In this document: positions 1 through 64,000 of the stretch, piece after piece
Layout of the letters: every line of letters begins with the position of its first letter
Position numbering within the stretch: the stretch's first letter is position 1
NCBI RefSeq assembly: GCF_000015965.1
Contig: NC_009091.1
Location: 868,001 to 932,000 of the forward strand
Source: Prochlorococcus marinus str. MIT 9301
GTDB lineage: Bacteria > Cyanobacteriota > Cyanobacteriia > PCC-6307 > Cyanobiaceae
DNA length: 64,000 nucleotides
Direction: 5' to 3'
Made by a program: the position numbers and the translations under genes
The notes under the pieces: generated by a model
The model's database searches: none
Told to the model about the DNA's origin: nothing
Seen by the model: only the letters and a program-made list of their open reading frames with translations

Positions 1-1
1 T

Positions 2-157
2 CAGCCTTCATCTATTGATAACCCTGTAGTGGATCCAAATTTTAACACTATGAGATCAAAAGATACTGAGAGTTCAACTGCTACTTATATAGTAATAGGT
101 TTGTTAATTGCTGCCACAATTATTCCTCTAGCAACATGGTGGTATTTCTCTAAATAA
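2..157 (+). CDS. C-terminal part of a membrane-anchored protein, 5' end outside window
   Basis: The frame is open from the window edge to the TAA at 155-157. The visible 51 residues are a polar, Ser/Thr/Asp-rich stretch followed by one strong membrane segment (about YIVIGLLIAATIIPLATWWYF) and a two-residue tail after it. This looks like a tail-anchored or multi-span protein whose last helix is seen. The family is not recognisable. It lies 10 bp before cobU on the same strand and may share its transcript. Confidence 0.6.
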   Translation, partial: QPSSIDNPVVDPNFNTMRSKDTESSTATYIVIGLLIAATIIPLATWWYFSK

Positions 158-167
158 TAGAGAATTT

Positions 168-728
168 ATGAATGCCAATGATTTAAGTATTAGTGAATAT
201 TCATCTCATATAGTTTTTATTACAGGAGGGACAAAGAGTGGGAAAAGTGAATTCGCAGAGTATCTTGCAAAGAAAGTAAAAAAATTATCATATGTTGCCT
301 TATCTGAAAACAATTTGGATGATAAAGATTGGCAAGATAAAATTAAATTACATCGAGAAAGAAGGCCAAAAGATTGGAAATTAATAGAAACGACAGATCT
401 ATTAAATACATTAAGGAAAGAAGAAGGTCCACTATTAGTAGATTCTATTGGCGGATTCGTTATGAAAAGTATTGGGAAGGAACAAAATGAATGGTCAATA
501 AAAATGAATTTACTTATGAGTCTCTTAATGAAAAGAAAAAGCATAACAATTATTGTTGGAGAACAAGTAGGTTGGAGTCTCGTCTCTGAATATAAAATTG
601 GTAATACTTATATTGAAAGAATTGGCGAACTTCAAAAGAGAATAACCAAAATATCAAAAGATAATTGGTTGGCAATAAATGGTAGAGCAATCAAAATAGA
701 TGAAATAAGTATTGAAATACCTACTTAA
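168..728 (+). CDS. cobU: Adenosylcobinamide kinase / adenosylcobinamide-phosphate guanylyltransferase
   Basis: Cobalamin nucleotide-loop assembly enzyme (CobU/CobP): it phosphorylates adenosylcobinamide and then transfers GMP to give adenosylcobinamide-GDP. The 186-residue length fits the family. A P-loop GGTKSGKS is at residues 20-27 and the family signature HRERRP at 62-67, which carries the guanylylated histidine. The segment EEGPLLVDSIGG follows (about 84-95), and VGEQVGWSLVSE (about 129-140) fits the conserved late region. The start chosen is the first ATG; about 14 residues precede the core. The stop is 2 bp before the next gene, so the two are probably cotranscribed. Cytoplasmic. Confidence 0.92.
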   Translation: MNANDLSISEYSSHIVFITGGTKSGKSEFAEYLAKKVKKLSYVALSENNLDDKDWQDKIKLHRERRPKDWKLIETTDLLNTLRKEEGPLLVDSIGGFVMKSIGKEQNEWSIKMNLLMSLLMKRKSITIIVGEQVGWSLVSEYKIGNTYIERIGELQKRITKISKDNWLAINGRAIKIDEISIEIPT

Positions 729-730
729 AA

Positions 731-1213
731 TTGGAAGTCGCTCTTTTTGAACCTAGAATACCACAAAATACTGGTAATATTGCCAGATCATGTGCTGCGT
801 TTGATATACCTTTAAATCTTATAGAGCCCCTGGGCTTTAAACTAGAAGATAAATATTTAAAAAGAGCAGGATTAGACTATTGGCCTTTAGTTACTGTTAA
901 TAGGTATGAGAATTTTGAAAAATTTATGACGGCAAAAACAACAAAAAGAATAATTTCTTTTAGTAAAAAAAATGGATTATATTTGAAGGATTTTAAATTT
1001 AAGCAAGATGATATTTTGCTATTTGGGAGAGAAGATTCAGGATTACCCGATTCAATTATTGATAAAAGCGACTTTTTAATATCAATATTTATGCCGAATA
1101 TACAGACTGGAAACAATGATCAAAAAGGTGTTAGAAGTCTAAACCTTTCTGTAGCATGCGGAATTGCTATATATGAGGCCCACAAACAAATAAATTTTCA
1201 AAATGGTAATTAA
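731..1213 (+). CDS. trmL: tRNA (cytidine/uridine-2'-O-)-methyltransferase, SpoU family
   Basis: SPOUT-class methyltransferase of the TrmL (CspR) subgroup, which methylates the wobble nucleotide 34 of certain leucine tRNAs. Family motifs are in order: PRIPQNTGNIARSC near the N terminus, LLFGREDSGLP (about residues 96-106), and a C-terminal SAM-binding knot region with RSLNLSVACGIAIYE. The length of 160 matches stand-alone TrmL. The start is TTG two bases after the cobU stop; no ATG lies before the conserved N-terminal strand EVALFEPRIPQN, so TTG is needed. A CAU tRNA gene follows. Confidence 0.88.
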   Translation: MEVALFEPRIPQNTGNIARSCAAFDIPLNLIEPLGFKLEDKYLKRAGLDYWPLVTVNRYENFEKFMTAKTTKRIISFSKKNGLYLKDFKFKQDDILLFGREDSGLPDSIIDKSDFLISIFMPNIQTGNNDQKGVRSLNLSVACGIAIYEAHKQINFQNGN

Positions 1214-1242
1214 GTACAATCAATGCTTTACAATATTCCCAT

Positions 1243-1316
<74 letters not shown>

Positions 1317-1383
1317 TTTTCAATACTATTCAATTGAAGCACATAGGTGAAATTTTAATTTAATTAAACTATTAAATACAACA

Positions 1384-1671
1384 ATGTTTAATTCACTCGG
1401 CACAGTCTTAGATCCCAAAAAATCCAAAGCAAAATATCCAGAAGCAAGGGTTATAGTTCTTGATGACAATTTTAATACTTTTCAGCATGTCGCAAATTGT
1501 CTTCTAACAATAATCCCAAGCATGAGTGAACAAAGGGCATGGGATCTAACCATAAAAGTTGACAAGACAGGATCTGCAGAGGTATGGAGAGGTAATCTTG
1601 AACAGGCAGAGCTATATCATGAGCAACTATTCAGCAAAGGATTAACAATGGCTCCAATTGAGAAAACATAA
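1384..1671 (+). CDS. clpS: ATP-dependent Clp protease adaptor ClpS
   Basis: Adaptor that delivers N-degron substrates to the ClpAP/ClpCP protease. It has 95 residues, as usual. The core shows VIVLDDNFNTFQHVANCLLTIIP (about residues 23-45), where the DDxxNT motif and following helix form the ligand-binding edge. Next comes the WDLTIKVDKTGSAEVWRG segment, then an amphipathic helix LEQAELYHEQLFSKGLTMAPIE as in family members. The start is the ATG right after an AT-rich leader. A DUF1651 gene follows 11 bp downstream. Confidence 0.9.
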   Translation: MFNSLGTVLDPKKSKAKYPEARVIVLDDNFNTFQHVANCLLTIIPSMSEQRAWDLTIKVDKTGSAEVWRGNLEQAELYHEQLFSKGLTMAPIEKT

Positions 1672-1682
1672 AATAGGTAAGA

Positions 1683-1934
1683 TTGACAGAAAATTTTTGG
1701 CTTATAAATTCGAATCGTTCAAGGGTTAAAAGGTTTTCAAAGAATAATCAAAATAAAGATAAATTTTTTGAATATATGTTTATTGACTCTGGAAGAATTC
1801 TTGGTGTTTTAGGAAAAGAACCACCTCTTATGACAACCAGAGAAGAACTTAAAGTTGATAAAGCTAGAGATGAATGGAGAAAGTTAATCGCACAAGGTTG
1901 GAGGAGAACCAAACCAGTTTGGGAAGACTATTAG
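1683..1934 (+). CDS. DUF1651 family protein
   Basis: An 83-residue soluble protein. Its C-terminal pattern (KARDEWRKLIAQGWRRTKPVW) matches the DUF1651 family of marine picocyanobacteria, whose function is unknown. TTG is the only usable start before the conserved N-terminal tryptophan segment (FWLINSNR). It is close behind clpS on the same strand and may be read from the same promoter. Confidence 0.7.
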   Translation: MTENFWLINSNRSRVKRFSKNNQNKDKFFEYMFIDSGRILGVLGKEPPLMTTREELKVDKARDEWRKLIAQGWRRTKPVWEDY

Positions 1935-2285
1935 TATCCAAAAGTGTTAATTGGATTAGTTATGTAAATTATGAGATTTAGGACGTAGTTAGCAGGTAAA
2001 TTTAATGGCTTCAAAAGTAACAAAGCCATTCCTTGAGTCACATTAAATTCATTATTTTTCATAAAAAATAAAAGTCTCATTTTAATTATAAAAAGACTGT
2101 CAAATACTAACTAAAAATACAAAAAAAGATCTATAAGTATTTATTGATTAAGGATTTTTCAAGATAACTAATTTCTAAAACTTATTTGAACAAATTATAG
2201 ATTTAGGGTTACTTGTTATTTTTTTAAACAAAAAACTCTACGTTATATTTAATAATTCCTACTATTTAATACTTATAAATCCTCA
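1935..2285. other. 351-bp spacer without a supported gene
   Basis: AT-rich spacer. The only structure seen is an 8-bp inverted repeat AATGGCTT (2004-2011) / AAGCCATT (2023-2030) with an 11-nt loop and no T-run, lying inside a 13-codon ATG-TAA frame. No tRNA or convincing promoter was identified. Confidence 0.4.
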
Positions 2286-2435
2286 ATGAAGTATCTAATC
2301 TCAAGCAAAAGATCAAGAGCTTTATTAAGTATTGGAATAGTTGCTATAGGTATTGGATTAATTTCAAAGAAAGTAATTAACTATCCATCTGGAGGATGTA
2401 TGAAACGTTCTCAAGAAATAACCTCAAATATTTAG
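2286..2435 (+). CDS. Small hypothetical membrane protein (49 aa)
   Basis: The ATG-to-TAG frame encodes a basic N terminus (MKYLISSKRSRAL) and one hydrophobic segment (LLSIGIVAIGIGLIS), then a short tail with PSGGC. This resembles a small single-pass inner-membrane protein. The family is not recognised. Codon use and the charge pattern look protein-like, but the length leaves doubt. It converges with the thioredoxin-like gene on the other strand. Confidence 0.45.
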   Translation: MKYLISSKRSRALLSIGIVAIGIGLISKKVINYPSGGCMKRSQEITSNI

Positions 2436-2458
2436 CCATTAATCATCTTACATTTTCC

Positions 2459-2848
2459 TTAATTCTTAAATCCAGTCAACTTTGATAACTCTTTTAGTGA
2501 AAGTACACCTAAAATTAGTTTTCCATTTATTTCCCACGTGGGAAACCCTTTAATTCTTTTATCAATGCATAATTGCGTTTGACTGTTTATGCCATCTCTT
2601 GCACATTCAACTACATTAAGTTCTTTATAAGCTTGCTTACCAAATAACTCACTTTGATTAAGGCAATTAGGACACCAATATGCTGAATATTTAACTACAC
2701 CATTATCTTTAAGGTATTTTGCCAACTCGATTGATTCCCTAGTGCTTTCTGTGGTGACAATAAGTTCTCTCTGATTTTTTAAGTGGGAGCTATCTACAAC
2801 AATTGGTAAAGTAAGCAAAACTAATAGTGGGATTAACAGGCGTTTCAT
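2459..2848 (-). CDS. Thioredoxin-like protein of the VKOR-partner type, membrane-anchored
   Basis: A 129-residue protein with a hydrophobic N-terminal signal or anchor (MKRLLIPLLVLLTLPIVV). It then has a thioredoxin-like fold closely resembling the C-terminal domain of cyanobacterial VKOR fusion proteins: AYWCPNCLNQSELFG with CPNC at 59-62, ECARDGINSQTQLC (Cys82, Cys94), and GFPTWEINGK at 101-110. It should act in the lumen or periplasm in disulfide formation. The usual four- or five-helix VKOR domain is absent, so it would need a partner encoded elsewhere. The ATG overlaps the TGA of a short open stretch upstream. Confidence 0.8.
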   Translation of the reverse strand: MKRLLIPLLVLLTLPIVVDSSHLKNQRELIVTTESTRESIELAKYLKDNGVVKYSAYWCPNCLNQSELFGKQAYKELNVVECARDGINSQTQLCIDKRIKGFPTWEINGKLILGVLSLKELSKLTGFKN

Positions 2849-3075
2849 TTATTTACAACTTTTCCTCCATATTTTCTAACTATCTTATCAAGCAAAATTC
2901 ATATATCTTTGTTTTTAAGTTTCTCTATTTTCTGAAGATAGCATATTTGATCCTGTGTATCTTCATTTAATTCACTTACTGCAATTTATATTTAGAGATT
3001 TTATATTCCAATTTTAAATCAAAAGTAAATTTACATATTTATTGTATTTATATTTTTTTGTTGCTATTTTTTTAA

Positions 3076-3116
3076 AGCGGGCTAAGGTTCATATCTCCAC
3101 GAGGATTTAGTCCGCT
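3076..3116. other. Unexplained 10-bp-stem hairpin element
   Basis: AGCGGGCTAA (3076-3085) pairs with TTAGTCCGCT (3107-3116), nine Watson-Crick pairs and one G-U. A possible inner TCC/GGA pairing lies in the 21-nt loop. Its G+C is far above the surrounding poly-A/T DNA. On the plus strand it is followed by GAATTTTT, which could be a weak intrinsic terminator, but no plus-strand gene ends nearby. On the minus strand there is no T-run. Confidence 0.45.
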
Positions 3117-3238
3117 GAATTTTTAAAGATTCAATTTATTTTGGATCCCTTTTTAAAAAGTTGATTAGAAATATTCAAAAATATTTAACTTTTCTTAATT
3201 TCTAAATTCCATTGAAAAGCATTCTCATATAAACATTA

Positions 3239-3253
3239 ATAGTGTGACACTAT
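3239..3253. promoter_or_regulatory. Perfect palindrome, candidate operator downstream of the RHH-like gene
   Basis: ATAGTGT-G-ACACTAT is a perfect inverted repeat around one central base, directly abutting the stop codon of the 3254-3616 gene. It has no T-run and a one-base loop, so it is not a terminator. The same AGTGT/ACACT half-sites recur upstream of the gene. Confidence 0.55.
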
Positions 3254-3616
3254 TTATTCCATAATGTTGCTATTTCGCTTCATAACTTTCTTAAAATACT
3301 TAAACTCAATAAATTCATGCATCATTTTGATATCATCAGACAATACTTTTTTATTAACTGCATAGTCGTCATTAAGTGGAGAATTATTATTTTCAGAAAA
3401 TTTTTCGTAATCAAAAGAAAAATTGATTAAATCGCGCTTATCTTTTTGATTTTGACCATAAGATTCATTTAACACACCTCGAGACCTCAATGCTTCCTCA
3501 ACCAATAAACCTGTAATCTTTGACTGACTAAACTCATTAGCTGTGCACAATTTTTCAATAATTTCATGCACTTCTTCACTTGGCAAAAAACCAATTCTTT
3601 TCCTCGGTGATGGCAT
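3254..3616 (-). CDS. Small CopG/ribbon-helix-helix-like DNA-binding protein (putative)
   Basis: A 120-residue protein. Its N terminus (PSPRKRIGFLPSEEVHEIIEKLCTANEFS...SKITGLLVEEALRSRG) has the strand-helix-helix pattern of ribbon-helix-helix repressors: a short basic strand followed by two helices with a Ser/Lys turn. The charged remainder, from about residue 50, is unrecognised. The gene is bracketed by AGTGT/ACACT palindromes, two upstream at 3631-3663 and one right after the stop, which supports a DNA-binding, self-regulating role. No toxin partner is evident. The DNA-binding assignment is an inference from fold pattern and context. Confidence 0.6.
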   Translation of the reverse strand: MPSPRKRIGFLPSEEVHEIIEKLCTANEFSQSKITGLLVEEALRSRGVLNESYGQNQKDKRDLINFSFDYEKFSENNNSPLNDDYAVNKKVLSDDIKMMHEFIEFKYFKKVMKRNSNIME

Positions 3617-3630
3617 AATTCAAATAAATT

Positions 3631-3663
3631 AGTGTCACACTTGCACATTATAAGTGTTGCACT
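3631..3663. promoter_or_regulatory. Two tandem palindromic sites, candidate operators
   Basis: AGTGTCACACT (3631-3641) and AGTGTTGCACT (3653-3663) are both dyads with the half-site AGTG. Their centres are 22 bp apart, about two helical turns, placing them on the same DNA face. They lie between the divergent genes 3254-3616 (minus) and 3693-3845 (plus), starting 15 bp upstream of the former's ATG. Confidence 0.6.
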
Positions 3664-3692
3664 ATATTTGATTTAAGTCAACAAATTTTGCT

Positions 3693-3845
3693 ATGCATAT
3701 TTTATTATTTCCTGTCGGATTTATTCTTTGGTATCTAGCTTATGAAGCAAAACCTATCATTAATGATGAAGTAACACTTAATTGGGAAGAAAAAAATACA
3801 ATTAAAAGAAATAAACTTTTAAATATAATCAACGAAAGCTTTTAA
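3693..3845 (+). CDS. Small hypothetical membrane protein (50 aa)
   Basis: The ATG frame encodes one N-terminal membrane segment (HILLFPVGFILWYLAYEA) and a charged tail (WEEKNTIKRNK). Unrecognised. It is divergent from the RHH-like gene and shares the spacer holding the two palindromes, so it may be coregulated. Its stop overlaps the stop of the minus-strand gene 3842-4021. Confidence 0.5.
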   Translation: MHILLFPVGFILWYLAYEAKPIINDEVTLNWEEKNTIKRNKLLNIINESF

Positions 3846-4021
3846 AATTTACTATTAATCGATTTTGACCATTCCTTGTGCTTATTATCTAGATCTGAGA
3901 TTAACTGTTTTTGATAAGTAAATTTGAGTTGATTTTCGTTAAGTGATTTTTTTGTGATAATCATCTCTTTTGAGAAAAAATAAGGAGTGTTAGAACTACT
4001 AATTTTTTTTTTGACTTCCAT
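3842..4021 (-). CDS. Small hypothetical protein (59 aa)
   Basis: The ATG frame encodes a polar, lysine-rich protein (MEVKKKISSSNTPYFFSKEMIITKKS... ending DLDNKHKEWSKSINSKF). Unrecognised; predicted soluble. It starts at 4021 and converges with the 50-aa gene, overlapping it by 4 bp. The reading depends on a run of ten A/T bases near its start, so a length error there would shift the frame. Confidence 0.4.
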   Translation of the reverse strand: MEVKKKISSSNTPYFFSKEMIITKKSLNENQLKFTYQKQLISDLDNKHKEWSKSINSKF

Positions 4022-4184
4022 ATTAATGAGTTTATCTATTTTTTTTATATGACTTAAAAGTTTATGGTCTCAATATTTTTATATTCTTTTTATATTTCCT
4101 TAATAAGTGTTTTTAGCACGTTTGTAAAAAAAATTAGTTTATTAAATAATAAAGGGTATATTTAAACAAAATATATGTTTTATC

Positions 4185-4358
4185 ATGAATCTAAAGGAGA
4201 GAGGGATTACTGTTGGTGATTTACTAATAATATTACTAATAATAATCACTTCTACAATATTAGTTAAATCAATTAGTAAGGATAAAAAAACAACACTTAA
4301 ATATATTAATCAAGAGCAAGTTTCTTATATGAAAAATCACTATCAAAAATTTATTTGA
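4185..4358 (+). CDS. Small membrane protein with a pilin-like N terminus (57 aa)
   Basis: The ATG follows an AT-rich leader. The N terminus NLKERGITVGDLLIILLIIITSTIL recalls a type IV prepilin leader: a short basic peptide, Gly before a hydrophobic run, and an acidic residue at position +5 (Asp instead of the usual Glu). The tail is short and polar. It may simply be a single-pass membrane peptide; the pilin resemblance is suggestive only. Confidence 0.5.
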   Translation: MNLKERGITVGDLLIILLIIITSTILVKSISKDKKTTLKYINQEQVSYMKNHYQKFI

Positions 4359-4459
4359 ATAGCTTAAATAGATTATTAATAAAACTCTTAATTAATTCAA
4401 TTAACTTTTAAGTATGTCTTATTTAAACTTCAAGAATTAATAATTATCAAACAATGAGC

Positions 4460-4645
4460 TTATTTATTTAAAATATTTTGATGAAATGACTTAGAATTTT
4501 CCCATTTCAAGTTATCCTTTAAATCATTGATATCATTTGATATTGAAACTAAATTCACCATTTGAAGAATTTGACTGTTATTTAGCCTATTAATAACAAT
4601 CAGTTTATTAAGCATTTCTAAAACAGATTTATCATTAATATTCAT
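4460..4645 (-). CDS. Small hypothetical protein (61 aa)
   Basis: The ATG frame encodes an Asn-rich, mostly helical soluble protein (MNINDKSVLEMLNKLIVINRLNNSQILQMV...). No recognised family, signal peptide or membrane segment. It sits in a run of small genes, and no operator or terminator was seen beside it. Confidence 0.45.
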   Translation of the reverse strand: MNINDKSVLEMLNKLIVINRLNNSQILQMVNLVSISNDINDLKDNLKWENSKSFHQNILNK

Positions 4646-4842
4646 AGTGTGTATAAAATTTTTATTCTTAAATTCTGATATCTTATCTTATAATTTTAAA
4701 AATTTCCCTTTAAATTTCATTATATTTTTTATGCTAGATATAAAAAATATTTATAAAATCATCAAAAATAAAACTCTTATTTATAAGAAAATATTTTAAG
4801 CTCACTTTCTTATAAATTCGTTTATTGTAAAAAGAAAAAAAA

Positions 4843-5013
4843 ATGAAAAAAAACTCCAAGAAAGAATATCTTAATAGAGATGAAATTAATGAAATGATCG
4901 AATCAGCATTAAGGAGACACAATAGAAGATCTACAATAATATCAAGTGTACTTGGCTGGATTTTAATAGGAGGTTATTCATTTGGACTTTTTCAAGCAGT
5001 TCAAAATGTCTAA
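4843..5013 (+). CDS. Small hypothetical membrane protein (56 aa)
   Basis: The ATG frame encodes a charged N-terminal helix (KKEYLNRDEINEMIESALRRHNRRS) followed by a membrane segment (TIISSVLGWILIGGYSFGLF). The amphipathic-then-hydrophobic layout is typical of small cyanobacterial single-pass proteins. It is preferred over the antisense frame at the same place, which is low-complexity Phe/Ile/Ser. Family unknown. Confidence 0.6.
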   Translation: MKKNSKKEYLNRDEINEMIESALRRHNRRSTIISSVLGWILIGGYSFGLFQAVQNV

Positions 5014-5076
5014 TTTATCCTATCTTTAAAGCAGAACATGCCAGATGATAAATTTATATAAGATTAAGTTTTTATT

Positions 5077-5298
5077 ATGAGGGAATATATTGAGGCAAAT
5101 CTTACGGTGATAAGAAAATATTTAAAAAAACGAAAAAAGTATATATCAAAATTAAATAATGCTTCGATAATGGAAGAATTCAAAGAATGGAGCAAAGATC
5201 CATTACCTGAGACAGAATCAATTTGGACTTTACCTGACTTAACGAGAAATGAAAGACTAAAAAATTTTTGTCGCTCGATTAAAAAGGAAATAATATAA
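5077..5298 (+). CDS. Small hypothetical protein (73 aa)
   Basis: A soluble, basic protein (MREYIEANLTVIRKYLKKRKKYISKLNN... PDLTRNERLKNFCRSIKKEII). Unrecognised. The helical, Lys/Arg-rich first half might bind nucleic acid or membrane, but nothing specific supports this. It converges with the next small gene (5303-5461) with only 4 bp between their stop codons. Confidence 0.55.
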   Translation: MREYIEANLTVIRKYLKKRKKYISKLNNASIMEEFKEWSKDPLPETESIWTLPDLTRNERLKNFCRSIKKEII

Positions 5299-5302
5299 TT
5301 AA

Positions 5303-5461
5303 TTAACTACCTAGTTGTATATGATTGACCTTTAAGTAAAAATATCCTGCAAACCCAACTATATTCAAAACTATAACGAAAATCCAAGCTCCAATTGGCT
5401 GATTAGAATCAATTTTTTTTATTTTCACTCTACTCTTTAGTCTTTCAATATATTTAGCCAT
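5303..5461 (-). CDS. Small hypothetical membrane protein (52 aa)
   Basis: The ATG frame encodes MAKYIERLKSRVKIKK, then a proline-glycine turn (QPIGAW), then one membrane helix (IFVIVLNIVGFAGYFYL). This is the layout of small thylakoid or plasma-membrane subunits, but no known photosystem or NDH subunit was recognised. Confidence 0.55.
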   Translation of the reverse strand: MAKYIERLKSRVKIKKIDSNQPIGAWIFVIVLNIVGFAGYFYLKVNHIQLGS

Positions 5462-5672
5462 AATTAAAATTATTATTCTTAATTATAAGTAATTGAATTT
5501 AAAGGAATATTAAATAAAATAAAATTTCTTTTAATTCGAAGTTTTATTGTCAATCCTGTTAATGGGATATTTAATTAACTCCTTTTTGAGATTTTTTAAA
5601 AGTTTATTATGATTCAAAATTGTAAATTTTCTGGTAAAAGAATAATGCCATTTCATTGAATTAAAAAAAAAC

Positions 5673-5702
5673 TTGCTAATTCATTATTAATAAAATTATA
5701 AT
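5673..5702 (+). promoter_or_regulatory. Sigma-70-type promoter of the peroxiredoxin gene
   Basis: TTGCTA (5673-5678) and a consensus TATAAT (5697-5702) are 18 bp apart. The expected transcript start is near 5709, giving a leader of about 45 nt. A small dyad, GGTC-ATTAA-GACC (5712-5724), lies at the start of that leader. Confidence 0.6.
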
Positions 5703-5755
5703 ACTTACTACGGTCATTAAGACCATACATTATTCAAATAAGGACAAATTTTTTC

Positions 5756-6340
5756 ATGAGCTTAAGAGTTGGCCAAGAAGCACCAGACTTTAGTGCTACA
5801 GCAGTATATGATCAAGAGTTTAAGGAGATTACACTTTCAGGTCTAAGAGGTAAATGGGTTGTTTTATTTTTTTACCCACTAGATTTTACATTTGTATGTC
5901 CTACTGAAATCACTGCATTTAGTGATAGATACCAAGATTTCTCAGCTCTTAATACGGAAATACTTGGGGTATCAGTTGATAGCAAACACTGTCATTTAGC
6001 TTGGATACAAACCCCAAGAAATGAAGGTGGAATTGGTGATATTAACTATCCGTTGGTTTCTGACTTAAAAAGAGAAATTTGCCAAGCGTACAATGTTCTT
6101 AATGATGATGGAGAGGCCGATAGAGGGTTATTTCTTATCAATCCCGAAGGAATAGTTATGCATACGACTGTTAACAAGGCTCCAGTAGGAAGAAATGTTG
6201 ATGAAACGCTAAGGATTCTTCAAGGTTATCAATACGTTGCCGCAAACCCAGATGAAGTATGCCCAGCGAACTGGACCCCGGGTGAGAAAACAATGTTAGA
6301 GGACCCCAAAGGTAGTAAGGAATATTTTTCTGCGTTATAG
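5756..6340 (+). CDS. 2-Cys peroxiredoxin (AhpC/TSA family)
   Basis: Thiol peroxidase reducing H2O2 and alkyl hydroperoxides, cytoplasmic. The 194 residues match typical 2-Cys enzymes. The peroxidatic Cys48 is in FTFVCPTE and the resolving Cys169 in EVCPANW. The GGIG (91-94) and C-terminal YF (EYFSAL) motifs are those associated with overoxidation-sensitive Prx. It starts at ATG, about 45 nt after a strong promoter, and appears monocistronic. In cyanobacteria these enzymes draw electrons from thioredoxin/NTRC. Confidence 0.93.
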
Positions 6341-6355
6341 AAGGATTAGAAACAT

Positions 6356-7108
6356 TTAAATAAGTATTGAATAGTAAATAATTATAAAAAAATAAAAAAT
6401 TAATATATTCAAAAAGGTCATAACTTCCCCAATTTGGGGTTTTGGCACGATCCAATCGCTTAAATTAGTTTTATATGATATGAAAGACCACGTATAAAAA
6501 GAAATTTCTATGGCGACTAGGATAAAAAGATTAATTAAATTTAAATCATTTAAACCAAAATATCTATAAATATGAAACTGATCATCAACACTAATATTAT
6601 TAATTTGAAGATGCCAAAAATAAAAAGAAATCAAAAAAAAATTTACCAATATTATTTTTTTTAACAGAAACCTAGATTTTTTAAAAATTAATAAAATAGA
6701 AATAAAAAATATGAAAAAAATTAATTGTGGTATATCCGGTTTTGGTATATTAATTCCTTCAAGAAATAAATTAAATATAAGATCAAAATTTATATATATA
6801 TAATCAGCTATTAAGTAAGAAAGAAATATTAAATTTATTGCTACTAAGATTAATAATCTTTTTCCTTTAATTATTTTTATACTTTGGATTTTTTCATTAT
6901 TAAAACTATAGTATGTATAGTTTTTTAAAGAGTTTAAACACACCAAAGATGGGCATATTGCACCGCTCAAATAGTAAAGGATTGAATAAAAGGAAATATC
7001 ATTAATATTTAGTGAATACAAATTAAACCATTGTTTTTGTACAAATGGAAAAATAAGCAAAAATGAAAGCGTAACTAATAACTTCGTTGTATTGTTTTTA
7101 ATTAACAA
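6356..7108 (-). CDS. Polytopic membrane protein of unknown function
   Basis: A 250-residue, very Phe/Ile-rich protein with about seven predicted membrane segments (for example LLVTLSFLLIFPFV, LLILVAINLIFLSYLI, LIFFIFFISILLIF, IILVNFFLISFYFW). I do not recognise the family; no CAAX-protease EExxR motif was seen. It lies directly downstream of the FtsH-like gene on the same strand (33-bp gap) and is probably cotranscribed, so a functional tie to that membrane protein is possible. Confidence 0.7.
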   Translation of the reverse strand: MLIKNNTTKLLVTLSFLLIFPFVQKQWFNLYSLNINDISFYSILYYLSGAICPSLVCLNSLKNYTYYSFNNEKIQSIKIIKGKRLLILVAINLIFLSYLIADYIYINFDLIFNLFLEGINIPKPDIPQLIFFIFFISILLIFKKSRFLLKKIILVNFFLISFYFWHLQINNISVDDQFHIYRYFGLNDLNLINLFILVAIEISFYTWSFISYKTNLSDWIVPKPQIGEVMTFLNILIFYFFIIIYYSILI

Positions 7109-7140
7109 GAAAGTTTTTTTTTTAATTTAAAACAATTAAA

Positions 7141-8895
7141 TCAAACTTTCAACAATTTAGAAGTTGTTAATTTAAAAACTTTTTTATCTATAGTTTCTTG
7201 ATTTAAAAGTATATCAACTAATTTATCTAGTAAGACTCTATTTTTTTTCAATATTTTTATTGAATTATTTAATGAAATTTTAGAAATATTTATGATTTCT
7301 TTATCTATTTTAGAACTCGTATTTTCAGCTATGAGAGGCTTTCTTCTAAATAATCCATCTCCTAAATACATTTCATTATTATCAGAATCCATTGAAATTG
7401 GACCAATAATTGAAAATCCATATTTTGTAACCATTTCCCTTACGATGTTTGTCGCATAAGAGATATCATTTAAGGAGCATTGTGTAATTTCGCCTTCACC
7501 AAAAACTATCGTTTCTGCTGCTCTCCCAGCTAGAGCGATTTCAATTTTTGAAAATAATAATTTTTTTGAAATCAAGCCACTAGAAATCACATCTTCGTCA
7601 GGACATAATTTTGTATATCCTCCTATAGATCCAGATCTAGGTAAGATCGTAATTTTATCAACTGATTCAATTCCATTTCTTACCGCAGATACAATCGCTC
7701 TACCTACCTCGTTATAAGCAATAATTTTTTTCATATTTGGAGAAGTTATTAATGAACTTCTCAGGCCGATGGTAATTTTATCAAGAGCATTTTCTATATG
7801 AAGATCACTGATTAATTTAGATTCATCTCTAGCACAGTGAATAGCACTCTCGTTCATCAAATTTGCAAGATCTGCTCCCGAAAATCCAACTGTTCTAGAT
7901 GCCCAATATGCTAAGTCAACTTCGCTTGAAAGTGGTTTAGAAAGTGAGTGAACTGAAAGAATTTTTTTTCTTCCATCTAAATCTGGAAGCATTACTTCAA
8001 TTTTTCTGTCAAATCTACCTGGTCTTAATAATGCTGCATCCAAAATGTCTGGTCTATTTGTTGCTGCTAAAACGATAATCCCAGAATTATCAGCAAAACC
8101 ATCTAATTCAGTTAGAAGCTGATTCAGGGTTTGTTCTCTTTCATCATTTCCACCTCCGATCCCAGACCCTCTTTGCCTACCAATTGAATCAATTTCATCA
8201 ATGAAAATTATACAAGGAGATTTTTCCTTAGCCTTAGAGAATAGATCACGAACTCGGCTTGCTCCAACACCAACAAAAAGTTCTACAAACTCTGATGCCG
8301 ATATTGAGAGAAAAGGCACTCCTGATTCACCAGCAATTGCTTTAGCTAATAATGTTTTACCTGTTCCTGGGGGGCCTATTAGAAGAACACCCTTTGGAAA
8401 TTTTGCCCCAAGATTTTCAAATTTCTTTGGTTCTTTCAAGAATGTTATAACCTCTTTTAATTCCTCAGCGGCTTCAGGGACGCCAGCTACATCATCGAAT
8501 CTCGTTTCTACATCATCAATAGTTACAAATTTAGCTTGATTTTTGGTAAAACCAAAAGCTCTGGAAGCCAATTTTGATGTACTCCTCAAGATTAATACTA
8601 TAGCTAATATGAAAAGCAGGAAAAGACTTATTGAAGCAAATGAATTAGCAGCTGAGGCTTCTTTTCTACTATTGTTAATTGTTAGATCTAACTTATTTTC
8701 AGTTGCCTTTTCAAGGATTAATTGATCGTTGTAGAGGATAGGTATTTTAGATTTATCGCCATTTTTATACAGGACATCAATTTCTCTCTGCCTAGGATAG
8801 AAAAATATTGATTCTATTTTCCCCGTCTCTATATCTTCTAGAAGATCCGAATAACTTGATTTAGAATCTGAATATGAGAATTTTGATCTAAACAC
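7141..8895 (-). CDS. FtsH-like AAA+ membrane protein lacking the zinc-protease motif (pseudoprotease)
   Basis: A 584-residue FtsH homologue. The order is: FtsH extracytoplasmic domain (about 15-75, beginning [12 protein letters not shown]), one membrane segment (about 86-104), AAA+ domain with Walker A GPPGTGKT (174-181), Walker B FIDE (231-234) and an SRH region ending RPGRFDR (291-297), then the peptidase-like domain. Where active FtsH has HEVGH, this protein reads NEVGR (395-399; codons at 7713-7699), so both zinc-binding histidines are gone while Glu396 and the third-ligand Asp477 remain. The first transmembrane helix is also missing. The GTG start lies just after an in-frame stop, so no longer form exists. 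Likely an ATPase without proteolysis, like plant FtsHi. Confidence 0.9.
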
Positions 8896-9026
8896 TAATC
8901 TTTATAAGTGATTAATAAAGCATATATGCTCATTTAAAAAATTGACGTATATAAACAAAATATACTCAAAAGTTTTGGAGATAACCAGTTAAAGGTTATA
9001 TTATTATATGGAAATAAAGAAACAGA

Positions 9027-9197
9027 ATGGCTGTACCAAAGAAGAAAAAATCAAAGAGCAAAAGGAACCAAAGGCACGCTGTTTGGAAAGGGAAAGCAGC
9101 AATAGCAGCTCAAAAAGCTATATCTTTAGGTAAATCAGTTTTAACTGGGAAAGCTCAAGGATTTGTTTATCCTATTGAAGAAGAAGAAGAAGAATAG
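9027..9197 (+). CDS. rpmF: 50S ribosomal protein L32
   Basis: A 56-residue basic protein beginning [24 protein letters not shown], the characteristic L32 N terminus, and ending in an acidic EEEEEE tail. It is a component of the large subunit near the peptidyl-transferase exit region. The cyanobacterial/plastid form lacks the zinc cysteines found in some bacteria. It is divergent from the FtsH-like gene. Confidence 0.95.
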
Positions 9198-9200
9198 CTT

Positions 9201-9527
9201 TTAAGAGCCTAATTTAAATGCTTCAAGTATAACGGCATAAATTGCACCAATTCTTAATTTATCAACTACGGTCCATAGATAATAAAACTTTGAACTTGCT
9301 GCAGGTTTAATTCTTATAATGATTTCAATAAAAACAATAATTATTGGGACCATTATCAATTCATTTTTACCTTCAGATATAAATTTTGTAATAAAATTTG
9401 CGAACAAAAAATAACCTGTCAAAACAGAAATTAGACTAATAGATTTTGTTCTCCAAGTATCACTTAGAAAACCAAAAAATAAATTATTTAACTGGTTGGT
9501 AATCCTTGAAAAATTAGTTTTTTGCAT
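9201..9527 (-). CDS. Ycf20-like protein (DUF565)
   Basis: A 108-residue membrane protein with two or three hydrophobic segments (SISLISVLTGYFLFANFI, LIMVPIIIVFIEIIIRI, then a C-terminal helix). The terminal EAFKLGS is the hallmark ending of Ycf20 proteins, and TWRTKSISLISVLTGYF matches the family's N-terminal WR..S..L.S...GFFL pattern. In plants a Ycf20 homologue affects non-photochemical quenching; the cyanobacterial role is unclear. It overlaps the preceding HAD gene by 14 bp and is cotranscribed with it. Confidence 0.85.
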   Translation of the reverse strand: MQKTNFSRITNQLNNLFFGFLSDTWRTKSISLISVLTGYFLFANFITKFISEGKNELIMVPIIIVFIEIIIRIKPAASSKFYYLWTVVDKLRIGAIYAVILEAFKLGS

Positions 9528-10278
9528 TACTAAAAGACACTAAATAATCACTTAGAAAGTTATAGTCAACATATGATTTTTTTAGTTTAGGGCCTTTAAT
9601 TACATTTGCCACATTATTCTCATCACCAAGGCTGTCTAAAATACAATTTAATTTAATATTTTCCTCAAGAACAATTGGGATATTTGAATGAACAAAAATT
9701 GTAGGCAAATTAGCTGCCAGGGAAGATTTCAATCCCGGACTGGAGTCTTCAAAGACAATTGAGTTGTTTATATTTATACCACTTAATTGGATTGCCTTTA
9801 AATATGGTAATGGATTTGGTTTCTTTAATTCAACGTCTTCACTTGAAATAATGAACTCAAAAGGGTTAAAGCCATTGAAAAGATATTCAACAAGAAGATT
9901 TACTTGAATTCTTGAACTTGAAGTAACAATAAATTGTCTAACTTTTTTTTTATGTAATTCATTTATTAATCTAAAAACACCAGTTTTTAAACTAACGCAA
10001 TTTTTTTTTATATTTTCTAGATAATGAAACTGCTTTGTTTCATGAATTTTGAGAATTAAATCTTCTGAGAAATCATCTTTATTAGATTTAGCGAAATAAG
10101 AAATCCTATTTTTGCCCCCATTTATCTTTAGAAGTTGTATGTATTTTTTAGTGTCCCAATTCCAATCAATTCCAAGGTCATTGAAAGCATTATTAAAAGC
10201 AGGTAAATGGGCCTCTAATTCAGTATTTGCGATGGTACCATCCAAATCCCAATAAACACCCTCAAGATTCGTCACCAA
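9514..10278 (-). CDS. HAD-superfamily phosphatase, CbbY/phosphoglycolate phosphatase-like
   Basis: A 254-residue haloacid-dehalogenase hydrolase. Motif I is DLDGT with nucleophile Asp11 and Asp13; motif II is the FIVTSSSR segment (about 116-123); motif III/IV is the KPNPLPYL...FEDSSPGLKSS region. The helical cap between motifs I and II resembles the CbbY/beta-phosphoglucomutase group, so a sugar-phosphate substrate is plausible. The exact substrate cannot be told from sequence. It is followed by ycf20 with a 14-bp overlap. Confidence 0.85.
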   Translation of the reverse strand: MVTNLEGVYWDLDGTIANTELEAHLPAFNNAFNDLGIDWNWDTKKYIQLLKINGGKNRISYFAKSNKDDFSEDLILKIHETKQFHYLENIKKNCVSLKTGVFRLINELHKKKVRQFIVTSSSRIQVNLLVEYLFNGFNPFEFIISSEDVELKKPNPLPYLKAIQLSGININNSIVFEDSSPGLKSSLAANLPTIFVHSNIPIVLEENIKLNCILDSLGDENNVANVIKGPKLKKSYVDYNFLSDYLVSFSNAKN

Positions 10279-10290
10279 AAAGAATTTCTT

Positions 10291-10368
10291 TTATTTACGG
10301 TAAAATACAAGAGCAATTATTGCTGGTCCTGCTAACGCAACTACAGCCAAAGGAATAAGTGTTGCCAT
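10291..10368 (-). CDS. psb30: Probable photosystem II protein Psb30 (Ycf12)
   Basis: A 25-residue single-helix protein (ATLIPLAVVALAGPAIIALVFYRK). The AGPAII turn in the middle of the helix and the basic C terminus match Psb30/Ycf12, a peripheral small PSII subunit near PsbE/PsbJ. It is a few residues shorter than most homologues. Other tiny thylakoid peptides (PetN, PsbM, PsaM) do not fit. It lies upstream of the HAD gene on the same strand. Confidence 0.6.
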   Translation of the reverse strand: MATLIPLAVVALAGPAIIALVFYRK

Positions 10369-10450
10369 GATTAATGAATATGTTTTGTGATACTATTTTT
10401 ACAAATAAATGACGAAACTGTACTGATACGTTACAAGATTGAATTAAATT

Positions 10451-10798
10451 ATGAAATCATGGACATGCATAGAAAATTGTGGAGCTTGTTGTAAATTCGA
10501 CTTGAACGAAAGAAGCGATTTGGCTGACAAACTTAAAAAAGAAGATATAGCTTTGATAAATTCGATGACTGATAGAGACGGTTGGTGTAAAAACCTAGAC
10601 AGAGAAAATAAAAAATGCTTAATTTACGAAAACAGACCACATTTTTGCCGGGTAAATGAATTTTCAACTACATTTAAAGGATATTTGAAATCTGGTGACA
10701 AATTTTTAATAGATTGCTGCAAACAACATATTTCATCAAATTATGGATACCAAAGTAAAGAGATGAAAACTTTTAGAATCGCTGTTTCAGGAAAATGA
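10451..10798 (+). CDS. YkgJ family cysteine-cluster protein
   Basis: A 115-residue protein with the YkgJ/UPF0153 arrangement: Cys6, and CGACC at 10-14, then WCKNLDRENKKCLIYENRPHFCR, i.e. a second and third cysteine group ending in the family's YxxRPxxCR signature. The motif is thought to bind zinc or an Fe-S cluster; the biological role is unknown. The stop overlaps the ATG of the following half-transporter gene (ATGA), so they form one operon. Confidence 0.85.
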   Translation: MKSWTCIENCGACCKFDLNERSDLADKLKKEDIALINSMTDRDGWCKNLDRENKKCLIYENRPHFCRVNEFSTTFKGYLKSGDKFLIDCCKQHISSNYGYQSKEMKTFRIAVSGK

Positions 10799-11121
10799 AT
10801 AGTAATTTAGAAAAAAAAGAAAACAATTTAGAAAAAAGTTTTTTTTCTATATTCATAACGACTTTTACAACAATTTTCATTGCTGAACTTGGCGATAAAA
10901 CTCAGATAGCCACATTAATGCTTTCTGCTGAATCGGGCAGGCCAATAATTGTTTTTCTTGGAAGCTCTCTTGCATTAATAAGCTCTAGCATAGTAGGAGT
11001 TCTTATTGGTAAATGGGTATCAAAAAAAATATCTCCTAGCAAGTTTGCCTTGTCTACTGGTACTTTAATGATATTGATAAGTATATTTTTAGCTTATGAA
11101 ACTTTCAAAAATTATTTATAA
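10795..11121 (+). CDS. UPF0016/GDT1-type cation transporter, half-size protein 1
   Basis: A 108-residue membrane protein with three predicted helices. The cation-binding motif ELGDKTQIAT is at residues 31-40, in a helix following a charged N terminus. UPF0016 proteins (yeast Gdt1, plant PAM71, Synechocystis Mnx) move Mn2+ or Ca2+ and normally carry two such motif-containing halves in one chain. Here each half is its own gene: the next gene starts immediately after this stop codon. They presumably form a heterodimer in the thylakoid or plasma membrane. Confidence 0.88.
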   Translation: MNSNLEKKENNLEKSFFSIFITTFTTIFIAELGDKTQIATLMLSAESGRPIIVFLGSSLALISSSIVGVLIGKWVSKKISPSKFALSTGTLMILISIFLAYETFKNYL

Positions 11122-11430
11122 ATGGTTTTAAGTTTATTACTATCAACATTTCTAACCGTTTTCATAGCTGAATTAGGTGACAAAACTCAACTGGCTACTT
11201 TAACTATAAGCGGCACTTCAAATAAACCATTAGCAGTTTTTCTGGGATCATCTTCAGCACTTGTTTTTGCAAGTTTACTAGGAGCTTTGACAGGCGGTTC
11301 TATTTCAAGTTTTGTGCCCGAAGTAGTTCTTAAGTCAATAGCCTCCATTACATTTTTTATCATTGGTATAAAGCTTTTTATCAACTCTTTCACCATCGAA
11401 AAAGAGGAAAAAGAAGAGAATAAAAAATAA
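11122..11430 (+). CDS. UPF0016/GDT1-type cation transporter, half-size protein 2
   Basis: A 102-residue partner of the previous gene, starting at the base after its TAA. The motif ELGDKTQLAT is at 17-26, followed by two further hydrophobic segments and a charged KEEKEENKK tail. The order of the pair and the repeat of the ExGDKT motif indicate an ancestral-like split of a normally fused Mn2+/Ca2+ transporter. Manganese handling would make sense in an oxygenic phototroph, but the ion is inferred. Confidence 0.88.
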   Translation: MVLSLLLSTFLTVFIAELGDKTQLATLTISGTSNKPLAVFLGSSSALVFASLLGALTGGSISSFVPEVVLKSIASITFFIIGIKLFINSFTIEKEEKEENKK

Positions 11431-11506
11431 TTAGTTTTTAGCTTGGATAATAAGGTGTAATAATGAAATGTATACACCTAAATTAATTTATAATTTCATT
11501 CTGATC

Positions 11507-13729
11507 ATGTTCACATCTTCATCAATTATTGATAATCTTAATCAGTCAGAAGGGTTAGAATATAAAAAATTATGCAGATTGTTAAAAATAACAAAGAAAT
11601 CTGATAAGGATAAATTAGATATTGCTTTAACAGCTTTAGAAAAACTTGAAATAATTAATAAAAATGAAAGTGATGAATATACCTGCATAAAAGATAGTGA
11701 TCATCTTGTCGCCAAAATAAGATGTAGTAGCAAAGGCTATTGCTTTGCTGTAAGAGGAAAAGACAAAGAAGATATCTACATAAAAGAAAATCTACTTAAC
11801 TATGCGTGGAATGGAGATAAAGTATTAGTAAGGATAATAAAAGAGGGTTATAGAAGAAGATCACCTGAGGGAATAGTTGATTGTATTCTTGAAAGATCAA
11901 ATCAAATACTTCTTTCTAAGGTTGAAATAATAAACAATGATGTATATGCAATCCCAATAGACGATAGAATCCTTTCTAAAATTAAACTTCCAAAAGAGAA
12001 TAAAAAATACATTTTCAATCCAGACAATAAGAATATAGTAAAAGTTGAGATTGATAGATTTCCGATTGGTCAAGAAGAAGGACTAGGTCATGTCATACAA
12101 GAACTAACACTAAACAATAATGAGGAATATGACTCAGACTTTGTTTTGTCTAAAAGTAATATCGCAAAATCATACAATTTAAATCATATTGAATCAAAAA
12201 AAATAGAAAAAAGGGAAAGGATAGACCTTACAGACAAAAACTCTTATTTATTCAAAAGTTGGAGTTCTAATAATTCTCCAATGCTCCCAATGATTCAAAT
12301 TGAGCAGGTAAAAAATAATAATACTAAATTGTGGATACATACAAATAATCTTGCAGAAAGAGTAGATCTAAATAGTAAAAAATCTCAAGAAATACTATTA
12401 AAACGTTTTGAATCATTACCCTTATTAAATGATTGGGAAAACTACCTTAGTGAAGCCATAAGAAATGATTCTGAATTTAAATTAGGTAAAAAGAGTGAAG
12501 CGATAAGCCTCTGTGTGCATTTAAATAGTGATAATGAAATAATTGATTGGTCGTTTCATCTTACTTTAGTCAAGTGCTCTCTTATTGTTGGAAGTGATCA
12601 TACTGACGCTCTTCTATCTAGAAAAAGTAAATCAAGAATAACCTCTCGAGTATTAAAACCTATAAAGGAATATATTGAAGATTTAGATAAAATACTGGAA
12701 ATTTCATTTTCATTTAGACAAAAACATCTTTTGGAGGGTAAGGTTGAAATTCCTGCGCCAGTCAACAAAATAAAAGCAATAGAAGAATTTTTTATTCACA
12801 ATCCAGCTGAATATTCAAAGGGATATTTTGAATCATTAAATAAAGAAGATTGCCAAACTTTTCTTTCACCAATACTATATGAGGCTAATTTAATATGGTT
12901 CAAACATTCAAATAAATATGGCTTAAAAAGTGCAGGATACATCTCAAAGGGAATAGATTACGTTAATGCAAATGAAATCATCAAATATTCAGAATTTATT
13001 GATAATGATATGGAGCTTAATGAAGATGGAAATTTGACATTTAGTCAAGTAATTAAAATATGTGGCGATGATAATAAAAAAAGAATCTTACATAAACTTC
13101 TAATTAATGAATTTGAGGACAACGAAATAAGGTTGATTTCAAAAAATCCTGATAATGACGAATCAGAAAAATTATTTATTTCTCCATGGACAATTCCTAG
13201 TTTTGACTTCACTAACCTTATAAACCAGTACTGTATTTTTAATATGATAATAAATGGTAAGAAATCAAAGAAAAACAATATTAATGAAATCAATATATCG
13301 GAAAGTAACTCATTAGACTTAGTAAATTGGGATATATTTAATTCATCAATTTCAAAGAATCTAGAAGCATTATTTAATAAGTTGTTAATAGATAAACATA
13401 ATGAATTCAAGTACAAAGTTAACCAATATAAATCTAATATGATTAGTATAAAAAAAGTAAGAAAAGCAGAAAAGTTACTAGGTAATACTTATAGTGGATT
13501 TATATTATCAGTACAAACATATGGTTTCTTTGTTGAGATATCAGAACTAAATGTAGAGGGTTTAGTACACGTCAGCACTCTTAATAATGATTGGTATGAA
13601 TATAGATCAAGGCAAAATCTATTAATTGGAAGAAAATCTAAAAAATCATATAAAGTTGGAGATGCAATAGAAGTAAAAATCATAAAAGTCGATATTCTTA
13701 AATATCAAATTGATTTAGAATTAACTTAA
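11507..13729 (+). CDS. RNB/RNase II-like protein (Zam/VacB type) with a degenerate catalytic domain
   Basis: A 740-residue relative of RNase II/R: an N-terminal winged-helix-like and cold-shock-like region, an RNB-like centre, and a clear C-terminal S1 domain (YSGFILSVQTYGFFVEIS...EGLVHVSTL). After the conserved RIDLT the usual DxxxxxDxDD metal site is absent; the segment reads DKNSYLFKSWSSNNSPM, then LWIHTNNLAERVD, the counterpart of the VHIADVS motif. Exonuclease activity is therefore doubtful; RNA binding through S1 is likely. I prefer the ATG at 11507 over one 39 bp earlier, because the earlier residues add only a hydrophobic stretch. An AGGTGTA/TACACCT inverted repeat (11453-11479) precedes it. 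Confidence 0.75.
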   Translation: MFTSSSIIDNLNQSEGLEYKKLCRLLKITKKSDKDKLDIALTALEKLEIINKNESDEYTCIKDSDHLVAKIRCSSKGYCFAVRGKDKEDIYIKENLLNYAWNGDKVLVRIIKEGYRRRSPEGIVDCILERSNQILLSKVEIINNDVYAIPIDDRILSKIKLPKENKKYIFNPDNKNIVKVEIDRFPIGQEEGLGHVIQELTLNNNEEYDSDFVLSKSNIAKSYNLNHIESKKIEKRERIDLTDKNSYLFKSWSSNNSPMLPMIQIEQVKNNNTKLWIHTNNLAERVDLNSKKSQEILLKRFESLPLLNDWENYLSEAIRNDSEFKLGKKSEAISLCVHLNSDNEIIDWSFHLTLVKCSLIVGSDHTDALLSRKSKSRITSRVLKPIKEYIEDLDKILEISFSFRQKHLLEGKVEIPAPVNKIKAIEEFFIHNPAEYSKGYFESLNKEDCQTFLSPILYEANLIWFKHSNKYGLKSAGYISKGIDYVNANEIIKYSEFIDNDMELNEDGNLTFSQVIKICGDDNKKRILHKLLINEFEDNEIRLISKNPDNDESEKLFISPWTIPSFDFTNLINQYCIFNMIINGKKSKKNNINEINISESNSLDLVNWDIFNSSISKNLEALFNKLLIDKHNEFKYKVNQYKSNMISIKKVRKAEKLLGNTYSGFILSVQTYGFFVEISELNVEGLVHVSTLNNDWYEYRSRQNLLIGRKSKKSYKVGDAIEVKIIKVDILKYQIDLELT

Positions 13730-13795
13730 ATCAATTCTCACAAAATATATTATGGAAATATTAACCAAAAAAATTTAAGATAAATTTTTAGAATT

Positions 13796-14242
13796 ATGTT
13801 TAAGAAAAAATATTTATTATTAACTCTTTTTTTTATAATAATTTTACAAATTTTATTATATATAAATAATAATCAGAAGACTTCATTTAGATACTTTAAA
13901 TGGACTCTCCAAGATGTGAGTATAGGTAAGTTAATAAGTATTTCATTTTTTTCTGGATTATTTGTAAGTACTTTATTGCATACAACAATTACTGGTCCTA
14001 GTTTCAGGAAAAAAACTTTAGAAAATATTGAAGATGATTTCTTATCTGAAAATAATGAGGAAGATATTGAGTCAAACGTTGTGATGCCGCCACAAAGGGA
14101 TATTAGAGAAACTCAACCAACAATTTCTGTTAACTATAGAGTAGTTAAAAATATGGATGAAAATAATTTTAAAAAAGACCGTAATTTTTCAAATAATCCT
14201 GATAATATTGATGACTGGGATAATGGTGATAATGATTGGTAG
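13796..14242 (+). CDS. Small two-span membrane protein, possibly LapA-like
   Basis: A 148-residue protein with an N-terminal helix (YLLLTLFFIIILQILLYI), a second helix (GKLISISFFSGLFVSTLLH), and a long acidic, Asn/Asp-rich cytoplasmic tail ending DNIDDWDNGDNDW. The two-helix layout with a short hairpin recalls DUF1049/LapA-domain proteins, but the match is loose. It has its own leader 66 bp after the RNB gene and precedes a DUF2996 gene. Confidence 0.6.
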   Translation: MFKKKYLLLTLFFIIILQILLYINNNQKTSFRYFKWTLQDVSIGKLISISFFSGLFVSTLLHTTITGPSFRKKTLENIEDDFLSENNEEDIESNVVMPPQRDIRETQPTISVNYRVVKNMDENNFKKDRNFSNNPDNIDDWDNGDNDW

Positions 14243-14306
14243 AAAAATAGATTATTTAAATAAAAAATGATTTTTTAATTTATAATATGAAAAAATAGTT
14301 TTTCTT

Positions 14307-14885
14307 ATGGAAGAAAATTTAGACATAAATAATAAAGTTAATAATGAAAAATCTGATAACATAACTAAATCAAACTCTGAAGAAATAAGAGAACCTAGAT
14401 CAGAAGGAGATACTAATACGGTTTCAAATAATAGTAATCCCCAGAGGAATTCTGATTCTAAAGACAATCTAAAAAATGATATTGACACTCCCGTCAAACC
14501 TGTCATTAAACCCAAAAAAGAACTTCCAATAGAGAAAAAGCCTTTCCAAGAATTTATCAACATTCATTTAATCCCTGCTCTTGTAGAGGAAATTAATATT
14601 AGAGGTTTAAAAGTAAACAATATTAATCTCACAAACACTAATAGACCTATAGCTGGAGATAAATGTTGGGTGATAAATTGTGAAATTAAAGATACATGTA
14701 ACTTTTGGTTATCCTTTGAGAAAGAGGACATTAGTTCATTAAAAAGTATTTCTTTATCTAAACCAAATCAGAAACCTAGCATTATTGAATCATTCCTTAT
14801 TGATGAGAAAAGAATAACCCTTAAATTAATTATTTCAAGAGTATTGCAGAGATTAAATGGACAAAAATTGATAGGAGTTAATTAA
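14307..14885 (+). CDS. DUF2996 family protein
   Basis: A 192-residue protein. The first ~75 residues are a low-complexity Asn/Ser/Lys linker. The C-terminal domain has the cyanobacterial DUF2996 pattern: IPALVEEINIRGLKV, KCWVINCEIKDTCNFWLSFEKEDISSLKSISL, IIESFLIDEKRITLKL and the closing VLQRLNGQKLIG. The family is restricted to oxygenic phototrophs and its function is unknown. It lies 79 bp upstream of acsF on the same strand, so a link with chlorophyll synthesis is possible by context only. Confidence 0.85.
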   Translation: MEENLDINNKVNNEKSDNITKSNSEEIREPRSEGDTNTVSNNSNPQRNSDSKDNLKNDIDTPVKPVIKPKKELPIEKKPFQEFINIHLIPALVEEINIRGLKVNNINLTNTNRPIAGDKCWVINCEIKDTCNFWLSFEKEDISSLKSISLSKPNQKPSIIESFLIDEKRITLKLIISRVLQRLNGQKLIGVN

Positions 14886-14964
14886 AGAAAGAATAACACC
14901 AAGTTAACTTTTCCCTCGAAAATACAAATAATGGTAAATAATAGTATTAATAAAACAGTTAAAG

Positions 14965-16137
14965 ATGTCTCAATCAACTATTGAATCTACAAATAAAAAA
15001 GAAATAAATAAAGGAAAAGCCCCAGCAAAGGAGACAATTTTGTCCCCAAGATTCTATACAACAGACTTTGAGGCAATGGAAAATATGGATTTATCAATAA
15101 ACGAGGAAGAATTGGAAGCTATATGTGAGGAATTTAGGAAAGATTACAACAGGCATCATTTTGTAAGAAATAGTGAATTTGAAGGGGCTGCAGAAAAATT
15201 GGATCCTGAGACAAGAGAGCTCTTTGTTGATTTTCTTGAGGGAAGTTGTACTTCAGAATTCTCAGGTTTTTTACTTTATAAGGAACTTAGCAAGAGGATT
15301 AAAGACAAAAACCCTCTTCTTGCTGAATGTTTTGCTCATATGGCAAGAGATGAAGCTAGACATGCAGGGTTTTTGAATAAATCAATGAGTGATTTTGGAC
15401 TGCAGTTAGATCTAGGTTTTTTAACAGCAAATAAGGATTATACTTATTTCCCACCACGAAGTATTTTTTACGCCACTTATTTATCCGAAAAAATAGGTTA
15501 TTGGAGATACATAGCAATTTATAGGCATCTCGAAAAGAACCCAAATAGCAAAATTTTTCCACTGTTTAATTACTTTGAGAATTGGTGTCAAGATGAAAAT
15601 AGGCATGGTGATTTCTTTGACGCATTAATGAAAGCACAACCACGTACTGTTAAATCATTAAGTCAAAAAATAACCATTGGTGGCTCTACCTTTACACATC
15701 CACTATTTGACTATTTCCATAGATTTAGATACTTCTTAAACAATCTTCCATTAACATCCAAGTTATGGTCTAGGTTTTTCTTACTTGCTGTATTTGCAAC
15801 CATGTATGCTAGAGATTTGGGAATTAAAAAAGATTTCTACAGTTCATTAGGTTTAGATGCCAGAGATTACGACCAATTTGTTATTAATAAAACGAATGAA
15901 ACTGCAGCTAGAGTTTTCCCTGTAGTAATGGACGTTAATAATAAATCCTTTTATGGAAGATTAGATAAAATAGTAGAAAATAATAAGATTCTTTCCGATA
16001 TTGCAAGCGGTACTGGAAATAAAGTATCTAAAACTTTTAGAAAAGTACCTAAATATTTATCAAACGGTTACCAGTTATTAAGACTATACTTATTAAAACC
16101 TCTAGATAGCAAAGATTACCAACCTTCAATTAGATAA
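14965..16137 (+). CDS. acsF: Mg-protoporphyrin IX monomethyl ester (oxidative) cyclase
   Basis: Oxygen-dependent cyclase that forms ring E of chlorophyll (divinyl protochlorophyllide), acting at the membrane. It has 390 residues, a rubrerythrin-like diiron fold. The two ExxH clusters are visible: DEARH with Glu130/His133 and DENRH with Glu211/His214; the upstream glutamates lie in the [12 protein letters not shown] helix (91-102). The long N-terminal stretch before the core is usual for AcsF. The start is the ATG at 14965. The tldD gene follows 31 bp later on the same strand. Confidence 0.95.
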
Positions 16138-16168
16138 TCTTTCATACAGAGAAGACATATAGACTCAA

Positions 16169-17593
16169 ATGCTTTCGTCACAAATCAAATCAAATGAAAT
16201 AGTTTTTGGTAGTTGCAATAAAGATTTATTAGAAGAAATAATTTTTTACGGTATTGGACTTGGCGCTGATTTTGTAGAAATATTTATAGAGAATACCGAC
16301 AACTCAAGTGTGCTAGCTGAAGAGGATTTTATTACAAGTGTAAGTCCATCATTTGGAAGAGGTGCTGGTATCAGAATCTTCAAAGAAAAAAAGGATGGAT
16401 TTGTAAGTACAAATGATTTAACAAAACATGGCTTGATGAGATCAGTAACTCAGGCTGTTGAGATGTTAGATATTGTAGTTAACAAAAAAAGAGAAGTGTT
16501 TAACGGTTTAAATAAACATAGGGACTATAGTTTAAACAAGAAAAAATGGATTAATGAGGTTCCATCTATTAATGAGATAAGTGAAAAACTTTTAATCAGC
16601 ACAAAGTCTCTAAAAAAAAATAATAAAATAATAACCAGAAAAGGAAGTTACTCAAGAAATCTACAAGAAGTAATCATAGCCTCCAGCGACGGCACCTATG
16701 TTTCAGATATTAGGTTGCATCAAACAGTTGGACTCAACTTAATTGCTAGTGATGCCCAATATAGATCTAGTGGAAGTAGAAGATTTGGATCGTCAGGAAT
16801 GCCAAATGAATTCAGATTATGGGATCACGAAAAAGCAGCTAATGATGTGTTTGAAAGCTCAATGAAGATGTTGTATGCAGATTATGTTGAAGCGGGGCAA
16901 ATGCCTGTCGTATTAGCTAATAAATTTGGTGGCGTTATATTCCACGAAGCCTGCGGTCATTTACTTGAAACTACACAAATAGAGAGAGGAACAACACCAT
17001 TTGAGAATAAATTGAATGAAAAAATTGCACATGAATCTGTAACAGCAATAGATGAAGGAATTTCAGAAGGATCATTTGGTTCATTATCAGTAGATGATGA
17101 AGGTATGGAACCCGAAAAATCAGTTCTTATAAAAGATGGAATTTTAAAAAAATTCATATCCGACAGGGCAGGGGAATTAAGAACAGGCCATAAAAGAACA
17201 GGAAGTGGAAGAAGACAAAATTATTCTTTTGCTGCAGCTTCACGAATGAGAAATACTTATATAGCTAAAGGTGAGCACTCGAAGGACGATTTAATTAATA
17301 GTATTAGTGATGGTCTTTACTGCAAATCAATGGGTGGTGGCAGTGTAGGTGCTACCGGACAATTTAATTTTGCGGTAGAAGAAGGATATCTTATTAAAAA
17401 TGGAAAATTAACTAATCCAGTAAAAGGAGCAACTTTGATTGGTGAGGCTAAAGAAGTTATGCCGAAAATATCAATGTGTGGAAATGACCTCGAATTAGCT
17501 CCTGGATTTTGTGGATCCGTCAGTGGAAGTGTCAACGTAACTGTTGGACAACCTCATATCAAGGTTGATTCAATCACTGTTGGCGGAAGATAG
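16169..17593 (+). CDS. tldD: TldD, metalloprotease subunit
   Basis: TldD of the TldD/TldE heterodimeric zinc protease, which trims modified peptides and small proteins in many bacteria. It has 474 residues. The active-site motif HEACGH (259-264) provides zinc ligands and the general base. The region KRTGSGRRQNYSFAAASRMRNTY and the glycine-rich C-terminal segments (MGGGSVGATGQFNF, SGSVNVTVGQPHIKVDSITVGGR) fit TldD. The partner gene begins 3 bp after its stop, so the complex is encoded as one operon. Confidence 0.92.
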   Translation: MLSSQIKSNEIVFGSCNKDLLEEIIFYGIGLGADFVEIFIENTDNSSVLAEEDFITSVSPSFGRGAGIRIFKEKKDGFVSTNDLTKHGLMRSVTQAVEMLDIVVNKKREVFNGLNKHRDYSLNKKKWINEVPSINEISEKLLISTKSLKKNNKIITRKGSYSRNLQEVIIASSDGTYVSDIRLHQTVGLNLIASDAQYRSSGSRRFGSSGMPNEFRLWDHEKAANDVFESSMKMLYADYVEAGQMPVVLANKFGGVIFHEACGHLLETTQIERGTTPFENKLNEKIAHESVTAIDEGISEGSFGSLSVDDEGMEPEKSVLIKDGILKKFISDRAGELRTGHKRTGSGRRQNYSFAAASRMRNTYIAKGEHSKDDLINSISDGLYCKSMGGGSVGATGQFNFAVEEGYLIKNGKLTNPVKGATLIGEAKEVMPKISMCGNDLELAPGFCGSVSGSVNVTVGQPHIKVDSITVGGR

Positions 17594-17596
17594 GAT

Positions 17597-18949
17597 ATGA
17601 ATTCAAAAGAAATAACAACTCAAATCTCTGAAGCTGCAGATTCACTAAATCTTAAAAAATGGGATTATGGTGCAAGCTTTTCTAATGATTATTCTGTGCA
17701 AGTAGATAAAGGTGAGGCTAAACAACTTAAGGCATCACAAAAGCAAATTTTAACTATAAGAGTATGGAATAAATCTAATTTAGTTGGTATTACAACAACT
17801 AGTGATATCAGTGAATCTGGCATTAAAAAAGCTCTAAATCAAGCAAATATTGCATCTGATTATGGCAACAAGAATGAAAGAACAGAATTCTCACCACTAG
17901 CCAAGGATCCTATTCATGTTAAGGACTCAAAAAAAAGAAATCCTGTTGGAATAAAAAAATTACTTATGCTTTTAAGAGAAGCAGAAATAAAACTATTAGA
18001 AAGCCATGAATCCATAAAATCTGTTCCGTATAATGGTTTATCTGAGAGTTTTTATGAGAGAGTTTATGCAAATAGTGATGGTGCCTTTAGGAGTTATACC
18101 AAAAGCCAAGCTGCACTTTATTTATATGCAAGAGCAGAAGAGAAAAATAAGAAACCTCGTAGCTCAGGTTCTGTAAAACTTGGATACGGAGTTGAAGATA
18201 TAGATATAGAGTCGTGTATTAAAGACGCTTCTAATAAAACAATTTCACATTTAAATTATTCATCTATTAAAACTGATAAATATTTAATATGTTTTTCCCC
18301 AGAGTCTTTTTTAACGATCATTAATGCCTTTAGTTCAATGTTTAATGCTAGAAGCATTTTAGATGGAGTTAGCTTATCTAATAAAAATTCTATTGGAGAG
18401 AAATTATCTACAGACGCCCTTAATATTTATGATGATGGTCTTCACGAAAAAAATATTTCTTCATTACCGTTTGATGGAGAGGGAACTCCTACCAAAAGGC
18501 TATGTTTAATTAACAAAGGGAGACTTGAAAATTTTATACATTCTGAATCAACAGCAAGAATATTTAAAACAAGCCCTACAGGTCACGCTGGACTAGGATC
18601 AAAAGTCTCAGTATCTCCTGATTGGATAGTAGTTGAGAAATCAGAGGAAAACTTAGATCTAAAAACATCATTAGATCACTCTACTTATGAGGGAGAATTT
18701 GTTTATATTGAAGAATTAAATGCAATCCATGCGGGTGTCAGAGCAAGTCAAGGTTCATTCTCTCTTCCATTTGATGGATGGCTCTATAAAAACGGTAAAA
18801 AAATCTCAATAGAATCTGCAACAGTAGCAGGGGATATCAAATATCTTTTGAAAAATATAGTAAATATTGAATCAAACCAGGAAGTAACAACAAGTGGAAT
18901 TTCTCCACATATATGGGTGGATGAATTATCAATAACTGGTGACGCGTGA
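17597..18949 (+). CDS. tldE: TldE/PmbA, non-catalytic partner of TldD
   Basis: A 450-residue member of the TldD/PmbA family without the HExxxH motif, as expected for TldE. Characteristic stretches are SGSVKLGYGVED, SPESFLTIINAFSSMFNARSILDGVS, FDGEGTPTKRLCLINKGRLENFIHS and the C-terminal SGISPHIWVDELSITGD. TldE caps and positions the substrate in the TldD cavity. Its TGA overlaps the GTG start of fmt (GTGA), so translation may be coupled. Confidence 0.9.
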   Translation: MNSKEITTQISEAADSLNLKKWDYGASFSNDYSVQVDKGEAKQLKASQKQILTIRVWNKSNLVGITTTSDISESGIKKALNQANIASDYGNKNERTEFSPLAKDPIHVKDSKKRNPVGIKKLLMLLREAEIKLLESHESIKSVPYNGLSESFYERVYANSDGAFRSYTKSQAALYLYARAEEKNKKPRSSGSVKLGYGVEDIDIESCIKDASNKTISHLNYSSIKTDKYLICFSPESFLTIINAFSSMFNARSILDGVSLSNKNSIGEKLSTDALNIYDDGLHEKNISSLPFDGEGTPTKRLCLINKGRLENFIHSESTARIFKTSPTGHAGLGSKVSVSPDWIVVEKSEENLDLKTSLDHSTYEGEFVYIEELNAIHAGVRASQGSFSLPFDGWLYKNGKKISIESATVAGDIKYLLKNIVNIESNQEVTTSGISPHIWVDELSITGDA

Positions 18950-19986
18950 GAATTATATTCTGGGGAACACCTGAATATTCAATTGCGAGCCTTGATATTT
19001 TTATTAAATCTAAGCACGAGGTAATTGGAGTAGTTAGCCAACCCGATAAGAAAAGATCTAGGGGAAATAAATTAATATCCTCACCTGTTAAAAGCTTTGC
19101 CGAGCAAGAATCTATAAAAATTTATACTCCAACAAAAATCAGAGACAATATACATTTTATAAATGAACTTAAGTCACTATCTTGTGATTTATTTATTGTT
19201 ATAGCTTACGGGAAAATATTACCTAAAGAGATATTGGAAATCCCAAAATTTGGGTGTTGGAACGCACATGCTTCACTACTTCCAAGATGGCGTGGTGCAG
19301 CCCCAATCCAATGGTCCCTAATAAAAGGCGATGAATTTACTGGTGTAGGAATTATGAAAATGAATGAGGGACTAGATACTGGCGACTTATTATTGGAAGA
19401 AAAAATTAAAATTGATAATGACGATAATTTAAATACACTATCGGAAAAACTTAGTATTTTATCTGCAAAATTATTTTTAAATGCCACATCACTACTCGAA
19501 GAAAATATTTATAAAAATACTAATTGGCAACTAACAAAACAAAATACCCTTGCAAGAGAAATTACTTACGCAAGAATGATTGAAAAATCAGACTTTAGAG
19601 TTGATTGGACTAATGATGCAATTAAAATTTCTCAAAAAATAAAAGGATTATACCCACGAGCAAATACAACTTTTAGAGGTAAGAACCTACAAATACTTAA
19701 AATCAAAGTTTTGACTAGTGATGAAATTAAAAATAAAAACCTTATCACGAGCAATTATTCAAGACCAGGTATTATTCTTTCTGTAATAGAAAATGAAGGA
19801 ATAATAATTTCAACTAAAACTGATCCAATTATTTTATTAGAAGCAAAACTTGAAGGAAAAAACATTTCTAGCAAAAAGCAATTGATACAACAGTTAAAGC
19901 CAACAATAGGTGAATATATCTCAGATCATGTTTTAGATTCTTTTTTAGAGAATCCCCAAGTGAAGGCAAAAAGAATCAAAAAATAA
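18946..19986 (+). CDS. fmt: Methionyl-tRNA formyltransferase
   Basis: Transfers a formyl group from 10-formyl-THF to Met-tRNA(fMet) for translation initiation. It has 346 residues. The N terminus IIFWGTPEYSIASL is the conserved strand and FGxPxFA-like motif; the formyl-THF site WNAHASLLPRWRGAAPIQW (about 104-122) with catalytic Asn and His, and EGLDTGDLL (about 141-149) follow. The C-terminal tRNA-binding domain is present. It starts at GTG, overlapping the tldE stop by 4 bp. Its last 61 bp overlap the opposite-strand TerC gene. Confidence 0.95.
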   Translation: MRIIFWGTPEYSIASLDIFIKSKHEVIGVVSQPDKKRSRGNKLISSPVKSFAEQESIKIYTPTKIRDNIHFINELKSLSCDLFIVIAYGKILPKEILEIPKFGCWNAHASLLPRWRGAAPIQWSLIKGDEFTGVGIMKMNEGLDTGDLLLEEKIKIDNDDNLNTLSEKLSILSAKLFLNATSLLEENIYKNTNWQLTKQNTLAREITYARMIEKSDFRVDWTNDAIKISQKIKGLYPRANTTFRGKNLQILKIKVLTSDEIKNKNLITSNYSRPGIILSVIENEGIIISTKTDPIILLEAKLEGKNISSKKQLIQQLKPTIGEYISDHVLDSFLENPQVKAKRIKK

Positions 19987-20639
19987 AAATAATAGTCTGG
20001 AAGAATAGATTCTTTAATTAATGTATTCAGTAAAAGTTTAATCCCAACAATTAAAATAGCAACATAACCAGCTGTTTCTAATCTAGAAAATATATCCAGA
20101 AGTTTTAGAAAAATACCCGATGTAAATCTTAAGGCTAATACTCCTATCACTGCTCCAAATATTATTAATATATATTGATCGCTGATAGCTACTGCAGTAG
20201 TGATACTGTCTATGGAAAAAGCAAAATCAGTAATTGAAAGAAGGGCTACAACCCTTAAGAACCTAAAATTATTTTTATTATTATCTTTCCCATTTTCATC
20301 GTTTTCTATATCTGAATTTAAAAAAACATTTGAGAAGAATAAGTATATTAAATAAAAACCGGCGAAAACTCTAATAAGAATAAACTTAAGAAGAACATTA
20401 GATAATATGATGAGAATAATTCTAAATAATAAAGATATTGTTATACCAATATTTAAGGCTCTTGACCTTAATTCTGAACTTTCGAGGGATTTAGTAAGAG
20501 AAGCTAGTGCTACAGCATTATCTGCAGATAATAATAATTCTAGAGCAATTAATATTGGTAAAAGTGTAAAGATTTCGTACCAACTGTCTACCTGATCTAG
20601 TGTGGGTATAAAAGAATTTATTGCGGCTGAATCCATCAA
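19926..20639 (-). CDS. TerC family membrane protein
   Basis: A 237-residue polytopic protein of the TerC/Alx family. LIALELLLSADNAVALASL near the N terminus and SITDFAFSIDSITTAVAIS in the middle are the paired acidic membrane motifs (ExxLSxDN and DxxFSxDS) thought to bind metal ions. Members export Mn2+ in other bacteria, which would fit a neighbour-level theme with the UPF0016 pair, but the substrate is inferred. Its 3' end overlaps fmt by 61 bp in convergent orientation. Confidence 0.85.
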   Translation of the reverse strand: MMDSAAINSFIPTLDQVDSWYEIFTLLPILIALELLLSADNAVALASLTKSLESSELRSRALNIGITISLLFRIILIILSNVLLKFILIRVFAGFYLIYLFFSNVFLNSDIENDENGKDNNKNNFRFLRVVALLSITDFAFSIDSITTAVAISDQYILIIFGAVIGVLALRFTSGIFLKLLDIFSRLETAGYVAILIVGIKLLLNTLIKESILPDYYFYFLILFAFTWGFSKKESKT

Positions 20640-20710
20640 ATATTATTCACAATCAGTATAAAATCTAATATAATGTATCGGATATTTGTAATCAAGATTG
20701 ATAGCTATAA

Positions 20711-23700
20711 ATGAGTTTAAATACTTTAGTTGATTATATTTCTAACTCACAAATTACTTCTGAATTAATAAAAAGAATTTCAAAAAATAATGAATTAAAT
20801 ATTATTGGTTCAAGTAGATATGCTAAATCAATAATTTTAAATAGCATCGCAAAAACAGAAGGGAAAAATATATTATTAATTTGTCCTAATGAAGAAATTG
20901 CCTACAAATGGATTGGTTATTTTGAAAGTATAAATAATAAAGCAGTTTTATATTATCCTCCAACAGAACATCTACCATACTCATCAATTAATAAATCCAA
21001 AGAGATTGAATTTAGTCAGCTTACTGTTTTATCTAAATTAATAGAAAAAGAGAAAAATGAACTTAATATTGTTATATCAACAGAAAGATCACTACAACCT
21101 CATCTAGTAAATAAAAACTTATTAATTGAAAACAAGTTAAATTTGCAAAAAGGGGTTCAAATCGAGATTAAAGAATTAGCAAATAAACTTACTTTGCTGG
21201 GTTATACAAAGGAAAATGTGACATCATCAGAAGGATTTTGGAGTAGAAGAGGGGAAATAATAGATATTTATCCTGTAAATAATGAGTTTCCTGTAAGATT
21301 AGAATTTTTTGATAATGTAATTGAGAAAATAAGAGAATATGATCCCCACACACAAAAAACATTAGAAAGTATCAATAATATTGAAATAATACAAGCTGGA
21401 TTTGATTTGTTAATAAAAGATAAGTTAAATAATTTATCTAAGAACAGTATTTTTAATTCAGAAGATATAAATAAAAATAATCTTGATCGTTATTTGGGAA
21501 TAATTGAAGAAGAACCTAGAAATATAATAGATTTTATAAATAAAGAAACAATTCTAGTAATTGATGAATTAGAAGATTGTAAAAAATTTGCAAATAATTG
21601 GTATCTAGATTCAGAAAGTAATTTTGATAATTGTGTGTACGAATTAAATGAGAACCTTAAAAATAATGACATAAATTTAGAAGCCAAACCTAATTTGCAT
21701 TTAAAGTTTGAAGAAATATTAAATTCACTGAGAAATTTTAATTTAATAAAGTTTTATGAATTTGAATCTAAAGTCAATATTGATAATAGGTTTTTGTTAA
21801 ATGATAAAAGATTAAATTCATACTCTAAAAATATAGGAAAATTATCCAATGATATAAATAAAAATATAAAAAATAATGAAAAAGTATGGATATTATCAGC
21901 ACAGCCATTGAGAACAAGGACTTTACTTTTTGAGCACGAATGTAATACAAACTTCTTAAACAATCCTAATGATATTGATGAAGCATTTAAGTCAATTAAT
22001 AATTCAACTCCTTTAATTTTAAAAAATAAGAACAATTATGAAATCGAGGGTTTTTCTCTTCCGATATGGAAAGTTGTCCTGATAACAGATAAAGAATTAT
22101 TTTCACAACAATCTCTTTTTAATAATGTATTCATAAGAAGAAAAAAAAGAAGTGTCAATTCAAATATAAATGTCAATAAGATTAGTCCCGGTGATTTTAT
22201 AGTCCATAAAAATCATGGGATAGGAAAATTTTTAAAAATTGAAAAAATAAATTTAACTGGAGATTCAAGAGATTATTTAGTCATTCAATATCAAGATGGG
22301 AAGATAAGTGTTGCCGCTGATCAACTCGGTAGTGTTAACAGATATAGATCAAGCGGAAAAATAAAGCCAAAAATAAATAAATTAGGGGGGACAGAATGGG
22401 AAAGAATAAAAGATAAAAATAAGAAACAAATCAAGAAGGTTGCTGTCGATATATTAAAACTTTATGCAAAGAGAGAAAAATTAAAGGGGCACATATATCC
22501 AGAGGATGGTCCTTGGCAAGATGAATTAGAGGAATCATTCCCTTATCAACCAACCCCAGATCAAATTACTGCTGTTAAGGAAATAAAATCTGATATGGAA
22601 AGCGATAAGCCAATGGACAGGTTAGTTTGTGGAGATGTTGGATTTGGTAAAACAGAAGTCGCTGTTCGGGCTATTTTTAAGGCTATAACATCAGGCAAAC
22701 AGGTAATATTTCTAGCTCCTACAACAATCCTAGCTCAACAACATTGGAGAACCATAAATAATAGATTTTCACCTTACCCAATTAAAGTATCATTACTCAA
22801 TAGATTCAAATCCATTAATGAAAGAAGGGAAATCTATGCAGGTTTGAAAAATAACAAAATTGATTTAGTTGTAGCAACACACCAAATTTTAGGAAAAGAA
22901 ATAGAAATTAAAAATTTAGGATTACTTGTTATTGATGAAGAACAAAGATTTGGAGTAAGGCAAAAGGAGAAAATAAAAAAAATCAAAACCAACATAGACG
23001 TTTTAACTCTCTCAGCAACTCCAATTCCAAGAACTCTTTATATGAGCTTATCTGGACTAAGACAAATGAGCTTACTAAATACTCCTCCTCCATCAAGAAG
23101 ATCAATAAAAACATATTTATCTGAAATAGATATGGATGTTATAAGAACTGCAATTAATAAAGAACTTGATAGGGGAGGTCAAATTTTTTATGTTCTTCCA
23201 AGAATTTCTGATATTGATCAAGCTATAGACAAATTAAAAAATATGATTCCCAACTTAAAATTTATTGTTGCTCATGGGCAAATGAACGAAACAGAGCTTG
23301 AAAATGCAATGATTGCTTTTAATAATGGAGAAGTTGATCTAATGATATGTACAACGATAATTGAAAGTGGATTAGACATCCCTAAAGTAAATACAATCAT
23401 TATTGAAGATTCTCACAAATTTGGCCTTTCACAACTTTATCAACTTAGAGGAAGAGTTGGAAGAAGCGGTGTACAAGCACATGCTTGGTTATTCTATCCA
23501 AATATAAATAAAATTAATGACGCTGCAAAACAAAGATTGAAAGCGATAAAAGACTTTTCAGAACTAGGAAGTGGATACCAACTTGCTATGAAAGATATGG
23601 AGATAAGAGGTGTTGGAAGTTTACTAGGAGAAGAACAAAGTGGAAAGGTTAATGCGATTGGATATGATTTATATATAGAGATGCTCCATGAGGCTATTTC

Positions 23701-24220
23701 AGAAATCAGTGGGCAAGAAATACCTGAAGTTAACGACACGCAAATTGATCTACCTATAAATGCATTTATACCAGCAACATGGATATTAAACAGGGAAGAG
23801 AAGCTTGAGGCTTACAAATCTGCTACTGAATGTTCAAATAATTATGAATTAACTGAATTAGCTACAGACTGGGTGAATAGATATGGAAACTTACCCAAAC
23901 CTGTTGAGTCCCTGATTATGATAATGAGACTAAAGTTACTAGCTAAAAAATGTGGTTTTAATAAGATCAAGCTCAAAAAGCCAAACATCCTGATAGAGAC
24001 AAAATTAAAAAATTCTACTTTTAAAATTCTTAAAAATTCTTTAGCAAGTAGTGTTCAAAATAAATTTAATTTTAATGAAGGCGAACAATTATCAATCATA
24101 ACTATAAGAGGTTTAGGTGCAACTGAAATTCAAAATCAAATTGATCAACTAATGTTGTGGTTCGGGTCTTTTGAAAAAGAAATAAATAATTTCGATAAAG
24201 AACTTATTAAAAGAGAATAA
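20711..24220 (+). CDS. mfd: Transcription-repair coupling factor Mfd
   Basis: The ATP-driven translocase that removes stalled RNA polymerase and recruits UvrA. It has 1169 residues, full length. In order: an N-terminal UvrB-like region (YPPTEHLPYS near 80, GFWSRRGEIIDIYP), a CarD-like RNAP-interacting domain (SPGDFIVHKNHGIGKF, about 490-505), a RecG-like helicase with Walker A GDVGFGKTE (about 641-649) and DEEQ box at 742-745, TATPIPRTLYMS-type motif III, helicase C-terminal IIESGLDIP and QLRGRVGRS, then the TRCF C-terminal domain. Confidence 0.97.
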   Translation: MSLNTLVDYISNSQITSELIKRISKNNELNIIGSSRYAKSIILNSIAKTEGKNILLICPNEEIAYKWIGYFESINNKAVLYYPPTEHLPYSSINKSKEIEFSQLTVLSKLIEKEKNELNIVISTERSLQPHLVNKNLLIENKLNLQKGVQIEIKELANKLTLLGYTKENVTSSEGFWSRRGEIIDIYPVNNEFPVRLEFFDNVIEKIREYDPHTQKTLESINNIEIIQAGFDLLIKDKLNNLSKNSIFNSEDINKNNLDRYLGIIEEEPRNIIDFINKETILVIDELEDCKKFANNWYLDSESNFDNCVYELNENLKNNDINLEAKPNLHLKFEEILNSLRNFNLIKFYEFESKVNIDNRFLLNDKRLNSYSKNIGKLSNDINKNIKNNEKVWILSAQPLRTRTLLFEHECNTNFLNNPNDIDEAFKSINNSTPLILKNKNNYEIEGFSLPIWKVVLITDKELFSQQSLFNNVFIRRKKRSVNSNINVNKISPGDFIVHKNHGIGKFLKIEKINLTGDSRDYLVIQYQDGKISVAADQLGSVNRYRSSGKIKPKINKLGGTEWERIKDKNKKQIKKVAVDILKLYAKREKLKGHIYPEDGPWQDELEESFPYQPTPDQITAVKEIKSDMESDKPMDRLVCGDVGFGKTEVAVRAIFKAITSGKQVIFLAPTTILAQQHWRTINNRFSPYPIKVSLLNRFKSINERREIYAGLKNNKIDLVVATHQILGKEIEIKNLGLLVIDEEQRFGVRQKEKIKKIKTNIDVLTLSATPIPRTLYMSLSGLRQMSLLNTPPPSRRSIKTYLSEIDMDVIRTAINKELDRGGQIFYVLPRISDIDQAIDKLKNMIPNLKFIVAHGQMNETELENAMIAFNNGEVDLMICTTIIESGLDIPKVNTIIIEDSHKFGLSQLYQLRGRVGRSGVQAHAWLFYPNINKINDAAKQRLKAIKDFSELGSGYQLAMKDMEIRGVGSLLGEEQSGKVNAIGYDLYIEMLHEAISEISGQEIPEVNDTQIDLPINAFIPATWILNREEKLEAYKSATECSNNYELTELATDWVNRYGNLPKPVESLIMIMRLKLLAKKCGFNKIKLKKPNILIETKLKNSTFKILKNSLASSVQNKFNFNEGEQLSIITIRGLGATEIQNQIDQLMLWFGSFEKEINNFDKELIKRE

Positions 24221-24292
24221 ATTATTAAATAATTATATAAAATCCGCGAATCAGTTTGATTTCGGTTAGGTTTATAAAAATTTATTTGTTTT

Positions 24293-24454
24293 ATGGGTGA
24301 ATATATAGACGTCGGAATCCAAACTTCGATTTTACCCTTATCAATTATTCTTTCATCAATTGTACTTGGCATATTCGCATTATTTGGAGAAGAAACAGAA
24401 AATGATGATGATGATTCTGATTCAGGAAGTGGCGGCCTAATGCAGCCTATTTGA
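24293..24454 (+). CDS. Small acidic-tailed membrane protein (53 aa)
   Basis: The ATG frame encodes a hydrophobic helix (SILPLSIILSSIVLGIFALF) followed by an acidic, Gly/Ser-rich tail (EEETENDDDDSDSGSGG...). The size and layout suggest a conserved single-pass cyanobacterial protein. Family not recognised. It lies downstream of mfd and converges with the minus-strand gene 24457-24825, 2 bp away. Confidence 0.6.
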   Translation: MGEYIDVGIQTSILPLSIILSSIVLGIFALFGEETENDDDDSDSGSGGLMQPI

Positions 24455-24456
24455 AA

Positions 24457-24825
24457 TTATTTATAAATAATTTGTTTTGACTTTCTTTTAGAGACTCTAA
24501 ATAACCTATATAAAGAACCTATCATTAAAATAAGAGCAGTAAATAAAGAGACAAAAATAAAAATCACCAACAATATTTCGTAGATATATGAAAATAGATC
24601 GATTAATAATAAAAAAGATTTATTTAATGTCAAAGGAAGATTTTGTAACAGCAAATTTTTATTAGGAATTAAATAATTTATATAAACTAATAAAAAACTT
24701 AAAATAAACAAAAAGAAAGATTCAGTAAAAAGTCTTCTTTTGGATTTTCTTCTTAAATTTAATTTATTTTTAAAAATATATTTATCAGATTTAATATTCA
24801 AATTTGGGATGTTTAAATCTGCCAT
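24457..24825 (-). CDS. Hypothetical two-span membrane protein
   Basis: A 122-residue protein: basic N-terminal part (NKLNLRRKSKRRLF), helix 1 (SFFLFILSFLLVYINYLI), then a second long hydrophobic region (IYEILLVIFIFVSLFTALILMIGSLY) and a basic C terminus. Positive charges at both ends suggest both termini are cytoplasmic. Unrecognised. It begins the downstream edge of a minus-strand run of small cyanobacterial genes. Confidence 0.6.
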   Translation of the reverse strand: MADLNIPNLNIKSDKYIFKNKLNLRRKSKRRLFTESFFLFILSFLLVYINYLIPNKNLLLQNLPLTLNKSFLLLIDLFSYIYEILLVIFIFVSLFTALILMIGSLYRLFRVSKRKSKQIIYK

Positions 24826-24913
24826 AAATCAAAGCTCAAAGAATAAATTTGAATAACTCTGAAAAGAAATTAACCCATAGTATCGTGTTTGTATTTAAGA
24901 TGCTAATTGCTCT

Positions 24914-25504
24914 TTATTCAGAGTTTATTAGTTCTTTTTTTTCTATATTTTCAAAAGGACTATAAAAATAAATAAAAGAAGAAGAGAATAGAATTAAAGA
25001 GCAAATAGCAAAAAACGGTGGAATAAAGAAATTGAAAAAGTTAATTTTTTTATTTAACCCTAATCTTAATTTTTTAGGAATGTTAGTACGTATATCAGTT
25101 TTTTTTATTCTTACTTTTGGCGATTCATTTAACTGATCAAAACAATTTAAAGTATCAGAAAGCAATGAATTACCAATCTTTAAAACTAAAGGCTTTACAT
25201 TTGTTTTAGAGCTCTTGAGAACAATATTATGTGTGTGGAGATTATCGGCTTTTATATCGATTAATTTAGACTCATATATTGGGATTTCATTTTTGATTAA
25301 AAGATTTGAATAAATATAAAAAGCATCCATAATAGGCCCTAAATGTTCAATTTTTCCTTCAATAAGTGGTTTATCAACTAGGGTTAATTTCCATTGAGAA
25401 ATAATAGATATTTGATCCTTTTTCTCATTATTTGAATAATCTGGCAGTCCAATTATTTCGAGGCTTGCGGAAGATTGATGAAATGACAATTTATTTTGCA
25501 TCAT
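24914..25504 (-). CDS. DUF4335 family protein
   Basis: A 196-residue protein whose first ~130 residues match the cyanobacterial DUF4335 pattern (N-terminal SFHQSSASLEIIG; later LVLKIGNSLLSDTLNCFDQL). The C terminus has a membrane helix (FFIPPFFAICSLILFSSSFIYFY), so it is probably anchored. Function unknown. It is placed 1 bp after the DUF3038 gene, the pairing seen in many cyanobacteria, which supports both assignments. Confidence 0.75.
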   Translation of the reverse strand: MMQNKLSFHQSSASLEIIGLPDYSNNEKKDQISIISQWKLTLVDKPLIEGKIEHLGPIMDAFYIYSNLLIKNEIPIYESKLIDIKADNLHTHNIVLKSSKTNVKPLVLKIGNSLLSDTLNCFDQLNESPKVRIKKTDIRTNIPKKLRLGLNKKINFFNFFIPPFFAICSLILFSSSFIYFYSPFENIEKKELINSE

Positions 25505-25505
25505 G

Positions 25506-26030
25506 TTAAAAATCGTATAAAAAATTCTTCAACTTTTGATAACCCTTATTTGAAATGCAAAAAGATAAAATAAGCAAAGATTTTATTATAATCTCATCAT
25601 TTTCAGCTTGATTTAAAAGCTTTTTCACTCTCATACTATCTACATTAAACCTCTCTTTAATTAACTCAATAAATCTATTTTTAAAATCATTCCAAATAAC
25701 TGAATTCTGTTCAATATTTTCTTTAGATTTCATTATCTCTCTGATATAAGGATATAAATATTTAGACATTTCAACTGTAATTCTAATTAAGGCATCGAAT
25801 TCGTTAAGTTTAATATTGTTAGTAACATAAGATTTTCTCAATGGATTATTGTTCCTTAATTTCCAAATAGTCACTTTATTTGGAAAAACCGTATTTAGAT
25901 TAAGTCTAGTTGATAAGGCGTAAAGGGAGTCTATACCATTTAAGTCAATAGTCTCTAATATTAATAATAATAAATCAAGCTTCTCTATAGATTTTCTTGA
26001 TACCTGATTTCCTCTAGTTAAAACTTTAAT
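25506..26030 (-). CDS. DUF3038 family protein, apparently starting at ATT
   Basis: From a GTG at 25874 the frame gives 122 residues (TIWKLRNNNPLRKS...), but the same frame continues upstream for 52 more codons with strongly coding, family-like sequence (SIEKLDLLLLILETIDLNGIDSLYALSTRL). An in-frame TGA at 26039-26037 stops it. No ATG, GTG or TTG lies between; the best candidate is ATT at 26030-26028, giving 174 residues, the usual DUF3038 length. The function is unknown; the neighbour is DUF4335. A rare ATT start, or a frameshift upstream, would explain this. Confidence 0.65.
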   Translation of the reverse strand: MKVLTRGNQVSRKSIEKLDLLLLILETIDLNGIDSLYALSTRLNLNTVFPNKVTIWKLRNNNPLRKSYVTNNIKLNEFDALIRITVEMSKYLYPYIREIMKSKENIEQNSVIWNDFKNRFIELIKERFNVDSMRVKKLLNQAENDEIIIKSLLILSFCISNKGYQKLKNFLYDF

Positions 26031-26069
26031 TGTTCTTCAATAGAATATAGACTAATTATAACAGGACTA

Positions 26070-26267
26070 TTAATCCATTTTTTGAAATAAAAATGAATAT
26101 AACTTATCTAGTTCTTCAATAGTTAGCATTCCATAACTCCATAATAATATTGGCAATGGGGTGTTATTTTTTAAAGATAATTTTATACCGAGTTCAATAG
26201 TAGATTCATCTAAACCTAATACATTAAATAAATAAATTATCATTTCTCTAGATACATAATTATTCAT
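26070..26267 (-). CDS. DUF2949 family protein
   Basis: A 65-residue soluble helical protein with the DUF2949 signature: an N-terminal helix ending LGLDESTIELGIKLS, then PLPILLWSYGMLTIEELDKLYSFL. The family is small and cyanobacterial, without known function. It lies 2 bp from the UbiH-like gene upstream of it (26273-27430), so the two are likely cotranscribed. Confidence 0.75.
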   Translation of the reverse strand: MNNYVSREMIIYLFNVLGLDESTIELGIKLSLKNNTPLPILLWSYGMLTIEELDKLYSFLFQKMD

Positions 26268-26272
26268 GAATT

Positions 26273-27430
26273 CTATTTAATACTTGAGTAAATGAGAGAT
26301 TTAGTCATTTGATTTAGGACTAATTTTCTTGTAAAAAGAAATTTATTTAAAAGTAAAAATGAAAATTTCCTAATTGGAAATAAAAAAACGTTTCTATTAG
26401 CAAAAATTGATATCAATGAGTCAGTTATAAAAATAGTGAAGATAATATCTAAAATCCTGCTTGAAAAATACTTAAATTTAAATGATATCAATTGCATTTT
26501 AGTAATAGCATTATTTTTATTAAAAAGATCATAAATAGTATTTACATCTCTCCAACAAGTATTTAAACCCTGACCACCAACAGGATGAAATGTATGAAAT
26601 GCATCTCCTACAAAAACGAATTTTTTAAAATTTAATGCTGGTAAATTTAAGGATAATGAAACAGGAAAAATATTAAATTCGCCAATTATTTGGTCCAACT
26701 TAAATTCATCTGGCAAGATTGTTGATAAATTATCCATTAAAAAATTCTTGTCGAAATTTAACCTTTCAATTGCCTTTAAGGTACTGGAAGTCCAAATTAC
26801 TTGGTATAAGTTTTTTTCTAAAGGTAATAATGCAAGAGGGCCTTCTTTTCTAAATATTTCATAAGCACGCTTTTCACAATGACCTCTAATACAAACTTTA
26901 AAAGTTAAACAAGACTGACTATAAGATTTTTTTATATTAAAAAAATTTAAGACTTTTTTATCAAGTGAGTTTGCTCCTGTTGCAAAGAATTGATAATCAA
27001 ATAATATTTTTTTACGTAATAAACTCTGTGGATTCATAAAAAAAATATTTTCATAATTATCAATCTCTTGAAAAAATACGTTCATGAGATCCGAATGTTT
27101 AACTACCCAGCCAATATGTTTAGAAGAACTTATATCATCATCTAAGTCAGAAGTTGATAAATTTGTAAAAGCAGAAGTTACGCTATCTGAAATTGAAAGG
27201 GTATCAAAGCCAGATAAAAATGGTTCTAATTTTTTCCAAAGTCTAAATTTAGATAAGATTTTTCTCGTTGAGTGAGTAATTGCATAAGTTTTATCTTTAT
27301 CAATTAATCTATCTTTTGTTAATAAATCAGTTAAAAAAATATTGCAATCAAATTTTGAAAGTGCAATTGAAAGTAATAAACCTGTGGGACCTGATCCAAC
27401 AATTTTAAAATTGAATTTATTTTTCATCAA
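26273..27430 (-). CDS. FAD-dependent hydroxylase, UbiH/Coq6-like
   Basis: A 385-residue class A flavin monooxygenase. The dinucleotide fold is VGSGPTGLLLSIALS (GxGxxG at 12-17) and the FAD ribityl motif FVGDAFHTFHPVGGQGLNTCW is in the second half. Related cyanobacterial proteins are annotated as 2-polyprenyl-6-methoxyphenol hydroxylases; since these organisms make plastoquinone rather than ubiquinone, the real substrate may be another quinone or aromatic. A C-terminal hydrophobic stretch suggests membrane association. Confidence 0.8.
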   Translation of the reverse strand: MMKNKFNFKIVGSGPTGLLLSIALSKFDCNIFLTDLLTKDRLIDKDKTYAITHSTRKILSKFRLWKKLEPFLSGFDTLSISDSVTSAFTNLSTSDLDDDISSSKHIGWVVKHSDLMNVFFQEIDNYENIFFMNPQSLLRKKILFDYQFFATGANSLDKKVLNFFNIKKSYSQSCLTFKVCIRGHCEKRAYEIFRKEGPLALLPLEKNLYQVIWTSSTLKAIERLNFDKNFLMDNLSTILPDEFKLDQIIGEFNIFPVSLSLNLPALNFKKFVFVGDAFHTFHPVGGQGLNTCWRDVNTIYDLFNKNNAITKMQLISFKFKYFSSRILDIIFTIFITDSLISIFANRNVFLFPIRKFSFLLLNKFLFTRKLVLNQMTKSLIYSSIK

Positions 27431-27449
27431 ATTATATAAGCATCAACTA

Positions 27450-28088
27450 TCAATTCAAATAAATATAGCAAATTTCCTCAAATGCTGGTCTTAATAGATA
27501 AGGGTACTCACCAACCCATAAATTAATTTCAGGAAGCCAAGCATCGGTCAAATAAAAATCTTTGTCAAAATTACGGTTATCCGATGTTATCAAACATCTA
27601 ATGCTCGAACCAACCCTGATTTGACTGTGCTTATTTTCCATAGGAAAACTTAATTTTTCCAAATAACCATCTTCATCTTCTAATTCAAGTACTAACCAAG
27701 TCCTTTTGTTTTCGATAACTTCCAATCGACCTTGTCTATTAGATTGTTCTCTAGAACTTTCAATCTTTTCTGTTTTATAAATATCTGATACAAAGCCATC
27801 AAATATAGAATAAAATTTATATTTTCTTAATTGCAAATTTTTTCTGCTTGATTCAAGAATTGGGCCCCAGATGATATACAAAAAGAAACCTACACATAGA
27901 AATAACCAGAAATTATTAGTTTGATCTCCAGTAGAACTAATAATTAATGAGATAAATCCACCAATTGAAGAAACTATTACTCTTTGAAGAATTTTTCTCG
28001 GATTCCCCAAAGCGTACTTAAATTGACTTCCTGTACCAACTGCAGGAATAAGTTTTGAAATTTGACCTGAATTAATTGGAATTAACAT
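27450..28088 (-). CDS. Conserved cyanobacterial membrane protein of unknown function
   Basis: A 212-residue protein with two adjacent membrane segments (VIVSSIGGFISLIISST and FWLFLCVGFFLYIIWGPILE, about 37-78), followed by a soluble domain (residues 80-212) rich in beta-strand-like sequence (RTWLVLELEDEDGYLEKLSFPM). The compact layout resembles cyanobacterial/plastid-conserved proteins. No catalytic motif seen. Its start is 1 bp from the dapB stop, implying one operon. Confidence 0.65.
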   Translation of the reverse strand: MLIPINSGQISKLIPAVGTGSQFKYALGNPRKILQRVIVSSIGGFISLIISSTGDQTNNFWLFLCVGFFLYIIWGPILESSRKNLQLRKYKFYSIFDGFVSDIYKTEKIESSREQSNRQGRLEVIENKRTWLVLELEDEDGYLEKLSFPMENKHSQIRVGSSIRCLITSDNRNFDKDFYLTDAWLPEINLWVGEYPYLLRPAFEEICYIYLN

Positions 28089-28089
28089 T

Positions 28090-28938
28090 TTAAAAAATCA
28101 ATTTTTCAAGTCCGTAAACTAAAGTTTCATAATTACCAATTTTTTTAATAGCCTGTAAAACTCCTGGCATATATGCCTTTCTATCAATAGTGTCATGCTT
28201 AATTGTGTAAGTTTCACCTTGAGATCCCATAATTACTAACTGATGAGCGAGTAATCCTGGTAATCGTACAGAATGTATATTAATTCCAGAATCTCTAAGC
28301 CCACCCCTTACACCTTTCAATAACTCAGACTCTTTTACTAGATTCTGATTAAATTTCTTTGGATATTCTTCAATCATTTCTGCAGTTTTTATACACGTCC
28401 CACTAGGAGAATCAGCTTTTTGATTATGGTGCATCTCTATTAATTCGATATTGTCGTAAAACCTTGCAGCTACCGATGCTGCCTGCTGAAGAAGAACCAT
28501 ACCTACTGAAAAATTTGGAATTATTGCGCAACCAACAGATGCTTTCTGAGCAAAAACAGACAAATCTTGTATTTGAGAAGGGCTTAGACCTGTAGTTCCT
28601 ACTACTGGTGACACACCATATGCAATAGCTGATCTGGTATTTTCATATACAGAATCAGGATGAGTGAAATCAACGAGCACAGGTTTGATATTTTCATTTC
28701 TATAGTTTTGACTAACAGAACATAAAGTTCCTTCAAAATCATTTGAAACAAAAACATCACAATTTTTTACCTTCAATAATTCAGAAATATTTGAGCCATT
28801 ATTCTTTTCGTTTATGTCGATTGCTGCAACAAGTTCACAATCTTTAGAATTTAATACAGTATTAACAACTTCGCTACCCATTCTGCCTAAAGCTCCGGAT
28901 ACAAGTACTGGTATGGGTTTTTTAGAATTTTCAATCAT
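28090..28938 (-). CDS. dapB: 4-hydroxy-tetrahydrodipicolinate reductase
   Basis: Lysine/diaminopimelate pathway enzyme reducing HTPA with NAD(P)H. It has 282 residues. The N-terminal Rossmann motif is [13 protein letters not shown]; the substrate-site motif [14 protein letters not shown] with catalytic His and Lys, and VGTTGLS, are present. The C terminus ends in the usual helix. It is divergent from chlH across about 100 bp. Confidence 0.95.
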
Positions 28939-29040
28939 TTTTTTAAAAAATTTTTTTTTAAAGGTTGTTACACGCTATTTATATTGCACACAATAACGTC
29001 TTTTCATTCGTAGGCTGGTAGAAATACTTAAAGAAAATCA

Positions 29041-32000
29041 ATGTTTACGCAGGTCCGCTCAGCAAACCGCAGAGTATCTCCTGTTGAGGATAACAAACAC
29101 AAAGTTGTAATAAAAGCAGTTTATGTTGTCCTTGAGCCACAATACCAAAATTCCTTAACGGAAGCTGCAAAGTCAATAAATGAGATGAATGGGCCAATAG
29201 GTATAGACCTTAGTGGCTATCTTATCGAAGAACTTAGGAATGAAAGTAATTTTGAAGATTTTAAAGAAGATATAGCTAATGCAGACATATTCGTTGCTTC
29301 TCTAATTTTCATTGAAGACCTCGCTCAAAAAGTGGTTGATGCAGTATCTCCATTTAAAGACAAACTTAAAGCATCAATTGTTTTCCCCTCCATGCCTGAG
29401 GTGATGAGATTAAATAAGCTTGGTTCATTTAGTATGGCCCAACTTGGTCAATCTAAAAGTATTATTGGAGATTTAATAAAAAAGAAAAAAGAATCTGATG
29501 GAGCAAGTTTCCAAGATTCAATGTTGAAGTTATTAAATACACTCCCTTCAATACTTAAATATCTACCAGTAGAAAAAGCTCAAGATGCAAGAACATTCAT
29601 TCTGAGTTTTCAGTACTGGTTAGGTGGTACGACTGAGAACTTAAAAAACTTCTTGTTAATGATTTCTGAGAAGTACGCTGTATCTGAGATCATAAAAGAT
29701 CAAATAGAAGAATTCAAAATTCAAGACCCTGAAACATTCCCAGATTTAGGAATTTGGCATCCTCTTGCTCCTTGCATGTTTGAAAGTCTTAAAGAATATC
29801 AAAATTGGGAAAATAATAGGAAAGATATAAATCCTAAAGATGACAAAACTCCAATAATTGGCTTAGTTCTTCAAAGGAGTCATATCGTTACGGGAGATGA
29901 TGCTCATTACGTTGCAGTTATTCAAGAATTGGAATACAGAGGTGCAAGAGTACTACCTATCTTCTGCGGAGGTCTAGATTTTTCTAAACCAGTTAATGAA
30001 TTTTACTACGATTCCATAAATAAGGATCGACCTATAGTTGATGGAGTTGTATCTCTAACAGGATTTGCACTAGTTGGTGGGCCAGCAAGACAAGATCATC
30101 CTAAAGCTATAGAAGCCCTAAAAAGGTTAAACAGACCCTATATGGTTGCACTGCCATTAGTCTTCCAAACCACACAAGAATGGGAAGATAGTGATCTAGG
30201 TTTACACCCTGTTCAGGTAGCACTTCAGATTGCAATTCCAGAGCTTGATGGTGCTATTGAACCTATAATTCTCTCAGGTCGTGATGATGCTACAGGTAAG
30301 GCGCATACTCTCCAAGATCGAGTTGATGTAATAGCTGAAAGAGCAATAAAATGGTCAACCTTAAGAGTTAAAGAAAGAAAGGATAAAAAATTAGCCATCA
30401 CAGTATTTAGTTTTCCCCCAGACAAAGGAAATGTAGGTACTGCAGCATACTTGAATGTTTTTGGTTCAATTTATAGAGTACTTCTTGAAATGAAATCTAA
30501 AGGATATCAAATAGATGAACTTCCAAGTAATTCAAAAGAATTAATGGAAAAAGTAATTAACAATCCTGAAGCCATGGATGGTTCTCCAGAGTTAAATATT
30601 GCTCATAAGATGTCAGTAAAAGAATACGAAGAGTTCACTCCATATTCACAAAGACTTGAAGAAAATTGGGGTAAACCACCTGGGAACCTTAATAGTGACG
30701 GACAAAACCTTCTTATCTATGGGAAACACTTTGGAAATGTTTTTATAGGAGTTCAACCTACATTCGGTTATGAAGGTGATCCTATGAGATTGCTCTATTC
30801 AAGAAGTGCTAGTCCTCATCATGGTTTTGCTGCTTATTACACGTATGTAGAAAAAATCTGGAGAGCTGATGCTGTTCTTCATTTTGGAACTCACGGCTCA
30901 CTTGAATTTATGCCTGGGAAGCAGATGGGCATGAGTGAAACTTGCTATCCAGATTCTCTCATTGGATCATTGCCCAATTTGTATTACTATGCCGCCAATA
31001 ATCCATCTGAAGCAACAATCGCTAAGAGAAGAGGATATGCTTCAACCATTAGTTATCTGACTCCTCCAGCGGAAAATGCAGGACTCTACAAAGGACTTAA
31101 AGAACTAAGTGAACTCGTTGGTTCTTATCAACAATTAAGAGAAAATAGCAGAGGTATTCAAATTGTTAATGCAATAGTTGAGACTTCTAAACAATGTAAC
31201 CTTGACAAGGATGTAGAGCTTCCTCCAAAAGACGTAGAAGAACTTTCAATAGATGAAAGAGATTTATTTGTTGGAAATGTCTATAAACAATTGATGGAAA
31301 TTGAAAGTAGATTGTTACCATGCGGTCTTCATACTATTGGGGAAGCTCCAACAGCAGAAGAAGCTGTTGCAACACTCGTAAATATTGCATCTTTAGAAAG
31401 AGAACAAGAAGGATTAAGATCTCTTCCTGGATTACTTGCAGAATCCATCGGTCTAACTATTGAACAAATTTATGATGGGAATAATAAAGGTGAACTTAAA
31501 TTTGTAGAGTTAAATGAAAAAATCATCAAGACAGCAAGAGAATCGATTTTTGCGATGGTCAACTCTTTAAAAATTGTTGATGGCAGAGTTTATTTAGAAA
31601 AATCACTTCTTTCCAAACTTTTCGATTTACTTAAAGTTTTTGGTTTAAATTTACCTACCCCTTGGCTAAGAGTCTGCAGATTAAATGGATTTAATGAAGT
31701 TAATCAGAAGGAATTAAATAAATTATTTGATTACTTACTTTTCTGTCTGGAACAGGTCTGCGCAGACAAAGAAATGGATAGCCTCATAAAAGCACTAGAT
31801 GGAAATTATGTTTTACCTGGACCAGGTGGAGATCCTATTAGAAATCCAGGCGTTTTGCCAAGTGGTAAAAATATCCATGCACTTGATCCTCAATCAATCC
31901 CAACTACAGCAGCTGTAGCTGCAGCTAAGTCTGTTGTTGACAAATTAATTGAAAGACAAAAAGAAGAGCAAGGAACATGGCCTGAAACAATAGCTTGTGT

Positions 32001-33051
32001 TTTATGGGGTACTGATAACATCAAAACTTATGGAGAATCACTGGCACAAATTTTATGGTTTGTTGGGGTAAAACCAAAACCAGATTCTGTTGGAAGAATC
32101 AACAAACTAGAATTAATCCCTTTACAAGAATTAGGTAGGCCAAGAATAGATGTAGTAGTTAACTGTTCAGGGGTATTTAGAGATCTGTTTATCAATCAAA
32201 TGGCATTAATTGATCAGGCAGTCAAATTAGCAGCTGAAGCTGATGAACCATTGGAATCTAATTTTGTGAGGAAACATTCACTAGAACAAGCAGAAAAAGA
32301 AGGCACCTCTATCAGAGAAGCTTCAGCGAGGGTATTCTCTAATGCTAGTGGAAGTTACAGTTCAAATGTTAATTTAGCAGTAGAAAATTCAACATGGGAG
32401 GAAGAAAATGAACTACAAGAAATGTATTTATCTCGCAAAACATATGCTTTTAATGCCGATAATCCAGGTGAGATGAATCAAAAAAGAGAGGTATTTGAGT
32501 CAGTAATGAAAACGGCAGATGTTACGTTCCAAAATCTTGATTCCTCAGAGATTTCATTAACAGATGTAAGTCACTATTTTGATTCTGATCCAACAAAATT
32601 GATCAAGACATTAAGAGATGATGGGAAAGAACCAAGTAGCTACATCGCGGATACAACCACTTCTAATGCTCAAGTTAGAACACTTGGAGAAACTATCAGA
32701 TTAGACTCAAGAACAAAACTTTTAAATCCTAAGTGGTATGAAGGTATGCTCAAATCTGGCTACGAAGGAGTTAGAGAACTTTCAAACAGACTTAATTACA
32801 CTCTTGGTTGGAGTGCGACAAGTGGTCAAGTAGATAATTTTGTATATGAAGAAACTAATGAAACATTTATAAATGACGAAGATATGAGGAAAAGATTAAT
32901 GGAACTTAATCCTAATAGTTTCAGAAGAATTGTTGGAACTTTGCTAGAAGTTAATGGTAGGGGATATTGGGAAACTTCAGATGAGAATATAGAACAATTG
33001 AAAGAACTATACCAAGAGGTAGAGGATAAAATCGAAGGAGTTAAAGAATAA
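29041..33051 (+). CDS. chlH: Magnesium chelatase subunit H
   Basis: The porphyrin-binding subunit that, with ChlI and ChlD, inserts Mg2+ into protoporphyrin IX, the first step dedicated to chlorophyll. It has 1336 residues, full length. Recognisable stretches include the N-terminal [87 protein letters not shown] and [20 protein letters not shown] in the C-terminal half. It appears to be transcribed alone. Confidence 0.97.
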
Positions 33052-33059
33052 TAAATTTA

Positions 33060-33905
33060 CTATTTTCTGTAAATCCTATCCGCTACTCTCAGTATTTGAT
33101 AATTTAATTTGACGTTGTGGACTCTCACAATGTCAATATTAAATTGAGAACAAAGACAACTTATTGCAAGTGTTCCAATATCCCTTTCTTTTGGATTTTT
33201 CTCATTCAATATTTCCCCTAGAAATCTCTTCCTAGATGCACCTACCAAAATTGGCAAATTCCATTTTTTAAATACATCTAAGTTTCTCAAGATTTCCAAA
33301 TTATGAATGATATCTTTTGAAAAACCAATTCCAGGATCCACTATTATATTTCCTTCAGATATATTTTTTTCTAAAGCATTCTTTATTAAATTATCAAGCG
33401 AACACTTGACATCACTCAAAACATTCTCGTAATTGGAGAGTTGATTCATATTTTGACTATTACCACGACTATGAGTTATGACGAATGGACAGTTGAATTT
33501 TGATACAACATCCAAAATTTTTACATCTCTTCTTCCTCCCGTGACATCATTTATCCAATTAGCACCATTTAAAAGAGCTTCGTAAGCAACTTCAGAATTA
33601 AAAGTATCAACAGAAATTAAAACATCTGGAAATTCGGATTTTATTAATTTTAGGTATGGGATCAATCTTTTTATCTCTATACTTGATCCAACTTCTTCAG
33701 CCCCAGGTCTCGTACTTTGGGCACCAAGATCAATAACATCAACACCATTGCTCATGAAATGATTTACTTGATCTAAAACTTTTTTTGAAGAGTTTATTTC
33801 CCCACCATCACTAAATGAATCAGGAGTTAAATTTATAACTCCCATAATTGAAGTTTTTTGGCCCCAGCCTTTTGGCCATTTATTTTTCTTATTGATAATT
33901 TGCAA
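33060..33905 (-). CDS. folP: Dihydropteroate synthase
   Basis: Condenses pterin pyrophosphate with p-aminobenzoate in folate synthesis; the target of sulfonamides. It has 281 residues, a TIM barrel. The motifs [36 protein letters not shown] and the SRKRFLG segment are present. It overlaps the 3' end of tpiA by 17 bp, so the order tpiA-folP is translationally coupled. Confidence 0.95.
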
Positions 33906-34614
33906 TTCTCGCGAAACTATTCGGATCTAATGAAGCCCCTCCGACTAGCACCCCATCGATATCACTCATTGACATGATTTCGTCGATATTATTAGGCTTA
34001 ACAGATCCTCCATATTGAATAATTACATCATCAAAACCTATTAATTTCCGAATCAAAGAACATATCTTATTAGCGTCTTCTGCCTCACACGTTTTACCAG
34101 TGCCAATAGCCCATATTGGTTCATAGGCAACAATTAAATTAGATGGATCTGTATTTTCTAATCCTTGTTCAACCTGTCTAGTAATAACTCTATCAGCCTC
34201 TCCTCTCTCTCTTTGTTCTAATGTTTCTCCTACACAAACTATTGGAGTAAGTCCACTTGATTGAGCAAAAACTGCTCTTTTGTTAATTTGCTCATCACTT
34301 TCACTAAAATATTTTCTTGGTTCACTATGTCCAACGATTGCATATGAGACACCATGTTCAAGAAGCATTTTGGGGGATATTTCTGCCGTAAACGCTCCTT
34401 GATCTTCCCAATGAATATTTTGACTAGAAATATCTAAATATTCAAAATCAGAATGATCAGAAAAGGTTGAAATAGCCGTAAAAGGTGGAGCAATAACAAC
34501 TTTACGATCGTCTTTAATGTTTTTTATTAAAGGAATAAACTCTTCTAAATAGGATTTAGCTTCAGCACAAGTCATGTGCATTTTCCAATTACCAGCAATT
34601 ACAGATTTTCTCAA
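33889..34614 (-). CDS. tpiA: Triosephosphate isomerase
   Basis: Interconverts dihydroxyacetone phosphate and glyceraldehyde 3-phosphate in glycolysis and the Calvin cycle. It has 241 residues. The N-terminal AGNWKMH gives the Asn/Lys pair; catalytic His is in VGHSEPR and Glu in [12 protein letters not shown], followed by the phosphate-binding YGGSVKPNN and VLVGGASLD. It overlaps folP by 17 bp. Confidence 0.97.
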
Positions 34615-34666
34615 AATACTATCTCCAAGAAAAATATACTAATACAAAGTGAGTTGAATAAGCTAA

Positions 34667-34843
34667 CTATTCAAAAATTAATTCATTTTTTAGAAATATT
34701 ACTTTATCCCCCTTGTTTAACTGCCTTCCTCTCCTAGTCTCAATTACACCATTAACCTTAACAGAACCTGATTTAATAAAAATTTTTGCTTCACCACCAG
34801 AAGATACCAAATTTTTCCATTTTAAGAATTGATCCAATTTCAT
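34667..34843 (-). CDS. S4-domain RNA-binding protein
   Basis: A 58-residue protein consisting of a single S4 domain (QFLKWKNLVSSGGEAKIFI...VKVNGVIETRRGRQLNKGDKV). The SGGEAK and VNG..ETRRGR blocks match the YbcJ/YaaA-type small RNA-binding family, implied in ribosome or tRNA interactions. It lies upstream of tpiA on the same strand and may be in its transcript. Confidence 0.8.
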   Translation of the reverse strand: MKLDQFLKWKNLVSSGGEAKIFIKSGSVKVNGVIETRRGRQLNKGDKVIFLKNELIFE

Positions 34844-34901
34844 TGTTTTTTATACCCAAAGATATTGATAAAGTAGGATAAACAATTAAATATATAATAT
34901 C

Positions 34902-36608
34902 TTGAGACTAATACCACCAGTCAGACCATATTCAAATAGGTTTATCAAAGGTTTTATATGCATGCTTATTTACGTAGCTTGTTGGCCTTTATTAGCTTAT
35001 TTAGCTGGAAACTTAATTCCAGCAATTGGGTCAGGTGATCTCTCAAAAGTTTCTAGCATAATAATTAAGTCTTTATTTGTATTTTTAGTTCAGAAAACTG
35101 CTCAATTTGGACAGGATGTATTCATAGCAAAACCATCTTTAGAAATTAGTGAAGTGATGAGAGGAAATTTATTTAGCAGAATTCAAAAAATAAAGATGAA
35201 TTCTGTTGAAAATATTTCAGCCGGGGACATCACATACAGACTTACAGAAGATGCCGACAGGGTAAGCGAAGTTATTTATAAAACAGCTCAAGATACTATT
35301 CCATGTTCTTTACAGTTGTTAGCGGTAATAATCTACATGTTTTATTTAGACTGGTCACTTACACTATCAACATTCGTTTTGGCACCATTGATTATTCTTT
35401 CAGTTAACAGTTTTGGAAGAAGAGTTTTAATAGCATCCGAAAAAAGTCAAGAATCAACAAGTAATTTAGCAGGTTTAATAGGTGAATCTATAAATGGAAT
35501 GTCCACGATAAGAGCTTTTGCTGCTGAAAATTGGATTGAGAAAAGATTTTTTCAAAGATTAAATACAAATAAAAAAGCAAAATATAAAACATTAAAACTT
35601 CTTGCATTTCAACATCCAGTTGTAGGATTTGTTGAAGCATTTGGAATATTAGCAATATTAGGTTTAGGGGCTGCAAGAATCAATCTTGGCCTTCTAACAA
35701 GCGAAGAATTTAGTAGTTTTTTTGCAGCAATATTAATGCTTATTGATCCAATCAGCCATGTAAGTACAAATTTTAATGACTATAAACAAGCAGAAGCCTC
35801 AATAAAAAGGTTGAAAAACATAAATCAAGAACCTGTCGAAGATGATAAAGAAAATTTACGAAGGATATCCAATTTTGAAGGCAAAATAAATTTCAAGAAT
35901 GTAAGTTTCGCTTACAAAAAAGATAATAAAGTACTTAAAAATATCAATTTAGAAATTAAGAGAGGTGAAGTCACAGCATTTGTTGGAGCTTCTGGAGCTG
36001 GTAAAAGTACAATGTTGGCTTTGATATTAAAGTTTATAACTCCCAATAATGGAGACATTTTTATAGATGACAAAAATCTCAAAATATTAAATACAAAAGA
36101 TATTAGAAAAAACATTGCATTAGTACAACAACAGCCTTTTTTGTTTTCAGGAACAATTATTGATGTAATAAGAATGGGTAGAAATTTCACCAAAGAAGAA
36201 GTTATAGAATCAGCAAGAAAAGCAAACGCTCACAACTTTATTCAAAAGCTTCCTGAGAAATATGAAACTGAGATAACTGAAAGAGGATCAAATTTCTCAG
36301 GTGGTCAGATCCAAAGGATTGCAATTGCAAGGGCAATACTCGGGAACCCCTCAATTCTTCTTTTAGATGAGGCCACAAGTGCGTTAGATGCAGAATCAGA
36401 ATCTGAAGTACAACAAGGACTTAATAGAGCTATGAAAGATAGAACAGTTATTGTAATTGCTCATAGATTGGCGACTACTCAAGAGGCCAATAAAATAGTT
36501 GTTTTCGATAAAGGTGAAATTGTTGAAGTTGGAAAACACATAGATTTAATCAATAAACCTGGAATTTATAAAGAATTATGTGAAAAACAATTGATAAAAA
36601 AATTATAG
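34902..36608 (+). CDS. MsbA-like ABC exporter (fused permease and ATPase)
   Basis: A 568-residue half-transporter: six-helix membrane domain (about 20-290) and nucleotide-binding domain with Walker A GASGAGKST (362-370), the signature FSGGQIQRIAIARA, and Walker B ILLLDEATS. It should work as a homodimer exporting a lipid, peptide or other hydrophobic compound; the substrate is not evident. The start is TTG; the first membrane helix begins 15 residues later, which fits. The DUF6447 gene follows. Confidence 0.88.
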   Translation: MRLIPPVRPYSNRFIKGFICMLIYVACWPLLAYLAGNLIPAIGSGDLSKVSSIIIKSLFVFLVQKTAQFGQDVFIAKPSLEISEVMRGNLFSRIQKIKMNSVENISAGDITYRLTEDADRVSEVIYKTAQDTIPCSLQLLAVIIYMFYLDWSLTLSTFVLAPLIILSVNSFGRRVLIASEKSQESTSNLAGLIGESINGMSTIRAFAAENWIEKRFFQRLNTNKKAKYKTLKLLAFQHPVVGFVEAFGILAILGLGAARINLGLLTSEEFSSFFAAILMLIDPISHVSTNFNDYKQAEASIKRLKNINQEPVEDDKENLRRISNFEGKINFKNVSFAYKKDNKVLKNINLEIKRGEVTAFVGASGAGKSTMLALILKFITPNNGDIFIDDKNLKILNTKDIRKNIALVQQQPFLFSGTIIDVIRMGRNFTKEEVIESARKANAHNFIQKLPEKYETEITERGSNFSGGQIQRIAIARAILGNPSILLLDEATSALDAESESEVQQGLNRAMKDRTVIVIAHRLATTQEANKIVVFDKGEIVEVGKHIDLINKPGIYKELCEKQLIKKL

Positions 36609-36638
36609 TTATATTTTATTTATAAAAAAAATAAATCC

Positions 36639-36857
36639 ATGAGCGAAAACACAAATGATTCTGCAAATCCAGTTTTAACCTTTGAGGGCAAAAAATATTT
36701 AATAAATGAACTTTCTAATGAAATAAAAGAATCTATAAAAGAATTACAAATAGCGGATACACAAATTAAGATGCATCAAGATACCCTCAAATTACTTTCA
36801 ATTAGTCGAAACTCTTTAGTTAATCAATTAAGAGAAAAACTAAAAAACTTAGAATAA
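36639..36857 (+). CDS. DUF6447 family protein
   Basis: A 72-residue soluble protein: an N-terminal FEGKKYLINELSNE, then a helical segment with IKELQIADTQIKMHQDTLKLLSISRNSLVNQLREKL, the pattern of the small DUF6447 family (function unknown; probable coiled coil). It is 30 bp after the ABC exporter, likely in the same operon, and converges with carB. Confidence 0.65.
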   Translation: MSENTNDSANPVLTFEGKKYLINELSNEIKESIKELQIADTQIKMHQDTLKLLSISRNSLVNQLREKLKNLE

Positions 36858-36861
36858 AATT

Positions 36862-39800
36862 TTAATAATTATGGATTTCCTGTAGAGAGTAAGTATTAAT
36901 CTTGTTGCATTGCAGAGCTTTTATCGCCTTAATGGCTGCCTTAGCTCCAGGAATAGTTGTAAAAGTTGGAATATTATATTCTAAAGCTGCACGTCTTAAA
37001 TAAGCATCATCATGAAGAGCCTGTGAGCCAATTGGAGTATTAATTATTAATTGGACAAGTCCCGAACGAATTAGGTCCTCGATATTTGGTCTTCCTTCAT
37101 GAACTTTTAGCACTTCTTCAACTTGAATTCCTAAATTCACCAAATATGAAGCTGTACCTTTTGTTGCGATTAATTTAAATCCTAAATTCAAAAGTTCTCT
37201 AGCAACTTCCTCAAGATTTTTTTTATCTAAATCATTTGTAGATAAAAAAGCAACTCCATCTGAAGGAACACCATTACCTGCTGCCAATTCCGACTTGGCA
37301 TAAGCAATTCCAAAATCTTTAGCCAAACCCATTACTTCTCCAGTAGATCTCATTTCAGGTCCAAGTAATGTATCAGACCCAGGAAATCTTTTAAAAGGTA
37401 AAACAGCCTCTTTTACTGCCTGATATTTTGGAGAAAATTCTTCTGTGAAATTAAGATCTTCTAATGTAAAACCCTGCATTAACTGAGTAGCTAATTTTGC
37501 AACTGGTTTACCTATGGCTTTTGAAACAAATGGAACTGTCCTGGATGCTCTCGGATTTGCTTCGAGAATAAATAATTTTTTTTCTTTATTATTTGTATTT
37601 ATTACTGCAAATTGCAAATTAATTAAACCAACAACATTTAATCTTTGTGCAATTAATTTAGTCCAGTTTCTAACATTTTCTATTGTGGATGTAGAAAGAG
37701 AAATGGATGGTAAACAACAAGCTGAATCTCCTGAATGAATTCCTGCAGGTTCCACATGTTCCATTAGGCCGGCAATTACAACCGAACCCTCTGAATCGCA
37801 TAAAGCATCAACATCTATCTCAATTGCATTATTCAAATATTGATCAAGAAGGATGGGATGATCAGGCGATACCTTAACAGCTTCAGAAATGTATCTCGAT
37901 AATTCATTCTCATCTTTAACAATTTCCATTGCCCTTCCACCTAAAACATAAGAAGGTCTTACAACCAAGGGGAATCCTATATTTTTTGCTACTATTTCTG
38001 CCTCATCTTGATTACGTGCAATACCGTTTAAAGGTTGTCTAATACTTAATTCTTCAAGAATTTTTGTAAATTCCTCTCTGTCTTCTGCTAAATCGATTGA
38101 TATTGGAGAAGTCCCAAGTATTTTTGATCCAGTTCTTATCCCATCATTAGATTTAAGCCATTCAAATAATGGTAATGATAATTTCAGTGGGGTTTGACCT
38201 CCAAATTGAACAATCAAACCATAGGGATTTTCAGCTTCTATTATGTTGAGAACATCCTCCAAAGTTACAGGCTCGAAATATAAAATATCGCTAGTATCAT
38301 AATCTGTTGATACAGTTTCAGGATTACTATTAACCATTATTGTTTTATAACCATTTGTAGAAGCTTGATATGATGCATGGCAGCAACAGTAATCAAATTC
38401 TATTCCCTGACCAATTCTGTTTGGACCTCCTCCTAGAATCATTATTTTTTTTGATTTACTTTTTTCTGAAATCTCGCTATCAAAAATTTGAGAATTAATA
38501 TTAATGAAAGATTCTTCATAAGTTGAATAATGATATGGAGTGGAGGATGAGAATTCTGCTGAACATGTATCAACAGTTTTATAAATTGGGATTACATTTA
38601 GTTTTTTTCTATATGTTCTTACTTCAAAAAATTCAGAATTAGTTAGCTTTGCAATCTGTTGATCTGAAAAGCCTAATTGTTTAGCATGTAACATCAAGTC
38701 CCTATCAAGAGTATAAAGTTCCTTATCTTTCAAAAAATCATTTTCAAAATTAAAGATATTACGTAATTTTTCGATAAACCATAAATCTATATTTGTAACT
38801 TCTTTAATATAATTATTATTTTTCCCAAGCTGCATAGCTTTTTTAATTAAGAGAATTCTTTCAGATGTAGGGTTTCTTAAACTATTTTTAATTTGACTCT
38901 CATTTATAAATTCATCTTTTGAGTCACATTCCCATCCAAAAACACCAACCTCTAATGACCTCAATGCTTTCTGAAATGATTCTTCAAAAGAACGACCTAT
39001 TGCCATTGACTCACCAACAGATTTCATGGAAGTGCTTAAAGTATTAGAAGAACCTTTAAACTTTTCAAAGGCAAATCTTGGGATCTTAGTAACTACGTAA
39101 TCAATTGATGGCTCGAAACATGCAGGTGTTTTTTTTGTAATGTCATTAATAATCTCATCAAGTGTGTAGCCAACAGACAATAAAGCTGCAATCTTAGCTA
39201 TGGGGAATCCAGTTGCTTTACTTGCTAAAGCTGAGGATCTACTCACACGGGGATTCATTTCTATGACAATTACTTCGCCATTAGAGGGATTTATTGCAAA
39301 TTGAATATTACTCCCTCCTGTTTCAACTCCAACCTCTCTAATGATTTTCAAAGACAAATCCCTTAATCTCTGATACTCCTTATCTGTTAAAGTCTGCGCA
39401 GGAGCTACAGTAATCGAATCTCCAGTATGGACACCCATTGGGTCTAGATTTTCAATACTGCAAACTATCACTACATTGTCAGCAGTGTCTCTCATCACCT
39501 CTAGTTCAAACTCTTTCCATCCAATAAGTGATTTTTCAATCAATATTTGATTACTTGGACTTTCCTCTAAACCTGATTTACACAACTCGACAAATTCTTC
39601 AAGGTTAAAAGCAATTCCACCTCCTACTCCACCTAATGTAAATGCAGGCCTAATAATAAGAGGATAAGAACAAATTTTTCTGGATACCTCTATAGCTTCA
39701 TCCAGATTAGATGCTATTCCTGAAGGACAAACATTTACATTAATTTTCTCCATCGATTCTTTAAACAATTGTCTATCTTCAGCTTTATTAATAGCTCTTA

Positions 39801-40158
39801 AATCAGCACCAATTAATTCAATATTATTTTGCTTTAAAAAATTTGACTCTGATAATTTAACTGCAAGATTCAAAGCGGTTTGCCCCCCCATAGTGGGAAG
39901 AATTGCATCAGGTTTTTCTCTTAAGATGATCTGAGAGACAATTTCAGGAGTCAATGGTTCAATATATGTTTTGCTTGCGACCTCAGGATCAGTCATTATT
40001 GATGCTGGATTAGAATTTATTAAGACAATTTCATAACCAGCATTTCTTAAAGCTTTACAAGCTTGAGTGCCAGAGTAATCAAATTCGCATGCTTGCCCTA
40101 TAACAATAGGTCCAGAACCAAGAATAAGAATTTTTTTAAGATCACCTCTTTGAGGCAT
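36862..40158 (-). CDS. carB: Carbamoyl-phosphate synthase large subunit
   Basis: Forms carbamoyl phosphate from ammonia (supplied by CarA), bicarbonate and two ATP, for arginine and pyrimidine synthesis. It has 1098 residues with two homologous ATP-grasp halves: [19 protein letters not shown] at the N terminus and its counterpart [20 protein letters not shown] in the second half, plus a C-terminal MGS-like allosteric domain (about 960-1090). A normal, complete protein. Confidence 0.97.
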
Positions 40159-40265
40159 AATTTAAACCTTTATTTATCTCATGCTACTTATAAATCATCA
40201 GATGTTAATCAAGTTACTTGAAAAGCAACATTTGTTTCTATAGTATTGAAAGAAATTAATTTTTT

Positions 40266-40904
40266 ATGAGCGAACTTCAGCGACTTAAAAGTTTGTTGCC
40301 TCCAGAGAATGAAAGTTGGGTATTTGTTGAAGCTGCTGCTGCTATAGACCCACCTTTAATAACACTTGAGGAAATTGGTCGTGACGAAGTAGAAATTCAA
40401 ATAGATTTAGATGAATGGGATAACTATGCAATTGACCACAGAAATTTATTGTTTTGGCACGAAGTAGGAAAAATTCAAAATGACACAATCCCAAGAGACG
40501 GATGGGAAATGGCAGCTCTTGCTATAGGACTTGGAGGCGCGATAGGCGAGCTTTGGGTGCAAGATGGTTTACTTTTATTACTTGCTCTTGGTTTATCAAG
40601 TTTTGCAGGATATAGATTATATTTAAAAAATAATTCTGAAAAAAAGCTTCAAGATGCTATTTATGCAGATGAAAGAGCTATAGATCTTGCTTGTAGATTT
40701 GGCTACAGCATTCCAAATGCTTATAAAAGTCTTGGAGGGGCATTAAAAGAGTTAATAGAAAAGACACGAAAAAAGAAAAAAAGAAGTTTCTTTGAAGATA
40801 GATTAGATGCCTTAAGAAAAAGTGCCGAAAAAGCAAGATCAGAATTATCTCAGCAAGAAGGTTCAGAAAAATCAGTTTCAAGTGAAAATGTTTATGGACA
40901 ATAA
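40266..40904 (+). CDS. DUF3318 family membrane protein
   Basis: A 212-residue protein with an acidic N-terminal domain (LKSLLPPENESWVFVEAAAAIDPPLITLEEIG), two hydrophobic segments around residues 78-118, then a basic coiled tail. This matches the cyanobacterial DUF3318 family, function unknown. Its 3' end overlaps rsfS, so the two are cotranslated. Confidence 0.8.
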   Translation: MSELQRLKSLLPPENESWVFVEAAAAIDPPLITLEEIGRDEVEIQIDLDEWDNYAIDHRNLLFWHEVGKIQNDTIPRDGWEMAALAIGLGGAIGELWVQDGLLLLLALGLSSFAGYRLYLKNNSEKKLQDAIYADERAIDLACRFGYSIPNAYKSLGGALKELIEKTRKKKKRSFFEDRLDALRKSAEKARSELSQQEGSEKSVSSENVYGQ

Positions 40905-41238
40905 AAGCTTGGTTTTAATGGCGGCTAAAGCATGTGATGAAAAAAAGGCAAGAGATATAAAACTTATAAAAATTGACAAAGTATCATTTATAAGTGAATG
41001 GATTTTAATTGCAGAAGGATTATCTGATGTACAGGTTAGATCCATTACAAACTCTGTAGAGGGAGAACTTAGAGAGAAGGCTAAAGTTGAACCTATAAGA
41101 AAAGAAGGGGTTAGCGAAGCTAAATGGGCTTTACTCGATTATGGTGATTTGATAGTAAATATTTTTCAACCAGAAATAAGAAAATATTATGACCTTGAAT
41201 CGTTCTGGAGTAATGGAGATAAGCTTATATTTCCATAG
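40888..41238 (+). CDS. rsfS: Ribosomal silencing factor RsfS
   Basis: Binds L14 on the 50S subunit and blocks subunit joining under nutrient limitation. Core: LMAAKACDEKKARDIKLIKIDKVSFISEWILIAEGLSDVQVRSITNSVE and the WALLDYGDLIVNIFQPEIRKYYDLESFW end, typical of RsfS (Iojap). The frame is open further upstream, but the ATG at 40888 is chosen: 116 residues, the right length; it overlaps the DUF3318 end by 17 bp. An ATG at 40894 is an alternative. Confidence 0.9.
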   Translation: MFMDNKSLVLMAAKACDEKKARDIKLIKIDKVSFISEWILIAEGLSDVQVRSITNSVEGELREKAKVEPIRKEGVSEAKWALLDYGDLIVNIFQPEIRKYYDLESFWSNGDKLIFP

Positions 41239-41246
41239 TATCTTTT

Positions 41247-41741
41247 ATGAACGAATCTAAGTGTCCTGTCCCTAGAGAGCAACAACCCACAAATGAATTC
41301 ATAGAATTATCAAAATCTAAAATTTTTTCATGGCCAAAAACAAAAAAGTCACTAATTTATATTTTGGCAAAATTCTGGGTAGGAGCTTTTCTTCTATTTC
41401 TCGTCATTTCTTCAGGAAGTGTATATTTCAAATCGTCCCTTTTAAAATATATTTTATTAAGTTTATTTAGCAGCTTATCAATACCTCTTTTTATTACAAT
41501 AAGGCTATATTTAGGTTGGAATCATATATTTAAAAGATTAACCTCCGAAAAAGTTGAATATGAGGAATCAGGTTGGTATGACGGCCAAGTATGGGAAAAA
41601 CCATTAGTTTTAAGAGAAAAAGAAATCCTTATTGCCTCAATTGAGGTAAAACCAATTTTAAGAAATTTAATTCAGATTCTTTCTATTATTTCAGTCTTAG
41701 CATTATCTGGCATTTTGATTTTTCAATATAACATTTTCTAA
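41247..41741 (+). CDS. CGLD27/Ycf36-like protein (DUF1230)
   Basis: A 164-residue protein with CPVPREQQPTNEFIELSKSKIFSWP near the N terminus, the DUF1230 hallmark shared with Ycf36 of algal plastids and CGLD27 of green algae and plants. Two membrane segments (about 45-62 and 66-86) and a third near the C terminus; GWYDGQVWEKPLVLREKEIL in between is conserved. The CGLD27 group is implicated in chloroplast function under iron limitation, exact role unclear. Confidence 0.88.
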   Translation: MNESKCPVPREQQPTNEFIELSKSKIFSWPKTKKSLIYILAKFWVGAFLLFLVISSGSVYFKSSLLKYILLSLFSSLSIPLFITIRLYLGWNHIFKRLTSEKVEYEESGWYDGQVWEKPLVLREKEILIASIEVKPILRNLIQILSIISVLALSGILIFQYNIF

Positions 41742-42707
41742 ATGAATTCTAATTTTAAAAACCTCTACACTTCTAATAATCCTCCTATCCAAGCAACCTT
41801 AATGAGAGGATCAAATATTGAGTCAATCCATAAAATTCATGCTGTTATTACTGACAAAAAAGGTAGGGTTTTAATGTGCGCAGGGAATCCAGAATATAAA
41901 AGCTTCATCAGGTCAGCACTAAAACCGTTTCAAGTAATTCCTTTCGTTAGTAGTGGAGCTGCATCAAAAATCAATAATGAATCAAAATCAATTGCCTTAG
42001 CATGTGGGTCACACAGTGGTTCAAAAATTCATTCAAGAGAAGCCTTCAGAATTTTATGGGAATATGACATAGATATTAATAATCTAAAATGTCCAAAAAC
42101 CAAAACTAGTCCATTAGAACATAATTGTTCCGGTAAACATGCTGCTTTTTTAGCAACATGCAAAAAAATGAATTGGCCATTAGATAGTTATTTAAAGGGA
42201 GATCATCCACTTCAAATCGAAATATTCAGAATTGTTTCTGAATTGCTTGAAATCCCATCATCAGAAATAAACGCTGAACGTGATGATTGTGGTGCCCCCA
42301 CTCTTTATTTAAAACTACTAGAAATGTCAAGGTTATATTCATTTCTAAGCAGTTCTGAAAATGCCGAATTAGAACAAATCAGTAGAGCTATGACAATAAA
42401 CCCAACAATGATTAGTGACAATAATAAATTTGATACAGAAATAATAAAAGCTTCACATGGAAAAGTTATAGGTAAAGGTGGTGCGGAAGGAATACAATGT
42501 CTATGCAAGGTAAACGAAGGTATAGGATTAGCTCTAAAAGTAGAAGACGGTTCAAAAAGAGCTAAGCATGCCGTTAGTCTTCACATACTTAAACAGTTAG
42601 AATGGATATCTGACTTGAGAATTCAAGACATAGAAGAAAAGGTGTTTAATTTTTCTGAGGGAGTGAGACTTGAAGTTAAAGGTAAATTAAAATTCCAAGA
42701 ATCCTAA
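41742..42707 (+). CDS. Asparaginase II family protein
   Basis: A 321-residue protein of the thermolabile/type II-like L-asparaginase family. Landmarks: ATLMRGSNIESIHKIHAVITDKKG, RSALKPFQVIPFV, ACGSHSGSKIHS, LEHNCSGKHAAFLA, ERDDCGAPTLY and GKGGAEGIQCL. The family hydrolyses asparagine (or related amides); substrate preference is not clear from sequence. It begins at the base after the CGLD27 stop codon, so they share an operon, which ends before tRNA-fMet. Confidence 0.85.
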   Translation: MNSNFKNLYTSNNPPIQATLMRGSNIESIHKIHAVITDKKGRVLMCAGNPEYKSFIRSALKPFQVIPFVSSGAASKINNESKSIALACGSHSGSKIHSREAFRILWEYDIDINNLKCPKTKTSPLEHNCSGKHAAFLATCKKMNWPLDSYLKGDHPLQIEIFRIVSELLEIPSSEINAERDDCGAPTLYLKLLEMSRLYSFLSSSENAELEQISRAMTINPTMISDNNKFDTEIIKASHGKVIGKGGAEGIQCLCKVNEGIGLALKVEDGSKRAKHAVSLHILKQLEWISDLRIQDIEEKVFNFSEGVRLEVKGKLKFQES

Positions 42708-42752
42708 AAAAACAGGAAAAATAACCCTTTCAGATGTATGCTATGTATATGT

Positions 42753-42829
<77 letters not shown>

Positions 42830-42835
42830 TTTAGA

Positions 42836-42858
42836 AGCAGCTTCAAAGCTGCTTTTTT
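42836..42858 (+). terminator. Intrinsic terminator after tRNA-fMet
   Basis: A stem AGCAGCT / AGCTGCT with a TCAA loop is followed by six T. It is 6 bp after the tRNA's CCA end. Confidence 0.88.
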
Positions 42859-42940
42859 ATTCTTCGCAGTTGTTACATCAAATAAAAAATATAAATAGAA
42901 ATGAAAGTTGTTATTTAGAGCTAAAAAAGTTTATGAGAAA

Positions 42941-43042
42941 TTATTGGAGATCTTTATGAATAGAAAATTTCAAATCAACTCTAACTATTAAACCAATAAG
43001 GATAAAGAATATTCCAAGGTATGAGCTTAAAGATAGATCCAA
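42941..43042 (-). CDS. Possible 33-aa single-span membrane peptide
   Basis: A TTG-started frame encodes DLSLSSYLGIFFILIGLIVRVDLKFSIHK: one clean membrane helix with an acidic N side and basic C side, the design of small thylakoid peptides. No known photosystem or cytochrome subunit matches. Low confidence because of length and the rare start. Confidence 0.3.
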   Translation of the reverse strand: MDLSLSSYLGIFFILIGLIVRVDLKFSIHKDLQ

Positions 43043-43201
43043 AATATTAAATTAATTTTCTAACCAAATCTTAGCTTATAATTCATATCTGTTAAATGTA
43101 ATATTAACAATGAATTTAAACAAATCTGAATTTTGAACATTTTCATCTTGAATAAGTAATTTAATAAAGTAAAGTTAAATCTATCTAATTTGGAAAATTA
43201 T

Positions 43202-43348
43202 ATGCAGGATTTACTACAACGAGATTTGGGTTCAAGCTTGTTATCAATAGCAATCATATTTGGTTGGTTAGGTCTATTTTTTGTATTTTTGAGAGTATTA
43301 ACAATTTCTATAAAGAGAATCCTTGAAGCTGTTTTCAAAAAATCGTAA
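43202..43348 (+). CDS. Small hypothetical membrane protein (48 aa)
   Basis: The ATG frame encodes QDLLQRDLGSSLLSIAIIFGWLGLFFVFLRVLTISIKRILEAVFKKS: a long hydrophobic helix and a basic amphipathic end. Unrecognised. It is a plausible real gene by composition, in the spacer between tRNA-fMet and the DUF2862 gene. Confidence 0.45.
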   Translation: MQDLLQRDLGSSLLSIAIIFGWLGLFFVFLRVLTISIKRILEAVFKKS

Positions 43349-43420
43349 TTATTGAAATAAATCAAAAATTCTAAATTAATCGCATTAATCCTATATAACT
43401 AGGTATAATGACCTAAAAAA

Positions 43421-43810
43421 ATGTCAATTTTAGATAAGTCAAAGATAGGTGATTCAGTTCAAATAAACCTAGAACTATCAAAAGATAGACTTACTAAAGA
43501 TGTTGTTGATGCAATAAATGTTTCTTCGGTAGCTAAGATAAATGATTTTAGAATAACTGACGGAAAAGGTATTGGAGTTATATTGAAATTATCTAACGGA
43601 AAAGAGCAATGGTTTTTTGAAGATGAAATTGACCTCCTTGACGAAAATGGTAATGTAATTAAAAAAAACATTGTTAAAAAAGTAAATGGAAATTTTATAT
43701 TAGATTTTTTAAGAGGATTTAATTATGAAAATAAAAATAAGGTAAGCGAGTTACTTAATCCAATTAACTTTTTTATCTGGCTAGTTGTATCGTTAAAAGA
43801 TATTTTTTAA
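43421..43810 (+). CDS. DUF2862-domain protein with C-terminal membrane segment
   Basis: A 129-residue protein. Residues 5-75 show the DUF2862 pattern, ending ITDGKGIGVILKLSNGKEQWFFEDEI, an SH3-like cyanobacterial domain of unknown function. The last ~20 residues (LNPINFFIWLVVSLKDIF) form a short hydrophobic anchor. It lies 77 bp upstream of the ABC-2 exporter operon on the same strand. Confidence 0.65.
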   Translation: MSILDKSKIGDSVQINLELSKDRLTKDVVDAINVSSVAKINDFRITDGKGIGVILKLSNGKEQWFFEDEIDLLDENGNVIKKNIVKKVNGNFILDFLRGFNYENKNKVSELLNPINFFIWLVVSLKDIF

Positions 43811-43887
43811 TTCGAAAAAAATATTTCTAAAATAAAAATAATTTAACTATTTTTTTAAATATAAATCTTCAGTAATTAAAAATTTAA

Positions 43888-44883
43888 ATGGTACAAAATA
43901 TTATCGATGTAAGAGGTTTATCTAAGTCATTTGATATCTCTTCCAAAGAACCAGGTATAAAAGGAACAATTAAGCATTTTTTTAGGAGACAAACAAAAAG
44001 TGTAAAAGTTATAAAAGATATAAGTTTTGAAATCAAAGAAGGGGAAATAGTAGGTTTTCTTGGCGCTAATGGGGCTGGGAAAACAACAATCTTAAAAATG
44101 CTTTGTGGCTTAATTTATCCAAGTAAAGGTTCGATTTCAGTTTCAGGTTACTTACCTTTCAGAAGAAAAGAAAATTTCCTAAAGAATATCACCTTAATAA
44201 TGGGACAAAAGCAACAGCTTATTTGGGATCTTCCACCAATTGAATCATTCTATTTGAATGCATCAATATATGACTTAGATAAGTTTGAAGCTAAAAGGAG
44301 AATAAAAAAACTATCAGATATGCTTGAAATTGATGAGGAGCTATTTATACCTGTTAGAAAACTTTCACTAGGTCAGCGTATGAAGTCAGAATTACTGGCA
44401 GCATTGATACATGAACCAAATATTCTATTTTTAGATGAACCGACACTTGGATTAGACATTAATGCGCAGAGAAATTTAAGAAAATTCCTCAAAAAATATA
44501 ATAAGGAAACAAATGCAACGATATGCCTAACTAGTCATTACATGAAAGATATTACATCGCTATGCAAGAGAGTTATATGTATTCACGAAGGGGAGATATC
44601 GTATGATGGAAAACTTGACCTATTATTAAAAAAACTTTCTCCTGTTAAAGAAATATTAATAGTTTGTCGTTCAGAAGAGGATGCAATTAAATTAGAAAAT
44701 TCCGGTTTTACTATTAAATATAAAAACAAGAATGAAATCACTATAAAAATTGAAAACAACTCCATTACCTCTTCACTAAAAACTATCCTAAATAATTTTG
44801 ATATTGAAGACCTTTTTATAAATGAACCACCTATAGATGAAGTTATTGGGAAGGTATTAATCAAAAAAGATTATGATATCTAA
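43888..44883 (+). CDS. ABC-2 type exporter, ATP-binding subunit
   Basis: A 331-residue ATPase: Walker A GANGAGKT (59-66), Q-loop around MGQKQQLIWDLP (105-116), signature LSLGQ (159-163) and Walker B ILFLDEP (179-185), with a ~120-residue C-terminal extension. The tryptophan-containing Q-loop and the long tail fit the COG4586-type ATPases that pair with two different permeases. The next gene overlaps it by 11 bp. The exported compound is unknown (often polysaccharide, lipid or antibiotic-like). Confidence 0.88.
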   Translation: MVQNIIDVRGLSKSFDISSKEPGIKGTIKHFFRRQTKSVKVIKDISFEIKEGEIVGFLGANGAGKTTILKMLCGLIYPSKGSISVSGYLPFRRKENFLKNITLIMGQKQQLIWDLPPIESFYLNASIYDLDKFEAKRRIKKLSDMLEIDEELFIPVRKLSLGQRMKSELLAALIHEPNILFLDEPTLGLDINAQRNLRKFLKKYNKETNATICLTSHYMKDITSLCKRVICIHEGEISYDGKLDLLLKKLSPVKEILIVCRSEEDAIKLENSGFTIKYKNKNEITIKIENNSITSSLKTILNNFDIEDLFINEPPIDEVIGKVLIKKDYDI

Positions 44884-45667
44884 TTTAATTAAACGTAAAA
44901 TTTTCACTTTATTAAAAGTCCAATATTCAAACATGTTGGAATACAGGGTAGAAATTGCATTATGGGCAATTTCAGGGATTATTCCTTTTTTCATGTTAAA
45001 CATTTGGACAAACAATAATCTTAATGAATCCATAAACATCAGCGATGTTATGCTTTCTAGGTATTTCTTATGTGCTTTTTTTGTAAGACAGTTTTCTGTA
45101 GTCTGGGTTGTATTTAGTTTTGAAGAGGATTCTCTTATGGGGAAAGTATCTCCGTATTTAATCCAACCTTTAAATCCATTTTTCAGATATTTTGCACAAC
45201 ATCTAGCGGAACAAATAACAAGATTTCCTTTTGCACTAATAATCGCATTTTTCTTTTTTATTTTTAATCCAGAAAGTTTATGGATACCAAATTTAGGTAT
45301 TTTACTCTTATCAATAGTATCTACTTTCTTATCCTTCTTGATTCAATTTTTAATTCAGTCAATAGTTGCATGTCTATGTTTCTGGACAGAAAAAGCATCA
45401 TCGATTGAAAGATTGTTATTTATTCCAACTTTATTTCTCTCAGGTCTTTTAGCACCAGTAGTCTCATTTCCAAATTACGTTAAATCTTGGATTTATTTGA
45501 CTCCTTTTCCATATCTAATTGATTTCCCTGCGAACTTACTGTCAGGTAATGAAACAAATATTAGTGGAGGCTTAATTATGCAAATTCTATGGATTTTTAT
45601 ACTTTTCCCGTTATTTAAGAAAATCTGGTCTGAAGGAACGAAAAAATATACAGCAATGGGTTCATGA
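44873..45667 (+). CDS. ABC-2 type exporter, permease 1
   Basis: A 264-residue protein with six predicted membrane helices, matching the COG4587-type ABC-2 permease group (N-terminal LLKVQYSNMLEYRVEIALWAISG, PYLIQPLNPFFRYFAQHLAE, later PFPYLIDFPANLLSG). It begins inside the end of the ATPase gene and its stop overlaps the next ATG (ATGA). It should pair with the permease encoded next to form the channel. Confidence 0.82.
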   Translation: MISNLIKRKIFTLLKVQYSNMLEYRVEIALWAISGIIPFFMLNIWTNNNLNESINISDVMLSRYFLCAFFVRQFSVVWVVFSFEEDSLMGKVSPYLIQPLNPFFRYFAQHLAEQITRFPFALIIAFFFFIFNPESLWIPNLGILLLSIVSTFLSFLIQFLIQSIVACLCFWTEKASSIERLLFIPTLFLSGLLAPVVSFPNYVKSWIYLTPFPYLIDFPANLLSGNETNISGGLIMQILWIFILFPLFKKIWSEGTKKYTAMGS

Positions 45668-46458
45668 ATATAAGAAAATATTCAAAAGTTTATAAAAAAT
45701 TCTTACATACTTCTTTAGCTTCTGAATTGGAGTATAAGACAAATATATTAGTTGATTTAATTACTGCAATTTTAAGTTTAGTAGGGAGTATTTTTCTATT
45801 ATCTATTTTCTTTCAAAATAATGGATATATTGGAGGTTGGAAATTTGAACAGGCATTAATCATCCAAGCTATCTATACAATTTTGAATGGAATAACAAAT
45901 ACATGGTTCAATCCTAATCTTACAGAAATAGTTAAACATATAAGAGAAGGAACATTAGACTTCGTACTTTTAAAACCTATTGATAGTCAATTTTTTATTT
46001 CATTAAAAAAAATAAATCCATCCGGATTTTTAGAAATTATGCTTGGATTTTTCCTGTTGCTCTTCTGCATAAGAATAAATCAAATAAATTTAAGTTTAAG
46101 TTTTCTATGCCTATCCTTGATTACGATAAGCTGCTCAATTTGTATTCTATATAGCCTATGGTTTTTTATATCTACTACTACTATTTGGTTTGTTAAGACT
46201 TGGAATGCAATAGAAGTATTAAGATCATTTCTTTATATTGGAAGATTTCCTCTAAATTCATTTTCATTTTCTTTAAGAGTTTTTTTTAGTATTTTCATTC
46301 CTATTGCTTTTATAACTACGATTCCTTCTGAAGTTTTTCTAGGACTTTCTCAATTGTGGAAAATATTGCTTGAAGTTATTGTTGCTTCAGTATTTCTTAT
46401 AACTTCAAGAAAGTTCTGGTTATTTGCACTAAAGTTCTATTCATCAGCATCTAGCTAA
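45664..46458 (+). CDS. ABC-2 type exporter, permease 2
   Basis: A 264-residue six-helix protein of the COG3694-type group: SELEYKTNILVDLITAILSLVGSIFLLSIFFQ, then a conserved REGTLDFVLLKPIDSQF after the third helix, and C-terminal FIPIAFITTIPSEVFLG. Together with permease 1 and the ATPase it makes a complete exporter in one operon with overlapping genes. Convergent with 46462-46728. Confidence 0.82.
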   Translation: MNIRKYSKVYKKFLHTSLASELEYKTNILVDLITAILSLVGSIFLLSIFFQNNGYIGGWKFEQALIIQAIYTILNGITNTWFNPNLTEIVKHIREGTLDFVLLKPIDSQFFISLKKINPSGFLEIMLGFFLLLFCIRINQINLSLSFLCLSLITISCSICILYSLWFFISTTTIWFVKTWNAIEVLRSFLYIGRFPLNSFSFSLRVFFSIFIPIAFITTIPSEVFLGLSQLWKILLEVIVASVFLITSRKFWLFALKFYSSASS

Positions 46459-46461
46459 CTA

Positions 46462-46728
46462 TTATTTAATAACCTCCCTGCAAAATTCCCAAATTTGTTG
46501 TTTGCTTTTCAGATTAGAAAGCTTAGATAATTTCTTGAAATGAGGTTTAGATTTTTCCACCGATAAAAGCCTGCAGTTGTATTCGATTTTATGATTTCTT
46601 GATATGATTCCTAATTTAAGTGCAACATCAAAAAGTATTATTATTAAAGTAATAAAAAAAACTATACCGAAAAATTGTGTAAATGATTTTGAATAATTTT
46701 CATTTTCAGTTTTTAATTCAAATTTCAT
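46462..46728 (-). CDS. Small hypothetical membrane protein (88 aa)
   Basis: An N-terminal polar stretch, one membrane helix (FFGIVFFITLIIILFDVALKL, about 19-39) and a lysine-rich soluble tail. Unrecognised. Its start codon shares a base with the stop of the upstream small gene, so both are read from one transcript. Confidence 0.55.
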   Translation of the reverse strand: MKFELKTENENYSKSFTQFFGIVFFITLIIILFDVALKLGIISRNHKIEYNCRLLSVEKSKPHFKKLSKLSNLKSKQQIWEFCREVIK

Positions 46729-46955
46729 TACTTAACTATATGCTGAGGGCACTTAATTGCAGCAATAGCAACAGCCGTAACTTTAAAATTTTCTGACTTC
46801 TCAATAACCTTTTTAACTTCTAATGGTCCAAATTTATTACTCGCATCACTGTAGGAAAGAAGTAAAGATTTATAGTTATCATGACCTAGATTTCTATACT
46901 CACAGAAATTATCCCCAACATAATTTAAAAGAGTTAGTAAAGTTAATTCAATCAT
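46728..46955 (-). CDS. Small hypothetical protein (75 aa)
   Basis: A helical soluble protein (MIELTLLTLLNYVGDNFCEYRNLGHDNYKSLLLSYSDA... AIAAIKCPQHIVK). Unrecognised; two cysteines, no repeat or signal peptide. Overlaps the following minus-strand gene by one base. Confidence 0.55.
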   Translation of the reverse strand: MIELTLLTLLNYVGDNFCEYRNLGHDNYKSLLLSYSDASNKFGPLEVKKVIEKSENFKVTAVAIAAIKCPQHIVK

Positions 46956-47127
46956 TAAAGCTTTTTACTAGCAAAGTTCTTACGAATGATACTGTGCAGG
47001 ACATTTTTAACAAGTAAAATTTCCCAAAAACATTTGAAATCATAAGATAGGATTTTGCTCGTAAACTTAAAAATTACAAAATTATTTTAGAATTTTTAAA
47101 TTTACATATAAGAAAATCATTAAAGCA

Positions 47128-47171
47128 CTATCTGTAGTGTATAAAATAGTCGCATGTTGCGCTACAGATAG
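47128..47171. promoter_or_regulatory. Perfect 10-bp inverted repeats flanking a -10 box
   Basis: CTATCTGTAG (47128-47137) and CTACAGATAG (47162-47171) are exact inverted repeats whose centres are 34 bp apart. Between them lies TATAAAAT (47140-47147), a -10 element that would start transcription at about 47154. The pair could be operator sites around the promoter, or, if read through from upstream, a 10-bp stem. Confidence 0.5.
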
Positions 47172-47249
47172 GGGGTTGCATTTTTATAGAAATTGGTTTA
47201 AAAATAAGGTTCCCCATCACCCGGCCCCACATATGTGAGGCCTTTTTTT
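47153..47249 (+). ncRNA. Putative small non-coding RNA (~97 nt), family unknown
   Basis: Transcription predicted from the TATAAAAT -10 box would end at the strong terminator at 47223-47249. No protein frame fits: the only ATG (47153-47155) gives five codons. The body folds: GGGG (about 47172-47175) with CCCC (about 47212-47215) encloses ATTTTTA/TAAAAAT. It does not resemble tmRNA, SRP RNA or RNase P, and no GGAAACA motif of Yfr2-type RNAs was seen. Start and family are uncertain. Confidence 0.5.
47223..47249 (+). terminator. Intrinsic terminator
   Basis: GGCCCCAC (47223-47230) pairs with GTGAGGCC (47235-47242), with one C-A mismatch and a four-base ATAT loop, followed by seven T. A very convincing Rho-independent terminator for a plus-strand transcript, yet no plus-strand protein gene ends here. 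Confidence 0.85.
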
Positions 47250-47403
47250 ATTATTTTTCATTAAGGTCTAAAAGTTTTATTAAATAAAACGAGTAATTCA
47301 TTAACCACTTTGATAACGAATAAAGATAATAAGTAATTTATTTTTTAATTTATAATCCTGCTTTAAAATTTTTTACCTAAATATACTGCTATCCTCCAAT
47401 AAT

Positions 47404-48216
47404 TTATAAAAAGTTTTTTATGGATTTAATTAATAAGCTAATACCAACCAAAATACAAACTGTTATAAAAGTTTTCTTAATAAGTATATTCCCATTTAAT
47501 TTGGATAAGTGAGCTCCAAAAAATCCTCCTGTAAAGGAACCAATTATTAAAACTACCAATAAATTTAATGGAACCGATCCTATTCTTGCCAAAAATACTG
47601 CTCCGACAAAATTCCAAAAAATCCCAACAGTAAAAAATGTCATGCTTATGGCTCGAAGAAAATCCATTTCAAAAGTTTTAATTAATAGTATTGTTACAAG
47701 CAATCCAGTTCCTGAAGAAATAGAACCATTTAATATACCTATAAGAAAAATAAAAATTAAAAATCTAATTTTATGAATAAAATTAAGTTTTTTATTACCA
47801 GATGATAAACCTAAATCTGGTTTAAGGAATGAATAAAAAGCTAATAGTATGGATATTATTCCTAAAATTAAATACAAATACTTTTCTGATATATATTCAA
47901 TGACAGACGCCCCCAAAATTACTCCTGGTAACCCAAAAATTAAAATTTGCCAAGCAACTCTTATATCATTACCTAAAGATTTGTAATTTCTTAAGGACCC
48001 CCCAATTCCTAGTGCTACTGTTGCTAATTTATGACTAGCCAGCGCCTGATAATAAGGAACCCCAGATAAAATCAATGCAGGCAATTGTAATAATCCTGCT
48101 CCTCCACCAGAAATCGCTGAGAACGTATTAGAAAAAAACGATATCAAAAAGATATAAATACTTTTAAATAAAGAATGATCAAAATTTCCTAATAATATTG
48201 TTAATAGATAAAGCAT
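47404..48216 (-). CDS. TauE/SafE family membrane transporter
   Basis: A 270-residue polytopic protein with about eight helices. The paired signature stretches are SAISGGGAGLLQLPALILSGVPYYQALASHK near the N terminus and NGSISSGTGLLVTILLI plus IIGSFTGGFFGAHLSK in the second half, typical of the TauE/SafE (COG0730) sulfite/organosulfonate exporters. The anion carried is not evident. Divergent from the HNH gene. Confidence 0.82.
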   Translation of the reverse strand: MLYLLTILLGNFDHSLFKSIYIFLISFFSNTFSAISGGGAGLLQLPALILSGVPYYQALASHKLATVALGIGGSLRNYKSLGNDIRVAWQILIFGLPGVILGASVIEYISEKYLYLILGIISILLAFYSFLKPDLGLSSGNKKLNFIHKIRFLIFIFLIGILNGSISSGTGLLVTILLIKTFEMDFLRAISMTFFTVGIFWNFVGAVFLARIGSVPLNLLVVLIIGSFTGGFFGAHLSKLNGNILIKKTFITVCILVGISLLIKSIKNFL

Positions 48217-48357
48217 TAACTATAAACTGCCCTTTTATTGATAAGTGAAAATTATTCGTTTCATAAGAAACATTTACTTTAAGAAGTCTTATTTTATCTT
48301 GATAAATCATACTTTAAAAAAAACTGTTATTATTCAAAGAAAATTATCAAGAATTTT

Positions 48358-48699
48358 ATGCATAGACAAGATGCAATTTACCTTGATCAGTTTTGTCCCA
48401 AGACAAGTAATAAAAATTGGAGAGAGTCACTTAATAAACTTACCAATTATAAATGCATTTATTGCGGTAAACCCTCAGAATCACTCGACCACCTTCACCC
48501 AATGTCAAAAGGGGGGATTAGCAGTACAAGTAATTGCGTACCATGTTGTTTGTCATGTAATGGAAAGAAATCAGATTCAGAAGTTCTTAGCTGGTACAGA
48601 AAACAAAATTTTTATGATCCTCGAAGAGCTATGGCGATACGAGCATGGTTTAATGATGATTTAAAACTAGCGTCAGTTCTTTTAAACTACTTACATTAA
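48358..48699 (+). CDS. HNH endonuclease-domain protein
   Basis: A 113-residue protein with a zinc-HNH core: CIYCGKPSESLDHLHPMSKGG (Cys33, Cys36, Asp44, His45) and CVPCCLSCNGKKSD (Cys60-Cys67, Asn68), followed by a short helix and RRAMAIRAWF. This layout is that of stand-alone small HNH nucleases of cyanobacteria. Whether it acts in defence, repair or mobile-element biology is unknown; no neighbouring methylase, intron or defence gene was seen. The start is the ATG at 48358; an overlapping frame is a shadow. Confidence 0.8.
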   Translation: MHRQDAIYLDQFCPKTSNKNWRESLNKLTNYKCIYCGKPSESLDHLHPMSKGGISSTSNCVPCCLSCNGKKSDSEVLSWYRKQNFYDPRRAMAIRAWFNDDLKLASVLLNYLH

Positions 48700-48786
48700 A
48701 CAATGAATAATAAATTGATTGAGATTAGAAAAAATATTTTTGTATATCTTTGAATAGGATCCTTTTTTTAGCAAACATTGTTTTTA

Positions 48787-48981
48787 TTAAATTATTCTTA
48801 TACTTTCTGAATTTATATTATTGTTCTTAAAAATCGAGATATTAGAATAATCATCTTTCCACATTATTGGTGAATCTATAATCTTTCTCTCTGGAGACTT
48901 TACTGAAAAAATCAATCCAAATACAAAAAGAATAGTAATCAGAATTATAGTTAATACTAATTTGTCTGAAATATTATTCAT
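48787..48981 (-). CDS. Small hypothetical membrane protein (64 aa)
   Basis: One membrane segment (LVLTIILITILFVFGLIFSV, about 8-27) and a polar, Asn/Ser-rich tail. Unrecognised. It sits 9 bp downstream of the secreted-protein gene 48991-49392 on the same strand and may be cotranscribed. Confidence 0.5.
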   Translation of the reverse strand: MNNISDKLVLTIILITILFVFGLIFSVKSPERKIIDSPIMWKDDYSNISIFKNNNINSESIRII

Positions 48982-48990
48982 TAACCTAAT

Positions 48991-49392
48991 CTATCTTGAA
49001 AAATTTTTGTCAGGAGTAGTTTTTTCGTAAATTTCTAGAAAATATGATTTAAAATAATCAACTCCCTCCTTTCCAATTAATCCAAACGACCATCCACAAT
49101 CATTTACTACTTGCAATGAAATTTGATTTGCCAAGTCACTTTTCTCAATCCATTTTTTCTGAGGATTGTAAGAGAAAGATATAATGTTTTCAGTTTTTAC
49201 AATAGCTGATTTCATTGCTTCATCTTTAGAAAGACCATTTTGGATAGCATTGCAATATTTCTTAGAGAAATTATTAGTGATCCTATTTTGTAGCAAACTA
49301 ACACTAGGATCGGAAGTATCAAAAGCTAAACCTATTGCAGGTTCTAATTGAAAAAATATAAATAAAATTAAGACAAAAAATAATTTTAACAA
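48991..49392 (-). CDS. Hypothetical exported protein (133 aa)
   Basis: An N-terminal signal peptide (MLKLFFVLILFIFFQLEPAIGLAF) is followed by a soluble domain with SLLQNRITNNFSKKYCNAIQNGLSKDEAMKSAI and NDCGWSFGLIGKEGVDYF. The two cysteines could form a disulfide in the periplasm or lumen. Family not recognised; the sequence has the even composition of a conserved picocyanobacterial protein. Confidence 0.6.
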   Translation of the reverse strand: MLKLFFVLILFIFFQLEPAIGLAFDTSDPSVSLLQNRITNNFSKKYCNAIQNGLSKDEAMKSAIVKTENIISFSYNPQKKWIEKSDLANQISLQVVNDCGWSFGLIGKEGVDYFKSYFLEIYEKTTPDKNFSR

Positions 49393-49556
49393 CAGCTATT
49401 AGTCAATAGTTTATAAGTAATATAATAGTATTTTAAAATTATATTTTCAATTTAATCTGATAATTATTAAAAGCAAATTAAATTTCAATTTATTAATAAT
49501 TAAAAGTATTGCGATAAGTTCAGTAATAATAGTCAGAGGTTTATTCGATTACAAAT

Positions 49557-49778
49557 ATGTACGAATCATTAATGACATTGCTATTTTTTCCTGATTGGAC
49601 AAATGGATTACCTTCAGATTTCCTAATTCTTCATTTTTTTGTAGGAGCTGTGATTTTTCCATTTAACATGATTCATGCTAAAGCAAGAAAAATTGACAGT
49701 CAAAACCCACAGGAAGCCGCTAATGGGTATAAAAATTCAGACAATGTAACATTTTTTGGATACGAGGAAATCAATTAG
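49557..49778 (+). CDS. Small hypothetical membrane-associated protein (73 aa)
   Basis: The ATG frame encodes a hydrophobic N-terminal half (SLMTLLFFPDWTNGLPSDFLILHFFVGAVIFPFNMIHAKARK) and a polar tail ending VTFFGYEEIN. Unrecognised. The proline/glycine-rich hydrophobic part suggests one kinked membrane helix or membrane association. Confidence 0.55.
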   Translation: MYESLMTLLFFPDWTNGLPSDFLILHFFVGAVIFPFNMIHAKARKIDSQNPQEAANGYKNSDNVTFFGYEEIN

Positions 49779-49811
49779 ATTTCCATAAAATTTATTTGAG
49801 GAATAAGTTAT

Positions 49812-50039
49812 TTGATTATAATTTCCCTAAATACAGCTTTAGATCTCAAGATATTCAGTCCCAGTGAACCTATAGGAATATTCATAATTTTTGTAGGTTT
49901 AATATTCACTGGCATGATTTTCTATATTATTTATGCTGTAAGTACTAATAAAGAATCCTTAGAAGACAAAAAAATAAGAACTAAAAAAGAGTACTTACAA
50001 AAGGAGAGAATAGGAAAATTATTTCCTAAGAAAAAATAA
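49812..50039 (+). CDS. Small single-span membrane protein (75 aa)
   Basis: A TTG-started frame: a short N-terminal part, one membrane helix (PIGIFIIFVGLIFTGMIFYIIYAV, about 19-42) and a basic, charged C-terminal tail. Unrecognised; TTG is the only usable start before the helix. It lies 33 bp after the 73-aa gene and may be cotranscribed with it. Confidence 0.5.
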   Translation: MIIISLNTALDLKIFSPSEPIGIFIIFVGLIFTGMIFYIIYAVSTNKESLEDKKIRTKKEYLQKERIGKLFPKKK

Positions 50040-50264
50040 ATTTAATTGCTTTATTGCTATAAAGATATTTATTTATATTATTAATTATTAAATCAGTAGG
50101 ATCTAAAAACATTAGTTTTAGTTCTCTTAAATCAAACATTTCCTAAAAATCTAACTATAACAAGAAGATTTTTTTTACGAGGACTTAATATTGTTAATTG
50201 CACAACTAATTTATTTTCATCTTGATCAAAAAATGTTAAAAAAGGGAAAAATTAATTTGAAATC

Positions 50265-50768
50265 TTGGAGAATTCACCTCAATATCTATTTCTTGCTAGT
50301 GGAGTGAATAATGGAGAGGGTTTTTGGATTGTGGGAATAAAAAATTGCGATGAAAATATCCTTGAAGATGAAAATCTTTTAGATTGCCATAGAAAAGAAT
50401 TAATAGGTAATGAATCAGCGAAAGATATTCTTTTAGCTATTAATTTAAACGTAAATAATTTATTAAATGAACTAAGAAAAAAAAATTATTTAATTGCAAG
50501 ACCTTCCATTGGGATTCCATTTGATATCCCTTTAGAAATCTTGGAAAATATTTTTGATTTCTGGTTAGATATTTATAAAAATCATGAAGCCTGGGAAGCT
50601 TGTTTAGGACTTCTTAAAGTTAGAAAAAGGATTCCTCTAACAAACCTAATTGAAAGCGAAAGTTTAAAGGGAAACTCTAAAAAATGGGCTAAAAAAATTG
50701 AAACTTTACATACTTATGTTCCTTCTTCAATTAAAAATGAAAAATTAAATGACCCCATGTGGGAATAA
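50265..50768 (+). CDS. Conserved hypothetical protein (167 aa)
   Basis: A soluble protein starting at TTG (SPQYLFLASGVNNGEGFWIVGIKN...). A helical middle contains PSIGIPFDIPLEILENIFDFWLDIYKNHEAWEACLGLLKV, the most conserved-looking part. No catalytic motif recognised. Preceded by 225 bp with no gene evident. A short gene overlapping or following (50843) is on the same strand. Confidence 0.6.
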   Translation: MENSPQYLFLASGVNNGEGFWIVGIKNCDENILEDENLLDCHRKELIGNESAKDILLAINLNVNNLLNELRKKNYLIARPSIGIPFDIPLEILENIFDFWLDIYKNHEAWEACLGLLKVRKRIPLTNLIESESLKGNSKKWAKKIETLHTYVPSSIKNEKLNDPMWE

Positions 50769-50842
50769 TTTTATCTTTAAATACTAAAAATATTTACTTC
50801 ACTGGATATTTAAGTAAAAATAAAATAAATAATAATTTAAAA

Positions 50843-51028
50843 ATGAATAAACCATATTCTTTTAGTATCGATCAAATGAACGGGATAGTTGAGGATACAT
50901 ACGCCAAGATAATAAATGAATGTGAAAATTTAAAAAAAAATACAAATTGTCCAAATGAGCAAGTATTAGCACTTTTAAGTGTAATTGCCTCAAATTACAC
51001 TACTGCACCAGAAAAAAACGAAAATTAA
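50843..51028 (+). CDS. Small hypothetical protein (61 aa)
   Basis: A soluble protein (NKPYSFSIDQMNGIVEDTYAKIINECENLKKNTNCPNEQVLALLSVIASNY). The frame is open further 5', but the ATG at 50843 avoids overlap with the previous gene. Its stop is 1 bp before the phosphoribosyltransferase gene, so these form one operon. Function unknown. Confidence 0.5.
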   Translation: MNKPYSFSIDQMNGIVEDTYAKIINECENLKKNTNCPNEQVLALLSVIASNYTTAPEKNEN

Positions 51029-51029
51029 G

Positions 51030-51425
51030 ATGATAAGTCATTATACTTGGAACGAATTTGATAAAAGCGTAGAACAAATAGCTAATAAATGTAGGTTTAA
51101 GGAATTTTCTGGAATATATGGAGTTCCTCGTGGCGGATTATGTCTCGCTGTAGCACTAAGCCATAAATTAAAAATTGAATTAATTTCAGAACCAATAAAG
51201 AATTCACTAATAGTAGATGATGTTTATGAAACAGGCATTACATTAACGACCTTCAAGAATATTGAAGGAGCAATGTTTTTTGTATTATTTAGCAAAATTA
51301 AACCTACATGGTGGAATACAGTGCATGTAACAAAAAAAAGTCAATGGATTGTTTTCCCTTGGGAAAATACTTTAAATTCAAAAAGTGACCGCGAAGAGTA
51401 CATCAAAAAAAGAGGTTTAAGTTGA
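51030..51425 (+). CDS. Phosphoribosyltransferase-like protein
   Basis: A 131-residue protein of the type I PRTase fold: an N-terminal GIYGVPRGGLCLAVALSHKL (the PPi-binding loop region) and the PRPP-binding signature SLIVDDVYETGITL (about 59-72). It is shorter than most xanthine/hypoxanthine PRTases, so the base specificity is open. The ATG at 51030 is chosen over an upstream one that would overlap the previous gene. Its TGA overlaps the TTG start of the nucleoside deoxyribosyltransferase-like gene; the pair suggests nucleobase/nucleoside salvage. Confidence 0.75.
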   Translation: MISHYTWNEFDKSVEQIANKCRFKEFSGIYGVPRGGLCLAVALSHKLKIELISEPIKNSLIVDDVYETGITLTTFKNIEGAMFFVLFSKIKPTWWNTVHVTKKSQWIVFPWENTLNSKSDREEYIKKRGLS

Positions 51426-51880
51426 GAAAGAAATTATATTTGGCTAATCCATATGGATTTTCAAAACAAACTAAAACCCTTTTAAATGAATTTATTGAAA
51501 TCTTCAATGATTTAAATGTAGAGGTATTTGAACCTTTTGAGAGAGCAAAAAGATTAATTCAACAAAAAAGGGAGTGGGCATATGAGGTTGCAAGAAGTAA
51601 TTTCATTGATTTAAAAGAATGTGATTGTATTTTTGCAATTGTCAATGGAAATCCACCAGATGAAGGGGTAATGATTGAATTAGGTATCGCAATTGCTTTA
51701 AAAAAGGAAATCTTTTTATTTAGAGATGATTTTAGAAATTGTGCTGATAGCAATAAATACCCATTAAACTTAATGTTATTTCTTGGACTGCCTAAAGATA
51801 ATTGGGAAAAATATTATTTTGAATCATTACAAGATATAAAAAGTAATAAAAAAAGATTTTTGGAGTGGGCTGAAAATTAG
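51422..51880 (+). CDS. Nucleoside 2-deoxyribosyltransferase-like protein
   Basis: A 152-residue protein of the NDT family: N-terminal LYLANPYGFS, then a conserved ADP/base-site segment with EVARSNFIDLKECDCIFAIVNGNPPDEGVMIELGIAIALKKEIFLFRDD. Glu86 in IELG is at the position of the catalytic glutamate of this family. It would cleave or transfer 2'-deoxyribosyl groups. TTG overlaps the preceding stop codon by 4 bp. Phage and some bacteria carry such genes for nucleotide salvage. Confidence 0.75.
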   Translation: MRKKLYLANPYGFSKQTKTLLNEFIEIFNDLNVEVFEPFERAKRLIQQKREWAYEVARSNFIDLKECDCIFAIVNGNPPDEGVMIELGIAIALKKEIFLFRDDFRNCADSNKYPLNLMLFLGLPKDNWEKYYFESLQDIKSNKKRFLEWAEN

Positions 51881-51963
51881 CAAAAAACCGTTAAACCAAA
51901 AGTAGGAGTTTTAAGTTTGAATATATCTGTCAAAGTGCTAGAATATATTTTATTTAGAAAATT

Positions 51964-52140
51964 TTGACACAAGTTACAGTCGGAGAGAACGAGGGAATTG
52001 AATCTGCCCTTAGAAGATTTAAAAGACAAGTATCTAAATCTGGAATTTTTGCAGATTTAAAAAGACTTAGGCATCATGAAACTCCTGTTGAAAAATACAA
52101 AAGAAAATTGCAACAGAGAAGAAAAGCAAGAAGAAGATAA
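51964..52140 (+). CDS. rpsU: 30S ribosomal protein S21
   Basis: A 58-residue, very basic protein ([48 protein letters not shown]...RRR), the S21 pattern. It begins at TTG; no ATG or GTG precedes it in frame near the usual N terminus. It forms part of the 30S platform that helps mRNA binding. Confidence 0.95.
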
Positions 52141-52213
52141 GCTCCTAGAACTTATAAAGTTTTCGTAAATTTTTAATTTTAATAATTTTTTGTAGAAGTT
52201 TAAAAAAATTTAA

Positions 52214-52543
52214 CTATTTAAGCTTCTTAAGCTTCTTAACAAGATTTATTCCAACGCCTGAAACGGCAAGAAGATCTTTTTCATCAGCAGCAATAACTGC
52301 CTTTGTTGTTTTAAATCCAGCCTCATACAAAGCTTTTGCGCTTTTTGCTCCAACACCTGGAAGTGTAGTCAAAGTTTCAATATTTTTCTTAGAATTTACT
52401 GCTTTAGTTTTAGATTTTGCTTTTGTTTTTGTTTTTGTTTTTGCGGACTTTGCTGCTTTTTTTTCTTTCTTTAAAGGCGGTGCAGGAGTTACTGCACTTT
52501 TAAATAAAATTGATTTTAGTTTGCCGAGAAATTTAGAAATCAT
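52214..52543 (-). CDS. Helix-hairpin-helix DNA-binding protein with Lys/Thr/Ala-rich arm
   Basis: A 109-residue protein: a short N-terminal helix, a low-complexity basic arm made of KTK/KAK repeats (about residues 28-48, encoded by repeated TTTTTG units), then a helix-hairpin-helix domain (LTTLPGVGAKSAKALYEAGFKTTKAVIAADEKDLLAVSGVGINLVKKLKKL). The two GVG turns contact the DNA backbone in such folds. The arm suggests histone H1-like nucleoid binding. Function inferred. Confidence 0.75.
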   Translation of the reverse strand: MISKFLGKLKSILFKSAVTPAPPLKKEKKAAKSAKTKTKTKAKSKTKAVNSKKNIETLTTLPGVGAKSAKALYEAGFKTTKAVIAADEKDLLAVSGVGINLVKKLKKLK

Positions 52544-52809
52544 TGCAATATATAAGTAATAAAATTAGCTATTCATTATAATAATATTAAATTCCAGAGG
52601 AATTAATAGAAAGACAATAACTAATTGAATAGAAATAATTTATTTACAATTATATAAAGACACACATTTAATATTTATGCAAGCTTAAGAGCCATTGCAA
52701 GGTATTCTAAATTATTCTAAAAACTAAAAAAAAGATAAAAAGTATATTCAAAAATTAAAGGTATTCATTAATAGTAAAGTTAAAATCTTAAAAAGAACAG
52801 ATCAAAAAA

Positions 52810-53406
52810 ATGAAGCTTATTTTAATAAGTGGACCTTCCGGAAGCGGAAAAACAACTTTATCGAATCAAATAATAAAAAAAATTAAAAATGGTATTGTGT
52901 TAAGTACCGACAATTACTATAAGACAGGATTAATAAGTAAATTACTATCAAAATTTGTAGAAGGTTTTTTTGATAGAAGTATTAGTTTTAATAACAAACT
53001 ATTCAAAAAAGATTTTGATTTTATTTATATGAATGGAATTTCAATCTGTAAGCGTTATTATAATTTTGAAAAGAAATCAATTCAAAATATCTTAAACGAA
53101 ACAAATAATATTAGTTTTATAATTGTTGAGGGTATATTTGCTAAAGAAATCTCAAACACTTTAAATAATAAGGATTATATTTTTTTAGAAATAAAAACTA
53201 AAAAAAATGAGTGCATGAAAAGAGTTGTCCAAAGAGATATAAAAGAAAGGGGGAAGGATAAAAAACAAGCTGAGAATGATTTCTTAAAATCATGGAGCAT
53301 TTATTACGAAAAATTTAAACCTAATAGCCAAAAAAATAATACGAATAAATTCATTATTAAAAAAAACACTGATATAGATCCCATTCTGAAAAAATTATTT
53401 AATTAA
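52810..53406 (+). CDS. Uridine kinase-like P-loop protein
   Basis: A 198-residue protein with P-loop GPSGSGKTT (8-16), an Asp in STDNYYK (33-36) like the uridine kinase/phosphoribulokinase family, FIIVEGIFA (about 103-111) for the second conserved strand and CMKRVVQRDIKERG near the lid. It likely phosphorylates a nucleoside or similar small molecule. Its 3' end overlaps the renalase-like gene on the opposite strand by 12 bp. Confidence 0.75.
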   Translation: MKLILISGPSGSGKTTLSNQIIKKIKNGIVLSTDNYYKTGLISKLLSKFVEGFFDRSISFNNKLFKKDFDFIYMNGISICKRYYNFEKKSIQNILNETNNISFIIVEGIFAKEISNTLNNKDYIFLEIKTKKNECMKRVVQRDIKERGKDKKQAENDFLKSWSIYYEKFKPNSQKNNTNKFIIKKNTDIDPILKKLFN

Positions 53407-54561
53407 GTCTTTAATTTTTTTCTCTAATATTAGAGCACTTAAAATTGAGCCTTCAATTCTGCCAAATCCATCTCCTTCAAACCAGTCTCCGCAAAATCCA
53501 ATTCTATATCTTCTACTAAATTGTAAAGATAATGGTACGGCAAGGCCAGAAGGCTGTGAAGCTCTCCATTTCATAATAGATATTTTTTCATCATAAGTTA
53601 ATTTATGGATTACAGAATTCTCTTCAAAAAGTTTATTGAAATTTGTAATTATTTTTTGTTTAAAAACTTCTTCATCTTTTGCACTTATATAAGAGTTAAT
53701 TAACTCTGCGTTTTTTGAATGAACTACAATTCCTAATTTATTATTATCTTGCAACTGAAAAATAACTCTTTCAAATCTATATTTTTTTTCTAATTGATTT
53801 TTTAAATAAAAATACCTTTGTTTTTTATAATAAAAATCTTTATAACTATAATTTTCATTTGTGTAAATTAAAAAAGTTAACCTGGGAATAAATGTTTGTT
53901 CTTCTAAGTAATTTAATAGTAAATCTATTTTTTTATCATTATTAACAGGAATAGCTTTCCTTAATGGAATTTGATTAACGTTTAATATTTTTAAAGACCT
54001 CTTATGTAACAACAAATTAGTTGAACAAATTAAATATTTAGACTTGAATTTGACGCCATTTTTTGATGTTAGTAACCATTCCTTATCATTAAACTTCATA
54101 TCAACTATAAAAGTTTCAAAGAAAAAATCAATTTTCTCTTTTAAATTATTTGAATCAATTATCTTTTTCGATAATTCACTCATGGAATCTAAAGATAGAT
54201 AATTAACTCCGCAAGAAAATTCAGATTTTTTTACGGTTTCTAAATTAGAATCTTCATTTAGAAAAAATATATCTGAATCGTCAATTTTTATATATTTATT
54301 TTCCAATAATTCATCAATATATCTTTTTAATAGAAGATTATTTTTACTGTTAGATATATTAAAATTTGGAGAACCATGGTTTAGTTTCCATCCTTTATAT
54401 TTTTTGCTTATTCTTGTACTTGATCTCCCTCCAAGACCGCGACCAATTTCAATTAATCCAACTTTTTTTGTAATATTATTTTTCAGATACTTCGAAGCAA
54501 AAACACAAGCGGATATACCTCCACCTATTATTAACAAGTCATATGTAACATCACTTTTCAT
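53395..54561 (-). CDS. Renalase-like FAD-dependent amine oxidase family protein
   Basis: A 388-residue flavoprotein with an N-terminal dinucleotide-binding motif LLIIGGGISACVFASKYL (GxGxxA about 13-18) and GRGLGGRSSTR, which is the renalase/NAD(P)-binding amine oxidase pattern, plus a C-terminal FCGDWFEGDGFGRIEGSILSALI, where FAD is closed. The substrate is unknown. The upstream gene is MTHFR-like; the two may be coexpressed. Confidence 0.8.
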   Translation of the reverse strand: MKSDVTYDLLIIGGGISACVFASKYLKNNITKKVGLIEIGRGLGGRSSTRISKKYKGWKLNHGSPNFNISNSKNNLLLKRYIDELLENKYIKIDDSDIFFLNEDSNLETVKKSEFSCGVNYLSLDSMSELSKKIIDSNNLKEKIDFFFETFIVDMKFNDKEWLLTSKNGVKFKSKYLICSTNLLLHKRSLKILNVNQIPLRKAIPVNNDKKIDLLLNYLEEQTFIPRLTFLIYTNENYSYKDFYYKKQRYFYLKNQLEKKYRFERVIFQLQDNNKLGIVVHSKNAELINSYISAKDEEVFKQKIITNFNKLFEENSVIHKLTYDEKISIMKWRASQPSGLAVPLSLQFSRRYRIGFCGDWFEGDGFGRIEGSILSALILEKKIKDLIK

Positions 54562-54581
54562 AGGATTAATATTGACAAAAA

Positions 54582-55385
54582 TTATCTTTCATTTTCTAAA
54601 AAACTATAAACAGAATCAAGTTTATCTGATGATGAAAAATCAGATTCAATTACAGGAGTAATATTATTACTTTTATAAAAACTAACTAAATCTCTTGTAA
54701 AATCAAGAAAATTATCTAAGGCAAATAAACACTTTTCTGATATGTATACCTCTTTCCAAGGACGAAATTTAAACCGCGATATAAATTGTTTAGAAGGAAT
54801 AAATAAACTTCCAAATAGATTTAATCTTTCGTCTTTTGTTATTTTCTTGAGATAAGTCAACTCATTATGAAGAACTTTAATGTCTGTACCATATTGAAAC
54901 CAAATTGAATTTATTAATCCAGTTGAAATTTTTCTTTCGAACCTCTCTCTTTCTGACGAAATATTATAATATTTTTTCAAATATGGATTGTAAGCTATAC
55001 CTAATTTAACTTTTAAATTTTTTTCTTTTTTTAAATAAGATAATACATCAACTGAGTCAAAGTTTTTTTTCTTATTAGATCCCGACACTAACAGAATTTC
55101 ATAATTTTGATTAGTCTGAGAACTTTTAACAAAATCTAAGAAATCCTGATACGATTTTTCTTTATTTTTTGAATATTGATGATAAAGACTATAGTGATAG
55201 GTCACATTAAATTCATAATAGTCTTTAGATATATATTTTATAGTTGAATTAAATAAATCCTTCTTTATAAGTCCTTTACATGGAATATTGATATTTTTTA
55301 TATTATTTAATTTGCAGAAATTAAGTTTATTGTCTAACTGAGAAATATTTTTAAATGATAATTCAAATCTTATATTACTGTTCAT
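54582..55385 (-). CDS. Methylenetetrahydrofolate reductase-like TIM-barrel protein
   Basis: A 267-residue protein resembling the MTHFR (MetF) barrel: NVTYHYSLYHQYSKN, LLVSGSNKKKNFDSVDVLSYLK, LKVKLGIAYNPYL, and ERERFERKISTGLINSIWFQYGTDIKVLHNELTYLKK, the MTHFR-type pattern ending on the flavin-site side. It diverges from canonical MetF and lacks an evident complete flavin motif, so function is inferred by fold only. The downstream neighbour is a renalase-like flavoprotein. Confidence 0.65.
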   Translation of the reverse strand: MNSNIRFELSFKNISQLDNKLNFCKLNNIKNINIPCKGLIKKDLFNSTIKYISKDYYEFNVTYHYSLYHQYSKNKEKSYQDFLDFVKSSQTNQNYEILLVSGSNKKKNFDSVDVLSYLKKEKNLKVKLGIAYNPYLKKYYNISSERERFERKISTGLINSIWFQYGTDIKVLHNELTYLKKITKDERLNLFGSLFIPSKQFISRFKFRPWKEVYISEKCLFALDNFLDFTRDLVSFYKSNNITPVIESDFSSSDKLDSVYSFLENER

Positions 55386-55417
55386 TATTTAGTAGTCATA
55401 ATTAATCACTCAACATA

Positions 55418-55651
55418 TTAACGAAAACATGCATCTGCTACGATTCTTATTTTGGATGACGTCTTTTTATTATTAGACTTTAGAAAATAACTGGGGGAAA
55501 TTTCTAATGCAGCTTTTAAAGAAATTTTATCTTCTGCAGATTTTGCAATAATTTGATTAAAACATTTCCAATTTTCTAGCATTACTAAACCGGGCCATGA
55601 TAAATAAAGACCTACAAAAATCCCTAAAAATAAAAATAAAAAAAACCTCAT
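55418..55651 (-). CDS. Small hypothetical protein with N-terminal anchor (77 aa)
   Basis: An N-terminal hydrophobic stretch (MRFFLFLFLGIFVGLYLSWPGLVML) followed by a polar segment containing AEDKISLKAALEISPSYFLKSNNKKT and a terminal DACFR. It looks like a membrane-anchored small protein conserved in picocyanobacteria; function unknown. Confidence 0.6.
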   Translation of the reverse strand: MRFFLFLFLGIFVGLYLSWPGLVMLENWKCFNQIIAKSAEDKISLKAALEISPSYFLKSNNKKTSSKIRIVADACFR

Positions 55652-55820
55652 AACAAATTAAACTTTTAATTTTACTAATTAAAATAAAAAACAATAGTTT
55701 AATTGTATTGAAAAATAATTAATAAATTATTTCCTTTCTTCTTTTCGTAGATATTTAATTTATGTAAGATTTTCATGAACTCGAGAGGTTAGAATAACAA
55801 AAAAAGTATTATTTCAGAAT

Positions 55821-56225
55821 ATGGCTAGCCAAGATTATCTTATTGCAATAGCTTTAATTGAGCAAAACTTAGTAAGAGCAATGCCTCTTGGAGGTAAAGA
55901 AATTAAAGATAATTTAGAGGAATCAGAAAATTTCAAGAAACTTGGAGAAGAGGTAATTTTAAATCTTCTAATGAGAGTTTTTCAAAGAAGTGATGAGGGT
56001 GCTTTAAAAAGGGCTTCTGAAGAAAAAGGTTTGCTTCTTGTTCATATGCATCCTAAAAGAATGCAAAAAGAACTTCCATTCATTAAATCTGAATGGATAA
56101 GAGATGGAGATACACAACAGTTTCTAAAATACCTTGGAAATCTTTCAAAAGAAGTATGGACTGCATCTTTCATAAAATACAAAGGGATTGAATTTACTTC
56201 TATCTCGAAGAATGAGGAAATCTAA
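55821..56225 (+). CDS. Conserved hypothetical protein (134 aa)
   Basis: A soluble, helical protein (MASQDYLIAIALIEQNLVRAMPLGGKEIKDNL... GLLLVHMHPKRMQKELPFIKSEWIRDGDTQQFLKYLGNL). Unrecognised; no catalytic motif or membrane segment seen. It is preceded by a spacer of about 170 bp and converges with the peptidase S51 gene. Confidence 0.65.
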   Translation: MASQDYLIAIALIEQNLVRAMPLGGKEIKDNLEESENFKKLGEEVILNLLMRVFQRSDEGALKRASEEKGLLLVHMHPKRMQKELPFIKSEWIRDGDTQQFLKYLGNLSKEVWTASFIKYKGIEFTSISKNEEI

Positions 56226-56248
56226 AATATATTAAAAATATTTTCTTT

Positions 56249-56929
56249 TCAAAGAATTTCTTTCTTTACAATATTATTTTGCTTTGTAACTCTAAAGCAG
56301 TTTCTACCATTACCAAAATCAATTGAGGAATAGTCAAAATCATTTTTAATATGCAAGGCACAATTGCCCTCAATACATATACAAGTTTCAATAATTTCTC
56401 TCTGAATAACATCAAAAACGTAAGGTTCCCTCTCTTTCTCTTCATCGAAATGCGGGCAGGCAATTCCTTTAACGATGCCTAAGCAATCAATTATGGCTAA
56501 TTCATTAGCATAAGAATCAGTTATACCTTTATCAAACCAACAAATAGCCCCAGCACTTACACCACTCATTACAATTCCTTTTTCATAAGCATTTCGCAAA
56601 ATTTTATGTAAATTCCATTCTTTCCAAACAGCTAACATACTTTTTGTATTTCCTCCGCCAACATAAATGATGTCTTGAGTTGAAACTATCTCTTCTAAGT
56701 TTTCTGTCCTAGAAAAGAAATCAATATGGCTTGTTATACAATCAAGTTTAGAAAATGCTCTATAAAAATTTAATTTGTACAAACTACTATCACCAGAAGC
56801 TGTTGGAATAAAGCAAATTTTAGGTCTTTTTTTATTACTCAAAGAAACTATATATTTTTCAATTTCAAGAGAGCCTAATGATCGTCCAAACCCTCCTCCC
56901 CCAATTGCGACTATATTTTTACTAGGCAT
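56249..56929 (-). CDS. Peptidase S51 family protein (peptidase E / cyanophycinase-like)
   Basis: A 226-residue protein of the S51 family. The nucleophile elbow GVSAGAICW places Ser125 as catalytic residue; GGGNTKSML (91-99) and FIPTASGD (40-47) are family motifs. The short length points to dipeptidase E rather than cyanophycinase, which is longer. Likely substrate: Asp-containing dipeptides. Divergent from a GNAT gene 20 bp away. Confidence 0.83.
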   Translation of the reverse strand: MPSKNIVAIGGGGFGRSLGSLEIEKYIVSLSNKKRPKICFIPTASGDSSLYKLNFYRAFSKLDCITSHIDFFSRTENLEEIVSTQDIIYVGGGNTKSMLAVWKEWNLHKILRNAYEKGIVMSGVSAGAICWFDKGITDSYANELAIIDCLGIVKGIACPHFDEEKEREPYVFDVIQREIIETCICIEGNCALHIKNDFDYSSIDFGNGRNCFRVTKQNNIVKKEIL

Positions 56930-56949
56930 ATTAAATAATGGAGTTGTAT

Positions 56950-57420
56950 ATGAATTTAAGACAAATTACCATTAAAGATCAACTGGAATTAAAGAAGGTT
57001 TATTTTGATTCAATTCAATCTTTAGATGAAAAAATTTATAGTAAAGAACAAAAAAGAGCTTGGTCTAGCCAAGCTTGGAATAACCCAAATTTTGATAAGT
57101 CACTAATTAAAGGAAAAGGATGGCTTATAAGTAAACAAGGAATTATTATTGCTTTTGCAACAAGATATCCCACTGATAGAATTGCGCTATTTTACTGTAA
57201 AGCTAAATTCCAAAGAAAAGGATATGGGTCTAAGTTACTTAATAAATTAGAAGATGAAGCAAATAAAGAAGGTTTAGAATATCTTTATACTGAAGCGAGC
57301 TTAATAAGTTATGAATTATTTCTTAAAAATGAATGGAAAATTATACGTAAAGAAAAAGTCATTATAAATAACATTTTTTTTGAAAGATATAAAATGACTA
57401 AAATCATAAAAATTAATTAA
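56950..57420 (+). CDS. GNAT family N-acetyltransferase
   Basis: A 156-residue protein; residues 70-110 show the acetyl-CoA binding A motif (CKAKFQRKGYGSKLLNKLEDEANKEG), and YLYTEASLISYELFLKNEW forms the C-terminal motif. Acceptor substrate unknown. ATG at 56950 follows GGAG at a 6-base spacing; a nearby earlier ATG at 56938 would place that GGAG within the gene. Confidence 0.8.
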   Translation: MNLRQITIKDQLELKKVYFDSIQSLDEKIYSKEQKRAWSSQAWNNPNFDKSLIKGKGWLISKQGIIIAFATRYPTDRIALFYCKAKFQRKGYGSKLLNKLEDEANKEGLEYLYTEASLISYELFLKNEWKIIRKEKVIINNIFFERYKMTKIIKIN

Positions 57421-57430
57421 TTAATTAATA

Positions 57431-57751
57431 ATGTCTGACAAAAGCAAGGGATTAATTCTGATTCAAAGGGTTCTAATTTGGGCTTTATACTTTTTTTCAG
57501 GATTTATACTTTATTCAAACCAAGGTATTTTGCCTTCATTTATAATTACCTTCTCAAGAATTGTTTATCCATTATCTATTTTTTGGTTACAAATAAGAAT
57601 TAAAAAAAGAACCAATTTTCTGCCTATCGATTCAAAAATGACTACTTCTCAATTGTGGTTCAATTTATTACCCGTTATTGCGTCTCTATTAACTGTAATT
57701 TTTTCATTAACTAATTTAGTCTTGTATATCCTTGGAAAATTAATTAACTAG
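57431..57751 (+). CDS. Hypothetical membrane protein (106 aa)
   Basis: Three hydrophobic segments (VLIWALYFFSGFILYS, LPSFIITFSRIVYPLSIFWL, LWFNLLPVIASLLTVIFSLTNLVLYIL) with a basic loop (RIKKRTNFLP). Unrecognised. It lies 10 bp after the GNAT gene and is probably cotranscribed. Confidence 0.6.
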   Translation: MSDKSKGLILIQRVLIWALYFFSGFILYSNQGILPSFIITFSRIVYPLSIFWLQIRIKKRTNFLPIDSKMTTSQLWFNLLPVIASLLTVIFSLTNLVLYILGKLIN

Positions 57752-57869
57752 TAAATAAATTAATTACTATTTTTTAGCCTTAGAAATTTTCTCTCATAAA
57801 AAACATAATGTAAAGAAATTTGTCTTTTACCTATATTTGTTTAAATTTTAAATAGTAATCAATAAAATC

Positions 57870-58019
57870 ATGAAAAATATTTCATTAAAGGGAAATATTA
57901 ATTTTGATAAAAAAAAAGATATAAACGATTATGAATTATTCTCTTTAAAAATCACAGATACTTTATATAAAAAAGATATTGGAAAATTCCTTGAGACTCT
58001 CTCTTCTCACTTTATTTAG
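57870..58019 (+). CDS. Small hypothetical protein (49 aa)
   Basis: The ATG frame encodes a charged soluble peptide (MKNISLKGNINFDKKKDINDYELFSLKITDTLYKKDIGKFLETL...). Unrecognised. Codon use is similar to neighbours; size leaves uncertainty. Confidence 0.4.
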   Translation: MKNISLKGNINFDKKKDINDYELFSLKITDTLYKKDIGKFLETLSSHFI

Positions 58020-58110
58020 AAAAATATTCTTTTTCTGATCTTCAAATTCAAACAGTCCGATTAATAAATAAGTATTTGAGGGATAATGAGTAAAACTTAA
58101 GAATACTCTT

Positions 58111-58428
58111 ATGCAATTATTTCTTGCTGACTGCCAATTCCCAGATATCGAGAATCAAGTGAAAGCTTATCAATCATTTGTAGAAGCTTGGGAAAACGGT
58201 GAAATTGCAAAATCAGATAAAAAAGATAAATTTGAGATGTTATTTAGAGTTCATGCTCCGGGAGAGGGTAGAGTAGTTTGTTTATGTAAGGCTGAAGGTG
58301 ATAAAGAAATTTTCGAGCATTTTGCTCCATGGAGAGCCAAATTTGGCATTCATATGGAATTTACACCTGTAATAAGTTGTCAAAATGTTGTTGATTACCA
58401 TAAAGATTTGTTCAAAACTTTAGGATAA
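58111..58428 (+). CDS. DUF3303 family protein
   Basis: A 105-residue soluble protein of the DUF3303 family: N-terminal MQLFLADCQFPD, then a segment VHAPGEGRVVCLCKAEGDKEIFEHFAPWRAKFGIHMEFTPVI, which matches the family's ferredoxin-like fold. Function unknown; conserved in Prochlorococcus/Synechococcus. It appears monocistronic. Confidence 0.75.
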   Translation: MQLFLADCQFPDIENQVKAYQSFVEAWENGEIAKSDKKDKFEMLFRVHAPGEGRVVCLCKAEGDKEIFEHFAPWRAKFGIHMEFTPVISCQNVVDYHKDLFKTLG

Positions 58429-58451
58429 TTAGCTTAAATCTAAAATTTATC

Positions 58452-58631
58452 GTGAATAAACCTTTTTCCAATCTTATTTATAAAAAAAAAGATAGAAATT
58501 TTCCTCCTTCAAAAAATAAGCTTAAGAACGAAGAAAACGTCAAATCTAAACCATTAATAATATTTGGTTTTATCATCTCGTTAACTTCCATCTTTTTACT
58601 TTTATTCACCATTAATAATAAATTTGGATGA
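58452..58631 (+). CDS. Small single-span membrane protein (59 aa)
   Basis: A GTG-started frame: a basic N-terminal half (KPFSNLIYKKKDRNFPPSKNKLKNEENVKSK) and one C-terminal membrane helix (PLIIFGFIISLTSIFLLLFTI). A C-tail-anchored layout with the basic N terminus cytoplasmic. Family unknown. Confidence 0.5.
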   Translation: MNKPFSNLIYKKKDRNFPPSKNKLKNEENVKSKPLIIFGFIISLTSIFLLLFTINNKFG

Positions 58632-58643
58632 TATATGAGTAAT

Positions 58644-58679
58644 TAGAACTATTACCTGGGAACAAATATGTTCTATTAT
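58644..58679 (+). promoter_or_regulatory. Dyad plus -10 box upstream of the 38-aa gene
   Basis: GAACA (58660-58664) and TGTTC (58669-58673) form a dyad with a 4-bp gap. An extra half TAGAAC is at 58644-58649. A -10-like TATTAT (58674-58679) follows directly, so a bound regulator would cover the promoter. Confidence 0.4.
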
Positions 58680-58700
58680 TAATTAAAAATAACTAACTAA

Positions 58701-58817
58701 ATGGCGTTTAACGAAGGAGGGATGGCATCAGGCCTTCTTATTATCGCAGTATCAATAGTTTTTGCTGCTGGTTTTGGATTTTTAGTCTTGCATTTTGTAC
58801 CTGGAACTCCATTTTAA
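58701..58817 (+). CDS. Single-helix membrane protein (38 aa)
   Basis: The ATG frame encodes AFNEGGMASGLLIIAVSIVFAAGFGFLVLHFVPGTPF: one clean Gly/Ala-rich membrane helix and a short conserved-looking PGTPF end. Such tiny peptides in picocyanobacteria are often photosystem, cytochrome or NDH subunits, but I do not match it to a named one. A promoter and a dyad precede it. Confidence 0.6.
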   Translation: MAFNEGGMASGLLIIAVSIVFAAGFGFLVLHFVPGTPF

Positions 58818-58849
58818 ATTATCGAACGGAATTTGATTCACAAAATATC

Positions 58850-59119
58850 TCAAACATTAACAGTTTCTAAATCCTGCATTGGATTATCATCAGAATAAGA
58901 TTTCTTCTTTAATCGATATGCATAAACTAAAGATCCTAAAGCTATGGTACTAGTGGCAAAAATCCCCGAGATGAGTATCAAGGCAAAAAGACCTCCTATC
59001 AGTCCCCCTTTTAATCTAAGCAAATTTGATTTAATTAAAAGTATTGATAAAAAAACAATAGTAGCTTTTAGAGAAGAGATTTTCAAAAAAGTAAATGGAC
59101 TAAAAGGATTTAACAACAT
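58850..59119 (-). CDS. Hypothetical membrane protein (89 aa)
   Basis: Two hydrophobic stretches (LKATIVFLSILLI and LKGGLIGGLFALILISGIFATSTIALGSLVYAYRL) followed by a charged C-terminal tail. The second, glycine-rich helix is the clearer part; the true N terminus may be shorter than 89 residues. Unrecognised. Confidence 0.5.
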   Translation of the reverse strand: MLLNPFSPFTFLKISSLKATIVFLSILLIKSNLLRLKGGLIGGLFALILISGIFATSTIALGSLVYAYRLKKKSYSDDNPMQDLETVNV

Positions 59120-59171
59120 TTCTTTGGCGAAATAAAATTTATAAAGATTCTAAAAATAAATAATAAAAAAC

Positions 59172-59200
59172 GCATAAAAAAAGACTCAAATGAGTCTTTT
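59172..59200 (-). terminator. Intrinsic terminator of the minus-strand small gene
   Basis: AAAAGACTC (59179-59187) pairs with GAGTCTTTT (59192-59200) with a four-base loop. Read on the minus strand the stem is followed by a T-run (seven A on the plus strand). It fits termination of 59225-59362. Confidence 0.75.
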
Positions 59201-59224
59201 AAAATTCATGTTAAATATGAGGAT

Positions 59225-59362
59225 TTATGCATCAGGGTCAAAATTCTTTAGGTTTGGACCCGCCACAAGACCAACAAGACCAAAAAGGACTAAAGAACCA
59301 ATTCCAAAGCCTGCTGCCCATGGATTGAAACCACCTAAAGCAAAAGAAGCTAGTAAATTCAT
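59225..59362 (-). CDS. Small single-helix membrane protein (45 aa)
   Basis: From the ATG at 59362 the frame encodes NLLASFALGGFNPWAAGFGIGSLVLFGLVGLVAGPNLKNFDPDA: a small Gly-rich membrane helix with a conserved-looking NPW and an acidic end. The frame extends upstream, but the preceding residues are not membrane-like. A terminator follows. It resembles the class of small thylakoid proteins; not identified. Confidence 0.6.
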   Translation of the reverse strand: MNLLASFALGGFNPWAAGFGIGSLVLFGLVGLVAGPNLKNFDPDA

Positions 59363-59563
59363 GATTTTAAAACATAATATCTCCGAGTTAGCATACAGAT
59401 TTTTATGAAAAATATACCTATATTGAGACATTTCTTCGTAATTATTAGAATCGTTTAAATATCCCTTGATAAAAAATCCACAAAATTTTTATTATTTGTT
59501 TTATTATCTAGGCATTACAATTTTGCTGGCGCACTTTGAAACCATCAAAACTGTTTTTTTCTA

Positions 59564-59944
59564 ATGACTTCCAACTATACCTTTATTTATGATGGAGAAT
59601 GCCCATTCTGCAATCATTTTGCTGAGCTACTTGAGCTCAAAAGCAAGATAAATAATATTAAAATTCTTGATGGTCGTAAAAATTTAACTCTAATAAAATC
59701 CCTTTTAGAAAAAGGTTATGACCTAGATAAAGGAGCTATTCTCCTAAAAGATGAAGATATCTTTCATGGGGCAGATGCGATTAATACTATTTGCAAACAG
59801 ATAAATAAGCCCTCGAGTAGTTTACTTTTGTTACTTTCTAGAGTATTCAAATCAAATAAACGAACAAATGTGATATTCCCTTTTCTAGTCAGAGCCAGAA
59901 GATTCGCATTAATTTCAAAAGGCATACCAATATCTCTAGTTTAA
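59564..59944 (+). CDS. DCC-type thiol-disulfide oxidoreductase family protein (DUF393)
   Basis: A 126-residue thioredoxin-fold protein with the DUF393 signature YDGECPFC at residues 9-16 (CxxC at 13-16), followed by a family-type helix and the GADAIN.I region. The last residues form a basic/hydrophobic helix. Redox partner unknown. It has its own spacer of about 130 bp. Confidence 0.85.
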   Translation: MTSNYTFIYDGECPFCNHFAELLELKSKINNIKILDGRKNLTLIKSLLEKGYDLDKGAILLKDEDIFHGADAINTICKQINKPSSSLLLLLSRVFKSNKRTNVIFPFLVRARRFALISKGIPISLV

Positions 59945-60050
59945 AAATAAAAACTTTCTAAATATTAAATAACATATTTATAAGCTTCTGTATCAATAAA
60001 TGATAATTGATTATTTATTAGCTAGAACTAGGAATAATAACAAGTATTAA

Positions 60051-60236
60051 ATGATAGAAAACTTCAATCCCTTTATTTCATTGGGTGGTGATAACCAAAA
60101 AGTTAATCATATGGCTGAAGCAGCACTTGAAATGAATTTAACTTGTAATGATCTAAAGAAGGATTTAAATTTAACCGATGGAGATGTAGTGGATATGTTA
60201 CAACTAGTCATGGATAGGTTTAAAAATAGTAATTAA
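60051..60236 (+). CDS. Small hypothetical protein (61 aa)
   Basis: A soluble helical protein (ENFNPFISLGGDNQKVNHMAEAALEMNLTCNDLKKDLNLTDGDVVDMLQLVMDRFK). The second half may be a small helical DNA/protein-binding unit, but nothing definite. Unrecognised. Confidence 0.5.
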   Translation: MIENFNPFISLGGDNQKVNHMAEAALEMNLTCNDLKKDLNLTDGDVVDMLQLVMDRFKNSN

Positions 60237-60280
60237 GTTTTTTCTTTATCTATTACTCGCTATATATCTAATACTTTTTG

Positions 60281-60583
60281 ATGAAGACAGTACAAATTGA
60301 GTTTTCGAAATACGAATCAGTTAATTTTTTATGGTCTGAATTAATAGAAGATTACGGATTTGACAAAGCCAAAAAAATAGTTTCTCAAGCTATTGACTTA
60401 CAAAAAATGAATGGAACAAAAAATAACACAATGCCAATCATATTTTCAGGAACAGGAGGATTAGCTCTAATCCCAATTCAAATGCTAGAAAAAGAAGATT
60501 TTAAAATTAGTTGTAAAGATAACCAAGTTTTAATATTTAATCTAAAAAGAAAGTCATTTCAAATCTTAAATGAAGCAAACTAA
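60281..60583 (+). CDS. Conserved hypothetical protein (100 aa)
   Basis: A soluble protein (MKTVQIEFSKYESVNFLWSELIEDYGFDKAKKIVSQAIDLQK... MPIIFSGTGGLALIPIQMLEKEDFKISCK). The ATG at 60281 is chosen over a TTG at 60278. No family recognised. Confidence 0.6.
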   Translation: MKTVQIEFSKYESVNFLWSELIEDYGFDKAKKIVSQAIDLQKMNGTKNNTMPIIFSGTGGLALIPIQMLEKEDFKISCKDNQVLIFNLKRKSFQILNEAN

Positions 60584-60649
60584 TCTAAATTAGTAATTTC
60601 TCGATAAAGTCAAAATTACTTTATAGTCTATTAAAACAATTAATTGATA

Positions 60650-61366
60650 ATGACTTTTGAAGCGACCTACCTTGGATCAAATGGTTGGCTTATAAAATTT
60701 ACTAAAACCAATTTAATTATTGATCCTTGGCTCAAAGGAGATTTAATATTTCCTCCAGGTGAGTGGTTTTTTAAAGGATCATTAGAAGAAGAAATTTCAA
60801 TAGATAAAAAAATAGATATTATTTTATTAACCCAAGGATTACCTGACCACTGTCATGTTCCAACATTAGAAATGTTCAGAAAGGATATTCCTATAATTTG
60901 CCCTAAAAGTGCTATTGAAACATTAGAAAAAATTGGTTTTAGTCAAATTAAAATGCTCAAGCCAACTGAAAAGACTAATCAATTTAATTTAAGTTTTGAA
61001 GCCACTGCAGGAGCTCCAGTACCACAAATAGAAAACGGATATATTGTTAAAGATGACCAAAATAATGGTTTTTATATAGAACCCCATGGATATCTTGATG
61101 AAAATTTAAACAAACAAAATCTTGATGCAGTTATTACTCCTACAAAAAATTTAGAATTGCCTCTAGTTGGTTCTTTTGTAAAAGGTGCTGATGTAATACC
61201 TAAATTGATTAACAAATTCAATCCAAAATTTATACTTTCGAGTACCGTGGGAGGAGATGCAAAATATTCAGGTTTTTTAAATAATTTTATTTCAGTACAG
61301 GATTATGAAGAGGAATTAAATTGTAATCTTGTCGATCTAAAGAGTATGCAATCTATTATGATTTAA
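60650..61366 (+). CDS. Metallo-beta-lactamase-fold protein with altered metal motif
   Basis: A 238-residue MBL-fold protein: TYLGSNGWLIKFTKTNLIIDPWL at the N terminus and LSSTVGGDAKYSGFL near the end. The canonical HxHxDH is replaced: the matching stretch reads TQGLPDHCHVPTL, keeping DH but replacing the first two histidines by Gln and Leu. The second and later histidines are few. It may bind a different metal set or be inactive. ATG at 60650 is chosen over a TTG two codons earlier. Confidence 0.7.
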   Translation: MTFEATYLGSNGWLIKFTKTNLIIDPWLKGDLIFPPGEWFFKGSLEEEISIDKKIDIILLTQGLPDHCHVPTLEMFRKDIPIICPKSAIETLEKIGFSQIKMLKPTEKTNQFNLSFEATAGAPVPQIENGYIVKDDQNNGFYIEPHGYLDENLNKQNLDAVITPTKNLELPLVGSFVKGADVIPKLINKFNPKFILSSTVGGDAKYSGFLNNFISVQDYEEELNCNLVDLKSMQSIMI

Positions 61367-61436
61367 ATTGATCCAAAAAGATCTTTTACTTAGTCATTTA
61401 GCTTGAAAGTAAATCTATTTTAAAAGGAGTTCAAAA

Positions 61437-61802
61437 ATTCATTCATTTTTTATTAGCTCAATACTTTTATTAGCTTTAAATAGTAGTTATATGTGTGAGA
61501 ATTCAAAGCTTAATCTTGTGATGAGAAATAATATAAATGGTGACTTTTCAATAGTAGAAAAGATATCTGAGTTAAAGCCAGGAGCATTTATAAATATTAA
61601 TTGGAACGAAATAAAGCTTATGCTTCCGTACTCTCTAAGAAAAGATTATATTTCCTTTACAGATAAAAAATGGGACTGGAGGTACCAATTTAATAAAGAC
61701 GGATCTCCTGATATTAATAATCCTTCTTTATTCGAACTACTTCCTTCTGGAGAAGTTAAAGCACATTTTTGTCAATCAGAAGATAAAAATTCTAACTTAT
61801 AA
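61437..61802 (+). CDS. Hypothetical exported protein, probable ATT start
   Basis: The first ATG (61491) gives 103 residues, but the frame extends upstream with a signal peptide (HSFFISSILLLALNSSYMCENSK). No ATG/GTG/TTG is available before the in-frame TAA at 61410-61412. A perfect Shine-Dalgarno AAGGAG (61424-61429) sits 7 bases before ATT at 61437, so an ATT start giving 121 residues is the best explanation. The protein is then secreted; the domain WDWRYQFNKDGSPDINNPSLFELLPSGEV is unrecognised. Confidence 0.65.
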   Translation: MHSFFISSILLLALNSSYMCENSKLNLVMRNNINGDFSIVEKISELKPGAFININWNEIKLMLPYSLRKDYISFTDKKWDWRYQFNKDGSPDINNPSLFELLPSGEVKAHFCQSEDKNSNL

Positions 61803-61852
61803 TTTCAAAATAAATATTCTAGATTATTTAACTTCTGAACTTCTTTTTAAAG

Positions 61853-64000
61853 ATGAACAAACCAAAAAACCAAAAAGGTATTTCAAAATATATAAAACTC
61901 GAAGATTACAAAGTTTTTGATTATGAAATTCCAGAAATTTTTATGGATTTCGTAATAAATAAAAATGCTGTTAATGTTACGACGAAATTAAAATTAGTAA
62001 AAAAAAATAAGAATACCAAAAATCTTATCCTTGATGGTACGGATATATTAATAAAAAAATTATTTATAGATGACTCACTAATAGAAAAGCAATACTACAA
62101 ACAGCAAAAAAATAACTTAAAAATTGAAAATATAAAGAAAGATATTTTTTTACTAAAAATAGAAGGAATAATTAAACCGAAGGAAAATACCTCCCTTTTA
62201 GGAATGTATGAGAGCAATGGAATTATAACTACTCAATGCGAGGCAGAGGGATTTAGAAGAATAAGTTTTCACGCTGATAGGCCTGATATTCTAAGCAAAT
62301 ACACCGTGAGAATTGAGGCAGACAAAAATGATTATCCTGTCTTACTTTCAAATGGTAACGTCTTAAAAGAAAATAATCTTACAAATAATCGACATGAAAT
62401 AATTTGGGAAGATCCATATCCGAAACCCTCATATCTTTTTGCATTGGTAGCAGGGAAACTTAATTGTGTAAAAGATAATTTCATAACAAAATCAAATAAA
62501 AAAGTAAAAATAAATATTTATGTTGAGTATGGCGATGAAAAATATGTTCAACATGCAATAAGTTCCTTAAAGAAATCTATGAAATGGGACGAGGATAAAT
62601 ATAACCTTGAATACGATTTGTCATTGTTTAATATTGTTGCAATCAGGCACTTTAATATGGGAGCAATGGAAAATAAAAGTCTCAATATATTCAATTCAAA
62701 ACTAATACTCGCTAATTCTGAAACAACAACTGATGAGGAACTAGAAAGAATAGAGGGTGTGATCGCCCATGAATATTTCCATAATTGGACGGGTAATAGA
62801 GTGACTTGTAGGGATTGGTTTCAATTATCTCTAAAAGAGGGTTTAACAGTATTCAGAGATCAACAATTCACTGCAGACGTTCATAATAGTGAAATCAAGA
62901 GACTTGATGATGCAAAATTTCTTAGAAGAAATCAATTTAGAGAGGATTCTGGTCCAACATCACATCCTGTAATGCCAGAAAAATATCAAGAAATTGACAA
63001 TTTCTATACGACCACGATTTATGAAAAAGGATCAGAAATAATTAGAATGCTTAACAAGCTTGTAAAAGATGAAAATTTCTATAAAGGATTTAGTAATTAC
63101 ATCTCAACATATGATGGAAAGGCAGCAACAATAGACCAATTTGTCGACAAAATTTTAGAGCACAATAAGGAAATCGATCCTAAAAAGTTTAAAATCTGGT
63201 ACAAGCAAAATGGGACACCAAAAGTTAAATTCAAGAGAATCTGGGATCAAACAGACGAAAAACTTACAATTGAAGCCTCTCAAAGTAATCCAATAAAGAA
63301 GAACCTATATAATGATTTACCTCTAATAATTCCTATAAATCTGGCTATATTTTGCGATGAGAATAAAACGATAGAAAAAACAGTTGTTTTAAAAACAAAA
63401 AAACAAGAATTTGTTTTTAGGAATATAAGATCTCACCTACAAATTCCTTTAGTCACTTATTTTCGAGAATTCTCTTCACCTGTTGAGTGGGAATCAGACA
63501 CTACCTTTGAGGAAAAATTTTTAATCTTAAGATATGAAAAAGATTTTTTTACACTATCTAATACTGTAAAAGTATTTTATAAAAAAATCATATTATGCAG
63601 ATTAGATGAAAAACCAGATCATAAAATTGAAAATAAATTTATAAGCACCTTAATATCATTTATAAAAAATAGAGATATTAATTTATCCCTTTTATCAGAA
63701 TTACTAAGTATTCCGACATTTGCGGAAATTGAATCAGAAATGGAAAATTTAGACCCATTAAAGATATATAAAACTATTGACGAATTAAATCATTTATTCG
63801 GTACCAAATTAAAAGAAGAATTATATTTTAAGCTCCAAGAAATAGAGACAAGTCTAGATAAAGTTTGGCCAGAAGGTAAAAATGAGAGAAAACTAATCGA
63901 AACAATTTGGAAACTACTCTTGCACAGTGATGATGAGGAAATTAAAAGCAAAATAATTAATTATGTCGATAGTAATTCGATGACGCTAGCAAAAGCTGCA
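61853..64000 (+). CDS. pepN: Aminopeptidase N (M1 family), truncated by window end
   Basis: 716 codons are seen of what is usually a ~870-residue zinc aminopeptidase. The substrate-recognition motif GAMEN is at residues 270-274 and the zinc site HEYFHNW at 306-312 with the third ligand Glu329 (HExxH-18-E), all intact. It removes N-terminal residues from peptides in the cytoplasm. The 3' end is beyond the window. Confidence 0.93.
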   Translation, partial: MNKPKNQKGISKYIKLEDYKVFDYEIPEIFMDFVINKNAVNVTTKLKLVKKNKNTKNLILDGTDILIKKLFIDDSLIEKQYYKQQKNNLKIENIKKDIFLLKIEGIIKPKENTSLLGMYESNGIITTQCEAEGFRRISFHADRPDILSKYTVRIEADKNDYPVLLSNGNVLKENNLTNNRHEIIWEDPYPKPSYLFALVAGKLNCVKDNFITKSNKKVKINIYVEYGDEKYVQHAISSLKKSMKWDEDKYNLEYDLSLFNIVAIRHFNMGAMENKSLNIFNSKLILANSETTTDEELERIEGVIAHEYFHNWTGNRVTCRDWFQLSLKEGLTVFRDQQFTADVHNSEIKRLDDAKFLRRNQFREDSGPTSHPVMPEKYQEIDNFYTTTIYEKGSEIIRMLNKLVKDENFYKGFSNYISTYDGKAATIDQFVDKILEHNKEIDPKKFKIWYKQNGTPKVKFKRIWDQTDEKLTIEASQSNPIKKNLYNDLPLIIPINLAIFCDENKTIEKTVVLKTKKQEFVFRNIRSHLQIPLVTYFREFSSPVEWESDTTFEEKFLILRYEKDFFTLSNTVKVFYKKIILCRLDEKPDHKIENKFISTLISFIKNRDINLSLLSELLSIPTFAEIESEMENLDPLKIYKTIDELNHLFGTKLKEELYFKLQEIETSLDKVWPEGKNERKLIETIWKLLLHSDDEEIKSKIINYVDSNSMTLAKAA

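Follow-up and report, generated by a model that had tools for sequence, protein, structure and literature searches.

The zinc site of one Prochlorococcus FtsH homolog was lost a single time, in the ancestor shared by HL, LLI, LLII/III and two smaller lineages, and its AAA+ motor has been kept. The copy described here lies in a window of 64,000 nucleotides from the genome of Prochlorococcus marinus MIT 9301 (C1:868001-932000; Table 1), in which the original prediction had proposed a cyanobacterial FtsH pseudoprotease. This identification is upheld by the preserved motor, the dead zinc site and conservation far beyond one strain: of the 121 same-genus genomes sampled, 93 have the degenerate site, counted with the pattern NE[VAG]GR, each in exactly one gene. 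Overall, the findings suggest a role in the energy-driven handling of membrane proteins, no longer with cleavage.

Table 1. Features of the FtsH locus, numbered from the first letter of the window.
Feature	Position	Strand	Basis
FtsH pseudoprotease, 584 aa; FtsH1/Slr1390-type, "FtsH4" in Prochlorococcus numbering	7141..8895	-	ORF, Pfam AAA and M41, TIGR01241, clade placement
Single transmembrane helix, TM2 equivalent, about residues 85-103	8587..8643	-	Hydropathy scan
AAA+ module, residues 130-375; Walker A GPPGTGKT, pore loop and Arg fingers intact	7771..8508	-	Pfam, ortholog alignment, dN/dS
M41 domain, residues 384-574, full length without zinc site	7174..7746	-	Pfam, alignment, dN/dS
Degenerate zinc site NEVGR at the HEXXH position	7699..7713	-	Sequence, alignment to solved FtsH, 93/121 genus genomes
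Asp477 codon, third zinc ligand position, retained	7465..7467	-	Alignment to solved FtsH, paralogs, orthologs
Polytopic membrane protein, 250 aa, best read as what is left of a UPF0182 protein, its N-terminal membrane domain	6356..7108	-	Syntenic slot, profile-profile match, dN/dS
rpmF (ribosomal protein L32), divergent, limits the upstream region	9027..9197	+	Sequence; neighbor conserved in picocyanobacteria

A degenerate zinc site in an FtsH1-type protein

The FtsH open frame comprises 586 codons and is read from a GTG start codon; as originally described, an in-frame stop lies just 5' of it, a TAA two codons upstream. The protein matches the Pfam AAA+ (E = 1.5e-46) and M41 (E = 3e-44) families and reaches 647 bits with TIGR01241, above the cut-off of 600. 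Both Walker motifs (A and B), the second region of homology and the FVG pore loop are present, and the HEXXH signature of FtsH (M41) zinc metalloproteases is replaced by NEVGR. Alignment to solved FtsH structures places N395 and R399 at the two zinc histidine positions, with the catalytic Glu retained as E396. The predicted change from HEVGH to NEVGR (codons 7713-7699) was thus correct in coordinates, frame and strand, and the same alignment agrees with the further claim of intact AAA+ motifs and a kept third-ligand Asp (D477). Sequencing or assembly error, or chance, as the source of NEVGR is excluded by its recurrence in the same-genus genomes. The genome of MIT 9301, a high-light Prochlorococcus, is a single contig of 1,641,879 bp and contains three other FtsH genes, of type A, type B and FtsH4 type, and their zinc sites are all intact (HE[VA]GH).

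In a quick tree with long branches that included paralogs from other cyanobacteria and left out Slr1390 itself and the plant FtsHi sequences, the window FtsH joined a fourth clade of cyanobacterial FtsH, whose sister is type B, and by this placement is identified as the picocyanobacterial FtsH1-type (Slr1390-type) FtsH. The placement agrees with publications that assign Prochlorococcus FtsH4 to Synechocystis FtsH1 (Slr1390) (PMC6300248, PMC11262661).

Distribution and origin of the zinc site loss

NE[VAG]GR was present in 40 of the 42 near-complete genomes of the genus (completeness at least 90%), and no same-genus genome had more than three intact HE[VAG]GH motifs. Across the wider clade of HL, LLI, LLII/III and two smaller lineages, the second zinc His was missing in all 27 orthologs, vs. 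HE[VI]GH retained in all 28 picocyanobacterial orthologs outside it. The original prediction had proposed to check whether NEVGR is conserved within one ecotype; the spread of the loss over HL, LLI and LLII/III rules out an inactivation limited to one ecotype, and the residues differ by lineage. In HL the motif is NEVGR, rarely NEAGR or NEGGR. It is QIIGK in NATL-like LLI, NEVGK in MIT9211 with HEAGR in its sister, NEAGK, YEIGR, NEIGR or HEIGK in the SS120 group, and HQIGK or HEIGK in the genus g17, where the labels NATL-like, MIT9211 and SS120 are our presumed identifications of related genomes. Single genomes carry QQVGR (G088), RESAR (G027) and RNASK (G003). Besides G003, the QIIGK of the NATL-like loci (L163-L167) is the most altered motif among complete genomes. 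An alternative metal site in the inactive clade is unlikely, given QIIGK in LLI and RNASK in G003. We dropped an initial identification of the genus g10 as "MIT9313/LLIV" (rpo GC 62%); LLIV more likely corresponds to g34 (54% GC, 2.3-2.9 Mb), whose FtsH is active.

A genome of 1,751,080 bp, which we take to be that of SS120, holds one inactive FtsH with the site NEAGK. One "FtsHi" was counted in P. marinus SS120 by Mishra et al. (2019; PMC6460958), and it is almost certainly the same gene.

The inactive genomes formed one clade (SH-aLRT 99) on a species tree of 57 genomes built from RpoB, RpoC1 and RpoC2, and the inactive proteins formed one clade (support 96) on an FtsH tree built without the zinc-motif columns. 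One change is needed for loss of the zinc site on each tree; the species tree is the stronger argument for a single origin, because the FtsH1-type gene sits on long branches. The second His is replaced by R or K in every member of the inactive clade read on the alignment (and by K in G003), and the other positions of the site (first His, Glu, Asp) differ between lineages; the third-ligand Asp kept in the window FtsH is missing in several members. Since the first His survives in some members, the second ligand was probably the first to go, with the rest of the site decaying later and differently in each lineage.

Selection on the motor and protease domains

Among 39 HLII sequences, dN/dS was 0.037 for the AAA+ module, 0.065 for the N-terminal domain and 0.103 for M41. 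The inactive orthologs retain 94% of the AAA+ columns that are invariant in active orthologs vs. 77% of those in M41, and at roughly equal AAA+ identity their M41 identity is 0.40 vs. 0.55 for active proteins. All inactive copies keep both Walker motifs, the Arg fingers and the FVG pore loop, with minor variants only. Judged from these alignments, a strict AAA+ module with a looser M41 domain is the pattern of a live motor attached to a dead protease, not of a pseudogene.

The faster evolution of M41 would also fit a gene that has become vestigial as selection on it relaxed in these streamlined genomes and that is heading for loss. The gene is missing from one 99%-complete genome (G026), which has only three M41 proteins and none of FtsH1-type, and the most decayed copy, in G003 (site YRNASK), scores only 99 bits against M41. 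The FtsH1-type gene is therefore not universally required, as one lineage has lost it. However, the frame is full-length in all clade members read, with AAA+ motifs in each, the gene is retained by 40 of 42 near-complete HL genomes, and the AAA+ dN/dS is low; we consider decay toward loss improbable. The same numbers run counter to a loss confined to this one strain with relaxed AAA+ selection, the case that would have spoken against the pseudoprotease reading.

Membrane topology

FtsH proteins usually have two transmembrane helices, and some members have one. One helix was predicted in the window FtsH and two in all three of its paralogs in the genome, so the observation that the first membrane helix (TM1) is missing holds. 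As a component of the inactivation it was rejected: a hydropathy scan of active picocyanobacterial orthologs likewise found only the helix adjacent to the AAA+ module. As TM1 is lacking in active orthologs too, its loss goes back to an ancestor of the picocyanobacteria and is separate from the inactivation. Some Synechococcus have long open frames upstream of the gene, which by inspection of the sequence are antisense to the divergent rpmF.

Outside the picocyanobacteria (loci L311-L335), FtsH1-type orthologs start with a hydrophobic stretch that closes with A-x-A-Q; it resembles a cleavable Sec signal peptide and not a permanent TM1. Cleavage, if it occurs, would leave a mature FtsH1-type subunit with a single membrane pass in other cyanobacteria as well. 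For the window FtsH, we infer a single-pass protein with the N-terminal domain outside and the AAA+ module in the cytoplasm.

Neighboring genes and the UPF0182 remnant

The gene order HAD - DUF565 - rpmF upstream of FtsH is conserved across picocyanobacteria. On the other side of the locus, a 2-Cys peroxiredoxin gene (5756-6340) converges on the membrane gene downstream of FtsH. Peroxiredoxin, DUF565 and HAD-phosphatase (the last two at 9201-10278) form a block in most picocyanobacterial loci examined.

In active lineages, a full UPF0182 gene (906-941 aa) lies downstream of FtsH on the same strand, directly adjacent in most of the genomes examined and within 3.5 kb in the rest; an example of the linkage is L181:5778-8558, with equivalents in other loci. 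Genomes of the inactive clade have in this position a protein of 248-277 aa with five to eight predicted helices; in G003 it has 265 aa and overlaps the FtsH stop. In the LLI lineages (NATL-like, L163-L167) no remnant membrane gene was found between FtsH and the peroxiredoxin. Full-length UPF0182 was present in 29 of 29 active-lineage genomes vs. none of 26 others, namely 25 of the inactive clade and G026. The latter lacks both the FtsH1-type gene and UPF0182, an independent joint loss outside the inactive clade.

The short LL proteins align end to end with UPF0182 residues 1-282, with a profile score of 133.7 (reversed control 5.1; best of 20 block-shuffled controls 40.8). HL and LL membrane proteins match each other with a score of 63.3 (reversed control 16.9), and HL proteins match UPF0182 directly more weakly, at 38.0 (controls at most 20.1). 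A Pfam match to UPF0182 was not found for the window gene or its homologs. In the predicted structure of UPF0182, the remnant ends where the seventh helix ends, and the window gene is best read as the stripped seven-helix membrane domain of UPF0182. The UPF0182 gene was cut to its N-terminal membrane domain on the same branch as the loss of the zinc site. In HLII, 37 of the 39 sequences carry a full-length remnant, and its dN/dS is 0.32; two HLII loci, L042 and L035, have shorter versions (204 and 53 aa), which could be contig ends or real truncations. In every high-light genome compared, the downstream membrane gene was found in synteny, a point that the original prediction had proposed to check. 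The original suggestion of a polytopic membrane protein as a possible partner was right about the neighbor's polytopic nature, but by profile comparison it is not a generic membrane protein; it appears to be the UPF0182 remnant. A fold search with the predicted UPF0182 model (pLDDT 66) gave no match below E 0.4, and no function for UPF0182/COG1615 was found in a literature search.

Possible function

We consider the chances about even that the whole is best explained by a single loss of the zinc site, after which an ATPase-only FtsH1-type protein was kept as a motor subunit, likely in mixed rings. The window FtsH would still assemble into an FtsH ring and, powered by ATP, thread proteins of the membrane or associated with it through the pore. 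Most likely it would share a mixed hexamer with the genome's own type A FtsH (C1:230798-231382), which is active; the pseudo-subunit would supply motor power, assembly and substrate choice, and cutting would be left to the partner. A mixed ring with type A is favored because Synechocystis FtsH1 functions as a heterocomplex with FtsH3 (type A), and because rings can work with part of their sites active, as attributed to Zhang et al. (2010) where that work is cited in PMC6019477. The reduced constraint on M41 weighs against this explanation.

Alternatively, the dead subunit could be a dominant-negative regulator, displacing active type B from rings and thereby lowering or retuning type A proteolysis. 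The active type B subunit is its closest paralog, and the type A partner is expected to be common to both types (PMC11287208); even so, we regard such a role as very improbable.

A stand-alone ATP-driven chaperone or dislocase, a homohexamer acting on or with the UPF0182 remnant without proteolysis, like the Ycf2-FtsHi motor, is possible though rather unlikely. It would fit UPF0182 being the ancestral same-strand neighbor in all active-lineage genomes examined, its truncation in the clade where the protease died, the lack of both genes in G026, and the presence of chloroplast FtsHi motors among the top fold matches. However, LLI genomes keep the FtsH without the remnant, so the pair is separable, and the remnant evolves fast. 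The FtsH-UPF0182 link, drawn from conserved adjacency, one shared branch and the joint loss in G026, is suggestive; as the zinc site was lost in a single event, it amounts to one coincidence plus one joint loss. Under a bolder version, which we put forward tentatively and think unlikely, FtsH1 and UPF0182 would be a functional pair in picocyanobacteria, and one Prochlorococcus ancestor would have shed the protease site and the large UPF0182 C-terminal domain together. A protease system would thereby have become a non-proteolytic machine for membrane proteins, made up of a minimal ATP-driven membrane motor and a membrane module, which parallels Ycf2-FtsHi but arose independently of it.

The four Prochlorococcus FtsH have all been treated as proteases with functions parallel to those in Synechocystis, FtsH4 being listed under "cell viability" (PMC11262661). 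With TIGR01241 above its cut-off, automated annotation is expected to name the protein a zinc metalloprotease, which would be wrong in most lineages of Prochlorococcus. Prochlorococcus is the ocean's most abundant photosynthesizer, and conversion of FtsH to a motor has been studied so far mainly in chloroplasts. The present clade offers a case of a motor without protease in a free-living bacterium, on a defined branch with active sister lineages for comparison, as well as a clue from the genomes to what UPF0182 may partner with.

Comparison with known systems

FtsHi-type pseudoproteases of plants and algae are already known. The published count of one in SS120 covered that strain only and gave no motif, distribution, neighbor or origin. 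The literature searched yielded no account of fixation across the clade, of a single origin, of the way the site decayed, of the history of TM1 or of a link to UPF0182; its scope did not extend to subscription journals, so that earlier notice is possible.

By orthology, the window FtsH corresponds to Synechocystis FtsH1 (Slr1390), the type next to type B; it differs from Slr1390 in its destroyed zinc site and in lacking the N-terminal signal-like hydrophobic segment. The linkage of FtsH1-type genes to UPF0182 is seen in picocyanobacteria only, unlike in the other cyanobacteria checked. Compared with the UPF0182 family (PF03699), the remnants (250-277 aa) align from residue 1 to about 284 and retain the LSDW motif, but the C-terminal part of ~640 residues is missing.

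The plant and algal FtsHi proteins and the Ycf2-FtsHi import motor (PDB 8xku, 8xqw) share with the window FtsH the fold, an intact AAA+ module, an inoperative HEXXH and a photosynthetic context, and the FtsHi subunits serve an ATP-driven motor without proteolysis. The original comparison with plant FtsHi therefore holds for the inactive HEXXH and intact AAA+, but apparently not for kinship. A published grouping (PMC9020784) assigns plant FtsHi for the most part to the i-AAA-related Group 3; going by this grouping, the plant sequences being outside our tree, the window FtsH appears unrelated to them by descent, and because it nests in the cyanobacterial FtsH1-type clade its origin is apparently separate. 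Unlike plant FtsHi, it has one helix, belongs to a free-living bacterium and has no known Ycf2 partner.
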